A stretch of DNA of 50,046 nucleotides, taken from NCBI RefSeq assembly GCF_000337495.1, contig NZ_AOIS01000057.1, forward strand, positions 245,194 to 295,239, given 5' to 3'. This DNA is from Haloterrigena salina JCM 13891. Lineage in GTDB: Archaea > Halobacteriota > Halobacteria > Halobacteriales > Natrialbaceae. The translations under genes and the position numbers were made by a program. The notes beneath the pieces are model-generated. The model saw only the letters and a program-made list of their open reading frames with translations. It ran no database searches and was not told the DNA's origin. Shown piece by piece: positions 1 through 50,046 of the stretch (position 1 is the first letter of the stretch; each line of letters begins with the position of its first letter).

Positions 1-191
1 CGCGTGAAGTACTGGCCAGATTCCTCGATACAGTTGGCGTGGCCGGCGTACACCCAGTACTGGCCGAACACCTTCTCTTTCTCCATCTCAAAGATTTCCG
101 GGTCAGTGAAATACTTCGCCGGTAACGCGTTCGATTTCTCCGTGATATCTGAACTCACTGCCTGCGTTTGTGATTCGTCCCACTGTGTCAT
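1..191 (-). CDS. Rieske oxygenase alpha subunit, N-terminal part (betaine demethylase-like)
   Basis: Only the first 63-64 residues are inside the window; the gene runs off the left edge. The start is the ATG at 191. A TATA-like element at about 212-221 lies 26 bp upstream, as expected for a leaderless haloarchaeal gene. The visible part has the N-terminal signature of aromatic-ring-hydroxylating or betaine-demethylating Rieske enzymes: a 'YFTDPEIFEMEKEKVF' helix followed by 'WVYAGHANCIEE'. The Rieske [2Fe-2S] CxH...CxxH ligands would lie beyond the edge and cannot be checked. Family members couple an NAD(P)H reductase to oxidative demethylation of glycine betaine (GbcA) or to ring hydroxylation. 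The neighbouring dimethylglycine dehydrogenase, SHMT and BCCT transporter make betaine the most likely substrate, which is an inference. Confidence 0.8.
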   Translation of the reverse strand, partial: MTQWDESQTQAVSSDITEKSNALPAKYFTDPEIFEMEKEKVFGQYWVYAGHANCIEESGQYFT

Positions 192-581
192 ACAAGGCCA
201 CAAATGACACACCTATAAAAAACAGTTCACCTGTGATACTGAACATCAATATAAACCAGTGAGAATTCGGGGGTGTGGACGAGCGGACGGAACACGGTCC
301 ACAGAGATGGAAGCGTATTCTTGATTCCAGCCCGTGACCAGTCGATACGTTCCGGGCGATCATCAGGAAGGCGTCTCAGAACAGCGCTATCTCGTCAATC
401 GTGACACCGTCACTCACACCGTTCTGATGGTCGAGACGTTTTCGGGAACGTACTCATCTACCCCCGGTAGCATCGACGGGAGAGCGCTATTTGTACTCCC
501 CCGTCGTCTGTGATCGTCACCGCCTGAGATGGCGCTTCAGTTCCAGTTGCGTACCGATGAGTGTCTCGAGTCTTTCGTCGA
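192..581. other. intergenic, 390 bp, no gene seen
   Basis: This stretch separates the Rieske gene from the DUF336 gene; both are on the minus strand. Apart from the Rieske promoter (TATA-like CCTATAAAAA near 212-221) I see no supported gene or clear repeat here. The open frames that cross it lack haloarchaeal codon bias. Confidence 0.5.
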
Positions 582-1025
582 TCAGTCGTCTGCCGTGGCC
601 GCTTCCTCTTTGATGAGTTCGTTCCATCGTTCGACGCCAGCTTCGGCGACCTCGCGGTCCTGGCTCACGGCGCCGCCAGAGACGCCAATCGCGCCGACGA
701 CCTCGCCGTCTCGCTCGAGCGGATAGCCGCCGCCGAAGATGACGATCTGGTCGTCGTCGGTCGTCTGGAGACCGTACAGGGAGTTGCCCGGTTCGGAGGG
801 CTCCGCCAGTTCGTGTGTCGGCATCTCCAGGGCAGCCGACGTGTACGCCTTGTTACGCGAGATGCTCACAGAGGCCAGCCAGCCGCCGTCCATGCGGTGC
901 TGGGCGATGAGGTTCCCCTCGCTGTTTGCAACCGTGATCACCATCGGATTATCGATCTCGTCCGCTTTCTCTTCTGCCGCTTCTATCAGCTGTTTCGCTG
1001 TCTCCAGCGGAATGGACTCTACCAT
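582..1025 (-). CDS. DUF336 / GlcG-HbpS family protein
   Basis: A 147-residue protein of the DUF336 (GlcG/HbpS-like) family. Recognisable segments are the N-terminal 'IPLETAKQLIEAAEEKA', the central 'VANSEGNLIAQHRMDG' and the C-terminal 'GGYPLERDGEVVGAIGVSGG'. Members are small cytoplasmic alpha/beta proteins. Some bind heme (HbpS), while others are encoded beside glycolate or other oxidative operons with an unproven role. The ATG at 1025 has a TATA-like element on the minus strand at about 1052-1061. It is divergent from the dimethylglycine dehydrogenase gene and may be co-regulated with it. An accessory or redox-sensing role in the betaine pathway is inferred from position only. Confidence 0.85.
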   Translation of the reverse strand: MVESIPLETAKQLIEAAEEKADEIDNPMVITVANSEGNLIAQHRMDGGWLASVSISRNKAYTSAALEMPTHELAEPSEPGNSLYGLQTTDDDQIVIFGGGYPLERDGEVVGAIGVSGGAVSQDREVAEAGVERWNELIKEEAATADD

Positions 1026-1472
1026 GCAAGAGAACGATAAGGAGTTGGCGTGAAATAAGTTGCTATTATTTCCTTGGCATGTGGTATGATTTCGGGAAAC
1101 TAATGGAGAATTATGCCCTGCAAGAGACTCTGTGTGCAGATAACTAGGGTTCGCTTGATTGATTCGGGTAGCTGCAAAGGGAAGCCGCCACCCCGCGATT
1201 CAGCGTTACTATCGCCAAAAATAGTATTTGAATTTCATTTTGTGCTTCTCCGTGACTTCGTCGATATCTCTGACATCTCTGACGGCCGTTGGCGTGTCCA
1301 CACACGAAATTAAGCGTCGCCGCTCGCGATGGTACCGTAGGATAACAGTGATATCACAGTTATCCGCAGCCACCTCGAAACTCTAATTATAATTCTTCGA
1401 CCACGTTTTGGTGAAGATATGGGTGAGCGATAATTATATTTGTACTCGACTGGCACCACGGAGTGTACAATT
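1026..1472. other. divergent regulatory intergenic region, 447 bp
   Basis: This region lies between two divergently transcribed genes. It holds the DUF336 promoter at its left end, a 26-bp near-perfect palindrome at 1340-1365, and a TATA-like element (ATAATTATAT at about 1430-1439) that serves the dehydrogenase gene. No gene is supported inside it. Confidence 0.6.
1340..1365. promoter_or_regulatory. 26-bp palindrome, candidate operator
   Basis: The outer arms are GGATAAC and GTTATCC and the core is the perfect palindrome GTGATATCAC. A single A/A mismatch pair separates core and arms. It lies about 65 bp upstream of the TATA-like element of the dimethylglycine dehydrogenase gene and 133 bp before its ATG. 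Position and symmetry fit a dimeric activator or repressor site, but the binding protein is unknown. Confidence 0.5.
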
Positions 1473-4046
1473 ATGAACGCAGACGACAGCTTGCCGGACC
1501 AAGCAGACACTGTTATTGTCGGTGCCGGTATCGTCGGGTGCAACCTGGCGTACCAGCTCACTGAACTCGGCCGAGACGATGTCGTCGTCGTCGATCAGGG
1601 ACCGATGCCAACCACTGGCGGGTCTTCCAGCCACGCGCCGGGGATCATGTTCCAGACTTCCGAGTCGAAGATCCTCTCGAAGTTCGCCAAGCACAGCCGT
1701 AACGTGTACTCGGACCTGGAGGACGACAACGGGGTCCAGGCCTACAAGGAAGTCGGCGGTATCGAAGTTGCACGCAGCGATGAGCGGATGGACTTCCTCC
1801 AGCGCCGCGTTGAGTATGCCGAATCCTGGGGACTCCCGAATCCGGAGATCCTGTCGCCCGAGGAAGTAGAAGAAAAGCTGCCGCTCGTCGACAGCGACGT
1901 GATCCAGGGTGGCTACTACTCGCCGACCGACGGCCAGGTGTCCGGCGTCGTCGCCTGCGCTGCCCTCGCCAGAGAAGCCATGGACCGGGGAGCGAAGTTC
2001 GTTCCGCATACCCGCACCGAAGACATCGAGACCGAGAACGGGTCGATCAGCTCGGTTATCACCGAAAACGGGACTATCGAGTGTAACGAAGTCGTCATCG
2101 CAACGAACATCTGGGCGCGTCAACTGGGCGAGAAACTCGACGTTCACCTCCCGGTGACGCCGGTCGAGCACCAATACACGATGACCGAGCCGCTCGAGGA
2201 ACTCGCCGACAACCAGATCGACGTCAGCGATCACCCGCTGTACGAGAATTACAAGGACGTCTCCGGCGAGAAGACTGACCGCCTGCTCGCGGGCCCCGAC
2301 CGGCCGATCCTCCGCGATCAGGACAACGCGATGTACTTCCGGACGCACGGAGACTCCTACGGGATCGGGTCGTACAACCACGAACCCGTCGTACCCGACC
2401 CGCGAGAGCTCGGCGGCAACGAGGAAGACGCCGAACAGGGCTCGGTCCACGAGTTCACCGAGTACCACATGAACAACGCGACGCACCCGGACCGGCCGGA
2501 CAAGGCGCCCCGCCAGGCCAGCGACGAACTGCTGCCCGCCACGGAGGGGAAGGAACTCGAACACAAGTACAACGGGATGTTCGCGGAGTCCCCTAACGGC
2601 CTGCCGGTGATGGGGCCGGTCCAGAAGTACGACGGTCTCTGGACCGCGGCCGCCATCTGGGTCACTCACGCCGGCGGCGCCGGCAAGGCGCTCGCCGAGT
2701 GGATGGAAAACGGTGTCCCCCGCCTCTCCGACGGACCGATCGATCTCCGGCACTGCAACGTCAATCGGTTCGACGCCCACGAAGGCAGCTGGGACTTCGC
2801 GCGAGACATCGGCGGCGAGGAGTACCGCATCGTCTACAACATCATGCACCCGAAGTGGGTCTGGACGGATCATCAGCGCGACATCCGCCGCACGCCGATG
2901 TACCACAGCCACAAGGAACTCGACGCCGAGCTGTGGGCCGAAGCCGGGTGGGAGGAACCGCAGTGGTTCGAGTCCAACGCCGACCTGCTCGCCGAGTACG
3001 GCGAGCAGATCCCGGACCGTGAGGGCTGGGAGGGCAAGTACTGGTCGCCCATCGAGGGCGCGGAGGCGCTCCACGTCCGCAACAAGGTCGGCCTCCACGA
3101 CATGACGTCGTTCAACAAGATGGAGGTCGTCGGGAGCGACGCCGGAGACTTCGTCCAGCGCCTCTGTACGAACGACATGGACATCGACATCGGCGACGTC
3201 CGGTACACGCTCATGTGTAACGAGGACGGTGGCGTCCGCGCGGACATCACCGTCACGCGCGTCGACGACGACCGCTACCTCCTGCTGACGACGGGTCGCG
3301 AGGTCGGAAACAACCACGTCGCGTGGGTCCGCGAACAGTCTCCCGAGGACGTGGTCGTCAACGACGTCACCTCAAGCCTGGCGGCGATGGTCTGTACCGG
3401 TCCGAACGCGCGGAAGGTACTCTCCGAGGTGACGGACGTGGACCTCTCCGACGAGGCGTTCCCGTTCTTCACGAGTCAGCAGTTCTTCGTCAAGAACGTG
3501 CCAGTCACCGCGCTCCGGGTGTCCTACGCCGGCGAACTCGGCTGGGAGCTGTACACGCCCGCCGAGTACGGCGAGCGGCTCTGGGAGCATCTCATGGAGG
3601 CCGGCGAAGAGTACGACATTCGCCCGTATGGGAATGGTGCGCTGAACGCGCTGCGCATCGAGAAGGGCTTCCGGCTGTGGGGCGAGGACCTCCACACCGA
3701 GCACAACCCCTACGAGACGGATCTCGGATGGGCCGTCGACCTGGAGACCGACTTCATCGGGAAGGAGGCGGTCGTCGAAGCGGCCGAGGGGAACAACATC
3801 GACCACAAGGTCGCGTGCCTGACCCTCGACGACGAAGCGGCGACGATCCTCCCCCACCGGCCGATCTTCGACGGTGACGAACCGATCGGCTACGTACACA
3901 GCGCCGAGTACGGGTACACGGTCGGCGCCTGCGTCGTCTACACGTACCTCCCGCCGGAGTACGCGGAACCCGGGACCGAACTCGAGATCCAGTACGAGGG
4001 CGAACGGTACGACGCCACCGTTCGCGAGGAACCGCTCCTCGATTAA
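1473..4046 (+). CDS. dimethylglycine/sarcosine dehydrogenase (FAD + GcvT domains)
   Basis: An 857-residue flavoprotein. Residues 1 to about 400 form a DAO-type FAD domain. GAGIVG at 17-22 is the dinucleotide-binding loop, and His54 in 'SSSHAPG' aligns with the histidine that carries covalent FAD in mammalian dimethylglycine dehydrogenase. An FAO_M segment follows. From about residue 480 there is a GcvT folate-binding domain with its C-terminal barrel ('RPYGNGALNALRIEKGFRLW', 'DLGWAVDL', 'FIGKEAVV'). The enzyme oxidatively demethylates dimethylglycine or sarcosine and passes the methyl as methylene-tetrahydrofolate or formaldehyde. I chose the ATG at 1473 over the upstream TTG at 1440 because it fits the TATA element at about 1430-1439 and is where similarity starts. 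Exact substrate (dimethylglycine or sarcosine) cannot be settled from sequence. Confidence 0.92.
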   Translation: MNADDSLPDQADTVIVGAGIVGCNLAYQLTELGRDDVVVVDQGPMPTTGGSSSHAPGIMFQTSESKILSKFAKHSRNVYSDLEDDNGVQAYKEVGGIEVARSDERMDFLQRRVEYAESWGLPNPEILSPEEVEEKLPLVDSDVIQGGYYSPTDGQVSGVVACAALAREAMDRGAKFVPHTRTEDIETENGSISSVITENGTIECNEVVIATNIWARQLGEKLDVHLPVTPVEHQYTMTEPLEELADNQIDVSDHPLYENYKDVSGEKTDRLLAGPDRPILRDQDNAMYFRTHGDSYGIGSYNHEPVVPDPRELGGNEEDAEQGSVHEFTEYHMNNATHPDRPDKAPRQASDELLPATEGKELEHKYNGMFAESPNGLPVMGPVQKYDGLWTAAAIWVTHAGGAGKALAEWMENGVPRLSDGPIDLRHCNVNRFDAHEGSWDFARDIGGEEYRIVYNIMHPKWVWTDHQRDIRRTPMYHSHKELDAELWAEAGWEEPQWFESNADLLAEYGEQIPDREGWEGKYWSPIEGAEALHVRNKVGLHDMTSFNKMEVVGSDAGDFVQRLCTNDMDIDIGDVRYTLMCNEDGGVRADITVTRVDDDRYLLLTTGREVGNNHVAWVREQSPEDVVVNDVTSSLAAMVCTGPNARKVLSEVTDVDLSDEAFPFFTSQQFFVKNVPVTALRVSYAGELGWELYTPAEYGERLWEHLMEAGEEYDIRPYGNGALNALRIEKGFRLWGEDLHTEHNPYETDLGWAVDLETDFIGKEAVVEAAEGNNIDHKVACLTLDDEAATILPHRPIFDGDEPIGYVHSAEYGYTVGACVVYTYLPPEYAEPGTELEIQYEGERYDATVREEPLLD

Positions 4047-4419
4047 AAGGAGCGCACTCGACGGCGCAACGCGATCTCGCGTCCGACTTTTCATTTTCTC
4101 TCGATGGGAGCGACGCTCTGTCGTGCGATCAGGGAGACCATCGTCAGCAAAACAGGATAGTATATTCACACCTCGATCGGGGACCCTCAGTCCGCCCGGC
4201 AGTTGACTGCGAGTTCGTCAGTGACAGTGGGAGCCCGATTCACGACGCAACGTATCAGAGGAGTCCTCAGCAAGGTCGGTACCCGTCTTGTCCAGTTCGC
4301 CGAAGCGCGTCGAACGGCCGCCGGCGATTGGGGTCCGCAAGCAGACACGGTCGTCCGCGCGGTGCTGTACGTTCGGAGACGAGATACCTTTTTACACCGC
4401 AAGGGGATACGTCAAACCA
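4047..4419. other. intergenic, 373 bp
   Basis: The only recognised element is the promoter of the following gene: a TATA-like CCTTTTTACA at about 4387-4396, centred 28 bp before the ATG at 4420. Open frames crossing this stretch do not resemble known proteins. Confidence 0.45.
4387..4396 (+). promoter_or_regulatory. TATA box of the AOR-family gene
   Basis: The CCTTTTTACA element is centred 28 bp upstream of the ATG at 4420. This spacing puts transcription initiation at or next to the start codon, that is, a leaderless transcript. It supports the 4420 start over longer frames. Confidence 0.5.
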
Positions 4420-6189
4420 ATGAACCTTCGCGCGCCCGACCGACTCCTCCGCGTGGATCTCTCGGCGGAGTCGGTAGACCGCGTTTCCGTCCCGGACGAG
4501 TGGCGACGACGCTACGTCGGCGGCAAGGGGCTCGGAGCGCGGTACCTCTACGAGGAACTCGACGCCGATACCGATCCGCTCGAGCCGAACAACGTCCTGC
4601 TGTTCATGATCGGCCCGGTCTCGGGACTCCTTCCGGGAGAGAGTCGCTACGCGGCGATCACGAAGTCCCCGCTGACCGGGGTCTTCCTCGACTCGTACGC
4701 CGGAGGGACGTTCCCGGCAGTGCTCGCGGGCGCGTTACACGATGCTGGCGGCGTCCTCGTCACCGGCCGGGCGTCAGAGCCAGTCCGACTCGTCGTGGCG
4801 GACGGAGACGTGGATATCGAATCGGCCGAGACCTGGGGAGCAGATACCGTCACCACTGACGAGCATTTTTCCGACGCCGCGGTCGCCTGCGTCGGTCCCG
4901 CCGGGGAGAATCAGGTCGCCTACGCGACCATTTCGTCCGACGCCGGCGACCACCACGCCGGTCGGGGCGGCGCGGGCGCCGTGATGGGTGCCAAGCGACT
5001 CAAGGCCGTCGTCGCCTGGGGAGATCCCCCGTCGGGCCTCGAGAAGCTGCGCGAACGGTACGCGGAACGCTATCGCGAATCAGACACCGGGAAGTGGCTG
5101 CAAGCGAGCGGTACCCTCGAAACGGTCGACTTCGCCAACGAGACCGGCGTCCTCCCGACGCGCGGATGGCGAGACGGGCAGTTCGAGGGCGCAGACGATA
5201 TCGGCATCGCCGCCGTCCGCGAACTGGCGCGAGAGCGGGAGCACCCGGACGACGAAGATCCCGGTGGGTACCGCGTCGAGACTGACGCGGGCGAGAGCGT
5301 TCCCTGCGGTGCGACGGCGATGACGCTCGGCGCGGGTCTGGGCATCGACGATTTCGACGCCGTGGCGGAACTCGGGGCGACGTGTGACCGATTCGGTCTC
5401 GATCTGATCAGCGCCGGAAACACCGTCGCGTGGGCCGTCCGTGCCAGCGAGGCGGGCCTACTGGATCACTCGTTTACGTTCGGTGATCCCGACGACGCGC
5501 GATCACTGCTCCGCGACATCGCGACTCGAGAGACGACGCTCGGAGACACACTGGCGGAGGGAGTCGACGCGGCGGCCGAGCGGTTCGGCGGCGACGATTT
5601 CGTCCCGACGGTCAAAGCGATGGAACTGCCCGCGTACGATCCCCGGGGCGCCGAAAGCATGGCGCTGGCCTATGCCACAAGCGATCGCGGCGCCTGCCAC
5701 CGACGAGCGATCCCGATCGAGCGAGAGATCTTCGAGAACTGGAGTCCGGGGCGGGCCGCCCGCGCCGTCGCAACTGAACAGGACCAGCGATCGATTCTCT
5801 GGTGCCTGATCGTCGACGACTTCGTCGGCGACGTCTTCGAGGATCTCGGCGCCGAGTGGCTGGACGCCGTGGGGTTGGACACCGACGGAGACCTGCAGAC
5901 GATCGGGGAGCGCATCTGGACGCTCACCCGGTTGTTCAACGTTCGCGAAGGGATCGCTCGAGCGGACGACGAACTACCGATCGCGCTCCGGAAACCACTG
6001 GAGTCGGGGCCGAACGACGGGCAGGCGGTCGACGAGGACCGCTTCGAAGCGATGCTCGAGGCCTATTACGCGGAGCGGGGATGGGGAGCCGACGGTCGAC
6101 CGGCCCGCGAGACGGTCGATCGTCTCGGGTTGGACGAGGTCGTCGACGACGAGACGCCGCTGGCCGAGCAACCCATAGAACGGAAATGA
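4420..6189 (+). CDS. aldehyde:ferredoxin oxidoreductase family protein, atypical Fe-S motif
   Basis: A 589-residue member of the tungsten/molybdenum bis-pterin AOR family. Typical motifs are present: 'YVGGKGLGARYLYEEL', 'GESRYAAITKSPLTG', 'HHAGRGGAGAVMGAKRLKAV' (pterin domain) and 'RGACH' with the active-site histidine. Family members oxidise aldehydes to acids with ferredoxin as acceptor. Beside a betaine demethylation gene set, formaldehyde to formate is a plausible reaction. The protein is unusual: only five cysteines are present, and the CxxCxxxC group that binds the [4Fe-4S] cluster in characterised AORs is absent. The region reads 'ESVPCGATAMTLG', where a GPEYE-type motif is expected. 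The distal cysteine ('LWCLIVDDF') remains. The ATG at 4420 was chosen because the TATA element lies 28 bp upstream. Confidence 0.85.
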   Translation: MNLRAPDRLLRVDLSAESVDRVSVPDEWRRRYVGGKGLGARYLYEELDADTDPLEPNNVLLFMIGPVSGLLPGESRYAAITKSPLTGVFLDSYAGGTFPAVLAGALHDAGGVLVTGRASEPVRLVVADGDVDIESAETWGADTVTTDEHFSDAAVACVGPAGENQVAYATISSDAGDHHAGRGGAGAVMGAKRLKAVVAWGDPPSGLEKLRERYAERYRESDTGKWLQASGTLETVDFANETGVLPTRGWRDGQFEGADDIGIAAVRELAREREHPDDEDPGGYRVETDAGESVPCGATAMTLGAGLGIDDFDAVAELGATCDRFGLDLISAGNTVAWAVRASEAGLLDHSFTFGDPDDARSLLRDIATRETTLGDTLAEGVDAAAERFGGDDFVPTVKAMELPAYDPRGAESMALAYATSDRGACHRRAIPIEREIFENWSPGRAARAVATEQDQRSILWCLIVDDFVGDVFEDLGAEWLDAVGLDTDGDLQTIGERIWTLTRLFNVREGIARADDELPIALRKPLESGPNDGQAVDEDRFEAMLEAYYAERGWGADGRPARETVDRLGLDEVVDDETPLAEQPIERK

Positions 6190-6304
6190 GTGTCACGACG
6201 GCCACTGCTCCGTCGGGACGCCGGACCGTCTCGGCCAGCAGTCGCGACCGAACCGTTTCGGCGCTCGTCCGGCACCAGTCCGGACGAAGCCGGTCGTTTG
6301 GTAC

Positions 6305-6688
6305 CTACGGCGGCCAGTCGTCGGCAACGTCCAGAAGCGGACGTAGCTCCGCAGCGTTCCGTGTTAGCGTGACTGTGTTCTGGACCTGATCGTACTCGAC
6401 GATATCCGCGGCTGCTAGTTTCGGAACGTCTGCGTGATAGAGCGACACGTAGACGTCTTTCGCGTCCGCTTTCGAGACATCGGTCGTCCCAGTGTCGTTC
6501 TCCAAAGCGGCGACTTCATCTGCCAGGTCCGCTAACGCCATCGGGTTGTCGACCGGTAGCAGGCATCGAAGCACGCACCGACGGCGCTCGTTCGACAGAG
6601 CCTCGAGCGCGGTATCCGCTGCTATTGATTCGATATCGGTGGGATCCGGTCCCGGGGCTGCAGTCGAACAGGAGGTATTGTCCGGCAT
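6305..6688 (-). CDS. DUF7344-type winged-helix protein
   Basis: A 127-residue haloarchaeal protein with the DUF7344 pattern. The first helix is 'ALEALSNERRRCVLRCLL', a middle segment reads 'DVYVSLYHADVPKLAAADIVEYD', and a beta-wing segment ends 'NTVTLTRNAAEL'. These proteins resemble winged-helix transcription regulators, but targets are generally unknown. It is convergent with the AOR gene and could regulate the surrounding betaine/C1 genes, which is an inference from proximity. A TATA-like stretch at about 6713-6725 (ACTAAAATATATT on the plus strand) lies about 30 bp upstream of the ATG at 6688, so the gene is probably leaderless. Confidence 0.8.
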   Translation of the reverse strand: MPDNTSCSTAAPGPDPTDIESIAADTALEALSNERRRCVLRCLLPVDNPMALADLADEVAALENDTGTTDVSKADAKDVYVSLYHADVPKLAAADIVEYDQVQNTVTLTRNAAELRPLLDVADDWPP

Positions 6689-6886
6689 TGCAATTACGTA
6701 CCTCCGTATTGCACTAAAATATATTGGTGAAATAGATTTCTTATTTATCGATAGAAGAATAAAGTATTGGAGAAGCAGATATTATTGGTATTGTTACATT
6801 TTGTAGTCTGCACCACGGAACAGCGTGTGGCCGCGTGGAGCGAGCGGATTCAGTCACGAAATTTCGGCTGTCAAGCGCTCACCGAA

Positions 6887-7153
6887 GTTCCGTTTGCTCG
6901 GCGCACTCGGCTGCGGAATCGGTTATCTCCTCGACAGGGCTGTCGGAACGGTCGGTGAGTACGCGCACCAGCATACCGAACTGAACCGCTGTGGCTTCCC
7001 GAAGTTCGTTGTTTCCTCGGTATCGGTGCCGAAATAGTACTCGTGGCCGCCGTTCTCGTGGACAATACCGGTGTACACCGAACGGGGATCGTTACCGGAG
7101 ACTGCCGCCGCAGCTTCCGTTTTGGCTTTCTGGAATCGGGGGTTCGTCATCAT
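6887..7153 (-). pseudogene. small haloarchaeal gene, apparently frameshifted
   Basis: The first frame (start at 7153 or 7150) encodes a compact well-biased segment that begins 'TNPRFQKAKTEAAAAVSG' and includes 'VYTGIVHENGGHEYYFGT'. Bias is lost near 6980 and continues in another frame as 'MLVRVLTDRSDSPVEEI', ending at 6887. The two halves together would make an acidic protein of about 88 residues. I do not recognise a function. A frameshift (real or a sequence error) is the simplest reading. The alternative is a 76-residue protein in the first frame only, ending near 6923. Confidence 0.45.
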
Positions 7154-7380
7154 ACCTAATAGTAGTTCAGAGATTCCTCACTTCTTTGATAATCTAAGTG
7201 AATGATTGGCGGGGGCCGACTTGCGTCGATCCGTTGAAACCAGATTGGCTGTGAGCGGGTACGGGAGAAGGATCTGTAACAGGGACCACCAACAACCCGA
7301 TTGTGATGCACCCACAATGTCGGCCATGGGTTTAATCCTGACATCACGTAAAAAATAAGTATAGTAATTCGGTCATGAGA

Positions 7381-7390
7381 GTTTTTATCC
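7381..7390 (+). promoter_or_regulatory. TATA box of the first NuoF-like/formate dehydrogenase operon
   Basis: The GTTTTTATCC element is centred about 28 bp upstream of the ATG at 7413, so the transcript is likely leaderless. It would drive the two overlapping genes 7413-8936 and 8933-12268. Confidence 0.5.
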
Positions 7391-7412
7391 CTGCGATTCA
7401 ACGGTATAACCA

Positions 7413-8936
7413 ATGGAACGAGGCGCAAGTACCGCTGATCGCTCACCGCTCGTCCGTGTCGCGACCGACGTAGCGGCGAACGGTGACGAACAGATTGTGA
7501 CGGCGATGCGAGACGAAGCCGATTCGATACCGGTGGTCCGCACGGGGCCGGTCGGTGTGCTGGGGAGCGAACCGCTCGTGATGGCGACGCGCGAGGGCCG
7601 GACGGCGTTCTTCGCCAAACCGGAGCCGTCGACCGCACGAGACGTCGTCGACACGCTGGAAGACGGACTCATCCCGGCGGATGACGCTGATGCGGTCGTC
7701 GAACACGGGCCCGAGACGACGTCGCTCCCGATCCCGAACACGGGCCCGCTCTCGGTCGGTCAGCGGTCGGTGCTCGCCCGGTGTGGATGGGTCGATCCGC
7801 TCGATCCGAACGAGTGGCCGATCGTCTCGTCTGACCGAGCCGCCGAGGCGGTGACCGATACCGGACTCCTCGGTCGGGGGCGCGGCGACGCCGCCGCCGA
7901 TGGCCCCGTCGCCGACGCGTGGGAGACCGCGCGGGACGCGGACGGAGACCCAGTCGTGGTCGCCAATGCGAACGAGACGCGCGACGAACAGCGAGCGGAC
8001 GAAGTGCTGCTCGGGGGAGCGCCGATAGCCGTCCTCGACGGGATAGCCGCCGTCGCCGAGTACGTGGGTGCCGACGACGCCGTCGTCTACCTGAACGAGG
8101 AGGATAGCCACCTGCATCAACACCTCCGCGAAGCGATCGAGGCAGTCGCGGGCGAACTGCCGATCGTTCCGCAGCTGGTGGCCGGTCCCGACGAGTACCG
8201 CGCCGGCGCCCCGACGGCCGCGCTCGAGGCGATGGAAGGCGCCGACCGCATCGAACCGCGTCTCCAGCCGCCGTCACCCGCCACGCACGGTCTCTACGGA
8301 CGGCCGACGGTCATCCACACGCCGCGGACGTTCGCACAGGTACGGCGGGCGATTCGCGATCCGGACGCGTTCGACGCGGACGCCGCCGATCCGGGAACCC
8401 GGCTAATCACCGTCGCCGGCGACGTCGCCGATCCGGCGACCATCGAACTCCCGTCAGACAGTAGCCTTTCGGTGGTACGAGACGCCGTCGAACTGACGGG
8501 CTCGTTCAAGATGGCCTGCGTCGGCGGCGTTCTCGGCGGCGTTACGCGAAGCCTCGACGTCGCTCCGACCGCACAGTCGCTCGCTGCGGCCGGTCTCGGG
8601 ACCGACGGCGTGGTCGAACTGCTGAACGACGACCGGTGCGTGGTCGCCGACGTCGGCGAGCGCGCCCGATTCGCGTCCACCGAAAACAGCGGCCGCTGCG
8701 TGCCCGGCCGCGAAGGGACGAAACAGCTCACCGAACTGCTGCGAGACGTCTATCAGGGATCGCTCGAGACCGACACGATCCGCGAGCTGGGTCGAGTGAT
8801 GACACGATCGAGCAACTGCCAGATCGGCGCTCACGCGCCCCGCCCCGTGACGACCGCGCTCGACGAGTTCGAACCGGAGTTCCGCGCACACGCCGACGGT
8901 CGCTGTCCCAGCGGCACCTGTACTGAGAAACTATGA
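7413..8936 (+). CDS. NuoF-like (51-kDa type) formate dehydrogenase subunit, copy 1
   Basis: A 507-residue protein related to the NuoF/FdsB diaphorase subunit. It has an N-terminal region of uncertain fold, a degenerate flavin/NADH-type glycine-rich segment ('LLGRGRGDAAADG' in place of the usual GRGGAGFPTG), an SLBB-like part and a C-terminal Fe-S binding domain. In NuoF the latter reads ESCGxCxPCRxG...C. Here it reads 'ENSGRCVPGREG', so ligands 1 and 3 are Ser426 and Gly432, while Cys429 and the distal Cys469 remain. The paralogue at 18988-20475 keeps all four cysteines. Its stop overlaps the formate dehydrogenase ATG by four bases, so the two are co-translated. It should pass electrons between the Fe-S chain of the alpha subunit and an acceptor, but cluster assembly is doubtful. 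Confidence 0.85.
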   Translation: MERGASTADRSPLVRVATDVAANGDEQIVTAMRDEADSIPVVRTGPVGVLGSEPLVMATREGRTAFFAKPEPSTARDVVDTLEDGLIPADDADAVVEHGPETTSLPIPNTGPLSVGQRSVLARCGWVDPLDPNEWPIVSSDRAAEAVTDTGLLGRGRGDAAADGPVADAWETARDADGDPVVVANANETRDEQRADEVLLGGAPIAVLDGIAAVAEYVGADDAVVYLNEEDSHLHQHLREAIEAVAGELPIVPQLVAGPDEYRAGAPTAALEAMEGADRIEPRLQPPSPATHGLYGRPTVIHTPRTFAQVRRAIRDPDAFDADAADPGTRLITVAGDVADPATIELPSDSSLSVVRDAVELTGSFKMACVGGVLGGVTRSLDVAPTAQSLAAAGLGTDGVVELLNDDRCVVADVGERARFASTENSGRCVPGREGTKQLTELLRDVYQGSLETDTIRELGRVMTRSSNCQIGAHAPRPVTTALDEFEPEFRAHADGRCPSGTCTEKL

Positions 8937-11900
8937 GCACTGACGACACACTTCCGGGCGTTCCCGATATCGAAGACTCGCAACCGAATACGCCGGTCTC
9001 CGCCACGTTCGAGACAGGGACCGCGAACGATCCCGAGGCCGGCACCCGCAGCGACGAGCCGACGACGGTGACGATCAACGGCAAACCGGTGACTGCTCCA
9101 CCCGGGTCGACCATTATCGACGCGATGCAGACCGTCGACGACGAGACGGTTCGTGTCGATCCCGGCGCGGACGGCGTTGATGACGACGCCGACGTCCCCG
9201 CGCTCTGTTACTACGACCGTGACGGCGACTGCAGCGGCGAGATCGGGCCGCGCAGCGAGTGCCGGACCTGCATGGTCGAGACCGACGAACACGGCCTCGT
9301 TCCCTCGTGTTCGTTCCCGGCCGAGGAAGGGCTCACCGTGGAGACAGACACCCCCGACGCCGAGGAGAGCCGCAGCGTCAACCTCGATCTGGTCCTCTCG
9401 AATCACAACCTCCGCTGTACGACCTGCAACGGCAACGGCCGCTGCGAACTACAGGACACCGCGATCAGCGAGGGCGTCGACCATCCGCGCTACGGCGTCT
9501 TCGGCGACCGCGACGAGTACGAACCGCTCGACGACACCTCGTCGTTCATCCAGATCGACCGGAACAAGTGCATCCTCTGTAACCGGTGTGTCGAGGGCTG
9601 TAACGACGTGCAGGTCGAGGGCGTGCTCCGTATCGAGGGTCACGGCGAGGACACGCGCATCGGCTTCCAGTCCGACGCCGAGACGATGGCCGACTCCGAC
9701 TGCGTCTCCTGCGGTCACTGCGCGACCGTCTGCCCGACGGGCGCGTTGACGGAGAAGGACATCGGCGGCGCTGCGACGCTTCCGCTTCCAGGATTCACTC
9801 AGCGTAACTCCATCGGGACGGTTATCGAGCACGAGGAAGTCGAAACGCTCGACGACACGACGGCACCGAATCGCTCGCCCGACCCCGGCGGAGAGAGCCG
9901 GATCGGAGCCGGCCCCAGCGTGAGTCCGGACGATCGAAGCGGCGTCGCACGGTTTATGTCACAGAGCAGGCGCCGTGCGATGGACCTCGCCACCGAGTAC
10001 GGTCACAAAGCCATGTTGGCGGGCGAACACACCGCCGAGAACATCGCGACGAAGGTGCTCCCCGAGGGGAGATTGTTCGACGTTGCGTCGACCGTGAGCG
10101 ACTACCGCCTCGGCAAGATCGACAAGGAAGAGACGACGTGCGGGTTCTGTGCTGTCGGCTGTCGGTTCGAGATGTGGGGCAGAGACGGTGACGCGATCGG
10201 TGTCCAACCCGTCGAAGACCCCGCGAAGGCGCCCGCTAACAACTTCTCGACCTGCGTGAAAGGGAAGTTCGGCCACGAGTTCGCCAACAGCGACGAGCGG
10301 ATCACGGAACCGCTCGTGCGCAACGAGGACGGCGAGTTCGAGACGGCGTCCTGGGACGAGGCGCTTGATCGCGTCGCGAGCGGGCTGCGCGCGATCCAGG
10401 ACGAACACGGCGTCGACGCCGTCGGCTGTCTCGCGTCCTCGAAGGGGAGCAACGAGGAGGCGTATCTCGTCCAGAAGTTCGCCCGACAGGTCCTCGGGAC
10501 GAAAAACATCGACAACTGTGCGCGGCTCTGTCACTCGACGACGGTGGCAGCGCTGCAACAGACCCTCGGGTACGGCGCCATGACCAACCGCATCAACGAG
10601 GACATCGGCGAGGCCGACGCCTACCTCATCACCGGGTCGAACACGACGGAGTCGCACCCGGTTCTGGCGACCCGCATCAAGCAAAACGTCCGAGACGGGG
10701 CCGACCTGGTCGTCTTCGACCCCCGTGAAGTCGGCATCGCAGAGCACGCCGACCAGTACACGCGGACCAGACCCGGGTACGACGTCGCCTGGCTCAACGG
10801 TCTCATCCGGTACATTATCGAGAACGACCTCCACGACGAGGCGTTCATCGAGCGCAACACGAAGGGGTTCGAGAAGGTCGAGGAGAAGGTACAGGCGTTC
10901 ACGCCCGAGAAAGTCGAAGAACTGGCGGGCGTTCCGCCCGAAGAGCTGAAGTCCGCCGCCAAGACGCTCGCCGACGCCGAGACCGTCGTCTTCGGCTGGG
11001 CGATGGGAATGACCCAGTCCAGCCACGGTACGCAGAACCTCCTCGCGATGGCCGATCTCGCCCTCGCGCTCGGCCAGGTCGGCAAGCCCGGCGCCGGACT
11101 CTCACCCTTCCGGGGGCAGAACAACGTGCAGGGCGGCGGTGGTGACATGGGGACGCTTCCCGGAAGCCTTCCGGGCTATCAGGACCCAGCGGAACCCGAG
11201 GTCGCCGAGAAGTTCGAAGAAGCGTGGGGCGAGCGCCCGCCCGAGGAGCCGGGGCTCAAGGTGCCGGAGATGCTCTCGGAGGCCCACGAAGGTAACCTGC
11301 GGGGAATGTACGTCGTCGGGGAAAACCCCGCGCTGTCCGAACCCGACATCCAGCACGCCGAAGCGGCGCTCGAGAAACTGGAGTTCCTCGTCGTCCAAGA
11401 TATCTTCATGACGGAGACGGCGACTCACGCGGACGTGATTCTTCCCGCAGCGACGTCGCCGGAGAAACACGGCACGTTCACCAACACCGAGCGCCGCATC
11501 CAGCGGGTGCGGCCAACTGCGACGCCGCCCGGGGCGGCGCGTCAGGACTGGGAGATCACCCAGGACCTGGCCAACCGGCTCGGGTATACCTGGGACTACG
11601 ACCATCCGCGGGAGATCATGGACGAGATCAGCGACCTGGTCCCGATCTACGGTGGCGTCAGCTACGATCGCCTTGAGTCGGGCGACGAGCACGGGCTCCA
11701 GTGGCCCTGCTGGGACGAAGACCACCCCGGAACGCCGTACCTCTACGATTACGAGGACGGGGAGTTCAACTTCGACGACGGGATGGCGCGGTTCGTGCCC
11801 GCGGACGGTGGACACCCCGGCGAGCTGCCCGACGAAGAGTATCCGCTCACGCTCACCTCCGGGCGGGTCCTCTACCACTGGCACACCGGCCAGATCACCC

Positions 11901-12268
11901 GGCGCGTCGAGGGGCTCATGAGCCACGTCGGCGAGAGCTTCGTCGAGGTCAACCCGTCGACGGCCGACGAACTCGGCGTCGCCGACGGCGAGTACGTCCG
12001 GGTCGAGTCCCGCCGCGGAGAAATCGTCGTCAAGGCGAACGTAACCGATCGCGTCGGCGAGGGAACGTTGTTCATTCCGATGCACTTCGCCGCCGGCGCG
12101 GTCAACAAGCTCACCCAGGAGAACTTCGATCCGCACACGGGAATTCCCGAGTACAAGGTCTCGAGCGTCCGCGCCGAGCCGCTCGGACCGAACGCCGATC
12201 CGGACGTGTTGCGGGCGCCCGACGCCGGAGTCGATAGCGACGGCAGCACCGCCGCCAGCGACGACTGA
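8933..12268 (+). CDS. formate dehydrogenase alpha subunit, fused NuoG-like + catalytic form
   Basis: An 1111-residue iron-sulfur molybdo/tungstoenzyme. The N-terminal NuoG-like part carries a [2Fe-2S] domain ('GPRSECRTCMVE'), the His-Cys cluster motif ('HNLRCTTCNGNGRCEL') and two [4Fe-4S] motifs ('CILCNRCVEGC', 'CVSCGHCATVCPTG'). After a linker, the catalytic part begins with 'CGFCAVGC', a further [4Fe-4S] site. The metal-binding cysteine is Cys533 followed by His534 in 'RLCHSTTV', the Cys-His pair typical of formate dehydrogenases. 'GQNNVQGGGGDMG' and a C-terminal molybdopterin dinucleotide-binding domain follow. It oxidises formate to CO2 in the cytoplasm; no Tat signal is seen. The start overlaps the NuoF-like stop (ATGA). 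Next to betaine genes it likely removes formate derived from methyl groups. Confidence 0.93.
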   Translation: MSTDDTLPGVPDIEDSQPNTPVSATFETGTANDPEAGTRSDEPTTVTINGKPVTAPPGSTIIDAMQTVDDETVRVDPGADGVDDDADVPALCYYDRDGDCSGEIGPRSECRTCMVETDEHGLVPSCSFPAEEGLTVETDTPDAEESRSVNLDLVLSNHNLRCTTCNGNGRCELQDTAISEGVDHPRYGVFGDRDEYEPLDDTSSFIQIDRNKCILCNRCVEGCNDVQVEGVLRIEGHGEDTRIGFQSDAETMADSDCVSCGHCATVCPTGALTEKDIGGAATLPLPGFTQRNSIGTVIEHEEVETLDDTTAPNRSPDPGGESRIGAGPSVSPDDRSGVARFMSQSRRRAMDLATEYGHKAMLAGEHTAENIATKVLPEGRLFDVASTVSDYRLGKIDKEETTCGFCAVGCRFEMWGRDGDAIGVQPVEDPAKAPANNFSTCVKGKFGHEFANSDERITEPLVRNEDGEFETASWDEALDRVASGLRAIQDEHGVDAVGCLASSKGSNEEAYLVQKFARQVLGTKNIDNCARLCHSTTVAALQQTLGYGAMTNRINEDIGEADAYLITGSNTTESHPVLATRIKQNVRDGADLVVFDPREVGIAEHADQYTRTRPGYDVAWLNGLIRYIIENDLHDEAFIERNTKGFEKVEEKVQAFTPEKVEELAGVPPEELKSAAKTLADAETVVFGWAMGMTQSSHGTQNLLAMADLALALGQVGKPGAGLSPFRGQNNVQGGGGDMGTLPGSLPGYQDPAEPEVAEKFEEAWGERPPEEPGLKVPEMLSEAHEGNLRGMYVVGENPALSEPDIQHAEAALEKLEFLVVQDIFMTETATHADVILPAATSPEKHGTFTNTERRIQRVRPTATPPGAARQDWEITQDLANRLGYTWDYDHPREIMDEISDLVPIYGGVSYDRLESGDEHGLQWPCWDEDHPGTPYLYDYEDGEFNFDDGMARFVPADGGHPGELPDEEYPLTLTSGRVLYHWHTGQITRRVEGLMSHVGESFVEVNPSTADELGVADGEYVRVESRRGEIVVKANVTDRVGEGTLFIPMHFAAGAVNKLTQENFDPHTGIPEYKVSSVRAEPLGPNADPDVLRAPDAGVDSDGSTAASDD

Positions 12269-12596
12269 TCGTCGCGGGCGTCTCGCTCGTCGACTGCTTC
12301 GGTTCGAGCGAATATCTTGTGTCGGGGCTGTCACGAAGTCGCCGACCCACCGCCCGATTCGGGCGCTCTCGATCGCACGAGCGGAAAACGAACGCTGATT
12401 AGCGAACCTCTCGCCGGTCGTATCGCCAAGACTCGGTCTGCCGGTTCGTTCGACGGATTCCCCTGTACGGCCTCGTCTCGCGTCTGGTCGGGGAGTCAGC
12501 CCGATTTTTCTCGGCGGGCACGGCCGGCGTGACTGACGACGGAGATCGCCGCGTACGCTCGGAACTCGGATGGGAAACGTCAGCCGAGTCGATCCG
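12269..12596. other. intergenic, 328 bp, no gene seen
   Basis: After the formate dehydrogenase stop I found no supported gene, fdhD, or DUF1641 homologue here, in contrast with the second operon. No strong terminator hairpin was recognised. Confidence 0.4.
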
Positions 12597-12758
12597 TCAG
12601 GACGCGCCGTAGCCGACGTCCTCTCGAAGTTCGTCCCACGATTCGTGGAACCCGTACGTCGCCTCCGACTCTGTACCGATGGTATTCTGGTACACGTCGT
12701 CGTACTGTAATAACTGCGTCCAGCCGTCGTGGTACCGGTAGCTACAGTATTGGCACAT
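12597..12758 (-). CDS. 53-residue small protein, cysteine pair at N-terminus
   Basis: This short frame begins with 'MCQYCSYRYHDGW', continues with an aromatic- and acid-rich body ('LLQYDDVYQN', 'YGFHESWDELREDVG') and ends at 12597. Third codon positions are mostly G or C, as in neighbouring genes, and it has no internal stop. The CxxC pair could bind metal, but one pair alone is not a full zinc site unless the protein dimerises. I do not recognise a family. It lies alone between the formate dehydrogenase operon and ridA, on the ridA strand. It could be a real small protein of the haloarchaeal type; only codon use and composition support it. Confidence 0.5.
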   Translation of the reverse strand: MCQYCSYRYHDGWTQLLQYDDVYQNTIGTESEATYGFHESWDELREDVGYGAS

Positions 12759-12989
12759 AGACGAGCATATACTGCCAGGGGAAAAAGGGGTATCGGTAAA
12801 ACCGAGCTACGACTGATGTACCGGAGTCGAACCGAAGCTCGACCGAGTGATTGCGGTGAAATCTCCATACATGCTACGGACAAGCGATCGCACCGATAGT
12901 AGCCACTGAAACGAGTTACATACTGATCGCGGAGCCATCCCGCGATCAGGCGTGCAATGACTGTCAGTGGCTACTGTAGTCGACTGGGA

Positions 12990-13370
12990 TTACTCGACTA
13001 CCGCGAGCGCCTCGATTTCGACTGCGGCGCCTTTGGGAACGCGGCCGACCTCGACGGCGCTTCTGGCGGGCGGCTCTTCGTCGAAGAACTCGCTGTACGC
13101 CTGGTTGAACTCGTCGAAGTCGTCGATATCGTCGAGGAACACGGTCGTCTTGAGGACGTCGTCCATCGATCCCCCTTCGGACTGGAGAATCGCGCTGACG
13201 TTTTCGAGACATCGTCGAGTCTGTTCGTCGACCGAGGCATCGTCGAGGAGTTCGCCGTCGGTCGTCAGCGGGAGCTGACCCGCGGTGAAAAGCAGCTCAC
13301 CGTTCGTCGTTGCCTGGCTGTACGCGCCTACGGCTGCCGGAGCATCGTCGGTACTGATTGTGCGCTTCAT
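12990..13370 (-). CDS. ridA: RidA family reactive imine/enamine deaminase
   Basis: A 126-residue RidA (YjgF/UK114) protein. The N-terminal 'AVGAYSQA' and 'LLFTAGQLPL' strands are typical. The family arginine is in 'ARSAVEV', and the glutamate in 'AVEIEALAVVE' is at the usual place. RidA hydrolyses 2-aminoacrylate and related imines released by PLP-dependent serine/threonine dehydratases. The neighbouring serine hydroxymethyltransferase, and the decayed threonine/serine dehydratase at 17.1-17.5 kb, suggest it once protected a serine-producing pathway from 2-aminoacrylate. The ATG at 13370 was preferred over the in-frame GTG two codons upstream (13376). It is divergent from glyA. Confidence 0.92.
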   Translation of the reverse strand: MKRTISTDDAPAAVGAYSQATTNGELLFTAGQLPLTTDGELLDDASVDEQTRRCLENVSAILQSEGGSMDDVLKTTVFLDDIDDFDEFNQAYSEFFDEEPPARSAVEVGRVPKGAAVEIEALAVVE

Positions 13371-13508
13371 AGACACCGATATCCGCTCCTGTCTCTTAAA
13401 GCCAGGTAGTGCGCGAGTTTACCAGCATATAACGTCAGATATATTATTTTTTGAGGTTGAATATCCGCTGCACGCAAGATACTTACCGTCCATAATCGAC
13501 GTCTAGAT

Positions 13509-14759
13509 ATGGCGTTCAAACAATCGCTCGAGCAGATAGATCCGAATACGGCCGAGGCCATCGACCTCGAGCGTGAACGGCAGGAATCGACGCTGGGGAT
13601 GATCGCCTCCGAGAATCACGTCTCGAAAGCCGTGCTCGAAGCACAGGGGAGCGTCCTCACGAACAAGTACGCCGAGGGGTATCCCGGCGGGAGATACTAC
13701 GGCGGCTGCCAACACGTCGATACGGTGGAGGAGCTCGCTATCGAACGCGCGAAGGAACTGTTCGGGGTCGACCACGTCAACGTACAACCCCACAGCGGCA
13801 CGCAGGCCAACATGGGCGTGTACTTCTCCGTGCTCGAACCGGGCGACAAGATCCTCTCGCTGTCGCTGTCACACGGCGGCCACCTCTCGCACGGCCACAA
13901 CGTCAACTTCTCGGGACAGCTCTACGACGTCGAACAGTACGAGGTCGATCCCGAGACGGGGTACATCGATTACGACGAACTCGAGAGCCACGCGCGCGAG
14001 TTCGACCCGGACATCGTCGTTAGCGGCTCCTCGGCGTATCCCCGCGAGTTCGAGTACGACCGTATCGGCGATATCGCGGACGCGGTCGACGCCTACCACC
14101 TCGCGGACATCGCTCACGTGACCGGCCTCATCGCGGCCGGCGTTCACGAGTCGCCAGTCGAACACGCGGAGTTCGTCACCGGAAGCACGCACAAGACGAT
14201 CCGCGCCGGCCGCGGCGGCATCATCATGTGCGACGAGGAGTTCGCGGACGACGTCGACTCCGCGGTGTTTCCCGGCGCGCAGGGCGGGCCGCTGATGCAC
14301 AGCGTGGCCGGCAAGGCCGCAGGGTTCGCAGAAGCCGAGACCGACGAGTTCCAGTCCTACGCCGTCCAGACCATAGCTAACGCGAATACGCTCGCCGACG
14401 AGTTCGACGACCGAGGCCTCTCGCTGGTGAGCGGTGGAACGGACAAGCATCTCATGCTCGTCGACCTCCGCGACTCTCACCCCGACATCACGGGAGAGGA
14501 GGCCGAAGAGCTACTGTCCGACGTCGGCATCATCGTCAATAAGAACACCGTCCCCGGCGAGACGCGGTCGCCCATGGTGACCAGCGGGATCCGCGTCGGC
14601 ACGCCGGCGCTCACGACCCGAGGATTCGGAGAAAAAGAGATGAAGACCGTCGCCGACCTCATCGTGGACGTGCTCGACAATCCCGAGGACGAAGACGTTC
14701 ACGACCGAGCCGCCTCGACGGTCGAACACCTCTGCCAGGAGTTTCCCATCTACGGGTAG
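13509..14759 (+). CDS. glyA: serine hydroxymethyltransferase
   Basis: A 416-residue PLP enzyme of the SHMT family. The PLP lysine is Lys229 in 'GSTHKTIRAGRGG', and the substrate-binding N-terminus 'GMIASENHVSKAV' and 'YAEGYPGGRYYGGC' are well conserved. It interconverts glycine plus methylene-tetrahydrofolate (or the archaeal pterin equivalent) and serine in the cytoplasm. In this setting it would take both products of betaine demethylation, glycine and the C1 unit, into serine. It is slightly shorter than bacterial SHMT in the C-terminal domain, as usual in haloarchaea. An AT-rich stretch (ATATATTATTTTTT, about 13440-13453) upstream probably contains the promoter; it would leave a short leader. 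Confidence 0.95.
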   Translation: MAFKQSLEQIDPNTAEAIDLERERQESTLGMIASENHVSKAVLEAQGSVLTNKYAEGYPGGRYYGGCQHVDTVEELAIERAKELFGVDHVNVQPHSGTQANMGVYFSVLEPGDKILSLSLSHGGHLSHGHNVNFSGQLYDVEQYEVDPETGYIDYDELESHAREFDPDIVVSGSSAYPREFEYDRIGDIADAVDAYHLADIAHVTGLIAAGVHESPVEHAEFVTGSTHKTIRAGRGGIIMCDEEFADDVDSAVFPGAQGGPLMHSVAGKAAGFAEAETDEFQSYAVQTIANANTLADEFDDRGLSLVSGGTDKHLMLVDLRDSHPDITGEEAEELLSDVGIIVNKNTVPGETRSPMVTSGIRVGTPALTTRGFGEKEMKTVADLIVDVLDNPEDEDVHDRAASTVEHLCQEFPIYG

Positions 14760-15251
14760 CGAGAGGGTATCGTCCCTCGAATACCCGCAAGTACGCGCTG
14801 CTCTTTTCACGCGGTTCGACCAGTAACGCCGTTACGGTCGGTCTTTTCGAGAGAGGAGACGATCACCAACCACCCGTGACTCCGGACTGCGTTCGAGGCA
14901 CATCGTGTCCACGATGACTCGAGCCTGCCGCCTCGAGCGACGGACGCTCTGACCGAACTGCGCGACGCTGTTTGCCGCCGTGCAGTCCAGATTATCGTGT
15001 CCCGCCGTCGGTAGCGGAGTGAGGTGAACAGGCGGCACCGTCAGTGAGGACAGATAGTCGTGCAACGAGAAGGAGAACCGGGGCGACGTCGTCTGCACTG
15101 ATGTACCGATGCGTTCCCGTCGCCGCGACCGGACGGCCGACTCTCGATTTCGGCTAATCGTGCCTCTCGGCACTACCGCTCTCGTCGTCAGGCGTGTTTC
15201 TGTGAATCCCGGTACAACCGCGAGAAGCGGGGCACAGCAGTCCGAGGGTGA
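14760..15251. other. convergent intergenic, 492 bp, no gene seen
   Basis: Lies between the 3' ends of glyA and the BCCT gene. A 113-residue minus-strand frame crosses 14832-15173 but shows no recognisable domain and poor codon bias, so I do not call it. Confidence 0.4.
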
Positions 15252-16880
15252 TCAATCATCATCCGACTCTCGAGCTGCTGTCCCCCCTGAAGCGTCGAGT
15301 CTCGTGGACCGATTCGACGCGGAATCCGAACGATCAGTGTCGAAGAACACCGGGTAGATATCGTGACAGGGATAGCTGATCGCCACCACCGCGAGGATGG
15401 TGATGACGGCGAAGGGACCGCCGGTGATAATCGACGCCGCCTGAAGCGCGTCGACGCCGCCGACGACCATCAGCAGGGACGCCAGCGCCCCGACCAGGGC
15501 GCCCCAGATCACGCGGTTGATCGTGGACGGCTCGAGTTCGCCGCCGGTCGTGAGCATTCCCAGCGCCAGCGTCGAGGAGTCCGCCGATGTGATAAAGAAC
15601 GTCGTGATCAGCAGCAGGAAAAGGAGGTTCAGTACGTCGCCGGCGGGTAATGCTCCGAACAGCGGGTACCCGGAGCCGGCGACGCCGTACTCGGAGATGA
15701 CCTCCAGGATATCCGCCGCGTTGGTCGATTGTTCCGAGATCGCGATGCTACCCATGATCCCAAACCAGGGGATCGTCACCGCCGTCGACGCCAAGACGCC
15801 GGTGACGACTACCTGACGGATCGTACGGCCCCGCGAAACGCGGGCGATGAACAGCCCAACGAACGGCGTCCAGGAGAACCACCAGGCCCAGTAGAAGATG
15901 GTCCAGTTACCGACCCAGCTCGAACCGTTGCCCGCGTTCATGAAGAAACTCATCGCAACGAACTGATTGATATACTGTCCGAGTGCTTCCGTCGTGACCG
16001 ACATGATGTACGCTGACGGGCCCAGCACGAACGTCAGAAGCATGACTACCACGAATAGTCCCATGTTGAACCGGGACACCCGACGGACTCCCTTCTCGAT
16101 ACCCACCGTTACTGACAGCGTAAACGCGACCGTCAGGCCGACGATCGCCAGAATCGTCCCGGCGTCACCGACCGATACCCCGGTAGTGTACTCGATACCG
16201 GTAAGGAACTGACTCCCGACGAACCCGAGCGTCGTCGCGATACCGCCGAGGGTGGCGAACACCGCGAGGATGTCGACCAGTTTCGCCCAGACGCTGTCCA
16301 GGTTGTCGATGCCCAAGAACGGAGTGAGCACCGTCGAGACGCGCATGGGCGCGTCGTGCCGGTACGTGTAGAACGCTATGGGAAGCGACATGATAGCGTA
16401 CGCGGCCCACGCAGAAAGCCCCCAGTGGAAGAACGTGTACTGGACGGCACCGACCGCTGCGTTGGCCGTCTGGGACTTGGCGCCGACGAGCGGCGGAACC
16501 GTGTCGTAGTGGAAGATCGCCTCCGCTGGGCCCCAGAACACGATCCCTGCACCGATTCCGGCCGAGTACAGCATCGCGAAGTACGACACGAAACTGTACT
16601 GTGGCTCCTCGTCCGGCTTGCCGAGCTTGACGTTCCCCCACGGACCGAACACCAGGAAGAGCGCGAACGCCACGACGAAGAACATCGCGAGGAGGTACAT
16701 CCAGCCGACTTTTGCCTCCACTAACGAGTTTACACGCTTGACGGCGCTGGCGGCGGCGTCCGGCATCAGAGCGAAGGCAACGACTGCTACCAGCGCTGTG
16801 AGGAACCCGACGAGAAACACGGGGACGTCGAGCTCGTTCGCGAACCGCGCGAAGCGACCGTCAGGATTAGAGTTACCCAT
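15252..16880 (-). CDS. BCCT family betaine/choline/carnitine transporter
   Basis: A 542-residue membrane protein with about twelve hydrophobic helices. It has the BCCT core signature, seen as 'WTIFYWAWWFSWTPFVGLF' followed by 'IARVSRGRTIR'. 'GAGIVFWGPAEAIFHY' is typical of helix 3. BCCT carriers use Na+ or H+ to import glycine betaine, choline, carnitine or similar quaternary amines across the cell membrane. Its place beside the demethylation genes argues for uptake of betaine as nutrient, and possibly as osmolyte. The C-terminus is a short acidic tail. The ATG at 16880 is clear. A homologous C-terminal fragment of a second BCCT gene lies 0.8 kb upstream (17698-17967). Confidence 0.93.
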   Translation of the reverse strand: MGNSNPDGRFARFANELDVPVFLVGFLTALVAVVAFALMPDAAASAVKRVNSLVEAKVGWMYLLAMFFVVAFALFLVFGPWGNVKLGKPDEEPQYSFVSYFAMLYSAGIGAGIVFWGPAEAIFHYDTVPPLVGAKSQTANAAVGAVQYTFFHWGLSAWAAYAIMSLPIAFYTYRHDAPMRVSTVLTPFLGIDNLDSVWAKLVDILAVFATLGGIATTLGFVGSQFLTGIEYTTGVSVGDAGTILAIVGLTVAFTLSVTVGIEKGVRRVSRFNMGLFVVVMLLTFVLGPSAYIMSVTTEALGQYINQFVAMSFFMNAGNGSSWVGNWTIFYWAWWFSWTPFVGLFIARVSRGRTIRQVVVTGVLASTAVTIPWFGIMGSIAISEQSTNAADILEVISEYGVAGSGYPLFGALPAGDVLNLLFLLLITTFFITSADSSTLALGMLTTGGELEPSTINRVIWGALVGALASLLMVVGGVDALQAASIITGGPFAVITILAVVAISYPCHDIYPVFFDTDRSDSASNRSTRLDASGGTAARESDDD

Positions 16881-17143
16881 ACGAAGTCAGTTGTCCTGAT
16901 CGTGCGCTGTGTGCGTCGGCGTGAATTCGAACGATCTCGCGACACTGTTCTCCCCTCGCACGTCCTCGACTCCTGTTCTCTCCGCTTGCGCGGCGCTCGT
17001 GTCTCGAGTTAGCATGCGACGATTCTATCTCCTAGCGTTCCGTGATAAGATATAAACCCACCGGAGCTGTTATTACCAAACATATTCTGTCAAAAATTAG
17101 GGAAGCGCCCCTTTTCGCAGTGGACCGTCCACTAATTGTACGT

Positions 17144-17500
17144 TCACCCCCACTTTCGATTCACGTCTTCGACCGTGTCTCCCTCGGATCCGATCGCCCG
17201 AATGGTGGACGCAGCGTGTCCGGCACCGCTCGTTTCGACCCGGAAGAGTTCACGATCATTCCGGAGATCTGTTTCATCCTACCCGGGGCATCGTTACGCC
17301 GCACGCACAGTCAAAGGATCTGTTTTCGGTCGGTGAGAGCGTGGACGAGGGCCGTCTGGACCATTGTCATGTCGAGGTTCCCGCCGCCGAGTAGCGGCAT
17401 GGCAGTCCCGCCCCGAACGTCGAGTTCAGGGTTCAGGACTGCCGCGACGGACGCCGCCACAGCACCTTCAACGACCTACATCGCGCGCTCGAGCCTTGTC
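17144..17500 (-). pseudogene. threonine/serine dehydratase remnant (IlvA/TdcB C-terminal half)
   Basis: On the minus strand a stretch reads 'VVEGAVAASVAAVLNPEL' then 'GGNLDMTMVQTALVHAL', which is the PLP-domain end of archaeal threonine dehydratase. An in-frame TGA follows, then the regulatory ACT domain ('RMKQISGMIVN', 'VETSGAGHAASTIRAIGSEG'), ending at a TGA at 17144. Upstream (17500 and above) further in-frame TAG codons and missing sequence mark it as dead. Intact homologues deaminate threonine or serine to 2-oxobutyrate or pyruvate. Loss of this gene beside ridA and glyA suggests a serine route that no longer runs here. Confidence 0.65.
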
Positions 17501-17697
17501 TACCGTTTCAGCGCACCTGTGAGTGGGATTAGCCGGGTTTGTTGGCTCACGTCGATAATCGGTTCTAACAACAGGCCAACGGTTGGACCACCGAGGTCAG
17601 TAGTCGCAGAGCAGATCGAACAGAGTGCCGCGAACGGCACCTGAAGGCCGATATACGAGGTTTAGAGAACACGGATCGGCCAGCGAAGGCGGCGATG

Positions 17698-17967
17698 TTA
17701 GTCGTCGTCGTCCGTGTTCGTCGCAAACACGGGCGGCGACTGTTCGTCGATTTCGGCGGACTGATCGTCGGTGTTCGTCTGCAAGACCGGACGGATACGC
17801 TGGAACTCCAGACACATCCCGACGATAGCTAAGGCGCCGATGACGGCAAACGGTCCGCCGGTGATGATAGCCGAGGAGCGCAACGCGTCGAGGCCGCCGC
17901 CGACGATGAGCAGCGACGCGAGACCGCCCATCAAGCCGCCCCAGAGCACGCGATTGATGGTCGAGAC
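17698..17967 (-). pseudogene. BCCT transporter C-terminal fragment
   Basis: About 85 residues match the C-terminus of the intact BCCT gene 0.8 kb away: 'WGGLMGGLASLLIVGGGLD' corresponds to 'WGALVGALASLLMVVGGVD', and 'SSAIITGGPFAVIGALA' corresponds to 'AASIITGGPFAVITILA'. The upstream (N-terminal) coding sequence is replaced near 17967 by transposase-derived DNA, so the gene was truncated by an insertion or recombination. It is a separate paralogue, not a duplication of the same ends, because the acidic tails differ. Confidence 0.75.
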
Positions 17968-17974
17968 TGGTTAC

Positions 17975-18105
17975 GCGCAAGTCTCGGCGCACCTACCTCT
18001 GCCCGACGCGATTTTGAGGGTATGAAGCCACTTTTCGATGTGGTTTTGTTCCGTATAGTTGACCAGACAGCCCAATCCCTACTCGAGTGAGGGCAGTCCG
18101 AAAGC
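17975..18105 (-). pseudogene. IS6-family transposase internal fragment (minus strand)
   Basis: The minus strand encodes 'FRTALTRVGIGLSGQL' in one frame and 'NYTEQNHIEKWLHTLKIA' in the next. These match, in order, the catalytic-domain segment around the last acidic residue of haloarchaeal IS6-type transposases. The frames differ, so it is frameshifted. This is the very segment missing from the adjacent plus-strand copy, which suggests an internal inversion or a second IS copy in opposite orientation. Confidence 0.6.
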
Positions 18106-18134
18106 GGCACCGTCTAGTTAGGTCAAGTTGAGAA

Positions 18135-18311
18135 ATGAGCAGGTCGCAGAGTTTGTTTGGACCACTGCTCGCAGACCTGCTCATTGCGAGCTATGAGACA
18201 GATTTAGGGGAAACTTGGGAGAACGAGTGGACGGCGGTTGCATCAGAGTGTTCGCCGTCCGCCTCCATCAGACCAGTTGTTCGCTTCGAGAGACAACACG
18301 ATTCTCGCTGA
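18135..18311 (+). pseudogene. N-terminal transposase fragment (58 codons)
   Basis: An open frame from an ATG just inside the left IS end encodes 'MSRSQSLFGPLLADLL' and 'ETDLGETWENEWTAV'. It then leaves the transposase similarity by frameshift and ends at 18311. It is the first exon-like piece of the decayed IS6 transposase and not an independent gene. Confidence 0.5.
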
Positions 18312-18390
18312 ATCAGGCGTTGAGGCTCTCACGGAGCAGTTTGGAACAGGTTCATCGGCTGGCTGACAGCGGACGCGACCCGCCGACGTC

Positions 18391-18506
18391 CACGAGAGCG
18401 AAGCGCTCGTGCGGCCTCTTGGAGCGCTTTGCGCTCCAACGGTCGGCGAATCGAAGATTCGCCTCGACAGCAGAACGCGAAGCGTTCTGCGGACGGCTTC
18501 GCTGTC
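18391..18506. repeat. tandem array of five short hairpins inside the transposase gene
   Basis: Five consecutive inverted repeats with tiny loops lie 20-28 bp centre to centre. They are centred at about 18401 (GAGCG/CGCTC), 18429 (GGAGCGC/GCGCTCC, loop TTT), 18454 (GGCGAATC/GATTCGCC, loop GAA), 18480 (GCAGAACGC/GCGTTCTGC, loop GAA) and 18499 (GACGGC/GCTGTC, loop TTC). Stems differ in sequence but share AAG/GAA/TTC-type loops. They sit exactly between the 'RDPP' segment and the 'VAIDGTAVKI' catalytic strand, adding about 110 bp relative to the usual family order. Confidence 0.65.
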
Positions 18507-18987
18507 GCAGGTCGCCATTGATGGAACCGCTGTCAAGATTACCGGCAACTGGTCTTCGGTATACGATGCAATAGACCTAGATTCGCGACTAATTCTTGAT
18601 GTCGCAGTATTCGGACGACGAGGCACTGATTCAGCCGCTGCATTCCTGCATCGATTGATCGAGAAACACGATCTCTTCGAGATGATGTTTCTCGTGGGTG
18701 GACGGTTGTGTGAGTGTCAGAGAATTCCTTGAATAATTTGTACACTACTACAACACACAACGACCGTATCAATAACTCAAGTAACAAATGTCAACGGAGG
18801 TGCGAAACTAGACAGTGTCTACGCTTCCATATAATAATCCATCTCACATGGATGTCGATACCAGTTATAACATCCAAATCGTTTATGTGCTATGTCTGTG
18901 TATGAAACCGAAATCGATTAACAGAAACTCCTCACACCCCAGTGATTTATCATACGGAACGACAATGGGCAACCGAGGACAAAGCAA

Positions 18988-20475
18988 ATGACAGCCATCA
19001 CAACAGACGATCATCTAGTTATCCGGGTCGCTGCCGGCGATCCAGACAGAGATCCCTCTCTGTCCACCGCTGGCTTCGACGGTTCTATCGTCACCGTCGG
19101 CCCAACTGGAGTGCCCGCACTCGAACCGCTTATCACAGTAACTGCCGCGGGCCGGACTGCGCTTTACACACACTGTTCGACAGTCGATCTCAAGTCGATC
19201 ACAGCAAGCGTCGAGGAAACTGGGGATGTCGATGGTGCAGACCCAGATGCCGTCGTTTCGCACGCTCCGGATCGAAACCGGTTGCCGACCGCACCGTTAC
19301 CGGGACTGCGAACTGGCGATCGACGCGTGCTCGGGGCATGCAGCTGGCGACGTCCGACGAGCGTCGCAGACCACGAGGCCGTCGGCGGGTTCGCTCCGAG
19401 TGATGCGGAAACGGTATTGAAGGTCGGCAACTCCCTGAACGGTCGCGGGTGGGGTGATCTGTGTCAGGACGACCCCCTCGCCGAGACGTGGCGAACAGCC
19501 CGCGCGACGGATGGCGATCCGGTTGTCGTGGTGAATGGACACGGATCACCCGCTGACACGCTTTTGCTTGCCAGCGCGCCGTTCGAGGTCCTTGACGGCG
19601 CGTCGGTTCTTGCGAGCACCGTCGCCGCCGACCGAATCATCGTCTACGCGTCGTCGGAGGACGAGAATGCGGTCAAGACAGTTAGTTCAGCAGTCGACAC
19701 CTACCCGGATCCCGCGGCCCCGATGGAGGTCGTCACCGGTCCCAAGGAGTACCGGGCAGCCGAGCCGACGATGGCGATCGAAGCCATAGAAGGAAACCAC
19801 CGACTGGAAGCTCGTCTCCGGCCTCCAGGACCTGAACGCGTGGGGCTCGACGGTCGGCCGACGCTCGTTCATACGCCGCGGACGCTTGCACACCTCGCCG
19901 TGGGTCTGCGTGAGGGCATTGACGAACAAACGCGCGTGATGACCGTCCGTGGCGATGTCGACTCCGTCGCGACGGTCGAACTCTCGGAGACACAGACGCT
20001 GTCGGAACTGGTCGAGACTGTCGGTGTTGATGGATCGTTCAAGGCCGCTTGCGTCGGCGGGCGATTCGGCGGGATCACCCGTGACCTTGATGTCGAGATT
20101 GGAGTAGAAGCCCTCAATAACGCCAACCTCGGAACCGATGGAATCGTCGATGTCCTCTCTGACGCCCGGTGTCTGGTCGAGTTCGTCGGCCAGCGTGCAA
20201 GCTTCGCCGCCGAGGAGAACTGCGGCCGATGCGTGCCATGTCGAGAGGGAACGTCGCAGTTGGCGTCGTTGCTTCGGAACGTCTACGACAGCGAGTTCGA
20301 CGCTCGAGCCATTGCGGAACTGGAACGTGTGATGGCTACTTCAAGCATCTGCGTGTTCGGTGAGCGGGCAGGTCGACCCGCCCGGACCGCCATCGAAGCG
20401 TTCCCATCGGAGTTCGAGGCGCACGCGGAGGGTCGCTGTCCCGCGGGGACCTGTCTCGAGCCGCTGGAGGCCTAA
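18988..20475 (+). CDS. NuoF-like formate dehydrogenase subunit, copy 2
   Basis: A 495-residue paralogue of the protein at 7413-8936, with the same layout: divergent N-terminus, 'LNGRGWGDLCQDDPLAETW' in the flavin region, an SLBB-like part and a C-terminal [4Fe-4S] domain. All four cluster ligands are present (Cys412, Cys415, Cys418 in 'ENCGRCVPCREG', and Cys455 in 'SSICVFG'), unlike in copy 1. It is the first gene of a five-gene operon with a 3-bp gap to the next gene. The protein likely links the alpha subunit Fe-S chain to an acceptor. The degenerate NADH/FMN loop leaves the acceptor open; a ferredoxin or quinone route is possible. Confidence 0.88.
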   Translation: MTAITTDDHLVIRVAAGDPDRDPSLSTAGFDGSIVTVGPTGVPALEPLITVTAAGRTALYTHCSTVDLKSITASVEETGDVDGADPDAVVSHAPDRNRLPTAPLPGLRTGDRRVLGACSWRRPTSVADHEAVGGFAPSDAETVLKVGNSLNGRGWGDLCQDDPLAETWRTARATDGDPVVVVNGHGSPADTLLLASAPFEVLDGASVLASTVAADRIIVYASSEDENAVKTVSSAVDTYPDPAAPMEVVTGPKEYRAAEPTMAIEAIEGNHRLEARLRPPGPERVGLDGRPTLVHTPRTLAHLAVGLREGIDEQTRVMTVRGDVDSVATVELSETQTLSELVETVGVDGSFKAACVGGRFGGITRDLDVEIGVEALNNANLGTDGIVDVLSDARCLVEFVGQRASFAAEENCGRCVPCREGTSQLASLLRNVYDSEFDARAIAELERVMATSSICVFGERAGRPARTAIEAFPSEFEAHAEGRCPAGTCLEPLEA

Positions 20476-20478
20476 CCT

Positions 20479-21441
20479 ATGAGTTCGGAAAACCCACAAC
20501 AGATCGATGCACCGCCGCTGACAGAGGAAATCGCGCCCGGAACGGCGACGGATCCCCCAGTTGGGAGTACCGACGTGGCGACCGTGACCGTCGACGGAGC
20601 TACCATCGACGTGGCGGCCGGTGCAACGCTTCTAGATGCGATCAAGGCGGTCGAGACTGACGATTACGTTCCAGCATTATGTAGCTACGATCGCCAAGAG
20701 ATCGGTCCACGAAGTGAATGCCGAACTTGTATGGTGGAGACTGATGAACACGGCGTCGTACCGGCGTGTAGCTTCCCGGCCGAGGACGGCCTCACCGTTC
20801 AGACCGGCGCAGCCGATGCCGCCGAAGCTCGAGACGTTAACCTCGATCTCGTCCTGTCAGATCACAATCTTCGATGTACAACCTGTGGGAAGAACGGGCG
20901 GTGTGAACTGCAGGACGCGGCTATCGAACAAGACGTCGAAGAACCACGGTACGGCGTCCTCGACGACCGCGACGAATACGAGCCGATCGACGACTCCTCG
21001 TCGTTCATCCAGATCGACCGCAACAAGTGCATCCTCTGTAACCGCTGTGTCGAAGCTTGCAACGATGTGCAGGTCGAAGGTGTCCTCCGCATGGAGGGCT
21101 CTGGACAAGACACCCGAATCGGGTTCCAGAGCGACGCAGAGACGATGGAGGAGTCAACCTGTGTCTCATGTGGACACTGCGTGACCGTCTGTCCGACTGG
21201 CTCCCTCGTTGAGAAAGGGATCGAGGACGCAACGACGATCCCCCTCCCCGGCTTCACACAGAAGAACAGCGTTGGGAAGACCGACGAGAGCACTGGAACG
21301 TCGAAGGGACCGATGACGCCGAAGAAGCGCACCGAACACACGCCCGAGACACCCACGACTGAAATGATCGACTCTCCGACTGATGACGGCATATCGAGCG
21401 ATACATGGAGCGACGACCAGAGCGGAGGTGACTGGTTGTGA
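20479..21441 (+). CDS. formate dehydrogenase Fe-S subunit (NuoG-like N-terminal part, separate gene)
   Basis: A 320-residue protein equal to the N-terminal third of the fused alpha subunit at 8933-12268. It has a [2Fe-2S] domain ('GPRSECRTCMVETDEHG'), the His-Cys cluster motif ('HNLRCTTCGKNGRCELQD'), and two [4Fe-4S] motifs ('CILCNRCVEAC', 'CVSCGHCVTVCPTG'). A low-complexity acidic tail then ends in 'SGGDWL'. The next gene starts inside its stop (GTGA at 21438-21441), so translation is coupled. In the first operon the same domains are continuous with the catalytic part, hence the split is either a fission here or a fusion there. Confidence 0.88.
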   Translation: MSSENPQQIDAPPLTEEIAPGTATDPPVGSTDVATVTVDGATIDVAAGATLLDAIKAVETDDYVPALCSYDRQEIGPRSECRTCMVETDEHGVVPACSFPAEDGLTVQTGAADAAEARDVNLDLVLSDHNLRCTTCGKNGRCELQDAAIEQDVEEPRYGVLDDRDEYEPIDDSSSFIQIDRNKCILCNRCVEACNDVQVEGVLRMEGSGQDTRIGFQSDAETMEESTCVSCGHCVTVCPTGSLVEKGIEDATTIPLPGFTQKNSVGKTDESTGTSKGPMTPKKRTEHTPETPTTEMIDSPTDDGISSDTWSDDQSGGDWL

Positions 21442-23705
21442 ACGATGACCTCGACGGTGTCGCGGGATATATGCAGCAAGCTAAGAACCAGGCAATAGAG
21501 AACGTCGAACACGTCGCCGAGGGTGTCGCCGCCGAGACACTTCCCGAAGGCAAACTGTTCGAGATCGCGCAGTCGATTGGTGACAAACGGCTGGAGGAAC
21601 TGAACGTCGAAGACACCACCTGTGGCTACTGTGCGGTCGGTTGTCGGTTCGATCTCTACACCGACGGCGAAGCGGTCCTCGCAGCGCGTCCGACCGACGA
21701 GGAGGACGCACCCGTCAACGGAATCTCGACATGTGTGAAAGGGAAGTTTAGCTACGATTTCGTAAACTCCGACGACCGGCTGACCGCGCCACTGGTCCGT
21801 GACGAATCCGGCGAGTTCCGCGAGGCGACGTGGGACGTAGCGCTCTCGAGGGTCGCCGAAGGACTCGGCAGTATCCGCGACGAACACGGCGGCGAGACAC
21901 TTTCGGTTATCGCCTCCTCGAAGGCGACGAATGAGGATAACTACCTGATGGGCAAGTTCGCCCGACAGGTGCTCGGCACCAATAGTGTCGACAACTGCAA
22001 TCGCTTGTGTCACTCCTCGACGGTCGCTGGGCTGGCGAAAACCTACGGATACGGGGCGGCGTCAATCAGCACTGACGATCTCGAACTCGCCGACTGCATC
22101 CTGCTGACTGGGTCGAACACCACCGAGGCCCACCCCGTCCTCGCAACGCGGATCAAACAGAACGTGAGAGACGGCGGCGATTTGATCGTGTTCGATCCGC
22201 GGGAGATCCAGATCGCCGAGTACGCAACGCAGTACACCCAAATCAAACCCGGATACGACGCCGTTTGGATCAATGGGATCACGCGTTACATCATCAACAA
22301 TGACCTCTACGACGAAGAGTTCGTTCAGGAACGGACCACTGGTTTCGAGGACGTCACGGAGACAGTCCAGGAGTTCACATCGGAGCGCGTTGCGGAGATA
22401 ACGGGTGTCCGCCCCGAAGCGATCGCTTCCGCCGCGGAGACGATCGCCGAGGCAAACCGGTGTATATTCGGGTGGACGCTCGGACTCACCGAGCACTCAC
22501 ACGGCACCGAGAACGTAATGGCGATGGCAAACCTCGCAGCGATCACTGGCAATCTCGGAACGCCCGGTGCGGGGGTCTCGCCGTTCCGCGGCCAGAATAA
22601 CGTCCAAGGTGGGGGCGGCGATATGGGACCGCTCCCGGACAGTTTCCCGGGGTATCAGGATATTGCCGACGACGAAGTCCGTGCCAAGTTCGAGGACGCT
22701 TGGGACTGCGAAATCTCACCGGAGTACGGCTACTACACCACCCAAATGTTCCTCGAAGCTGACGACGATAACGTCCGTGGGATGTATATTATCGGTGAGA
22801 ACGCAGCGCTCTCAGAGCCCGGGGTGAACCATGCCGAAGAAGTTCTCGAGGATCTCGACTTCCTCGTGGTCCAAGATCTCTTCATGACCGAGACTGCACA
22901 ATACGCCGACGTCGTCCTCCCCGCTTGTTCGTTTGTCGAGAAGACAGGGACGTTTACGAACACAGACCGCACGGTTCAGAAGGTCAACGAGGTGATGGAA
23001 CCGAAAGGCAAATCCCGGCCGGACTGGCAGATTCTCCAAGCCCTCGCAAACCGAATGGGACGCGAGTGGGACTACGACTCGGCGGCCGAGATTATGGACG
23101 AAATTAACTCGCTCACACCGCTGTATGGTGGCGTCACTCACGAGCGCGTCGAAGCTGAGGGCGGCCTTCAGTGGCCATGCTGGGACGAAGACCATCCCGG
23201 TACAAAGCGTCTCTATACGGAGGAATTTGATACCGAGGACGGAATGGCACACCTCCACGCTGTCGGATACAGCGAACCTGCGGAGACGCCGGACGATGAG
23301 TACCCGTTCACGCTCACTACCGGCCGCGTCCTGTATCAGTATCACACCGGAACGATGACCCACCGCGAAGAGGGCATTATGCAGTACAACCGGAGTGACT
23401 TCGTCGAAATCAACCCGAAGACCGCTACCGAGTACGGAATCGAGAACGGTGATCCGGTTCGGATCGAATCCCGACGCGGCGAAACGACTGTCCCCGCGCA
23501 GGTGACCGACCGCGTCGGCCCCGAGAACCTCTTTGTTCCGATCCACTTCGCCGAGAGCGCCGTGAACCGCCTGACCGACGAAGACCGCCTCGATCCGGCC
23601 GCATCGACGCCGGAATTTAAGGTTTCAGCCGTGAGGATCGCGGCCGTCGAAGACGATATCGACCGAACTGGAACTGAAGCGGTCGAGACAACGGGGGACG
23701 ACTGA
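21438..23705 (+). CDS. formate dehydrogenase catalytic subunit (separate gene)
   Basis: A 755-residue molybdopterin oxidoreductase. After an N-terminal helix similar to the linker of the fused copy, 'CGYCAVGC...CVKGKF' binds a [4Fe-4S] cluster. Cys191-His192 in 'RLCHSSTV' is the metal-ligand pair of formate dehydrogenases. 'GQNNVQGGGGDMG' and the C-terminal 'FTLTTGRVLYQYHTGTMTH' belong to the pterin and dinucleotide-binding domains. It oxidises formate (or reduces CO2) together with the Fe-S and NuoF-like subunits. Start is GTG at 21438 within the overlap with the upstream stop. No export signal is seen, so it is cytoplasmic. A one-base gap leads to the DUF1641 gene. Confidence 0.92.
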   Translation: MNDDLDGVAGYMQQAKNQAIENVEHVAEGVAAETLPEGKLFEIAQSIGDKRLEELNVEDTTCGYCAVGCRFDLYTDGEAVLAARPTDEEDAPVNGISTCVKGKFSYDFVNSDDRLTAPLVRDESGEFREATWDVALSRVAEGLGSIRDEHGGETLSVIASSKATNEDNYLMGKFARQVLGTNSVDNCNRLCHSSTVAGLAKTYGYGAASISTDDLELADCILLTGSNTTEAHPVLATRIKQNVRDGGDLIVFDPREIQIAEYATQYTQIKPGYDAVWINGITRYIINNDLYDEEFVQERTTGFEDVTETVQEFTSERVAEITGVRPEAIASAAETIAEANRCIFGWTLGLTEHSHGTENVMAMANLAAITGNLGTPGAGVSPFRGQNNVQGGGGDMGPLPDSFPGYQDIADDEVRAKFEDAWDCEISPEYGYYTTQMFLEADDDNVRGMYIIGENAALSEPGVNHAEEVLEDLDFLVVQDLFMTETAQYADVVLPACSFVEKTGTFTNTDRTVQKVNEVMEPKGKSRPDWQILQALANRMGREWDYDSAAEIMDEINSLTPLYGGVTHERVEAEGGLQWPCWDEDHPGTKRLYTEEFDTEDGMAHLHAVGYSEPAETPDDEYPFTLTTGRVLYQYHTGTMTHREEGIMQYNRSDFVEINPKTATEYGIENGDPVRIESRRGETTVPAQVTDRVGPENLFVPIHFAESAVNRLTDEDRLDPAASTPEFKVSAVRIAAVEDDIDRTGTEAVETTGDD

Positions 23706-23706
23706 G

Positions 23707-24447
23707 ATGGCAAAGCCACAGTCGTCCTACCCCGAGTCAGCGACCAACGGAGCGCGGAAAGAACGTCCCGAGAGCAACGGCGAAGCGGCCGTTAAGGACG
23801 CCCTCGCAACCCACGGTGACGACATCGCCGCAGCGATCGAGCAAAGCGACGAACTCGCGGACGCGATCACAACCGCGATCCTCGTGATCGCAAGTGCCGA
23901 CGACGAAGAGGTCGGCCACGTCACGGACTCGGCAGCTAACCTCGTCGCCGCCGCTGACGGCCTCTCGACGGACGGCGCAGCGGAGCTCGCAGACGAGTTA
24001 GGTGAGAACGCCGACACGCTTTCGGAGTCGCTCGACGTCATCCTCACATTCCAGCGCGAGGGCCACCTCGAAGACCTCGTGACCGTCGCTGCCTCGGTCT
24101 CCGAATCGCTCTCGCCCGAAGAAATCGAGGAGCTGTCGACACTGCTCGAAGACAACGGGTCAGAACTCGTCGCCGTCCTCGAGACTGTACTGGAACTCCA
24201 ACGCGAGGGCCACCTCGACGACCTCGTCGAGACGGCAAAGACGCTCTCGGTGCTGGAGATCGACGAGGATGCCGCCCGCGGTATGAACGAGTTCTTCGGC
24301 GCAATCGGCGATGCCCAGCGGGACTCCGAGCCGATTGGCCTGATGGGGTCGTTGTCGGCGATGTTAAATCGGGACGTTCGGTTCGGCCTCGGATACCTCG
24401 TCAGCTTCCTGAAGGCCAAAGGACGGCGCATTAGGGACCGATCCTGA
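23707..24447 (+). CDS. DUF1641 family protein (YrhD-like)
   Basis: A 246-residue acidic protein with two related helical segments: 'LTFQREGHLEDLVTVA' and 'LELQREGHLDDLVETA', each followed by 'SLSPEEIEEL' or 'TLSVLEID'. The C-terminus reads 'GLMGSLSAMLNRDVRFGLGYL'. DUF1641 proteins are commonly encoded next to formate dehydrogenases (for example Bacillus yrhD beside yrhE). Their role is not established; assembly factor or electron-transfer partner are both possible. It starts one base after the catalytic subunit stop and ends three bases before the next gene, so it is part of the operon. No equivalent exists in the first formate dehydrogenase locus. Confidence 0.85.
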   Translation: MAKPQSSYPESATNGARKERPESNGEAAVKDALATHGDDIAAAIEQSDELADAITTAILVIASADDEEVGHVTDSAANLVAAADGLSTDGAAELADELGENADTLSESLDVILTFQREGHLEDLVTVAASVSESLSPEEIEELSTLLEDNGSELVAVLETVLELQREGHLDDLVETAKTLSVLEIDEDAARGMNEFFGAIGDAQRDSEPIGLMGSLSAMLNRDVRFGLGYLVSFLKAKGRRIRDRS

Positions 24448-24450
24448 ACA

Positions 24451-26406
24451 GTGACCACCAACGACGACGCTCTCGACCACTCGACAGTCTGTCCACTCTG
24501 TGCGGTCGGCTGTCGGTTGGAAGCCGGTGACGGATCACGTGCTGACGGTGTTTCGGGTCCAATGAATCCGAACGGTCGGCTCTGCCGAAAGGGCATCGGC
24601 GCACTCGATGTCGACGCGGAAGATCGGCTTACGCAACCACTACTCCGAGATGAAGGAAAACTTCGGCCAGCGTCGTGGGACGAAGCCTATGAACGGATCG
24701 TCGACGGGATCGAAGCTACGCTCGACCGGTACGGCCCCGACGCAATGGGGTTCTTCGGTGCGCCACACTGTACCAACGAGGAGAATTATCTCCTCCAAAA
24801 GCTGGCACGGATGCTTGGAACGAACAATATCGATAATCGGGCCCGACTCTGTCACGAATCGACAACTCGGTGTCTCGAGGCCCGCGTTGGATGGCCAGCA
24901 GCAACGAACGGGCTCGCTGAACTGAGCGACGCCGACGTAATTATAATCGCAGGGGCTAATCCCGCGAAACGACAGCCAATCGCGTTCAATAGCTTCGTCC
25001 GGCCGGCGGTCAATAACGGTGCGACGCTCGTCCACATTGATCCGATCGGGAATGCAACGACTCGCCTCGCAGAGATCCACATAACTCCTCGTCCAGAAAC
25101 CGACGCACTGGTGTTCGATCTGTTGAGTGCTCGGCTCCTCGACGGAAACGATGTCGACCGAGAGTTCATCCGTGAGCGCACCCGACAGTTCGAATCGTTC
25201 GCGGCATCTCTGCAAAATCTTTCTCCAACGCAGGCAGTGTCAGCGGCGGGCGTCGACGAGACACAAATCGATCGCCTCGCGGAACTCATCGCGACGGCGG
25301 ACGGGGTCGCAGCGCTAGTCGGGACAGGTATTGAGGGCGACGACACGAACGCCCCCGAAGCGCTCCTCAATCTCCTCCTTCTCACTGGGAATATCGGACG
25401 ACCCGGTGCTGGACTGTACGTGCTCCGCGGCCTCGCCAACGAACAGGGAGCGACCGATACCGGCTGTGTCCCGGACCGTCTGCCCGGTCACCAATCGGTG
25501 ACTGCGACCGACGCTCGTGAACGGATCACTGAGGAATGGGGTATGAGACCACCATCCAGCCCTGGGAAGAATGTGCGGGAGATGCTTGCGGCCTGTGGTA
25601 AGGAAATCCGCGCAGCGGTTGTCGTCGGCGAGAATCCGGCTATTTCGAAGCGCGATCCCGATTGGACTCGTAATCGGCTCGACACACTCGACCATCTCGT
25701 TGTCCTTGACCTGTTTCTCAGCGAGACTGCAAGCAACGCGGACGTCGTGCTCCCGGCCGCTGCTGGGTTCGAGAAACGGGGAACTATAACAAATCTCGAA
25801 CGACGGGTCCAACGCGTTTCGCCAACGACACTCCCTCCTAGTTCGGCCCGCTCGGATTTCGAAATACTCCGTGATCTCGGGGCACTGTTACTCCCCAACT
25901 CGAACGCTTTTGAATACCAAACGGTAGCCGACGTGTTCGATGAATTGACCCGTATCGCACCTACGTATGAAGGACTGTCTTTCGCCGAGCTTGGACCATC
26001 CGGTCGACAGTGGCCAGTCGACTCCGATTCGACACTGTACCGCGACAGCTTCGAAACGGCTGACGGGCGGGCAGTTTTCAGTAATGACCGATCGGGATTC
26101 ACCTTCGATTCCGCAAGTGGACTCTCTTTGATCGCCGGCGGACGGGTCGGAGAGACACAAGGGGATGGTAGCGAGACTAAACGCCGACTCAGAATGCATC
26201 CAGAAGACGCCCAAGATCGAGATATCGAAGAACAGGATCTCGTTGCAATCTCGAACGAGAAACAGACGATCAAGGCCAGGGTCGAGTTGGACGAGAATGT
26301 TCGATGCACGACGGTATACTTGCCTGCCCAAGTTGCGGATCCCCTCGTTCGTCGTGGCACAAGCGCCATCACAGTTGAGTCAATTTCCGAACAAGAAAAT
26401 CTCTAG
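24451..26406 (+). CDS. molybdopterin oxidoreductase, formate dehydrogenase-like (third paralogue)
   Basis: A 651-residue protein of the DMSO-reductase superfamily. The N-terminal [4Fe-4S] motif is 'CPLCAVGC...CRKG', and the metal-ligand pair is Cys134-His135 in 'RARLCHEST'. The family motifs 'NIGRPGAGLYVLRGLANEQG' and 'TASNADVVLPAAAGFEKRG' are recognisable. It is shorter than the other two catalytic subunits and has a reduced C-terminal dinucleotide-binding domain. Start is a GTG three bases after the DUF1641 stop. Codon GC appears lower than in genes to the left of the window. It may be an extra catalytic subunit for another substrate, or a degenerate partner. Operon membership is clear, exact reaction is not. 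Confidence 0.82.
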   Translation: MTTNDDALDHSTVCPLCAVGCRLEAGDGSRADGVSGPMNPNGRLCRKGIGALDVDAEDRLTQPLLRDEGKLRPASWDEAYERIVDGIEATLDRYGPDAMGFFGAPHCTNEENYLLQKLARMLGTNNIDNRARLCHESTTRCLEARVGWPAATNGLAELSDADVIIIAGANPAKRQPIAFNSFVRPAVNNGATLVHIDPIGNATTRLAEIHITPRPETDALVFDLLSARLLDGNDVDREFIRERTRQFESFAASLQNLSPTQAVSAAGVDETQIDRLAELIATADGVAALVGTGIEGDDTNAPEALLNLLLLTGNIGRPGAGLYVLRGLANEQGATDTGCVPDRLPGHQSVTATDARERITEEWGMRPPSSPGKNVREMLAACGKEIRAAVVVGENPAISKRDPDWTRNRLDTLDHLVVLDLFLSETASNADVVLPAAAGFEKRGTITNLERRVQRVSPTTLPPSSARSDFEILRDLGALLLPNSNAFEYQTVADVFDELTRIAPTYEGLSFAELGPSGRQWPVDSDSTLYRDSFETADGRAVFSNDRSGFTFDSASGLSLIAGGRVGETQGDGSETKRRLRMHPEDAQDRDIEEQDLVAISNEKQTIKARVELDENVRCTTVYLPAQVADPLVRRGTSAITVESISEQENL

Positions 26407-26443
26407 AAATATGTACTCATACGTCAGTATCCGGTGTCGTTAC

Positions 26444-26738
26444 ACGACACTGTCTAGATAAGCGAACCCGATAGAAAGCAGTCCGGTGGACGAGGTGCAA
26501 ACCATGGAAAGCCAGTGTCTTCCGACTGAGACGAAGAAGCGAGCACCAATGAGCGACGTGAATTCGCTAGTCTCGCCGAACGTTTCGACAAATTTTGGGA
26601 AAACTCGTTCCGGTCAGAAACGGTCGGAGAATCGCTGCGCTACCCATTCGTTCAAGAATTACGTAACTAGACAATGTCACAACTACCGATCAGTCACTCA
26701 ACGGACAGACGCCAGCAGCGGTGCTAAACTAGACAGTT
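26444..26738 (+). mobile_element. IS6-type element remnant, internal-deletion derivative (about 295 bp)
   Basis: The left end GACACTGTCTAGATAAGCG and right end GGTGCTAAACTAGACAGT form terminal inverted repeats related to those of the element at 18106-18818. Inside, a frame encodes 'RFDKFWENSFRSETVGESL', and near the right end another frame encodes 'TTDQSLNGQTPAAVLN' followed by a stop. The latter is an IS6 transposase C-terminus. The middle of the transposase is gone. The right 60 bp align with the right end of the left element. Both remnants point the same way. Confidence 0.6.
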
Positions 26739-26806
26739 CCCTATAGGGAGAATTTTTCTGAGGCACCGTCTTCTTCAGAGTTCGCAGGAAACAAGGGGAG
26801 TTCGAG

Positions 26807-27365
26807 TTAGCACCATCGTCCGCGCTCCGGTGCGACGACCTCGGACCAGCGCGTCAGTGCGATCGAGCACCGACCGTTGTACCAGTTCTTCGCCGCGGCC
26901 CTGAACCGTACTCGCTGACTTCCGTTGACCGTCGGTTGCTTGCTCTTCGTCCAGACCGTGAACTTCGTTCGTCCCGTCTCGTCTTCGATCAGCCCGACCT
27001 GTTGAATCGCCGGACTTGCAAAGGCCCACAACTCGACGATACGGCCCTCGACGGTGACCTCGCCGCGATCGATCTCCTCGAGGCGTCCGATTGTCGCGAC
27101 GCATCTTCTCGATCTTGTTTCGCGTGCGCCACGCTCGCCCCGTCTGCTCTCCGAACTCGGCCTGGACACTGATCCGCTCGAGTTCTTCCTCTCTGGCCTT
27201 GATGCGCTCTTCCTGCTCGAGAGTGACGCCGTGAATCCGGTCCTCGCTCGTATCCGCGATCCCGACCGGGTGGTTCGCATCGACCTTCGCTTGCGTCTCC
27301 TGCTTGACCGTCGCCTCGAACGCCGGCGTCTCGTCGACCACCGGGAAGTCCTCCTCAGTGACCAT
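26807..27365 (-). pseudogene. RPA-like OB-fold protein gene with frameshift
   Basis: The first frame (ATG at 27365) encodes 'FPVVDETPAFEATVKQETQA', 'GIADTSEDRIHGVTLEQEER' and a charged helix ending 'KIEKMRRD'. At about 27105 the similarity moves to the next frame: 'VATIGRLEEIDRGEVTVEG', 'VGLIEDETGRTKFTVW', 'RVRFRAAAKNWYNGRCSIAL', ending at 26807. The second part is a replication protein A-like OB fold. Homologues in haloarchaea are single-stranded DNA-binding-like proteins found on plasmids and near mobile elements. One indel separates the halves, so this is a recent pseudogene, a sequence error, or less likely a programmed shift. Confidence 0.65.
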
Positions 27366-27841
27366 CTGTCCGCCTACTTATTCGAACGCTTGTTCATCGA
27401 CCGAACGACCCTGCTGCTCGGATTGTTTCTAGACAGTGGATCGCACGGATCCGCCCGGAATGGACGGTCGCGAAACGGCGACCATCGGGATCCATACGCG
27501 ACGCGGAGGACGAAAGCGACGAGCGGGGCGGGCCGTTGTACACTACGGGTTATTCGGCTACAGGCTACAGCGCTCGGCAAAGTAGCCGCTATCTTAGTGG
27601 ACGTAGAAAGGGCGAGGCCGTCCCGGTCGTCCCCGACCCACAAGCACCACAGGAACGAAGAGCGCAACGGCGTCCTCGTGAGCGAAGCGAACGAAGGTCA
27701 GCGAGATTGCGTCTCGCGCGGTCGCGGGATACCAGGCGACCGAGGGCTTTCAAGAGCCGTCTCCGCAACTGGGTACTCTACTCACCCGTCAGTAGAGATG
27801 GAGCTGAGTCTAGCACGTTTCCCGAGACACTCGCAGTACGG
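27366..27841. other. intergenic, 476 bp, no gene seen
   Basis: Lies between the RPA-like pseudogene and the PIN toxin gene. At 27427-27436 the sequence CTAGACAGTG recalls the IS ends at 18.8 and 26.7 kb and may be another stray end. Otherwise nothing supported. Confidence 0.35.
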
Positions 27842-28414
27842 CTATTCCTCAAGACGCTGTAGCAATTGGGCGACGTACGGACTGTCGTCCCAGCTTCGAT
27901 GCGGGCTAATCGTCGTGATCAGCGTCCTCGCTTCCGCTCGGGTTATGTGTCCGTTCCGGGCGTAGTCACAGATGAGCCGCGGCGTCGGCACGATCCGCGG
28001 TCCCTGGAGCACCGCGTGGATAAGCGGGAAGTTTGTCCCCCCAAATTCGTCGGTCAGAAAGCCGTCGATGTCGAGTGCGTTCGCGAGAACAATCCCATCG
28101 GTCTCTCCGTCATCGAGGCCGAACGTCGGCCGCGTGTTCGGTGTGTCGTCGCGCTCGTATGGATCCGCGATCGTGTAGTGGTTGCGGGCCGTGAGAACGT
28201 TGCTCGCAGCGGCGGCGTGGATGTCCTGATACTGCGTGATGTCGCGGAGTTCCGCGACGACTTCCGGTGGCACGAATGCGTCACACGACGTAAGGAGGTA
28301 CCGGAGCGGGTCCGGGACATCATCGGTGTCGGCGGCCGCGTCCGCACGGGGTACGGCGAGACTGACGAGTGCACTGGTGTCGGCAACGACCGTTCGCAGT
28401 CGCGGACCGCTCAT
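27842..28414 (-). CDS. PIN-domain protein, VapC-like toxin
   Basis: A 190-residue PIN-like nuclease. The first acidic residue is in 'VVADTSALVSLAV' near the N-terminus. The middle has 'FVPPEVVAELRDI', and the later acidic group lies in 'DDGETDGIVLANALDIDGFLTDEF'. This is the usual Asp-Glu-Asp order of metal-dependent ribonuclease toxins. The stop/start overlap (ATGA, 28411-28414) with the ribbon-helix-helix gene upstream makes a classic antitoxin-toxin operon. The C-terminal part beyond the PIN core ('PRLICDYARNGHITRAEAR') is longer than in compact VapC proteins. Its likely action is RNA cleavage when free of antitoxin; target unknown. Confidence 0.8.
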   Translation of the reverse strand: MSGPRLRTVVADTSALVSLAVPRADAAADTDDVPDPLRYLLTSCDAFVPPEVVAELRDITQYQDIHAAAASNVLTARNHYTIADPYERDDTPNTRPTFGLDDGETDGIVLANALDIDGFLTDEFGGTNFPLIHAVLQGPRIVPTPRLICDYARNGHITRAEARTLITTISPHRSWDDSPYVAQLLQRLEE

Positions 28415-28776
28415 CGATCGTCGTCTGCGGTGTCGACTGTGGTCGCGTCGTCCTCGTAGACATCGACATCATCGGGCGCGGCGAGATCGAACGGTTCGTC
28501 CTCGAGATCTGCCTTGAGCAGGCGTAGTCGCTGGGCGGTCTCAGCGCCCACCAGTTGCTTGACGGTCTCGAACTCGAGCTGGTCGTCGTAGTACTTCGTC
28601 GCGACTAACTCTTGGAAGGTCTCACTGTCGGCGGTCTCTTCGAGATACTCGCGGATAGCCTCGACGAGCAGGTCCGTTCGGTTCGTGTCGTAGAGCTCTG
28701 CAATCGCATCGAGACGTTCAACGAGATACTTGGGTGACTGGAAGTGAACCCGCCGCGGATCGTCACTCGCGCTCAT
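28411..28776 (-). CDS. ribbon-helix-helix antitoxin, VapB-like
   Basis: A 121-residue protein whose N-terminus has the ribbon-helix-helix pattern: 'RRVHFQSPKYLVERLDAIAE' then 'NRTDLLVEAIREYLEET'. An acidic C-terminal half likely embraces the toxin. I chose the ATG at 28776 over the upstream ATG at 28842: it fits the fold, and the palindromic operator at 28778-28800 would otherwise lie in the coding sequence. The toxin gene begins within its stop codon. Such antitoxins repress their own operon by binding palindromes over the promoter. Confidence 0.8.
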   Translation of the reverse strand: MSASDDPRRVHFQSPKYLVERLDAIAELYDTNRTDLLVEAIREYLEETADSETFQELVATKYYDDQLEFETVKQLVGAETAQRLRLLKADLEDEPFDLAAPDDVDVYEDDATTVDTADDDR

Positions 28777-28777
28777 T

Positions 28778-28800
28778 CTATGTGTGCATTCTGCACATAG
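28778..28800. promoter_or_regulatory. palindromic operator of the toxin-antitoxin operon
   Basis: CTATGTG and CACATAG form the outer arms, and TGTGCA-TTC-TGCACA is a perfect inverted repeat in the centre. The site lies directly before the antitoxin ATG (28776) and downstream of a TATA-like GTTATCC at about 28803-28809, so it covers the expected transcription start. This is the ideal place for autorepression by a ribbon-helix-helix protein. Confidence 0.6.
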
Positions 28801-28842
28801 ATGGATAACGGTTTCGGCGGATGCACAGGCCTTGCACACCAT

Positions 28843-29385
28843 CCCAACTCGACTACGTTGGGGTTGTCGGCGGGTAATAGCTCGTCTACCCCTCCGGCTG
28901 AATGAAGGTGATATCCTTCTATCGGACGAATCAGCGAATTGCGTTGCTGACTGTTTGGCGGCTACCCATCGCGACGAACAGGTCGACGAAACGCTCGAGA
29001 TTGGATAGGAACGCTAAGCGTCTGAGAGGATCAAAAGTCCCAGCGGGCCGGGGCAGACCCACGGGAACTGAGCGACGAGCTCGCGGTCAGGGGGAGGTGG
29101 GATGGTTGGATCGCTATGTCGCGTGGGAGAGGTACGCGACAGTAGAGATGGTCGGCGCAAGTACTATCAACCCAGCCACGATTCCAACACGCTCAGAATC
29201 GACTACGTAGACCCGGTCACTCGCGATCTCGAGGCAGTTACTCATCTGCTTGATCCGCTTGAGACGGGATCTCTCGACCCGTTGCGGGATCCTCCAGCGT
29301 GGTAACTCGGTCATACGGAAGCGATTGGATCGTGAAATAGAATATGGACATCTCAAACCTGAATAGTGGGGAATAGTTAGATTGT
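28843..29385. other. gene-poor stretch, about 540 bp
   Basis: No intact gene. A frame at 29102-29305 encodes 'GRRKYYQPSHDSN' and 'TRDLEAVTHLLDPLETGSLD' with haloarchaeal codon use. It looks like the C-terminal end of a lost protein, perhaps a helix-turn-helix regulator ending 'GRRKYY'. I cannot identify it. Confidence 0.35.
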
Positions 29386-29439
29386 TTAGAATAGTTGGTA
29401 TAGGAGAGATAGGTACAATAGGTGGAATAGGTGCGATAG
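29386..29439. repeat. array of six 9-bp repeats, left copy
   Basis: Six consecutive 9-mers of the form NNNNNATAG run without a gap (for example GTACAATAG, GTGGAATAG, GTGCGATAG). Two further GAATAG words lie just upstream (29361-29376). The reverse complement matches the array at 32631-32702, so the two arrays face each other across the orc1 region. Nine-base phasing is short of one helical turn. Candidate roles are a centromere (parS) or a site for an origin- or partition-linked protein. Confidence 0.65.
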
Positions 29440-29540
29440 CCCCCTATTGGAGCGAATGCCAGCGACAGGACAGTATCGTTCTGAAGGAGAATGGATAGCG
29501 GGAACGGTTCAATAACTCGACGACGGTGAAAAGTTACGTC

Positions 29541-29765
29541 TGCAACGGGTGGAGTTCCCTGTCTCCTTGAAGGAGGGCATGGCAGTCCGTGGTACGTGAT
29601 TTAGCCGAGAACGATTACGTATTCGTCCAATTCGGTCACAACGACGAGTAGCTTCGAAAGAACAGTGCACGACCGAAGAGGGATTCGGAGTCAACCTCGA
29701 GAGGTTCGTCGAAGAAACGCGGAAACAGAGGACAAAGCGTACGTTTGGCTGATCGATGGTTCACG
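29541..29765 (+). pseudogene. rhamnogalacturonan acetylesterase-like (SGNH) remnant
   Basis: In successive frames the plus strand encodes 'GWSSLS*RRAWQSVV' (equivalent to GGRSS...EG.W), 'DLAENDYVFVQFGHNDE' (the conserved block III of SGNH/GDSL esterases) followed by a stop, and then 'GFGVNLERFVEETRKQ'. These follow the order of rhamnogalacturonan acetylesterases. Frameshifts, stops and missing ends show it is dead. Its presence hints at past pectin degradation and fits the sugar-acid genes at 39-50 kb. Confidence 0.6.
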
Positions 29766-29928
29766 GATGTATTATTCTATCCAGTACTAGCGGCCATCAG
29801 GGGGACACAGGTCCACACTTGAGAGAACATCTTCCTTGATGTAACGGATCGATTCCGATACGCTCGTCTGTTTCGGATTCGGCGATTCGCACGGAAATCG
29901 ACGGACAGCGAACTCGTCCCCCCTCCCA

Positions 29929-30163
29929 CCCCCCGTGTGCGATATGAATTGGCCGCGGTCGAACGGATGGGACACCGTGTGAGAGATGAATTGGTTGCGA
30001 TCGAGCGAACGAGACCCCGTGTGCGAGATGAATTAGCCTCGGTTGGAAGGGTAACACCCCGTGTGCGAGATGAATCGACTGCGGGCGAACGAATGAGACC
30101 CCATGTGCGAGATGAATTTCGGGGTTCGCTCAGGGTAGGCCCCGTGTGCGATATGAATTGGAT
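29929..30163. repeat. origin-type repeats: six copies at 41-42 bp spacing (plus one weak copy)
   Basis: The unit CCGTGTGCGAGATGAAT occurs in the same orientation, starting at 29933, 29975, 30017, 30059, 30101 and 30142. Intervals are 42, 42, 42, 42 and 41 bp, that is, four helical turns. A degenerate copy begins near 30203. Spacers also share a pattern (GCGGTCGAACGAATGAGA-like), so this is an imperfect 42-bp tandem repeat. The same unit occurs upstream of orc1 at 31629, 31747 and 31870 and inverted at 32232-32253. Position and sharing mark it as the binding site of the Orc1/Cdc6 protein encoded between the two groups. Confidence 0.75.
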
Positions 30164-30240
30164 GACCTGTTATTCCCGACTACTGTAAGAGGTCCACGAC
30201 TACTGTGTGAGAGATAGAATCACTTGTTACTCGACAGCAG

Positions 30241-31587
30241 TCAGTTCCCTTCGAAGAAGTCGTTGATCTGCGCATTGACGACGGACTCGATCAATTCTTC
30301 GTTGTTCTCGATTTCCTCGAGGCGGATATCCTCCTGCAGCGTTTCCGCGACGACCGACGGATCGTCCACGAAGGTGTACTCCTTGTGGACGCCGCTTCCG
30401 TAGCCGCGGCCGCGTTTCTCCGAGGTGACGAAGTTGTACGTCTCGGCTTCGGTCATATACCGGAGATACGAGTCGCGAGACTTCTGATCAGCATCGAGGA
30501 GATCCGCGATGTACTGGTAGACGCGAAACGCCACCGTGCTGGGAACGGCGTTGAGGTTCCGGTTCGAATAGACCGGAACGATCGCCGTCGCATAGAGGGA
30601 GAGTTTCTTTTGCGTCGAAAGCCCCTGCATTTGCGTGAGCGTCCGGTCGCGTTCGGCTTCCTTCTGGGCGTCTCGAACGTGTTCCTCGCGGACCGTCCCC
30701 TCGCCTTGTCGGTCGGCCAGTTCGCCCGCTTTTCGGAAGAGATCGATCGCTTTCCGCGCGTCCCCGTGGTCCTGTGCCGCAAACGCGGAACTGAGCGGGA
30801 TAATCCCGTCCGCGAGGACGTCGTCGCGATACGCGTCGCGGCGTCGATCCAGGATCGCCTGCAACTGATTCGCGTCGTAGTCGGGAAAGACCACGTCCTG
30901 CGGATTGAACGAACTCTCCGCTCGACCGTCGAGGTTCTCCATGAACCGCGGGTCGTTCGTCAGCGCAGCGACGGAGATGTCGCCCTCGATCCGACCGAGT
31001 TGTGAGGCTCGAGAGAGCTGGTAGAGGAGTTTCGAGTAGGCGGGTTCGTCATTCGGGTCCCGCTGGCGGCCGACCAGAAGGTCGACCTCGTCGAGAATGA
31101 TGATAACCGAATCGAAGTACTCGCTCAACAGTTCGTAGAACCGACGGAGTTTCTGATCGGTAGAGATACCGCTCTCGGGAATCTCGGCCGCAACTCCGGC
31201 CTCGGCGGCGGCGTTTTCGACGAGGCGATAGACGGCACGGTCGTGGGATTTGATCGTCTGACAGTTGATCTGGACGACGCCGAACCGGATGTCTTGGGCC
31301 GTCGCGAGGTCGGAGACCTGTTCGCAGACGGCGTTGATGATCAGCGACTTGCCGGTTCCCGACGGGCCGTAGAGGAGCATGTTCGGCGGGCGATTGCTCT
31401 GAAGGATCGGTCGGAGATACGTGATGATATCGTCCAACTGTTGATCGCGACCGACGATTCGATCCTCATCGATGACGGTATCTGGATCAAGCAACGCCTT
31501 CTCTCGAAAGACGGAGTTTTGTACCCCCTCCTGAAGACGACCTTTGATAGACTGGGAGAGAGACTGTTGGTCGTTGCCATCAGTCAT
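30241..31587 (-). CDS. orc1: Orc1/Cdc6 replication initiator
   Basis: A 448-residue AAA+ protein. Walker A is 'GPSGTGKS' at 74-81, Walker B is 'IIILDEVDLL' with Asp166-Glu167, sensor 1 is 'ALTNDPRF', and 'GDARKAIDLFRKAGELA' is sensor 2. The C-terminal winged helix includes 'YLRYMTEAETYNFVTSEKRG'. It binds origin repeats and loads the MCM helicase. I set the start at 31587, not at the upstream in-frame ATG (31743). The AAA+ core is complete from there, and a TATA-like ATAAATAAAT at 31611-31620 lies 28 bp upstream. Matching repeats on both sides of the gene make it the cognate initiator of this origin. Its length is somewhat above the chromosomal Orc1 proteins. Confidence 0.93.
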   Translation of the reverse strand: MTDGNDQQSLSQSIKGRLQEGVQNSVFREKALLDPDTVIDEDRIVGRDQQLDDIITYLRPILQSNRPPNMLLYGPSGTGKSLIINAVCEQVSDLATAQDIRFGVVQINCQTIKSHDRAVYRLVENAAAEAGVAAEIPESGISTDQKLRRFYELLSEYFDSVIIILDEVDLLVGRQRDPNDEPAYSKLLYQLSRASQLGRIEGDISVAALTNDPRFMENLDGRAESSFNPQDVVFPDYDANQLQAILDRRRDAYRDDVLADGIIPLSSAFAAQDHGDARKAIDLFRKAGELADRQGEGTVREEHVRDAQKEAERDRTLTQMQGLSTQKKLSLYATAIVPVYSNRNLNAVPSTVAFRVYQYIADLLDADQKSRDSYLRYMTEAETYNFVTSEKRGRGYGSGVHKEYTFVDDPSVVAETLQEDIRLEEIENNEELIESVVNAQINDFFEGN

Positions 31588-31604
31588 AGTATCGGAATAA
31601 CGGC

Positions 31605-31620
31605 CAGCCCATAAATAAAT
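31605..31620 (-). promoter_or_regulatory. TATA box of orc1
   Basis: The plus-strand ATAAATAAAT (31611-31620) reads ATTTATTTAT on the minus strand and is centred 28 bp from the ATG at 31587. This implies a leaderless transcript and decides the start. The origin-type repeat at 31629 abuts it, so Orc1 may repress its own gene. Confidence 0.5.
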
Positions 31621-31628
31621 GTGGGATA

Positions 31629-31895
31629 CCGTGTGCGAGGTTAAATGTAGAAGAATGTCGAGATAGAAGCCTTCTATCGCAGGATGGTTAGATAGTCCGA
31701 TAACCGTGGGCAAAATCAAACCGGACTGAATGCGGGATGGCACACCCCGTGTGCGAAATGAAATCCGTCTCGACCGATCGGGTGCAAGTCTGAAAGCGGA
31801 TCACAAGGGGAGAAGAGTAGATCAGAGGGAGAAACATAGTTATGGAGAAGGGAATCGAACCCCCTCCCCCCGTGTGCGAGATGAAATCCGTTCGA
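31629..31895. repeat. origin-type repeats upstream of orc1 (three plus-orientation copies)
   Basis: Copies begin at 31629 (CCGTGTGCGAGG, partial), 31747 and 31870. The latter two share the longer form CCGTGTGCGARATGAAATCCG. Unlike the array downstream of orc1 they are spaced by about 120 bp. With the inverted copy at 32232-32253 they bracket the AT-rich core. Confidence 0.65.
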
Positions 31896-32060
31896 GGGTG
31901 GGGGAGGGGGGTGGCGGTGTTAGCAGCATGAGCGGGCGCAATTCGGGAATCTCTGAGAAAGAGCGGTTCTACACTAGATATAAGAATTAGTCTATATGCT
32001 AGGGAAGATTTATAATGGCAGGCTAGAAACAGTAACCGCACTGCAACTAGCCTTGGAGAA

Positions 32061-32092
32061 CAGATATTGACTATAACTATAGTTAATATCTG
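32061..32092. repeat. AT-rich 32-bp palindrome in the origin core
   Basis: The left arm CAGATATTGACTATA and right arm TATAGTTAATATCTG are separated by two bases. One position in the arms is mismatched. It sits in the lowest-GC part of the region, midway between oppositely oriented origin repeats. It could be the duplex-unwinding element or a site for another regulator. Confidence 0.6.
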
Positions 32093-32231
32093 TCGTCGAA
32101 GAAGATTCTTAGCGTAACCAAATCTCGAGCACGGCGTTTTAGCAACTCATAGTAGCTAAAGCAGGATTCTAGAAACTCTTCCCAACTTCAGCCCTTCCGA
32201 TCTCGATCAACGGTCCCCTCTCGGTCTCACC

Positions 32232-32253
32232 GATTTCATTTCGCACACGGGGT
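32232..32253 (-). repeat. inverted origin-type repeat
   Basis: On the plus strand the sequence reads GATTTCATTTCGCACACGGG. Its reverse complement is the origin unit CCCGTGTGCGAAATGAAATC. It faces the plus-orientation copies at 31747 and 31870 across the AT-rich core, giving the convergent arrangement expected of an origin. Confidence 0.65.
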
Positions 32254-32630
32254 GGGGGTGTCCCCTCACTACTCATCTCTTCCTCTCTTTCCAAGGGCTC
32301 TTCTCGAAAGGAGGTTTCCCTAGATACGTTGGAGTCGACTATGTTGTGATCCTCGCCGCTCTCCGTATCGATCCAGGCTCTCGGTGAGTCCGTTGATTTC
32401 CGTCTTGAATAATAGTTGTCTGAGGTCGGTAATCACGCTCGAGACTTCCCTCGAGTTCCAGCCCTGCGTTCCTGTGATTAATCCTCGGAAATGGTAATAG
32501 AGAAATAGTGCAGCATGGTCTCCACCTCTGATGACTTCGTTGCTCGATTCTTCACTTACTACTACCATCTTGGACGGATATCTCCCTACAATAGGTACCT
32601 TTCTTCCAATAGGTTCTTCCCCCACCTTCC

Positions 32631-32702
32631 CTATTACACCTACCGGGGCTATCTGTGCTATTGCACCTATTCTTCCTATTGCACCTATTCAACCTACCTT
32701 AG
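32631..32702. repeat. array of eight 9-bp repeats, right copy
   Basis: Eight adjacent 9-mers start with CTAT or CTAC (for example CTATTGCAC twice, CTATTCTTC, CTATTCAAC). They run without gap just upstream of parA. More AATAGG words lie on both sides (about 32588-32615 and 32780). The array is the reverse complement type of the one at 29386-29439. The location between origin and parA suggests a partition site or parA operator. Confidence 0.65.
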
Positions 32703-32815
32703 TTCCAGTAGGTAGAATTAAGGTTCTATAGCAGAATCTAATCACCACCGGCTGAAATAGAACAATTCAGAACAATAGGTCCCTATTCCGGCCCTCTCAG
32801 CGGGTGAACGCGATA

Positions 32816-33706
32816 ATGAACGACACAACGTCCGAGCCACGCGCCGTAAGCGTGGTCATCCTGAAAGGTGGCGTCGGCAAATCAACGACCTCGATGAATC
32901 TGGCTCGTCAACTCGCCGAGCGCGGAACGACCCTCTTCGCCGACCTCGACCCGAACGGTCACGCGACGAACGGTCTCGGCTTCGAGGACGCGTACCAGGG
33001 CGAGACCAATCTCGGGGACGTCATTCTCGAGGGGACGGCGACTCCCCACGACCTGATTCGCCCGACCGATCACGGGTTCGATCTCCTCCCGTCGTCGGAT
33101 ACGCTCGAGGACGTCGAGAAAGACCTCGCGGGCGCGATGCAGGGTTCGGCGCGAATCAAGTCGAAGATCGTCGATCCGCTGCTGGGCGACGAGTACGACT
33201 ACGTGGTCTTCGACTGTCCGGCGTATCCGGGGATGCTCAACAACAATGCACTCGTCGCGACGGGGAACGTGATGATCCCGATCGAACCCGGCTCGAGTGC
33301 GATCGGTGGCTACAAGCGAACGATGGAACGGCTCATCGAGCCGGCGCGGGAGTACATCGACGTCGACGTCCTCGCCGTCGTGCCGAACAAACTCGGTGAC
33401 CGAATCGATCAACAGACCGAGGACCGAGAACTCCTCGAGAATCTGAACACCGCGACCTACGAGGTCAATCCCGATCAGCCGCTGCAGGAAGCGGTGCCGG
33501 AGTTCGCCCGGATCACGGCGGAGGAGTTCGACGAGATCGACGCCGGCGAGATGACGCCACCGAAGCCGGGCATCCGCCATCGGTCGGCGCTGTCGCGATC
33601 CTTACAGCACAACCAACCGCTGCAGGATTACGACCCGGAGAACGACCAGATCGCCTGTTACGAGCAACTCGCCGAAATCGTCGCCGCCGGAGGGATCGAG
33701 CGATGA
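32816..33706 (+). CDS. parA: ParA-type partition ATPase
   Basis: A 296-residue deviant-Walker ATPase. 'KGGVGKST' at 17-24 has the signature first lysine. 'FADLDPNGHATNGLG' is the second Asp motif, and 'YDYVVFDCPAYPGMLNNNAL' is Walker B-like. Related proteins segregate plasmids and secondary chromosomes by forming gradients on nucleoid DNA. The ATG at 32816 is preferred over GTG 32804 because the conserved part begins just after. The 9-bp array upstream is a candidate centromere or operator. Its stop overlaps the next gene by four bases (ATGA). No ParB is visible; the overlapping acidic protein takes that place. Confidence 0.92.
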   Translation: MNDTTSEPRAVSVVILKGGVGKSTTSMNLARQLAERGTTLFADLDPNGHATNGLGFEDAYQGETNLGDVILEGTATPHDLIRPTDHGFDLLPSSDTLEDVEKDLAGAMQGSARIKSKIVDPLLGDEYDYVVFDCPAYPGMLNNNALVATGNVMIPIEPGSSAIGGYKRTMERLIEPAREYIDVDVLAVVPNKLGDRIDQQTEDRELLENLNTATYEVNPDQPLQEAVPEFARITAEEFDEIDAGEMTPPKPGIRHRSALSRSLQHNQPLQDYDPENDQIACYEQLAEIVAAGGIER

Positions 33707-34314
33707 GCAACCCGTTCGACGATCTCAAGGAAACCGAAACGGAGTCGCCCGAGTCGGACGATTCAGAGACTCCTGAGAACGATCCGGAGGCACCTGAAGA
33801 CAATCCGGAACCGATCGGGAACGACTCGGAGACGTCCGATACTGAATCCGCGACCGCGGTCGAGTCGACGACCGACGTCGCGGACGCTCCGACCGCTCGC
33901 TCGACGGAAACGCCCACCGAATCGTCGACGGTGGCAACTCCCGACACGAGTACGAGCAATGAATCTACGTCGGAGACGAGCGCCGAACCGGTCGCGGACA
34001 CGCCCGTTGACCGCAGCGAACCCACTGAGTCCGAGTCTGAATCGGATGCCGCCGAACCGGTCTCGCCCGCGGAGACGGGGCCGGCGTTCGAATACAGCGC
34101 GGTCAAACAGAAGCCGTTCTACGCTCGGAACGAGACGGTAGCCGAATTCGAGAACGCGATCCGGACGACGATCCTCCCGACGCTCGCCCGAGCGGAGGTG
34201 CTCGACGAGGAAACCCGCGAGATTCACGATGCGGTGCTCCGCCTGGCGAACGAACAGCCGGAACGGGTCGCCGAACTCGTGCTCGAAGAGCGGCGCCGGT
34301 CCGGTGAACCGTAA
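33703..34314 (+). CDS. acidic ParA-partner protein, unknown family
   Basis: A 203-residue protein translated from a start overlapping the parA stop. The first 125 residues or so are a disordered acidic Thr/Ser/Glu/Asp/Pro-rich tract. The C-terminal 75 residues look folded and helical: 'FEYSAVKQKPFYARNETVAE', 'TTILPTLARAEVLDEETREI' and 'LVLEERRRSGEP'. I see no ParB/KorB or ribbon-helix-helix motif. In haloarchaeal plasmids the gene after parA is often such a hypothetical. By position it is the adaptor that links ParA to DNA, perhaps through the C-terminal part, but this is inference. It could be DNA-binding through the basic 'EERRR' tail. Confidence 0.75.
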   Translation: MSNPFDDLKETETESPESDDSETPENDPEAPEDNPEPIGNDSETSDTESATAVESTTDVADAPTARSTETPTESSTVATPDTSTSNESTSETSAEPVADTPVDRSEPTESESESDAAEPVSPAETGPAFEYSAVKQKPFYARNETVAEFENAIRTTILPTLARAEVLDEETREIHDAVLRLANEQPERVAELVLEERRRSGEP

Positions 34315-34383
34315 GGCCGTTCGGTCGGTCCCGAATGCGGTCGTTGTCGGTCTTTCCCATGACTGGTGGGCGATCCGGACGGC

Positions 34384-34662
34384 TTAGTCGAGATCGACGT
34401 ACTGATTCTCCCAGTCCCGTCGCGCCTCGAGTTCGCGCGTGCCGCGTCGCGTGACCGAGTAGACGTTGGTCCGTCGGTCCTTGGTCCCTTTTTCGACCAG
34501 TCCCTTGTCGACGAGCGTATCGAGATTCGGGTAGAGACGACCGTGGTGGATCTCCTTCTCGTAGTAGTTCTCGAGTTCCTCCTTAATCGCGAGCCCGTGC
34601 GGTTCCTCCTGACCGGCGATCACGTACAACAGGTCGCGCTGGAATCCCGTGAGATCGTACAT
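34384..34662 (-). CDS. PadR family transcription regulator
   Basis: A 92-residue winged-helix protein. 'LTGFQRDLLYVIAGQEEPHG' is the PadR start, 'GRLYPNLDTLVDKGLVEKGT' is the recognition helix and wing, and 'YSVTRRGTRELEARRDWE' ends the domain. It lacks a long C-terminal dimerisation domain, as usual for short haloarchaeal PadR proteins. A TATA-like GTTATATAAAAT at about 34683-34693 lies 26 bp upstream of the ATG, so it is leaderless. It is divergent from the Lrp gene, with 266 bp between. Targets are unknown; such proteins often regulate themselves or a neighbour. Confidence 0.9.
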   Translation of the reverse strand: MYDLTGFQRDLLYVIAGQEEPHGLAIKEELENYYEKEIHHGRLYPNLDTLVDKGLVEKGTKDRRTNVYSVTRRGTRELEARRDWENQYVDLD

Positions 34663-34895
34663 ACATCTCTAGTCTCGCTCCTGTTATATAAAATCCCATC
34701 TATGTCCCGTAACGAGTGATACGGGGTCCAGATCGCCGATACCGTGTTTTTGAAGGAACTAGTACTTCCCAAAACAGCGTGATATCAGGGGTCTGTCGGA
34801 TATTCAGCGGCCGCCGTATCGACTCCGAGAACACCGTTCTGCGCCGGTTGAGAACAAACTGTTCCACCACAAGCATTGAAACTGGATATTCGAAA

Positions 34896-34913
34896 ACTCC
34901 TAGTATAAGGAGT
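34896..34913. promoter_or_regulatory. inverted repeat over the Lrp-gene TATA box
   Basis: ACTCCT and AGGAGT flank AGTATA, the likely TATA element centred about 26 bp before the ATG at 34929. A dimeric regulator bound here would block TBP, which suits autoregulation by the Lrp protein. Confidence 0.45.
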
Positions 34914-34928
34914 AGTTCATACCCTACA

Positions 34929-35390
34929 ATGGCCTACGAAAACTTGGATGAAGACTTAGTGAACGAACTATTGAACGATGGACGTGCAAGCCTTCGGAGC
35001 CTCGCCGAAGAACTCGACGTCTCCGTCACGACCATTTCGAACCACCTCTCCGCCCTCGAGGACGAGGGCGTTATTCAGGGTTACACGCCCATCATCGACT
35101 ACGATGCGCTCGGATACGACGTCACCGCGATCATGCAACTCAAAGCTGAGGGGAACGCGCTCCCCCAGATCACCGAGACGCTGAAGGATCACGATCAGAT
35201 GATCTCGGTCTACGAGGTCACGGGCGACTACGACATTATCGCCATCGGGAAGTTCAAAGACACCGACGACATGAACGATCGGATCAAGCAGCTGCTGACC
35301 GATCCCGACATCAATCAGTCGAATACGAGCATCGTTCTCAACGCCGTCTCGGAGAACGAACAGTTCGAACTCGAGACCGACGACGAGTAA
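34929..35390 (+). CDS. Lrp/AsnC family transcription regulator
   Basis: A 153-residue protein. The N-terminal winged helix is '[20 protein letters not shown]' followed by '[20 protein letters not shown]'. The C-terminal RAM/ligand domain includes '[20 protein letters not shown]'. It is close to haloarchaeal LrpA1-type regulators that respond to amino acids and regulate metabolism, including their own gene. The frame is open upstream to 34716, but the ATG at 34929 with a TATA element 26 bp before it is clearly the start. The target set cannot be derived from this window. Confidence 0.9.
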
Positions 35391-36008
35391 CCACAGCGTC
35401 GCGTCGCTGTATCGACTGCTTCTGCCTGCCCGACTTTGACCGGAACCGAACTCGAGCAGTGTCTTTCATATCGCTATCACGTATTTTCGGAAAACGGGGC
35501 ACGACGATAATCTATCTTCTACTCTTCCACTCTGACCTTTCCATCTAACTACCAGATATTTTATCTAGTGGTTATTCCAGCTAGGGTATTTGGAATATAA
35601 ATGGATATGTTGGATATTAACGCCTTTACAGGCATAAGGCGCGCCAAAATCTCCATTTATACATTCGTTTGGTCTACAATTCGACAAAGAGAAAGATAAA
35701 TAATACGGCGTTTTTGAAACTGGTGACGGAATGGGGCGCCATTTTATTGGCGTGAAAATCGGTCTAACGGCCTGTTTAGGCCTGATATTTGGCAATTCTA
35801 TCGAAGGTATTCGCAGTTCTAATTCCTCCCTCTCTATATACTACTATTCACAAATACCAGATTCATAATCATCTATTGATTCTGGTATTTAGGCTGGATA
35901 TCTCTATTTCGATCTGAGAGTAGCGCGGCGCTCGTTCTCGAGCCACTATCACTCGAGTCAACCGACCGACCCGACCAAAACGGATCCCTCGACGAAACCT
36001 CCCTGGTG
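35391..36008. other. AT-rich gene-free region, 618 bp, with small hairpins
   Basis: From about 35510 to 35900 the sequence is clearly more AT-rich than the surroundings. Hairpins GCCT-TTAC-AGGC (about 35621) and GGCCT-GTTT-AGGCC (about 35770) and a GGCGCGCC site are seen. Frames crossing it lack haloarchaeal composition, and I see no gene. Confidence 0.45.
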
Positions 36009-36959
36009 CTACCGCTCGAGTTGCTGGTCCAGCCAGTCGTAGGCGCTCTCTCGTACCTCGGTGGGGAACTCGTGCCCGCCCTCGAAAAACAGCGTCTCGA
36101 ATCGCTTCGGGGCGCCAGCGTCGGCGTAGGCCTCGGAAACGACGTCGGCGAGGTCGCGAACCGACTCCGGCGGGAAGATGCGATCGTCGGTGCCGTGGGT
36201 TACCAGCAGCGAGCTCGGCGCGACGTCCGCCAGGACGTCGTCCGTGTCACCGACTGTCAGGAGGTCGGGTACGTAGAGCGCAAAGTTGTGAGTGATCCGC
36301 TCGCGTTGAACGGCGGCGAGTCGCGCCACGCCGCTCGAGACGACCGCGGCGTCGATTCGATTGTCGAACCACGAGAGCCAGGCGGCTTCCTGACCGCCGA
36401 GCGAGTGGCCGATCGCGCCTAACGCCTCGGAAGCGACTAGATCGTGGGCTGCGAGGACGTCGAGCGTGGCGACGAGGTCCGAGAGATACTTCGTTTGAAG
36501 TGAGGAGCCGCGCAGCAGGCGATCCATCGCGACGAACTTCTCGTAGTTGGCACCCGCGGGCGCCGTCCCGGCCGCCCGCTCGCGCTCGGACGGCCGTCGG
36601 TCCTCGAAGGCGAGCAGGTCCGGACAGCAGACGACGTATCCGCGCCGGCAGAGTTCGGCGCCGTAGTGGTACGGCTCCGTCTCGCTCAGCCCAGCCGGAT
36701 CCGATTTTCCGACGTCGAACTCGCCCGCGTGCGGATGTATGGCGAGGATTCCGGGTCGCTCCCCGTCGATATCGTCGGGGACGAGCAGATACGCTCGGAT
36801 CCGTTCACCCGGTTCGACGGCGTACTCGAGGAGTCGGCGTTCGAACCCGTCGGCGGCCGCGACCGAGACGGTTTCGACGGCCGGATCGGGCCGGTCGGGG
36901 AACGAACCGAGGCAATCGAGGATCGCGTCTCGAGTCTCGTCTCTCTCAGGAGCGTCCAT
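36009..36959 (-). CDS. alpha/beta hydrolase (dienelactone hydrolase/acetyl esterase-like)
   Basis: A 316-residue hydrolase. The lid and core strands include 'VEPGERIRAYLLVPDDIDGE' and 'PGILAIHPHAGEFDVG'. The nucleophile serine is in 'GHSLGGQEA', the acid is in 'THGTDDRIFPPES', and the histidine is in 'FFEGGHEFP'. Together they form a complete Ser-Asp-His triad. Substrate is unknown; family members act on carboxylic esters, lactones or acetylated sugars. It is cytoplasmic (no signal). The ATG at 36959 is 97 bp from the neighbouring gene on the same strand, so it may form a unit with the DUF7260 gene. The frame extends upstream with poor bias, so I rejected longer starts. Confidence 0.85.
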   Translation of the reverse strand: MDAPERDETRDAILDCLGSFPDRPDPAVETVSVAAADGFERRLLEYAVEPGERIRAYLLVPDDIDGERPGILAIHPHAGEFDVGKSDPAGLSETEPYHYGAELCRRGYVVCCPDLLAFEDRRPSERERAAGTAPAGANYEKFVAMDRLLRGSSLQTKYLSDLVATLDVLAAHDLVASEALGAIGHSLGGQEAAWLSWFDNRIDAAVVSSGVARLAAVQRERITHNFALYVPDLLTVGDTDDVLADVAPSSLLVTHGTDDRIFPPESVRDLADVVSEAYADAGAPKRFETLFFEGGHEFPTEVRESAYDWLDQQLER

Positions 36960-37056
36960 ATCGGCTCGACGGACGGCGAGATCATAATTCGGTCGGGTCG
37001 AGCGAGCTCGCAGCCACCGGTTCCAACTGCGGTAGGACAGGACCGCCGTCGTCAGA

Positions 37057-38007
37057 TCACCGGTACGTAATCGCTCGACGGACTGTCTCCTGTCGCGCTC
37101 GAAGCCGTTCGCATCGTTCCGTAACGGCCGCCAACAGCGGAAAGTCGTCTTCGAGAGATTCGTAGAGGTAGAGCTGCAAGAACGGGTAGCCGGTCTTCGA
37201 CCGGTAGGCGTCGTTCGAGTGGATCTCGTGCTGTCGGTCCCGGTGCAGTTGTTCGTATCGGCTGAGACAGCGCTGCAGTCGCCGTTCGTACTCGAAGAGT
37301 TCCGTGAGGGAGTACGCCGAGAGGGGCGAGTCGTCCTCCGGACCGATCGAATCGTCGGCGACGGTTTCATCGATTTCCCGGAGCTGATCCCGATTTCGCT
37401 CGAGCGCGTCCCGTTCGGCGTCGATGGCGTCCAGCAGCGATTCGCGGCGGGACTTGGCCAGTCGCGACTGCTGTATCACCGCCTGTTTGAGCGGTTGCGT
37501 GAACTGGTAGCCGTCCGCGACGGCCGACGCGACGTTTTCGGTCAGTTCCAGCGTCATGTTCTCGTAGAGTTCCTCCCCGTACTCGCTCTCGTAGTGATCG
37601 ACGTCCATGACGGTTGATCGGTAGGCGTCTCGGACGTCCTGGAGGTTGCTTCCGGTGGCAGTGGCGTTTCCGACGAGAACCGTGGAAACGCCGTCTCTGC
37701 TATCGGTCTGTACGGTGATTGATTTCACCGCCGACGCGAACCGGTCGAACGCCTCGCACTCCCGTTGCAGTTGCTCGCGCTCCCGTTCGACGGCCCTGGT
37801 CGCCGCGGGAAAGTAACTGCCGATCGCAAGGGAACTGGCAACTAGATCCATCCCGCGACCGCCTCCGGCCAGTCGCTCGATACCCGGCCCGCTGTTCGTC
37901 ACTGCGAGAGCCGCCACTGCCAGAACTCCGAGCACGGCGACGCCTCGAATAGCTGGCCCGATGGCCCGCAGGCGATCGACTCCTTCCGGTCTGAATACTC
38001 TCGTCAT
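37057..38007 (-). CDS. DUF7260 family membrane-anchored coiled-coil protein
   Basis: A 316-residue haloarchaeal protein. One transmembrane segment near residues 20-37 ('GVAVLGVLAVAALAVT') is followed by long charged helices ('EREREQLQRECEAFDRFAS', 'ERDALERNRDQLREIDETVA') that should form coiled coils. A C-terminal part ends 'YLYESLEDDFPLLAAVTERC'. DUF7260 proteins are common in haloarchaea; function is not known. No operon partner is obvious apart from the hydrolase downstream. Confidence 0.8.
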   Translation of the reverse strand: MTRVFRPEGVDRLRAIGPAIRGVAVLGVLAVAALAVTNSGPGIERLAGGGRGMDLVASSLAIGSYFPAATRAVEREREQLQRECEAFDRFASAVKSITVQTDSRDGVSTVLVGNATATGSNLQDVRDAYRSTVMDVDHYESEYGEELYENMTLELTENVASAVADGYQFTQPLKQAVIQQSRLAKSRRESLLDAIDAERDALERNRDQLREIDETVADDSIGPEDDSPLSAYSLTELFEYERRLQRCLSRYEQLHRDRQHEIHSNDAYRSKTGYPFLQLYLYESLEDDFPLLAAVTERCERLRARQETVRRAITYR

Positions 38008-38135
38008 TGTTCCTCACATGCTCTTTCTTTGGTGTTAGTTATCACACTTTCTATCGAATATATTATTATACTTCCCGGACGACAGTAAGGTCGGCGAATC
38101 GCGACCTCGATCGACAGCAAAAGCTACCCGCTCGT

Positions 38136-39485
38136 TCAACTCGCCGCGGACGCGCCGGCGTCATCAGCCGTCGACGGGTCCGGCTCGACGATTCGAACGC
38201 GTTTGATGCGCGTCGTATCGACGGTCTCGACGGTGAGATCGACGCCGTCGTAGGCGAACGTTTCGCCGGGTTCGACCAGCCGCCCGGCGAGATTGAAGAC
38301 GAAGCCGGCGATCGTCTCGAACTCTTCGCCCTCCGGCAGGTCGATCTCGAGGGCGTCGTTGACGTCCTCGACGTTCACCTCACCGTTGACGCGGACGGTT
38401 CGGTCGTCGACGACCTCGATCGGTTCGTCTTCCTGGGTCTCGAGGATCTCGCCGACGATCGCTTCGACGATGTCTTCGGTGGTGACGATCCCTTCCGTCG
38501 TCCCGAACTCGTCGATGACGACGACTTGTTCGACGCGTTGCTGGCGCATCTCGCGAAACAGGTCGTCGATCTGCTTGCTCTCGGGAACGTGCAGCGTCTC
38601 CTCTAAGTACATCTCGAGGGTTTCGTCTTCGGTCTCGCCGTACTGCCGGTCGCGGACGAGGTCGCCGAGGGTAACGACACCGACGACGGTGTCGAGGTCG
38701 CCGTCGTACACCGGGAGGCGGGTGTGACCGCTTTCGACGCACTTCGCGACGGCTTCGTCGACGGTCGCCCCTCGAGCGACGGCGGTAACGTCGAGTCGCG
38801 GCGTCATCACCTCCTTGGCGATGGTATCGGTAAACCGGAACACCCGCTGGAGCATCTCGCGCTCGTCGGCTTCGATGATTCCCTCGTTCTCGCCGGTTCG
38901 AATCAGATTCCGGAGCTCCTCGCGGGTCACGTACGACTCTTCGACGGCCGTGCCGCCGCCGGTCAGCCGGTTGACCACACGTGTCAACCAGTCGAACGTG
39001 ATTACGAGCGGGAACAGCGCGTACTTCGAGAGCTGCAACGGGCGGGCGACCGAGAGCGCCCACGATTCGGTGTTCTCAATGGCGTAGGACTTCGGAGCGC
39101 TCTCGCCGAACAGCAAGACGACGGCCGTCACGCCGAACGTCGCCGCTAGCACCGCCTGGCCTTGACTCATATACATCCCGAACAGGCCCGTCGCGATCGA
39201 GGACATCGCGATGTTGACGAGGTTGTTCCCGACGAGGATCGTCACCAGCAGACGGTGGGGATCGTCCTTCAAGGTCTGGACGGTCTCGGCGCCGGGCGTG
39301 CCGTCCTCGACGAGCGCCTCGATTCGGTGCTGGGCCAGCGAGAACATCGCGATTTCCGCCGAGGAGAAAAACCCCGACAGGACCAGTAATACCAGCAGTG
39401 CCCCGATGCCGGCGGGAGCGACGAGTCCCGACGGGAGCAGGCCACCGGTAATGGCGCCGACGAGAGTCGTCCCGAACCCTGTCAT
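38136..39485 (-). CDS. CNNM/CorC (HlyC) family transporter
   Basis: A 449-residue protein with an N-terminal DUF21 transmembrane domain ('LVLLVLSGFFSSAEIAMFSL' is the first helix motif). Two CBS domains follow ('VMTPRLDVTAVARGATVDEA', 'VPESKQIDDLFREMRQQRVE'), then a C-terminal CorC_HlyC domain ('GFVFNLAGRLVEPGETFAY'). Homologues of this family function in Mg2+/Co2+ homeostasis, export or sensing, with CBS domains binding nucleotides. It is a single-gene unit in the cell membrane. Confidence 0.9.
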   Translation of the reverse strand: MTGFGTTLVGAITGGLLPSGLVAPAGIGALLVLLVLSGFFSSAEIAMFSLAQHRIEALVEDGTPGAETVQTLKDDPHRLLVTILVGNNLVNIAMSSIATGLFGMYMSQGQAVLAATFGVTAVVLLFGESAPKSYAIENTESWALSVARPLQLSKYALFPLVITFDWLTRVVNRLTGGGTAVEESYVTREELRNLIRTGENEGIIEADEREMLQRVFRFTDTIAKEVMTPRLDVTAVARGATVDEAVAKCVESGHTRLPVYDGDLDTVVGVVTLGDLVRDRQYGETEDETLEMYLEETLHVPESKQIDDLFREMRQQRVEQVVVIDEFGTTEGIVTTEDIVEAIVGEILETQEDEPIEVVDDRTVRVNGEVNVEDVNDALEIDLPEGEEFETIAGFVFNLAGRLVEPGETFAYDGVDLTVETVDTTRIKRVRIVEPDPSTADDAGASAAS

Positions 39486-39656
39486 GACGCGTCACCACCG
39501 GGTGCGGGAGTCGGCGGCTGCCGGCAACCGTCGCGACCGGTTCTTGGTACGACGGACGTGCGATCGTCTGCGGCGCTGAGTTCGGATAGACGTCGGTGCA
39601 TTGATAGTAGTGTCCGTTTCGTACTGAAGACTGGTATAGGTTGGTACCTCTTCGGC

Positions 39657-41588
39657 TCACTCGCACGCCGGCGCGTGCGACTCGTTCCACGGGAACTCGT
39701 AGCTCGGATCGTTTACGAACCGATCGAGTGCCGCCGACAGCGAGACTCGAGAGCCGCTCGGGAGCGACACGCGGATCGCGTTCGACTCGGGCCGCCCGCG
39801 CTCGCCGCCGTGCTCGAGGGTCGCGAACTCGTGTTCGCCGTAGGCGCCGGCTTGGACGACGAGGTCGCGGTCCGCGCCGCCGCCGTTGACCAGCGTGAGG
39901 TCGACGCCCTCGTCGGAGACGTCCTCGACCAGCGCCGAGACGCCCGGCGGGAGCCCTGGCCGCTCGCGCTCGGGATCGAAGTGACGAACCTGCGCCATCA
40001 CGAGCCCGCCGTAATAGACGGGTTGGGGCGCGCCCATCGTGAGCTGGAGGAGCCCGCGGTGGAAGACCGGATTCCGGTCGCGGAGGTAGTCCTCGTCGAG
40101 GTCGTCGCCCTCGGGGACGCCACCTTCCTCGCGCACGAGCGCGAGGTGATCCCGCACGTGGGCGTGGTTGGCCTCCATGATCCGCTCGGGATAGGCGGGG
40201 AAGTCGCCGTCGAGGTACGACAGCCAGGCGTACTCCTCGCCGGCGCCGTGTTTGTTCGACGCCCGGAAGTCGACCTGTTTCCAGTCTTGACTGCCCCAGT
40301 CGCGCAGTCGGTCGACGCGCTCGCGATCCTCCTCGGCAAGGGACATGTACCAGAGGTGGAAGACGTACGGATCGTCCCGGTGGGGCTTGAACTCGTACCA
40401 ACCGTCGCGCCAGAGCACCTCACCGTCGTTCTCCGTGAGTACGCCCGAGGCATCGTAGTGGTAGTCGCCCGGATCGCCATACTTGTGGGGAACGTACAGC
40501 GTGTCGTGGACCGGATCCTCGCTGACCTCGATCCCGTTCTCGATAAGGACGTCGAGTTGCGAGCGCGGGAACTCGAGGTACTCCCGATCGCCCTCGAGCA
40601 GAACGGCGTTCTCCGCGGCGACCGTCGGTCCGATGCCGACGTAGTGCCAGCCGCCCCACGACCAGCCGTAGAAACCGCCGTACCACTTCCCGTCGGTGTA
40701 CTCTCCGATCTCGCCCGAGAGTCCGACGTTGTCGGGGATGATCCCGCCGTTTTCGGCGGTGCGCTCGCGCCACGATCGGAGGTATTCCGTCACCCACTTC
40801 CGGTACCGGTCGTCGCCGGTGTGGAGGTAGGCGTTGGTCATCAGGCTCGTGATCCCAAGGTTGAGTGGGATGTCCCCTCGAGAACAGCGTTCGCTATAAA
40901 TCTCGTAGAGTCGCTCCTCGTTGTCCGGATCGAGCAGGTCGGCCGCTTCGTCGAACTCCGTGTCCCGCCACGGGAGTCCGTGACTCGCCCAGCGGTAGTC
41001 GGAGCCGTAGCCGCCGAAGGTCGACTGATCCCCGAACACCGATAGATCGCTGTATTCGGGGCCCATGCTCCCGTTCTGCGGCGCTCGAACGAGCCGCTTC
41101 TCGCCATCGTAGTTGTTCGCCTCGGCGTCGTCGAAGTAGAGGCCCGCGAACCGCTCGGCCCGGTCGACGACGGTCCCGTCGTCCGGCGCTGCCAGCCCCA
41201 TGTTGTAGGTGAAGAGGTTGCCCTCGCCGAGGTGGAACCAGTCGCGACACTGCTCGAATTCGTCGACGACCATCGGGTGGCCGAACGGCGTCTCGGTCTC
41301 GCTGCCCCGTTTCAGCGCGCCCTCGTAGGCCTCCCGCGCGCGCTCGAGGAAGCGCTCGTCGCCGCCCATCGCGTACACCAGCGGCCAGTTGTAGAACCCC
41401 TCGATCACGTCGTCGAAGCCGTCGACACCGACGTGGTCGTCGGGCGGCCAGTAGGGCTCGCCGTTCTCGTCTACGTATTCGTCGGCGAACCGGTCGACGG
41501 CGTCGGCCATCGTCTCGAACAGGTCGCGCTGTAACGTGGCCCATTCCGGCGGTCGTCTGAAGGTGTCGCTCGCCCGAATTCCGTACAT
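39657..41588 (-). CDS. large conserved protein, (alpha/alpha)6 six-hairpin type with C-terminal beta domain
   Basis: A 643-residue protein. The N-terminal 480 residues have many Trp-rich helices typical of six-hairpin glycosidase-like folds ('VIEGFYNWPLVYAMGGDERF', 'YTDGKWYGGFYGWSWGGWHY', 'VFHLWYMSLAEEDRE'). The end is a beta segment ('QVRHFDPERERPGLPPGVSA', 'VVQAGAYGEHEFATLEHG'). I do not recognise a defined activity. Such proteins occur in sugar-degrading gene sets and may be polysaccharide lyase- or glycosidase-like. No signal peptide is seen, so action is intracellular. The start at 41588 is the beginning of similarity; the open frame runs 300 codons further upstream but through the antisense of the IclR gene. 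Confidence 0.75.
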   Translation of the reverse strand: MYGIRASDTFRRPPEWATLQRDLFETMADAVDRFADEYVDENGEPYWPPDDHVGVDGFDDVIEGFYNWPLVYAMGGDERFLERAREAYEGALKRGSETETPFGHPMVVDEFEQCRDWFHLGEGNLFTYNMGLAAPDDGTVVDRAERFAGLYFDDAEANNYDGEKRLVRAPQNGSMGPEYSDLSVFGDQSTFGGYGSDYRWASHGLPWRDTEFDEAADLLDPDNEERLYEIYSERCSRGDIPLNLGITSLMTNAYLHTGDDRYRKWVTEYLRSWRERTAENGGIIPDNVGLSGEIGEYTDGKWYGGFYGWSWGGWHYVGIGPTVAAENAVLLEGDREYLEFPRSQLDVLIENGIEVSEDPVHDTLYVPHKYGDPGDYHYDASGVLTENDGEVLWRDGWYEFKPHRDDPYVFHLWYMSLAEEDRERVDRLRDWGSQDWKQVDFRASNKHGAGEEYAWLSYLDGDFPAYPERIMEANHAHVRDHLALVREEGGVPEGDDLDEDYLRDRNPVFHRGLLQLTMGAPQPVYYGGLVMAQVRHFDPERERPGLPPGVSALVEDVSDEGVDLTLVNGGGADRDLVVQAGAYGEHEFATLEHGGERGRPESNAIRVSLPSGSRVSLSAALDRFVNDPSYEFPWNESHAPACE

Positions 41589-41650
41589 ATCGGTGGAGTG
41601 TCTCTCGGACGGATTAATATTTGGGTGTCGGTGACACCCACCGGCGCCGG

Positions 41651-41880
41651 CTACGCCTCGAGGTTCCCCTTCGAGTCCAGAATCTCGGTGACGAGGTCGA
41701 GGAACAGCGATGTCCGCTTGGGATAGCCGTCGTCGGTCCGCTCCTCGAGCGGCGCGAAATCGTGTCGTCGCTCGTCTTGGACTGGTGTCGATACCCTCGA
41801 TTACCGAGAACGGCCGAATGCGGTCAAACAATTCGCCCGTGAGCAGATATGTCGTCTTAACGGCTAATTCAACCGCTAAC
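41651..41880 (-). pseudogene. C-terminal remnant of an unidentified gene
   Basis: The minus strand ends with 'DFAPLEERTDDGYPKRTSLF' and 'LDLVTEILDSKGNLEA' before a TAG at 41651. In another frame upstream (about 41765-41880) 'LLTGELFDRIRPFSVIEGID' precedes it. Both have good codon bias, so they look like two pieces of one broken gene. I cannot name the family. Confidence 0.45.
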
Positions 41881-42024
41881 CAACAGTTCGATCCATTCCT
41901 CAGACCGTGACCGATTCTGACTGTACCGCGACATACGGCAAAGCGCCTCTCGCGCATTGTCCTCGCGAGCACAATGGTTCCTCGAACAGACGCGACAAAA
42001 GCGAATCCCCCATCCGCGTTCGGG

Positions 42025-42798
42025 CTACGAGAACTTGGTGTTGAGTTCGATGACGTTGGCCGCCCGCTGGACGCTCTCGGCGAGTTCGCCGTGGAGATAG
42101 TCGTCCGTGATCCGACTGGCCGGACCGGTGACGCTAACGGCGCCGACGACCGACGTTCCGTTTCGAACGGGCGTGGCAACACAACGGAGTCCCTCGATGT
42201 TCTCCTCGTCGTCGATCGCGTACCCCCGCTCGGCGATCTCCTCGAGTTCCGTGTAGAGACGGGCCGGGTCCGTGATCGTTTTCGGTGTCTTTCGCTCGAA
42301 AGTCGTCTCGCTGACGATCTCTTCTTGTCTGTCTGGGGGGAGAAACGCGAGGATAGACTTCCCGAGCGAGGTCGAGTAGATCGGTTGTTTCCCACCGGCG
42401 CGCGAGGCCGTCTCGACGGCCTGATTCCCCCTCGCCTTGTAGAGATACGACACTTGCCCGTGTTCCTCGATTCCGAACTGTGCAATCTCCCCTGTTTCGT
42501 TCGCCAGTTCGTCGACTGCGTCGACGATCACGTCGTAGTTGGCAACCTGATTCCGGACGTCGTTGGCCATGTCCAGCACCTGCAGGCTCAGTCGGTAGCC
42601 GTCGTCCTCGCGGACGATGATCTCCTCGCTCTCGAGGGTCTGGAGGTGGCTATAGATCGTACTCTTCGAATGGCCGAGCTCGTCGGCGAGTTCGGTTATG
42701 CTGGGCCGGTCGTTTTTCCGCACGGCGTCGAGAATCGTAAAGGCAATCTCGACTGATTGGATCCGACGTCCGGTGCGTTCGTTGGGAGCGTTTGCCAT
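42025..42798 (-). CDS. IclR family transcription regulator
   Basis: A 257-residue protein. The winged helix is 'RPSITELADELGHSKSTIYS' followed by 'HLQTLESEEIIVREDDGYRL'. The C-terminal effector domain includes 'YSTSLGKSILAFLPPDRQEE' and 'GLRCVATPVRNGTSVVGAVS'. IclR proteins sense small carbon compounds and control catabolic operons, often those beside them. The large hydrolase-like gene and the TRAP/mannonate dehydratase genes are candidates. The ATG at 42798 has a TATA-like ACTTATGTGT (42821-42830 on the plus strand) 28 bp upstream. A 17-bp palindrome lies just beyond (42833-42849). Confidence 0.92.
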   Translation of the reverse strand: MANAPNERTGRRIQSVEIAFTILDAVRKNDRPSITELADELGHSKSTIYSHLQTLESEEIIVREDDGYRLSLQVLDMANDVRNQVANYDVIVDAVDELANETGEIAQFGIEEHGQVSYLYKARGNQAVETASRAGGKQPIYSTSLGKSILAFLPPDRQEEIVSETTFERKTPKTITDPARLYTELEEIAERGYAIDDEENIEGLRCVATPVRNGTSVVGAVSVTGPASRITDDYLHGELAESVQRAANVIELNTKFS

Positions 42799-42832
42799 AC
42801 CAGGACATAGTGGGTTTCTCACACATAAGTAT

Positions 42833-42849
42833 GTTCCTCAGAGCGGAAC
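42833..42849. promoter_or_regulatory. 17-bp palindrome upstream of the iclR-type gene
   Basis: GTTCC and GGAAC flank a 7-bp spacer. It abuts the TATA element of the IclR gene on its upstream side, where the BRE would be. IclR-type regulators bind such short palindromes, so autoregulation is plausible. Confidence 0.45.
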
Positions 42850-43902
42850 TCTTCACCATTATATTCACCAAATATCGAATGAGGAAAACCGGTTGTTTGA
42901 CGTCGCCATTCGTCGACAATTCCCGGCTCATATGGGCAGGACACCCGATATCAGTTACGTTCCGGCTACCACCGCTCTTCGGATACTCTTCGAATGGTTC
43001 TGGTTGTCTCTGCAAGACCGAATTTAGTATTCCTCATACGAGAATACCCCTGTAGCTTTCGAATACACCTGTTCTAAAGCATAGTAGTGCAGGGAACTGA
43101 ATTTCTGACGCGCTATATATCGGCCGAACCCCTCAGAAATTACAACTGTACTAATGTAATCGCCAACACTCTCTAACATACATACGTACGAGTGTAAAGT
43201 TCGGCGAGGAGGAACTGGTGGAGCACAAAACAACTTCGCGGTCACTGATGTAATACAATAACAAACGATAGTTGCCTACGGAATTACCGTTAGTACGGCA
43301 TCCACTCCGAGACGAGTAGCGAAAACACTCTGGCGCAATAATGGGGGACACGAATTGCCGTCGTATCCGACGATCATATCAATCGACGTCTGGACGGTGT
43401 ATCCGGCGCTACTTCCGTACCTGTGGTTTGCGACAGTTTTCCATTATATCATCAATCGGCCTCTAGTACGTGTCCGAATTTTATCAACTACATAGAGGAA
43501 GTTTACCGATTGCGCCGTCAAACGAATCCGCCTGATACTGAGTACACTGACCGCTACTGTCACACTCGCGCTCGTTGTGACGGCGAATTCGCTATTATAC
43601 TGTTCGCCGCAAAACTATTTGGCTCGGAACCTTCTTTACGGTGTTTCCACTTTTCCATCCTCGTTGACCCCAAGCCAGTTTTAGTCGGCACTGCGATCGG
43701 CGTTACGACGGCGGCAGATGAGATCTGAAACACGACGTATCCGCTGAACGTATCACAGCCGGCGTAAGCCGACAGTATGGTCTCATGCTCAGATTCCACG
43801 TATTCCGCTTCTCGTTCAGACACCAGATAACTATCACGTTCGTCGATTATGGTAATAGAACTCACGCTGGAAGATGGAATTCAGAAGCAGCAACGAGTGG
43901 AG
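42850..43902. other. gene-poor region, about 1.05 kb
   Basis: I found no intact gene. On the plus strand at about 43492-43625 a frame encodes 'FTDCAVKRIRLILSTLTATV' and 'TLALVVTANSLLYCSPQNYL'. It weakly resembles the first helix of a DppB-type ABC permease and may be a remnant. The rest has lower GC than genes and no recognised motif. Confidence 0.35.
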
Positions 43903-44979
43903 TTATTCGGCTTCGGGCGCTGGCGTTGTCTGAGTCTGTTCCGAACGAACCGTATCGACGACACCCCGAAGATATCCGATAGTAAATCCACGTCCTCGGT
44001 GTCGCCAGTCGTCATCACCTTCCATCTTCGGTACGTGATCGGGAATGACTGGCCCTTCGAAACCGACATCGTGGAGCGTTCTCACCGCGTCAGCGGTATT
44101 GAAGTTGCCTTTGTCGACGAACGTCTCGTGGAACTTCGGCATCGTACCGACGACGTCACGGAAGTGAATAAAGATAATCTGATCGCGCTCGCCGAATCGA
44201 CGGATGACATCGGTAACGTCCTCTCCCATCTGTGAGAAACAGCCCAGACAGAGCTTCAGTCCGTGATTGTCGCTCGGGACGAGTTCCATGCCCTTCTCGA
44301 AGTTCTCCACGTTGCGGAACAGGCGCGGAATCCCTCCGAGCGATTCGATACTCGGCGGATCGATTGGGTGAAGCGCCAGGTCGACACCCGCCTCCTCGGC
44401 GACCGGAAGGACGTTCTCGAGGAAGTACTGGTAGTTGTCCCAGAACTCCGCTTCGGTGTACTCGCGGTCGATACCGGGCGCGAGTTCGTCCGGTTCGTCA
44501 AGCTCGTCGTAATCGAAGGCCGTAGATTCGGCGCCGCCTCGGTCTTCGACGGGGGACGTGCGCATCGGAACGACGCTCCGGGGATTCCACTGATATCCCA
44601 GTATTGGGACATCAGCCTCGCCGAGATTCCGAATCAGGGTCGTGATCTGATCGAGCGCTTCGTCCGCACCGTCACGGTCGAACATGATGTCGCCGTACAT
44701 CGAATACGGGAGCGACTGGATGCCCGTAAAGGACAGTCCTGCGTCCTCGATCCGTTCTCGAGCGGCTTCGAGTTCCGAAACCGACGGAATCTGGTTCGGA
44801 CCGACTGCAATCGTGTCCGTCCCATCTCGGTCGTTGAATTCGTCGGGTTCCTCCTCTGTATCGGCGTGATCAACGAAAATATCCGTTGCTCCCAGTTGAC
44901 GGATGTACCGTAGCCGAGAGTCTGAAAGCGATCGTGTTCGAACGCCGACACGGACATCAGCATTACTATCCTGGTTCAT
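43903..44979 (-). CDS. uxuA: mannonate dehydratase family protein
   Basis: A 358-residue xylose-isomerase-like TIM-barrel protein. The UxuA-type motifs are 'DLALHPIDPPSIESLGGIPR', 'NHGLKLCLGCFSQMGED', 'FIHFRDVVGTMPKFHETFVD' and 'VIPDHVPKMEGDDDW', which carry the metal-binding His, Cys, His and Asp/His residues. UxuA converts D-mannonate to 2-keto-3-deoxygluconate in hexuronate catabolism. The C-terminal 'RGRGFTIGYLRGV' is typical. It is encoded on the same strand as the TRAP transporter, about 0.45 kb downstream of a UspA gene. Substrate could also be a related aldonate. The ATG at 44979 fits the beginning of the barrel. Confidence 0.85.
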   Translation of the reverse strand: MNQDSNADVRVGVRTRSLSDSRLRYIRQLGATDIFVDHADTEEEPDEFNDRDGTDTIAVGPNQIPSVSELEAARERIEDAGLSFTGIQSLPYSMYGDIMFDRDGADEALDQITTLIRNLGEADVPILGYQWNPRSVVPMRTSPVEDRGGAESTAFDYDELDEPDELAPGIDREYTEAEFWDNYQYFLENVLPVAEEAGVDLALHPIDPPSIESLGGIPRLFRNVENFEKGMELVPSDNHGLKLCLGCFSQMGEDVTDVIRRFGERDQIIFIHFRDVVGTMPKFHETFVDKGNFNTADAVRTLHDVGFEGPVIPDHVPKMEGDDDWRHRGRGFTIGYLRGVVDTVRSEQTQTTPAPEAE

Positions 44980-45426
44980 GCTCTTTACTTATCTTGGGAC
45001 GCCTAAACTGTTACGAAGACTGCAGCAACCGCGAACTGGACAGATATTCTGCTCACCAACTGTTCGGATATCGTGATATATTACGAACGAAATAGGGTAT
45101 GATATTGGTTATAAGGAAACGAGAACGAAAAGCTAGGTCCGCCCGCTTGCTATGGGACAGCAATACGGGGCTAGCGTTTTCGAAGAGCTACGACAAGTGG
45201 CGCAACGTCCCCTCGGCGGATTCGAGGCTAGGCGATGGCTGACTCCCAGTCTGTAGGTGTACCACACGCGATTGCGCCATCTGTTTGGCTACCCCACAGG
45301 GGCATAAACTCTGCTATTCGCCACCTATTTCAGCGAAAACCGTTATGTTCTCATCTTGTTTTCAGAGTAACACTCCCTTGATCACCGCTAGCAATCAGTC
45401 TGTGACGTTTGACCGAGCCCGCTGCG
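44980..45426. other. intergenic, 447 bp, no gene seen
   Basis: Between the mannonate dehydratase start and the UspA stop. No recognised gene or repeat. A TATA-like ACTTATCTT near 44987-44995 lies too close to the dehydratase ATG to be certain. Confidence 0.35.
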
Positions 45427-45870
45427 TTAGGTTGACATTGTCGTGACGGTGACTGGCCCATCGAACTGGAGAATAACCGATTGGGCCACGTCGCCGAAAA
45501 CTGCTTTCCCAGCCGGCGAACGCTTCTTTCCGCTGATGAAAATGTGATCGCACCCCTCTTCCTCGGCCATCTGGATGACATCGTCCGGAATCGTCCCGAC
45601 GAGACCCACCGCTCGGTACGGAATCTCCTCACCGAACGCATCGCTTGCGATATCTTCTGCTTCGGTCTTTGCAATTTCTTCCATTTCGTCGATGCCTTCG
45701 ACTTCCCGCTCCGAGTTTGCCTGCCGTTGAAGGTTATTCTGTAATCTCTTTTCATCAACGGCTCTGCAGAATACGATCTCTGTCTCCGTTCCGGAAACGT
45801 GTCGCTTTGCTGTGCGGAGCAGTTGTTGGTCCGGCTCGTCCCCTGTTTGGACAACAAGCACTGTATCCAT
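45427..45870 (-). CDS. universal stress protein (UspA family)
   Basis: A 147-residue UspA-fold protein. It begins 'MDTVLVVQTGDEPDQQLLRT' and ends with the ATP-binding block 'GCDHIFISGKKRSPAGKAVF' then 'GDVAQSVILQFDGPVTVTTM', the usual G-x2-G-x9-G type loop region in variant form. UspA proteins encoded beside TRAP transporters (for example TeaD next to TeaABC) modulate transport activity by binding ATP. That role is plausible because dctM lies just upstream on the same strand. A TATA-like GATATATAAAAC (about 45891-45902) 26 bp before the ATG gives it its own promoter. Confidence 0.88.
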   Translation of the reverse strand: MDTVLVVQTGDEPDQQLLRTAKRHVSGTETEIVFCRAVDEKRLQNNLQRQANSEREVEGIDEMEEIAKTEAEDIASDAFGEEIPYRAVGLVGTIPDDVIQMAEEEGCDHIFISGKKRSPAGKAVFGDVAQSVILQFDGPVTVTTMST

Positions 45871-46318
45871 ACTCTCTATACTATCGTGAAGATATATAAA
45901 ACCCAGCCCGCAGTGAGACGCTGTTCGCTACGGTTATGAGACGACTTAGCCGATATCTTCCTCCAGACCGAAAACCCTCTATCGAACTCCACTACATATG
46001 TCGATTTGAACGACACCGGCCCACAGTCCCCTGTACGGAAGACGTCATATCCGTATCACCTCCTTGTCCACGTCACTCTTCGGAACGTAGCGGTAACTGA
46101 ACGCAGTCCGAGGACTTCCCCTAGCGGTTCGCCACTGATGGGAGACGTCTAATTTGTAGAATTGACCCTTACACTCGAGGATAACCTCGATGAGGGTCTC
46201 TAGACGAGATATCGGGTCCGTTGAACGAGTTCGATACGCAACTCTTGTGTCCACACAGTCCTTGCGTACTAAATCGCCATCCGATCCGTACTAAACGCGC
46301 GAAAACGAAGACGTTGGA
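45871..46318. other. intergenic, 448 bp, no gene supported
   Basis: Holds the UspA promoter. A minus-strand frame at 46045-46254 ending 'TAFSYRYVPKSDVDKEVIRI' is open for 69 codons, but I recognise no family and leave it uncalled. Confidence 0.35.
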
Positions 46319-47614
46319 TTAGAAGAAGTAGTTATTCGGGACGAAGGTCGAGACTTCCGGCACGAGGGCGACGATCAAGATTACGATCAGTAACGGAATG
46401 TAGAACACGATCATCGCACGCATGACGGTCTCGAGCGAGGCGTCGGTCACCTTCTCCAGAACGAAGAGAACGGATCCCAGCGGCGGCGTCACGACGCCGG
46501 TCATGAGCGAGAGGATCATTACGATCCCGAAGTGGATGGGATCGATTCCGAGCGTTCCGATGATCGGCATGAGAATCGGAACCATGATCATGATCGTTGC
46601 AGTGATGCTCATGAACGTCCCGATGAGCATAAACAGCGGGACGAAGATTAGGATCGCCACTGTCGGGTCCGTCGTAAAGCCTGTAATCGCATCAGCTAAC
46701 AGTATTGGGATCCGGAGCTGCAGCGCGACGAGACCGTAGAGCATCGCGAGAGAGATGATGAACAGAATCGAGAACGTCTCGACCATTCCGTCTCGGAACT
46801 CCTCGAGCAGTATCTCTCCATTGAGAGAGCCCTGATAGAAGCCCAGTCCGATCGCGTAGAGTACTGCAACCGCGCCGGCCTCCGTCGCGGTGAACACCCC
46901 CGAGAGAATACCGCCGACGATGAACACGGGGATCACGAGCGCCGGGAGAGCGTTGACGAACTCCTGACCGATCGTCCGGAGTCCGACGGCTTCGCCTTTC
47001 CCGTATCCTTTCCACCGGACGACGAGATACGTGAATATGGACAGGACCCCCGCGAGTAGCAGTCCAGGTACGATTCCAGCGAGGAATAGCGCCCCAATGG
47101 ACTCTTCGGCCAGCACGCCGTATAGAATGATCGGGACACTCGGCGGAATGATCGGACCGATGATCGATGATGCGCCAGTGACGCCGATCGCCGTCTTCTT
47201 ATCGTATCCCTGATCGCGCATCGCGTTGTACTCGACCCGGCCGAGCCCTGCAGCGTCAGCGACTGCCAGTCCGGACATGCCGGAGAAGATGACGCTCGCA
47301 CCGATATTGACCTGCGCAATCCCGCCTCGAATCCGACCGAATATCGCGTTCGCGAAGTCGAAGACCTCTGAGGTCATATCCGTCCTATTCATCAATCGAC
47401 CTAACATGAGATAGAACGGAACTGCGAGTAACGTAAACGAGTTCAGGCCGTGCATCAACTGATTCGACATCAAGCCGAAATTGAGGGACGGTCCGAACGG
47501 AGAGAGCATGATGAGGACGCATGCTGATCCGATCGCGACCGCGACGGGCATGCCGAGTGCGTAGAGGAGAAGCAATCCGCCGAGGAAGATGAGTCCGATC
47601 AGTAATAGCTCCAT
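46319..47614 (-). CDS. dctM: TRAP transporter large permease (DctM)
   Basis: A 431-residue integral membrane protein with twelve or so hydrophobic helices. Family motifs are 'VPFYLMLGRLMNRTDMTSEV', 'GASVIFSGMSGLAVADAAGL' and 'ASSIIGPIIPPSVPIILYGV'. DctM forms the Na+-driven translocation channel with DctQ and receives substrate from DctP. It starts two bases before the dctQ stop region, so the genes are tightly coupled. By neighbourhood the substrate is probably a sugar acid (hexuronate or aldonate), which sequence alone does not prove. Confidence 0.95.
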   Translation of the reverse strand: MELLLIGLIFLGGLLLLYALGMPVAVAIGSACVLIMLSPFGPSLNFGLMSNQLMHGLNSFTLLAVPFYLMLGRLMNRTDMTSEVFDFANAIFGRIRGGIAQVNIGASVIFSGMSGLAVADAAGLGRVEYNAMRDQGYDKKTAIGVTGASSIIGPIIPPSVPIILYGVLAEESIGALFLAGIVPGLLLAGVLSIFTYLVVRWKGYGKGEAVGLRTIGQEFVNALPALVIPVFIVGGILSGVFTATEAGAVAVLYAIGLGFYQGSLNGEILLEEFRDGMVETFSILFIISLAMLYGLVALQLRIPILLADAITGFTTDPTVAILIFVPLFMLIGTFMSITATIMIMVPILMPIIGTLGIDPIHFGIVMILSLMTGVVTPPLGSVLFVLEKVTDASLETVMRAMIVFYIPLLIVILIVALVPEVSTFVPNNYFF

Positions 47615-47615
47615 C

Positions 47616-48176
47616 CTATTCTCCCTCCTTATTCGCGCGGTTTTCTTTGTCCATGAGTTGTTGACTGAAGTCGGTCGTCGTTAGTAGAGCGCGCAGGTTG
47701 ACCAGTTCGTAGAACACCATCATCCCGATGAATACCGTTATCGACCCGTATATCCATCCCTGTCGTACCTGCCCTACTGCCATCATCGGCGTATCCCAGT
47801 TCTGAAGCGTTGCACGTAAGCCGGCATACCCCAACATGATCAGGAAGACGATCGTCAAGACCTGTGCAAGGATATCGACGATCGACCCGATCAGCGGAGA
47901 TCGTTTTTCGAGCTGGGTAGAGACGATTGTCATTTTGATGTGCTCTCCGTTTCTGGAAGCGACTGCAGCCCCGCCGTAGGTCCCGACGATGAGCAAATAC
48001 CGTGCGAGCGGTTCCGTCCACCACGCACCCCCGCTGACCGGGAGATCGAGTACACGGACGGTTATTTGAAACACCGTCAGAAGCAACATTAGAATAAAAA
48101 TGAATGTTGCCACGTTTAGCACGATCCAATCGTACCATGTATCTCTTTTTAACCCTAGCGACTGGTCGATATCCAT
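47616..48176 (-). CDS. dctQ: TRAP transporter small permease (DctQ)
   Basis: A 186-residue protein with four hydrophobic segments ('WIVLNVATFIFILMLLLTVF', 'EPLARYLLIVGTYGGAAVAS', 'IVDILAQVLTIVFLIMLGYA', 'GWIYGSITVFIGMMVFYELV') and the family hallmark 'W.EPLARYLLIV'. It anchors and completes the DctM translocator. The ATG at 48176 is preferred over a TTG two codons upstream. A TATA-like TATAGTATAATAG at about 48195-48207 lies 26 bp away, so dctQM may be transcribed separately from dctP. Confidence 0.92.
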   Translation of the reverse strand: MDIDQSLGLKRDTWYDWIVLNVATFIFILMLLLTVFQITVRVLDLPVSGGAWWTEPLARYLLIVGTYGGAAVASRNGEHIKMTIVSTQLEKRSPLIGSIVDILAQVLTIVFLIMLGYAGLRATLQNWDTPMMAVGQVRQGWIYGSITVFIGMMVFYELVNLRALLTTTDFSQQLMDKENRANKEGE

Positions 48177-48256
48177 ATACAATAATAATGGACGCTATAG
48201 TATAATAGCACCGGTTCGGTGTAGCTGTACCATTCACATATTATGACGAGTTAGTG

Positions 48257-49294
48257 TCACGCCATGTCACGCCACTTCTCCCACGAACCCGCATACGTCT
48301 CTTCGAATAACTGTTCGACAGCGGGAGCTGCTGCCTCGTAGAACGCGTCTGTATCCACGTCTTCGATGATTTCCATGCCGTTTTCTTCGGCCTCGGTAAT
48401 TAGTTCTTCTTCCGAGTCCCGAGCCCACTGCGTTGCCTCTTCGGCAACTTCGTTGACGATTTCGTCGATCATATCCTGCTGAGACTCGTCCAGTCCCTCG
48501 TAGAAACTGGTACTCACGTACATCTGCCCGCTCTGCGGGAGATGACTAGTCATACTATAGTAGTCTTGCACCTCCCAAAGGCTAAGCGAGGCGATCTGGG
48601 CTGGCGGGCCTTCGGACGCCTCAACGACGCCCTGCTGAAGACCCGAATAGAGTTCGTCGAGTGAGACGGGCGATGGACTCGCACCAACGCTTTCCCACGC
48701 TTTTACCCACGAATCGTGACTCGGAAGCCGTAGGTCCATCCCTTGAACGTCCTCGGGAGTCCGAACTGGCTTGTTCGACGTGTAATGTCGCATTCCTCGG
48801 TAGACCCGGGGACCGGTGACCTTGATCCCTGCTTCCTCGAGGGCCGGGTACACTTCTTCCTGGAACTCGTCCGACTCCATGATCTTCTGCTGGTGTTCGA
48901 AACTCTCGAGGACGTACGGCGAGTTGAAGAAGTAGTACTTGGGTGCGTGCATGTCGTACGCGTCTGACCCGCCGGTGTACATATCAACTGCGCCTTGATT
49001 CATCAGGTCGAACGTCTCGGTCTCTGATCCGTACGAACCGCCGTAGGAGAACTCGACGCTGATGTCTCCGTCCGATTCCTCTTCGATGCGCTCTTTGAAT
49101 TGTTGGCCTGCGTAGACCAGGGAGGTCCCTTCCTCCATCACGCTCGCCATGGTAATGGTCGTTCCACCGCTGTCACCGCCCATACACCCAGCGAGAGTCG
49201 CTAGCCCAGATGCACCAATTCCCATCTTGACGGCTTGACGACGCGTCACACTATCTAAACAACTCTCATTCCCAGCTGTCTGTTTGCCAGACAT
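48257..49294 (-). CDS. dctP: TRAP transporter substrate-binding protein (DctP), Tat lipoprotein
   Basis: A 345-residue solute-binding protein. The N-terminus is a twin-arginine signal: Arg18-Arg19 in 'TRRQAVKMG' followed by a hydrophobic stretch and a lipobox ending at Cys37 ('LATLAGC'). It is therefore exported folded and lipid-anchored outside the cell. The mature part has the DctP fold: 'ITMASVMEEGTSLVYAGQQF' at the start, 'GMRHYTSNKPVRTPEDVQGM', and 'LRLPSHDSWVKAWESVGASP' with the arginine that pairs with the substrate carboxylate. The start at 49294 is set by the signal peptide. A TATA-like GGTATAAATC (49318-49327) lies 28 bp upstream. Upstream in-frame sequence is not coding. Confidence 0.94.
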   Translation of the reverse strand: MSGKQTAGNESCLDSVTRRQAVKMGIGASGLATLAGCMGGDSGGTTITMASVMEEGTSLVYAGQQFKERIEEESDGDISVEFSYGGSYGSETETFDLMNQGAVDMYTGGSDAYDMHAPKYYFFNSPYVLESFEHQQKIMESDEFQEEVYPALEEAGIKVTGPRVYRGMRHYTSNKPVRTPEDVQGMDLRLPSHDSWVKAWESVGASPSPVSLDELYSGLQQGVVEASEGPPAQIASLSLWEVQDYYSMTSHLPQSGQMYVSTSFYEGLDESQQDMIDEIVNEVAEEATQWARDSEEELITEAEENGMEIIEDVDTDAFYEAAAPAVEQLFEETYAGSWEKWRDMA

Positions 49295-49317
49295 ACTCAA
49301 CCCATTGTAATGGAGGG

Positions 49318-49327
49318 GTATAAATCT
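49318..49327 (-). promoter_or_regulatory. TATA box of the TRAP operon
   Basis: GGTATAAATC on the plus strand reads GATTTATACC on the minus strand. It is centred 28 bp upstream of the dctP ATG at 49294. It implies a leaderless dctP message and confirms the start. Confidence 0.5.
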
Positions 49328-49916
49328 AATCATTATTAACAGCCATTTGAACCCATATCTCTGTCCGGTCGGTGAGTATACGCCCTCAGTCGGTGTCACA
49401 ATAGCGTCGCTGTCTTTGCGGACAATTCGAACCGATCGAGGGTTGCCAGGATATCGGCGGCAAGGACGACTGCGTCGATGTCGCGGGCGTCCTGGCCGCT
49501 GACGATCGAGTTGTGGTTTGACAGATCGTGCCACGGTCTTCACTCAATTCTGTTAGTCAGTTACTGGGTAGACGAATCGGATCGTCTGCTTCATGAAGAC
49601 GTTGCTGCTGGGGTCACGCTCGCCGTACCAGTGGTTCCCGTAGTAGCGCTGTGGCGGTGGCACTTAACTGTCGTATCAGCTATCCGTCGATCAGCGAACC
49701 GACCCGGTGACAACGTTCTCGGAGGGAAGTCGCCGATCTGACGATACGAATTCCCAATCCCTAGCGATGGCGGAACCGATATCGCATCGGTTTCTTCTCT
49801 ATATTACTTAGGGCTCGTCATGGCGGGCCCATGCCGACGGGACCGTCGTCATTGGCAGTGGTAGTATTGCCGGGAAAGAAACCTTCGTATAGTGGACGAC
49901 GAAACGACTAGCCCGA
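49328..49916. other. gene-poor region with coding fragments, about 590 bp
   Basis: On the minus strand two fragments with haloarchaeal codon use end at stops. One at 49396-49521 contains 'NSIVSGQDARDIDAVVLAAD' and 'ILATLDRFEL'; one at 49553-49663 contains 'PPPQRYYGNHWYGERDPSSN' and 'VFMKQTIRFVYPVTD'. They look like C-terminal relics of lost genes that I cannot name. The right end holds the promoter of the aldehyde dehydrogenase gene (a TTCGTATAGT stretch near 49883). Confidence 0.4.
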
Positions 49917-50046
49917 ATGCCGACAACGCATCGTAACTACGTTGATGGTGAGTGGGTCGAATCGCGTTCCGGAGAGACGTTCGAGGTACTGAACCCCGCG
50001 AACACGACCGAGGTCGTCGGCGAGTTCCAGTCGTCGACGTCCGAAG
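49917..50046 (+). CDS. aldehyde dehydrogenase family protein, N-terminal part
   Basis: Forty-three residues are visible before the window ends. 'RNYVDGEWVESRSGETFEVL' and 'NPANTTEVVGEF' are the typical start of NAD(P)-dependent aldehyde dehydrogenases. The catalytic Cys and Glu lie beyond the edge. Next to a TRAP transporter and mannonate dehydratase, a 2-oxoglutarate semialdehyde (2,5-dioxopentanoate) or similar sugar-acid semialdehyde dehydrogenase is the best guess. It is divergent from the TRAP operon. Confidence 0.8.
   Translation, partial: MPTTHRNYVDGEWVESRSGETFEVLNPANTTEVVGEFQSSTSE

Follow-up and report, generated by a model that had tools for sequence, protein, structure and literature searches.

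Two arrays of short repeats flank the orc1 gene and its origin repeats on a megaplasmid of Haloterrigena salina JCM 13891, next to a parA gene: do they serve replication or partition? A sequence-only reading of the window (the whole stretch of 50,046 nucleotides analysed here) had described six 9-bp repeats on the left and eight on the right, and had offered a two-armed centromere, handcuffing sites or copy-control loci as options. The features concerned are as follows.

29370 to 29440 (C57:274563-274633), minus strand: left array, a satellite with the 9-bp unit of the parA array, downstream of orc1 (scan, 42.8 nats)
29931 to 32250, no strand: ORB-like origin repeat block (GTGTGCGAnATGAA) around orc1, a neighbour (sequence matches)
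30241 to 31587, minus strand: orc1/cdc6, a neighbour outside the proposed system (Pfam Cdc6_lid, Cdc6_C)
32583 to 32714 (C57:277776-277907), plus strand: 9-bp array next to parA, proposed to act as centromere and operator (scan, 54.6 nats)
32774 to 32787, no strand: inverted unit pair AATAGGT-C-CCTATT in the gap that separates the array from parA, a proposed operator (shuffle comparison)
32816 to 33706, plus strand: parA, ParA-family Walker ATPase (Pfam AAA_31, E 1.2e-29)
33703 to 34314, plus strand: partner gene overlapping the parA stop, proposed to encode the centromere-binding protein (alignments, models)

Two arrays with a 9-bp period in the window

The six words described on the left (29386-29439) were recovered as six ATAG at exact 9-bp spacing from 29391. 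The right array does take eight 9-bp steps between 32631 and 32702, but two of its eight words (at 32640 and 32694) read CTAC; CTAT occupies the other six, of which five follow one another without interruption from 32649. Both arrays are real and far above chance. First, when spacings of 5 to 15 bp other than 9 are tried, neither ATAG nor CTAT forms a run of more than two words in the window. Second, when the window was simulated 200 times with a first-order Markov model, runs at 9 bp never exceeded two. Third, a three-word pattern has eight matches in the whole 4.84-Mb assembly, seven within the two arrays and one elsewhere on the same contig, versus none for its reversed control.

In a trained scan, the left array spans 29370-29440 and the right one 32583-32714, both wider than first described. 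The parA-proximal array consists mainly of ACCTATTGT-type units on the plus strand, some units at its upstream end having the opposite orientation. It had been said to abut parA; it does lie on the parA side, but ends about 100 bp short of the ATG at 32816, and this gap contains the inverted unit pair.

The arrays accompany parA rather than orc1

The search for similar arrays in other haloarchaea, which the earlier reading had recommended, showed that a tandem 9-bp unit of consensus ACCTATTGT, in both orientations, lies directly upstream of parA in 41 of 43 parA-partner loci, i.e., near the parA operon as in a repeat-array centromere, with its near end 99-138 bp ahead of the parA start. This set combines 30 of 35 scan loci with the window and 12 plasmid regions (L011-L022), the scan loci dropped being L062 and L084 (truncated parA), L087 (broken parA), and L069 and L078 (same plasmids as L017 and L020). 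A fit at period 9 gained 1909 nats, versus 49, 204 and 153 at periods 8, 10 and 11, and random-start fits reached 25 nats at period 7 versus 641 at period 9. Among held-out loci, 41 of 42 scored above 5 nats and none of the reversed and shuffled sequences did; in a survey set that takes in the window itself and species close to the training set, all 29 loci exceeded 10 nats, and no reversed sequence did. The inverted unit pair before parA recurs within three mismatches in 37 of the 43 loci, where shuffles predict 0.7. Exact words were less informative: the three-word pattern had 68 matches in 33 related genomes (the scan loci without L062 and L087) versus 40 for the reversed control, an enrichment too weak to use, and a two-unit pattern had two matches on C54 and seven on C57 versus six in the reversed control.

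Two side observations concern the spacing: a fit at period 12 gained 186 nats, versus 641 at period 9, and the held-out array data have further lag peaks at 4-5, 13-14 and 22-23 bp.

As had been noticed, orc1 and the ORB-like repeats detected in the window lie between the arrays; GTGTGCGAnATGAA matches at 29935, 29977, 30019, 30061, 30144, 31749 and 31872, on the opposite strand at 32235, and more loosely at 31631. This bracket, however, is not a general feature. An Orc1-like frame is present in the analysed stretch of 15 of the 43 loci, and only two of these 15, the window and pHTUR02 (L012), have an array beyond orc1 as well; we therefore rejected the two-armed structure as a general feature. 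Seen from parA, the stretches extend some 0.6-6 kb to the upstream side and 2.5-8 kb to the downstream side (more in the window), so that a more distant Orc1 or array would be missed. The two bracketed loci are what speaks for the arrays as replication elements, either Orc1 iterons or handcuffing or copy-control sites flanking the origin. We regard such a role as very unlikely, since arrays go with parA where these few kilobases contain no Orc1-like frame (28 of 43 loci), the origin repeats differ in sequence from the arrays, and the word of the arrays tracks the partner protein (see below). Handcuffing or copy control via Orc1 is unsupported, and the arrays are not themselves ORB repeats. They accompany parA rather than orc1.

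The protein encoded immediately after parA

A ParA-family ATPase, with a KGG.GK[ST] motif in an alignment of 13 ParA, stands beside the proposed centromere, as expected of a ParA-type system. All 35 scan loci, of which three are truncated or broken, have ParA encoded directly upstream of the partner; among annotated plasmid regions this holds for 25 of 26. The partner starts with NPFDDL, followed by an acidic linker and a conserved C-terminal domain.

In Pfam, NCBIfam, PDB sequence, Foldseek and hhalign searches the partner matched no known DNA-binding fold. It had no Pfam match at E<=0.1, and ParB-type Pfam domains were found neither in it (E<=0.1) nor in 12 relatives (E<=1), which excludes it from the HTH-ParB/CTPase class. 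Two Foldseek searches of its models against the PDB gave no match at E<=10, and hhalign detected no similarity to own-genome RHH_1 proteins at 11 loci (one extract being empty and another, in the frame used, not resembling an RHH protein). SegB was not among its PDB sequence matches, and neither a sequence nor a fold match to ParG was found. The best match in a viral library (E 3.4) was of no use, and no relatives were found in the scanned viral contigs. Two kinds of hit were discarded: the best PDB sequence match, a designed cytochrome trimer (E 0.0046), is not credible and has no passing stretch, and the best Pfam/NCBIfam matches (E 0.005-0.009) appear to be acidic low-complexity sequence.

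Two AlphaFold2 models of the partner comprise three helices preceded by an undefined segment, and such monomers cannot reveal an intertwined dimer. Separately, a strand-like segment (K/R-Q-x-P-x-Y-A-R) ahead of a helix raised the suspicion of an RHH fold.

The period is kept while the word changes

Distant modules retain the 9-bp period and alter the word: 16 of 19 single loci, together with C54, have period 9 with other words, and a clear 9-bp period is missing at Haloarcula L151, Halorubrum L152 and Haloplanus L153, though ParA and the partner are present there. In three of four plasmid pairs from the same cell, the model of each word fails to recognise the array of the other plasmid. Partner identity correlates with unit similarity (Spearman 0.65, 53 loci, 0 of 2000 permutations) across 42 loci of the 43-locus set (without L055) and 11 more, L151-L153 and L157 being excluded. 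This association, which common descent would also produce, supports the view that the partner may bind the arrays.

Satellite arrays on the plasmid

C57, the plasmid contig, carries four arrays. Two have counterparts at corresponding sites in pHTS280.6, the most similar complete plasmid that was identified; apart from the left array, two others are about 100 kb (at 176951) and 149 kb (at 128920) away from the parA array. The left array, one among several satellites, is absent from pHTS280.6: synteny breaks inside the array, and pHTS280.6 has instead 3.4 kb including an IS6 transposase. The orthologous satellite sites are common to the two plasmids, and the units within them differ.

Orthologous arrays are of unequal length, as neutral tandem repeats produced by replication slippage would be. 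This origin is nevertheless highly improbable, because in different genera, and in held-out data too, the unit sits equally far from parA, its cores are conserved while its other positions vary, and the 9-bp period survives with unrelated words. The arrays might also be purely transcriptional operators, with the partner repressing its own parA operon, the distant arrays serving other genes, and the partition site lying elsewhere. The parA upstream region does contain both the main array and the inverted pair of units, and the 129-kb array of C57 sits in a gap between coding stretches. We find this explanation unlikely: the longest arrays upstream of parA span about 30 units' worth of sequence (e.g., L058, -438 to -104), which is long for an operator, and the satellites recur at orthologous places although their units change. 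Nor is it exclusive of a centromere, since in the omega/delta and ParG systems one kind of site acts as both operator and centromere (PMC9499535, PMC7308502).

A proposed partition system

Of the options raised initially, the centromere is the best supported. We consider it probable that the arrays act as centromere (parS) and promoter-operator in a ParA partition system of haloarchaea, delta/omega- or ParF/ParG-like, with the partner as candidate binding protein. Speaking against this are the three loci that lack a clear 9-bp period, the weak enrichment of exact words, the absence of the left array from pHTS280.6 and the failure of the partner to match a known DNA-binding fold. We propose that the product of the gene following parA would bind the 9-bp units and form a regular helical coat on the arrays, and that nucleoid-bound ParA-ATP would capture this complex, probably via the N-terminal region of the partner, and then move the megaplasmid. 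Through the array upstream of parA and the inverted pair nearer the start codon, the partner might regulate its own operon, while the other arrays of the plasmid, including the left one, could be extra centromere sites.

Among the open-access literature matches listed, none described such arrays, in line with the initial impression that the arrays resemble no known element. Their closest analogies are as follows. Similarly to delta/omega of pSM19035, they consist of short, non-palindromic units that follow one another directly and face either way, present as several arrays per plasmid that overlap the promoter of the ParA gene, and they go with a small ParA and a separate small binding protein (PMC9499535). 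The pSM19035 system, however, is bacterial and has 7-bp heptads (WATCACW) and a proven RHH binder (PMC9499535), whereas the haloarchaeal unit is of 9 bp, which sets it outside the omega heptad centromeres, and the partner has a long acidic linker and no detected fold relative. As in TP228 ParF/ParG/parH, short degenerate words alternate with spacers, and the partner has a putative ParG-like flexible N-terminal extension and C-terminal DNA-binding domain; ParG coats its site and represses its own operon, but TP228 differs in its tetramer boxes, AT-rich spacers and RHH ParG (PMC7308502). Sulfolobales SegAB is likewise archaeal, with a ParA-type ATPase, an overlapping next gene for an archaea-specific DNA-binding protein, and sites that occur ahead of the operon as well as dispersed across the replicon; it is chromosomal, SegB is an RHH protein, and its 13-bp palindrome is distinct in form from tandem ACCTATTGT (PMC12284271, PMC5120986), so that we did not assign the arrays to SegAB sites. 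Finally, pNOB8 AspA-ParB-ParA is an archaeal plasmid partition system whose DNA-binding protein coats DNA helically, but it comprises three proteins, a single 23-bp palindrome with spreading, and the winged-helix AspA (PMC5120986).

Each module family would have its own word on a common 9-bp pitch, so that plasmids sharing one cell could be sorted independently. More tentatively, with somewhat less than even confidence, we suggest a shared centromere code, in which the fixed 9-bp pitch would reflect a helical coat made by a new partner family, the free word would serve as plasmid address, and the satellites would make the megaplasmid multi-centromeric.

Significance for haloarchaeal megaplasmids

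Centromere-like sites of ParA systems are scarcely known in archaea, and a 2016 review lists the appearance of archaeal chromosome and plasmid centromeres, clustered or dispersed, as an open question (PMC5120986). In the megaplasmids of many haloarchaeal genera, the arrays supply defined sites that can be put to the test, together with a candidate binding protein, and the words of the modules offer a natural set of differing specificities. If the proposal is true, it would help to account for the coexistence of several megaplasmids in polyploid haloarchaea, and the arrays could furnish stability elements for haloarchaeal vectors.

Two arrays of 9-bp repeats in the window

Both arrays reported by the sequence-only reading were found at the positions claimed. 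The left one holds six ATAG words at exact 9-bp spacing, starting at 29391; the right one does run in eight 9-bp steps from 32631, but its words are not uniform (six CTAT and two CTAC). The relevant features are as follows (window positions, or positions on C57, the plasmid contig carrying the window, for arrays found by scanning it).

29370-29440 (C57 274563-274633): left array
32583-32714 (C57 277776-277907): right array, or parA array
32816-33706, plus strand: parA
33703-34314, plus strand: gene of the partner, the proposed centromere-binding protein
C57 128920-128994: distant array
C57 176951-177017: distant array

Runs of ATAG or CTAT never exceeded two at spacings of 5-15 bp other than 9 in the window, nor did runs at 9 bp in 200 Markov simulations of it, and the five longest 9-bp runs among all 256 four-letter words fall inside the two arrays. 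Three repeat words at 9-bp spacing (the exact pattern) occur eight times in the 4.84-Mb assembly, always on C57 (reversed control, 0); the two-unit pattern CTATT-N4-CTATT occurs nine times, seven on C57 and two on C54, another contig of this genome (reversed control, 6).

The arrays accompany parA, not orc1

The arrays accompany parA, not orc1, as seen from the following lines of evidence. First, tblastn with the partner returned 60 plasmid records, all haloarchaeal among the matches listed. A ParA-family or AAA ATPase gene directly precedes the partner gene in 25 of 26 regions taken from these plasmids (at L019, where the partner is unannotated, the ParA neighbour was established by HMM), the exception being plasmid pHTS138; scanning species genomes yielded 35 loci, and each has a ParA-like frame immediately before the partner gene (truncated or broken in three).

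Second, a circular nine-state model for both strands was trained on the sequence preceding parA (up to 700 bp, 39 loci). Its gain was 1909 nats at period 9, versus 49 at period 8, 204 at period 10 and 153 at period 11. When fitting began from random starts on one third of the loci, it converged on rotations of one unit, ACCTATTGT, at about 640 nats, versus at most 186 nats at periods 7, 8, 10, 11 and 12. Motif-free identity upstream of parA was 0.377, 0.374, 0.348 and 0.337 at lags 9, 18, 27 and 36, and 0.22-0.28 at other lags. Among 33 lags, lag 9 took one of the first three ranks in 39 upstream regions out of 43 (the window, 12 plasmid regions and 30 scan loci), versus seven of the 43 regions 1.5 kb downstream and one of the 43 parA coding regions. 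Weaker peaks in the pooled upstream regions, at lags 4-5, 13-14, 22-23 and 31-32, lie half a unit off and may reflect partial symmetry inside the unit.

Third, two-fold cross-validation gave more than 5 nats in 41 of 42 held-out loci (reversed or shuffled sequences, 0), the exception, Haloferax larsenii, having a different word. With the full model, an array whose near end lies 99-138 bp before the parA start was found in 41 of the 43 loci, L022 (Haloferax) and L083 being the other two. The partner occurs in 34 of 61 surveyed genomes of the family, and all 29 survey loci scored (30 taken, one left out for too short an upstream sequence) exceeded 10 nats with no reversed match, in a set that is not fully independent, since the window itself and near relatives of the training species belong to it.

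Fourth, an Orc1-like frame occurs within the stretch examined around parA in 15 of the 43 loci, and only two of these, the window and pHTUR02, have an array beyond orc1 as seen from parA, so that the bracketing of orc1 by two arrays, proposed from the sequence, does not hold as a general arrangement. In pHTS280.6, the closest complete plasmid found, identity over the main syntenic blocks is mostly 90-96%; synteny breaks within the left array, about 3.4 kb including an IS6 transposase replacing 450 bp of window sequence.

Five partner genes lie on chromosome-size contigs (G038:C1:3594271, G054:C1:3559120, G063:C1:3630544, G072:C1:2448005 and G086:C1:2598160), with upstream arrays at all four examined (L181, L198, L201, L202); the system may have spread to chromosomes, or act for them as well. 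In pHTS138 (L157 1-2743), an annotated ParA gene is followed by a small gene and, about 1.8 kb beyond, by a partner gene that has a short hypothetical gene before it in the place of parA; this is perhaps a decayed second module. A few kb beyond its parA-partner module, a Haloterrigena alkaliphila plasmid (L014 5971-8066) carries genes annotated as rdfA and as an archaea-specific SMC-related protein. Beside the left array, two small adjoining minus-strand genes (window 27842-28842), one with a sub-threshold ribbon-helix-helix match (E 0.0056), recall a toxin-antitoxin pair in their arrangement.

Satellite arrays

The scan of the whole of C57 gave four arrays of 41-55 nats, versus at most 21.0 nats among the reversed matches listed and none in Markov sequence; C54 reached at most 20.4 nats under the same model. 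Of the three arrays of pHTS280.6, those away from parA can each be paired with one of the two distant arrays of C57: the flanking DNA aligns on both sides in one case and on at least one side in the other. The units of the paired arrays vary in sequence and number. Besides the cluster at parA, plasmid pHALXA01 (400 of 437 kb scanned) has one clear satellite, at 361338 (35.8 nats); two weaker candidates, at 263452 (22.2 nats) and 384019 (20.0 nats), hardly exceed the controls. The exact pattern occurs in eight of 12 plasmids (31 matches versus 1 in the control); alone it is no clean genome-wide marker, because 33 related whole genomes gave 68 matches versus 40 in the control.

The partner protein and the inverted pair before parA

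The partner starts with NPFDDL, which is conserved in Natrialbaceae, and continues through an acidic linker to a C-terminal domain that is also conserved. No credible relative emerged from Pfam, NCBIfam or PDB sequence searches. AlphaFold2 models (mean pLDDT 78.5 and 83.9) show three helices of good confidence after a poorly defined segment, and Foldseek gave no PDB match at E≤10. By analogy, a ribbon-helix-helix dimer would be a plausible form for the partner.

Between the array and the parA start codon lies an inverted unit pair, AATAGGT-N-CCTATT, present within three mismatches in 37 of 43 loci versus 0.7 expected from shuffles. From this pair we infer that the partner may autoregulate its own operon.

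One 9-bp pitch, changing words

When single loci were fitted without a prior, 16 of 19 favoured period 9 strongly over other periods and over shuffles. No clear 9-bp period emerged for Haloarcula L151, Halorubrum L152 and Haloplanus L153; upstream of parA, these three carry the words GAATAG and CTATTC in either orientation, and the site may there have a palindromic form. The fitted words included ACAATTTGT for Haloferax larsenii, ACGAACTCT for Halorussus, and ACGATTCGT with a variant for two Haladaptatus plasmids; Halobaculum, strain DL31 and Natrialba magadii had words containing GTAGCT. C54 bears a second parA-partner module (L161, parA start near 55845, minus strand) with period 9 and the word GTTTACACC, an array that the window's model fails to recognise.

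In three of four same-cell plasmid pairs, each plasmid's model scored below 0 on the other's array, the Natrinema thermotolerans pair giving intermediate values (9.0 and 8.9 nats). Mutual recognition did occur between similar modules from two species of Haladaptatus. Partner identity correlated with unit similarity (Spearman 0.65, 53 loci excluding L151-L153, 0 of 2000 permutations). Common descent would produce this correlation too; as an argument, the same-cell pairs carry more weight. The partner's short segment before the first helix varies along with the word; examples are KQ[KR]P with CTATT, DLRRS with ATTCG and, for the words of Haloferax and C54, TTAKS or TEKKT.

Discussion

We propose that the arrays are probably both centromere and operator of a haloarchaeal ParA partition system, bound by the partner. 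The partner would coat the 9-bp arrays, ParA would move the resulting complex, and satellites would offer additional capture points. In B-DNA geometry, partners on successive 9-bp units would be turned by about 309 degrees from one to the next, which would yield a left-handed coat. The arrays of the pSM19035 system consist of 7-bp repeats bound by the ribbon-helix-helix protein omega, at least four contiguous ones being required to activate the system's ParA (PMC9499535); here the arrays have a 9-bp pitch and a predicted binding partner.

No such arrays appeared in titles or abstract starts among the matches listed from open-access literature on haloarchaeal parA, centromere, partition and repeats, which mostly excludes subscription journals, nor in the parts consulted of a haloarchaeal origin survey (PMC3528665), a haloarchaeal plasmid survey (PMC10818511), the Haloferax volcanii genome paper (PMC2841640), a replication review (PMC7776575) and a cell-cycle review (PMC7617429); an earlier description is possible.

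The weak whole-genome pattern and the three loci with no clear period weigh in our confidence in the centromere and in the broader proposal, which we make tentatively and hold for somewhat less than probable, that haloarchaeal megaplasmids may share a centromere code, with a fixed 9-bp pitch, a helical coat made by a new partner family, plasmid-specific words and satellites that would render one megaplasmid multi-centromeric.

Follow-up and report, generated by a model that had tools for sequence, protein, structure and literature searches.

Probable centromere-binding partner of ParA and associated 9-bp repeat arrays in haloarchaeal plasmids

Introduction

The locus analysed in this work, located on a contig of Haloterrigena salina JCM 13891, raises the question of what is encoded by a gene that occupies the position of parB behind parA, and of what reads the 9-bp repeat arrays found beside the two genes. 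Haloarchaea are polyploid and rich in megaplasmids. In a review of archaeal segregation, the centromeres of archaeal chromosomes and plasmids were counted among the outstanding questions (PMC5120986). A first-pass annotation, made from the sequence and a list of its open reading frames, described the product of the gene as a ParA partner that is not ParB, and suggested that it could be a new class of centromere-binding adaptor recognizing the arrays. Here we report a computational analysis of this proposal. The term window denotes the whole stretch of 50,046 nucleotides that was analysed, and positions are given within it.

Results

Organization of the locus

The features of the locus are listed in Table 1. 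The host genome comprises 4.84 Mb in 71 contigs, and Haloterrigena salifodinae plasmid pHTS280.6 is the closest named relative at this locus (97.8% across the C-terminal 90 residues). A GTG at 32804 is a possible alternative start of parA, and the relatives, whose genes are annotated 'ParA family protein', start at an ATG matching that at 32816. The encoded ATPase has a deviant Walker A motif and, as judged by Pfam, its domain begins at the N-terminus of the protein, without an N-terminal HTH. At L058, L059, L063 and L086-L088 the Walker A motif of ParA is altered (KGGFAKTT and KGGTTKST versus KGGxGKST).

The orc1/cdc6 gene is on the strand opposite to parA, and an intergenic stretch of about 1 kb lies between the two. 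Further repeats of the CCCCGTGTGCGAGATGAAT type are found at 31745-31891 (copies at 31745 and 31868), and there is an inverted copy at 32229-32254. These repeats flank orc1 on both sides, have G-rich ends and are inverted between the sides, resembling the ORB elements of origins. Two overlapping genes beside the origin (27842-28842, minus strand) possibly form a toxin-antitoxin pair; the first encodes a small protein with a weak match to RHH_1 (E 0.0027, below Pfam's cut-off), and the second a PIN-like protein for which Pfam gave no match at 0.01. Downstream of the partner gene there are genes for a PadR-like and an Lrp-like regulator, which are also present in relatives.

Table 1. Features of the parA locus in the window
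Feature	Position	Strand	Description
9-bp array 2	29371..29448		ATAGG-N4 units, on the far side of orc1
ORB-like CCCCGTGTGCGAGATGAAT-type repeats	29935..30160		Sequence distinct from the 9-bp arrays
orc1/cdc6 replication initiator	30241..31743	-	NCBIfam TIGR02928, E=5.9e-114; same replicon module
9-bp array 1	32586..32790		Upstream of parA; proposed centromere and operator
parA	32816..33706	+	Walker ATPase, KGGVGKST; Pfam AAA_31, E=1.3e-29, and CbiA
parA partner gene	33703..34314	+	ATG start, 203 aa; proposed centromere-binding protein
N-terminal motif MSNPFDDL (Fxx[LIV])	33703..33726	+	Proposed ParA contact
Acidic S/T/E/D/P-rich linker	33727..34065	+	Defined by composition and charge; length varies between members
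C-terminal domain, ~75 residues	34066..34311	+	AlphaFold2 pLDDT 89.4, pTM 0.72; alignments A2/A3

Anatomy and predicted structure of the partner protein

As the first-pass annotation had stated, the partner gene overlaps parA by four bases (the shared ATGA), and its product is not ParB: no match to a ParB/Srx or HTH domain was found in Pfam or NCBIfam. Searches of Pfam, NCBIfam, PHROGs and the PDB sequences did not provide a name for the protein. At its extreme N-terminus there is a conserved motif, which had been overlooked in the annotation. F-x-x-[LIV] occurs within the first 20 residues in 44 of the 47 non-redundant family members, as compared with 1 in 1893 linker positions, the commonest variants being NPFDDL, GFDDL, DPFADL and RFAGL. 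Behind the motif follows the acidic low-complexity region, which is present as described earlier, although it spans residues ~9-121 and is thus slightly shorter than the 125 residues assigned to it. Since it is preceded by the motif and followed by a folded domain, it is an internal linker and not a tail. Residues 13-118 (106 aa) contain E20, T19, S19, P12, D12 and A11 and have a net charge of -30. The linkers of the family are rich in E, S, D, T, A and P, and the whole proteins are 112-204 aa long.

The consensus of the C-terminal domain is PAFxYxxVxQxPxYARxETWxxFED...LR..xVRD..kRExHDAxLRLA.e.PE..AE..LE.R. Structure prediction bore out the folded C-terminal part that the annotation had anticipated: AlphaFold2, run as a monomer on an alignment of 45 members from which the rows from plasmid records were left out, returned a confident helical domain, in which an extended segment (KQKPFYAR) is followed by helices at domain residues 22-42, 50-63 and 65-79. 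A strand that needs a partner chain shows as 'extended' in a monomer, and therefore the model agrees with a ribbon-helix-helix (RHH)-like dimer, being compatible with such a fold without demonstrating it. Foldseek comparison of the domain with PDB and BFVD gave no structural match, no RHH family was among the Pfam matches of 50 members, and a search of PDB sequences with the family profile returned no RHH and no SegB chain. The description of the C-terminal end as basic applies to the arginines in ...LVLEERRRSGEP, but not to the C-terminal 85 residues, which are net acidic (-6). One C-terminal arginine is invariant across the family (R76 of alignment A3). Haloarchaeal proteins are acidic in general.

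Distribution of the family and gene order

The partner protein is not isolated but belongs to a widespread family. By profile search, the family was detected in at least 199 of the 391 sampled genomes and 56 of the 86 genera of the class; these counts are minima, since scoring was limited to 14 candidates in each genome. In a phylum-wide sample the sole match outside the class was marginal (E 3.8e-4, in a 708-codon frame) and is probably due to chance. A search with the last 90 residues yielded 97 haloarchaeal plasmid records, in which the product, where annotated, is a 'hypothetical protein'. The family is mostly plasmid-borne, with members in Haloferax mediterranei and on pNRC100 of Halobacterium salinarum, both of which serve as laboratory strains. 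In three species of one genus (G278, G175 and G251, contig C1) the module is located on a chromosome-sized contig, and in each of them a second 9-bp array is found ~58-61 kb away.

The order parA-partner is constant in the annotated plasmids, and parA is directly upstream of the partner gene in 95 of the 97 scanned loci, some of which are repeat copies of one locus. One of the two exceptions, on PL100 of Haloquadratum walsbyi (L023, ~5001-5261), is a C-terminal domain remnant that stands alone, with no parA, and probably reflects decay of the module. In the other (L072, 2953-3402) the C-terminal domain of the partner is fused with an HNH nuclease domain, an arrangement that would suit a module targeting DNA.

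We found no description of the partner family or of the 9-bp arrays in the open-licence literature. The designation 'new class' holds for the sequence family, for which there is no Pfam or NCBIfam model. It does not extend to the plan of the protein, which matches that of the small RHH partners omega, ParG and SegB.

The 9-bp arrays in the window and on the host replicon

The 9-bp arrays reported next to parA were confirmed by a three-unit pattern, which had 8 matches in the window and none in 100 shuffles. The lag-9 autocorrelation was reached by 2 of 5000 shuffles at site 1 and by 0 of 5000 at site 2. Array 1 has a core of 8 contiguous CTAYY-N4 units (32631-32702) and contains further AATAGG words in both orientations. 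When the 4.84-Mb host genome was searched with a four-unit pattern, it was found at two places only, both in the window. In the complete pHTS280.6 (280,619 bp), three-unit arrays are located at 147.4 kb (parA), 6.1 kb and 234.9 kb, the one at 6.1 kb being ~141 kb from the parA array; control patterns had no matches. Among relatives with few contigs, every listed array of G116, G120, G137, G181, G192, G242, G247, G255 and G271 is on a contig that carries a family member, whereas G032 is a counter-example. The host has a second copy of the module (contig C54; L002/L095), with an upstream array of its own built from a different word, of the ACCGT type. Such a difference in array words would be anticipated if the two modules are systems that coexist compatibly in the same cell.

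Periodicity across the family

Upstream of parA, the top autocorrelation lag was a multiple of 9 in 44 of the 47 non-redundant loci, as compared with 31% of 940 control windows, a value to which the 3-bp periodicity of coding DNA contributes. Averaged over these loci, the autocorrelation in the 300 bp upstream of parA was 0.382, 0.362, 0.339 and 0.328 at lags 9, 18, 27 and 36, and about 0.25 at most other lags; 3 of the 47 loci were without a clear lag-9 signal. The repeat word is clade-specific (AATAGG, AATAGC, CTTAGC, ATAGAA, ACCGT and others), and the cross-clade consensus of the 9-bp unit is rTAGsTrnr. The dyad symmetry of the unit is weak, with a mean of 0.50 versus 0.39 (sd 0.18) for column shuffles. 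At seven parA loci with other partners (L156, L165, L166, L169, L171-L173) the top lag was never a multiple of 9.

All 8 loci with an Orc1 homologue in the stretch examined show the 9-bp signal, and so do 22 of the 25 loci in which no homologue was detected in that stretch. The possibility that the arrays are Orc1 sites was rejected, since they are retained at loci with no Orc1 homologue detected in the vicinity. In a Mantel analysis the array sequence tracked ParA (r 0.72) and the C-terminal domain (0.68) alike; therefore sequence comparison cannot name the reader of the array.

A second partner family

A second partner family occupies the position behind parA at other haloarchaeal loci, among them those of the haloviruses phiH1, phiCh1 and ChaoS9. 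The halovirus records contain ParA, but in combination with this second family. Its members have the same plan and a different C-terminal domain (...YLPDxx...KNRHFYPLLV...), whose model shows the same order of elements (pLDDT 90); Foldseek found no match for it in PDB. E values of 0.0076 and 0.084, obtained with hhalign between the two families, are only suggestive of homology. The second family is associated with 9-bp arrays in 15 of 23 non-redundant loci, and no 9-bp signal was found upstream of parA in phiH1, phiCh1 and ChaoS9. In gene 255 of phiH1 (L171:3180-3614) an HNH domain is joined to the C-terminal domain of the second family, so that with L072 there is one HNH nuclease fusion per partner family.

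Discussion

The locus displays three traits of a type Ib-like ParABS system: a ParA lacking an HTH, a small partner directly downstream and a centromere-like repeat array upstream. Taken together with the comparative data, this suggests that the gene product is likely to be the DNA-binding partner in a partition system of haloarchaeal plasmids, with the arrays as the centromere, and that the members of the family are probable centromere-binding proteins of the ParA, small-partner and repeat-array kind. The tie between the ParA partner and the arrays, proposed in the annotation as an adaptor function, has gained strong comparative support from gene order, the 44 of 47 loci with 9-bp periodicity, the arrays at loci with no Orc1 homologue detected nearby and the dispersed arrays. 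The partner is favoured as the reader of the arrays because this ParA carries no domain for DNA recognition and because the domain of the partner is found again in a fusion with HNH.

In the mechanism that we envisage, the C-terminal domain, probably as a dimer, would bind one 9-bp unit each and coat the contiguous arrays, both the one upstream of parA and those at other sites of the replicon. The arrays would act as the centromere, and the parA-proximal one probably as an operator too, through which the system would regulate its own expression. The acidic linker would project the N-terminal NPFDDL motif to ParA, and contact of the motif with ParA would trigger the ATPase and thereby the spreading of plasmid copies over the nucleoid. 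The net acidic character of the C-terminal 85 residues, the negative outcome of the fold comparisons with PDB and BFVD and of the Pfam search for RHH families, the equal tracking of ParA and partner by the array sequence, the three loci without a clear lag-9 signal and the presence of 9-bp arrays at some second-family parA loci count against this explanation. So does the N-terminal motif, which is without the basic residue by which ParA is activated in several known systems.

The arrays could instead be iterons or copy-control sites read by ParA or Orc1, with the partner regulating ParA without binding DNA. Such an arrangement would fit the position of the arrays, which adjoin parA and, in the window, lie near orc1, as well as the correlation of array sequence with ParA divergence. 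We consider it unlikely, since the array is still present at most loci where no Orc1 homologue was detected within the stretch examined, the ORB-like repeats beside orc1 are of different sequence, ParA begins shortly ahead of its Walker A motif and lacks an HTH, and there is a protein in which the partner domain is fused to an HNH nuclease. Similarly improbable is a protein that acts mainly in copy control, repressing transcription of parA or the replication module, partition being secondary or absent. Many small DNA-binding proteins of this type are repressors of their own operon, and promoters are expected between orc1 and parA, where array 1 is situated; a function restricted to repression is nevertheless difficult to reconcile with the strict coupling to a ParA ATPase, with an N-terminal motif conserved at the end of a long linker, and with the further arrays that the same plasmids carry at a great distance from parA, such as the one at 6.1 kb on pHTS280.6. 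A dual role in repression and partition, by analogy with omega, fits better.

It is also conceivable that the ParA pair positions a cargo other than DNA, in the manner of McdA/McdB or of CheW-linked ParA. Cargo adaptors of ParA do exist in haloarchaea, as other ParA genes are followed by genes for CheW-domain proteins (L165, L169). Taking into account that the present family is mostly plasmid-borne, is here encoded beside a replication initiator and is coupled to DNA arrays, this reading appears very improbable. In L165:266-1414 and L169:1-1098 the CheW-domain protein behind parA has a long disordered N-terminus, and the pair is a possible ParA system for chemotaxis arrays.

Of the partition systems compared with the proposed plasmid module, delta/omega of pSM19035 is the best precedent. 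Dimers of omega have been reported to bind at six sites where 7-10 contiguous 7-bp repeats overlap par promoters; activation of ParA requires 4 or more contiguous repeats, and the unstructured N-terminus of omega contacts ParA (PMC4498918, PMC9499535). By analogy, the haloarchaeal module would follow the same logic with a 9-bp pitch. The delta2/omega2 system (SegB2 locus, type Ib, RHH ParB) shares with it an HTH-less ParA, a small partner, multiple array sites on one plasmid, contiguous arrays of short period that overlap par promoters and an unstructured N-terminus that contacts ParA (PMC4498918, PMC9499535), the last of these being proposed for the haloarchaeal protein. In contrast to delta2/omega2, the haloarchaeal period is 9 bp instead of 7 bp, the acidic linker is longer, and the C-terminal domain is larger, its first helix being long and a third helix being present; no sequence or Foldseek match between omega and the haloarchaeal partner was detectable. 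Like ParG of the ParF/ParG system of TP228, the partner would combine a disordered N-terminus with a small C-terminal DNA-binding part, a dimer in ParG; unlike the partner, ParG is an RHH protein with short helices and without a long acidic linker, and no sequence relation between the two was found. SegAB of Sulfolobales and Euryarchaeota is likewise archaeal, with a ParA gene that overlaps the start of the partner gene and a small site-specific DNA-binding partner, but the sites of SegB are scattered 13-bp palindromes with the core AGA(g/c)TCT that serve chromosomes (PMC12284271), whereas those found here are 9-bp arrays. The parA-partner genes of phiH1, phiCh1 and ChaoS9 share the position behind parA (8-bp overlap) and the plan of the protein, and differ in the partner family and in the missing upstream 9-bp signal.

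A bolder reading is that the C-terminal domain has a new DNA-binding fold, other than RHH, that forms a filament on the 9-bp arrays, that ParA is contacted by the acidic F-[DA]-[DG]-L in place of a basic finger, and that both partner families represent a haloarchaeal mode of plasmid segregation distinct from ParB, SegB and omega. This we regard as doubtful, though worth keeping in mind; categorical novelty would require a fold other than RHH.

The partner protein and its proposed 9-bp centromere provide a concrete candidate for replicon segregation in about half of the sampled haloarchaeal genomes. If the proposal is true, a function would be assigned to a large family of 'hypothetical proteins'.
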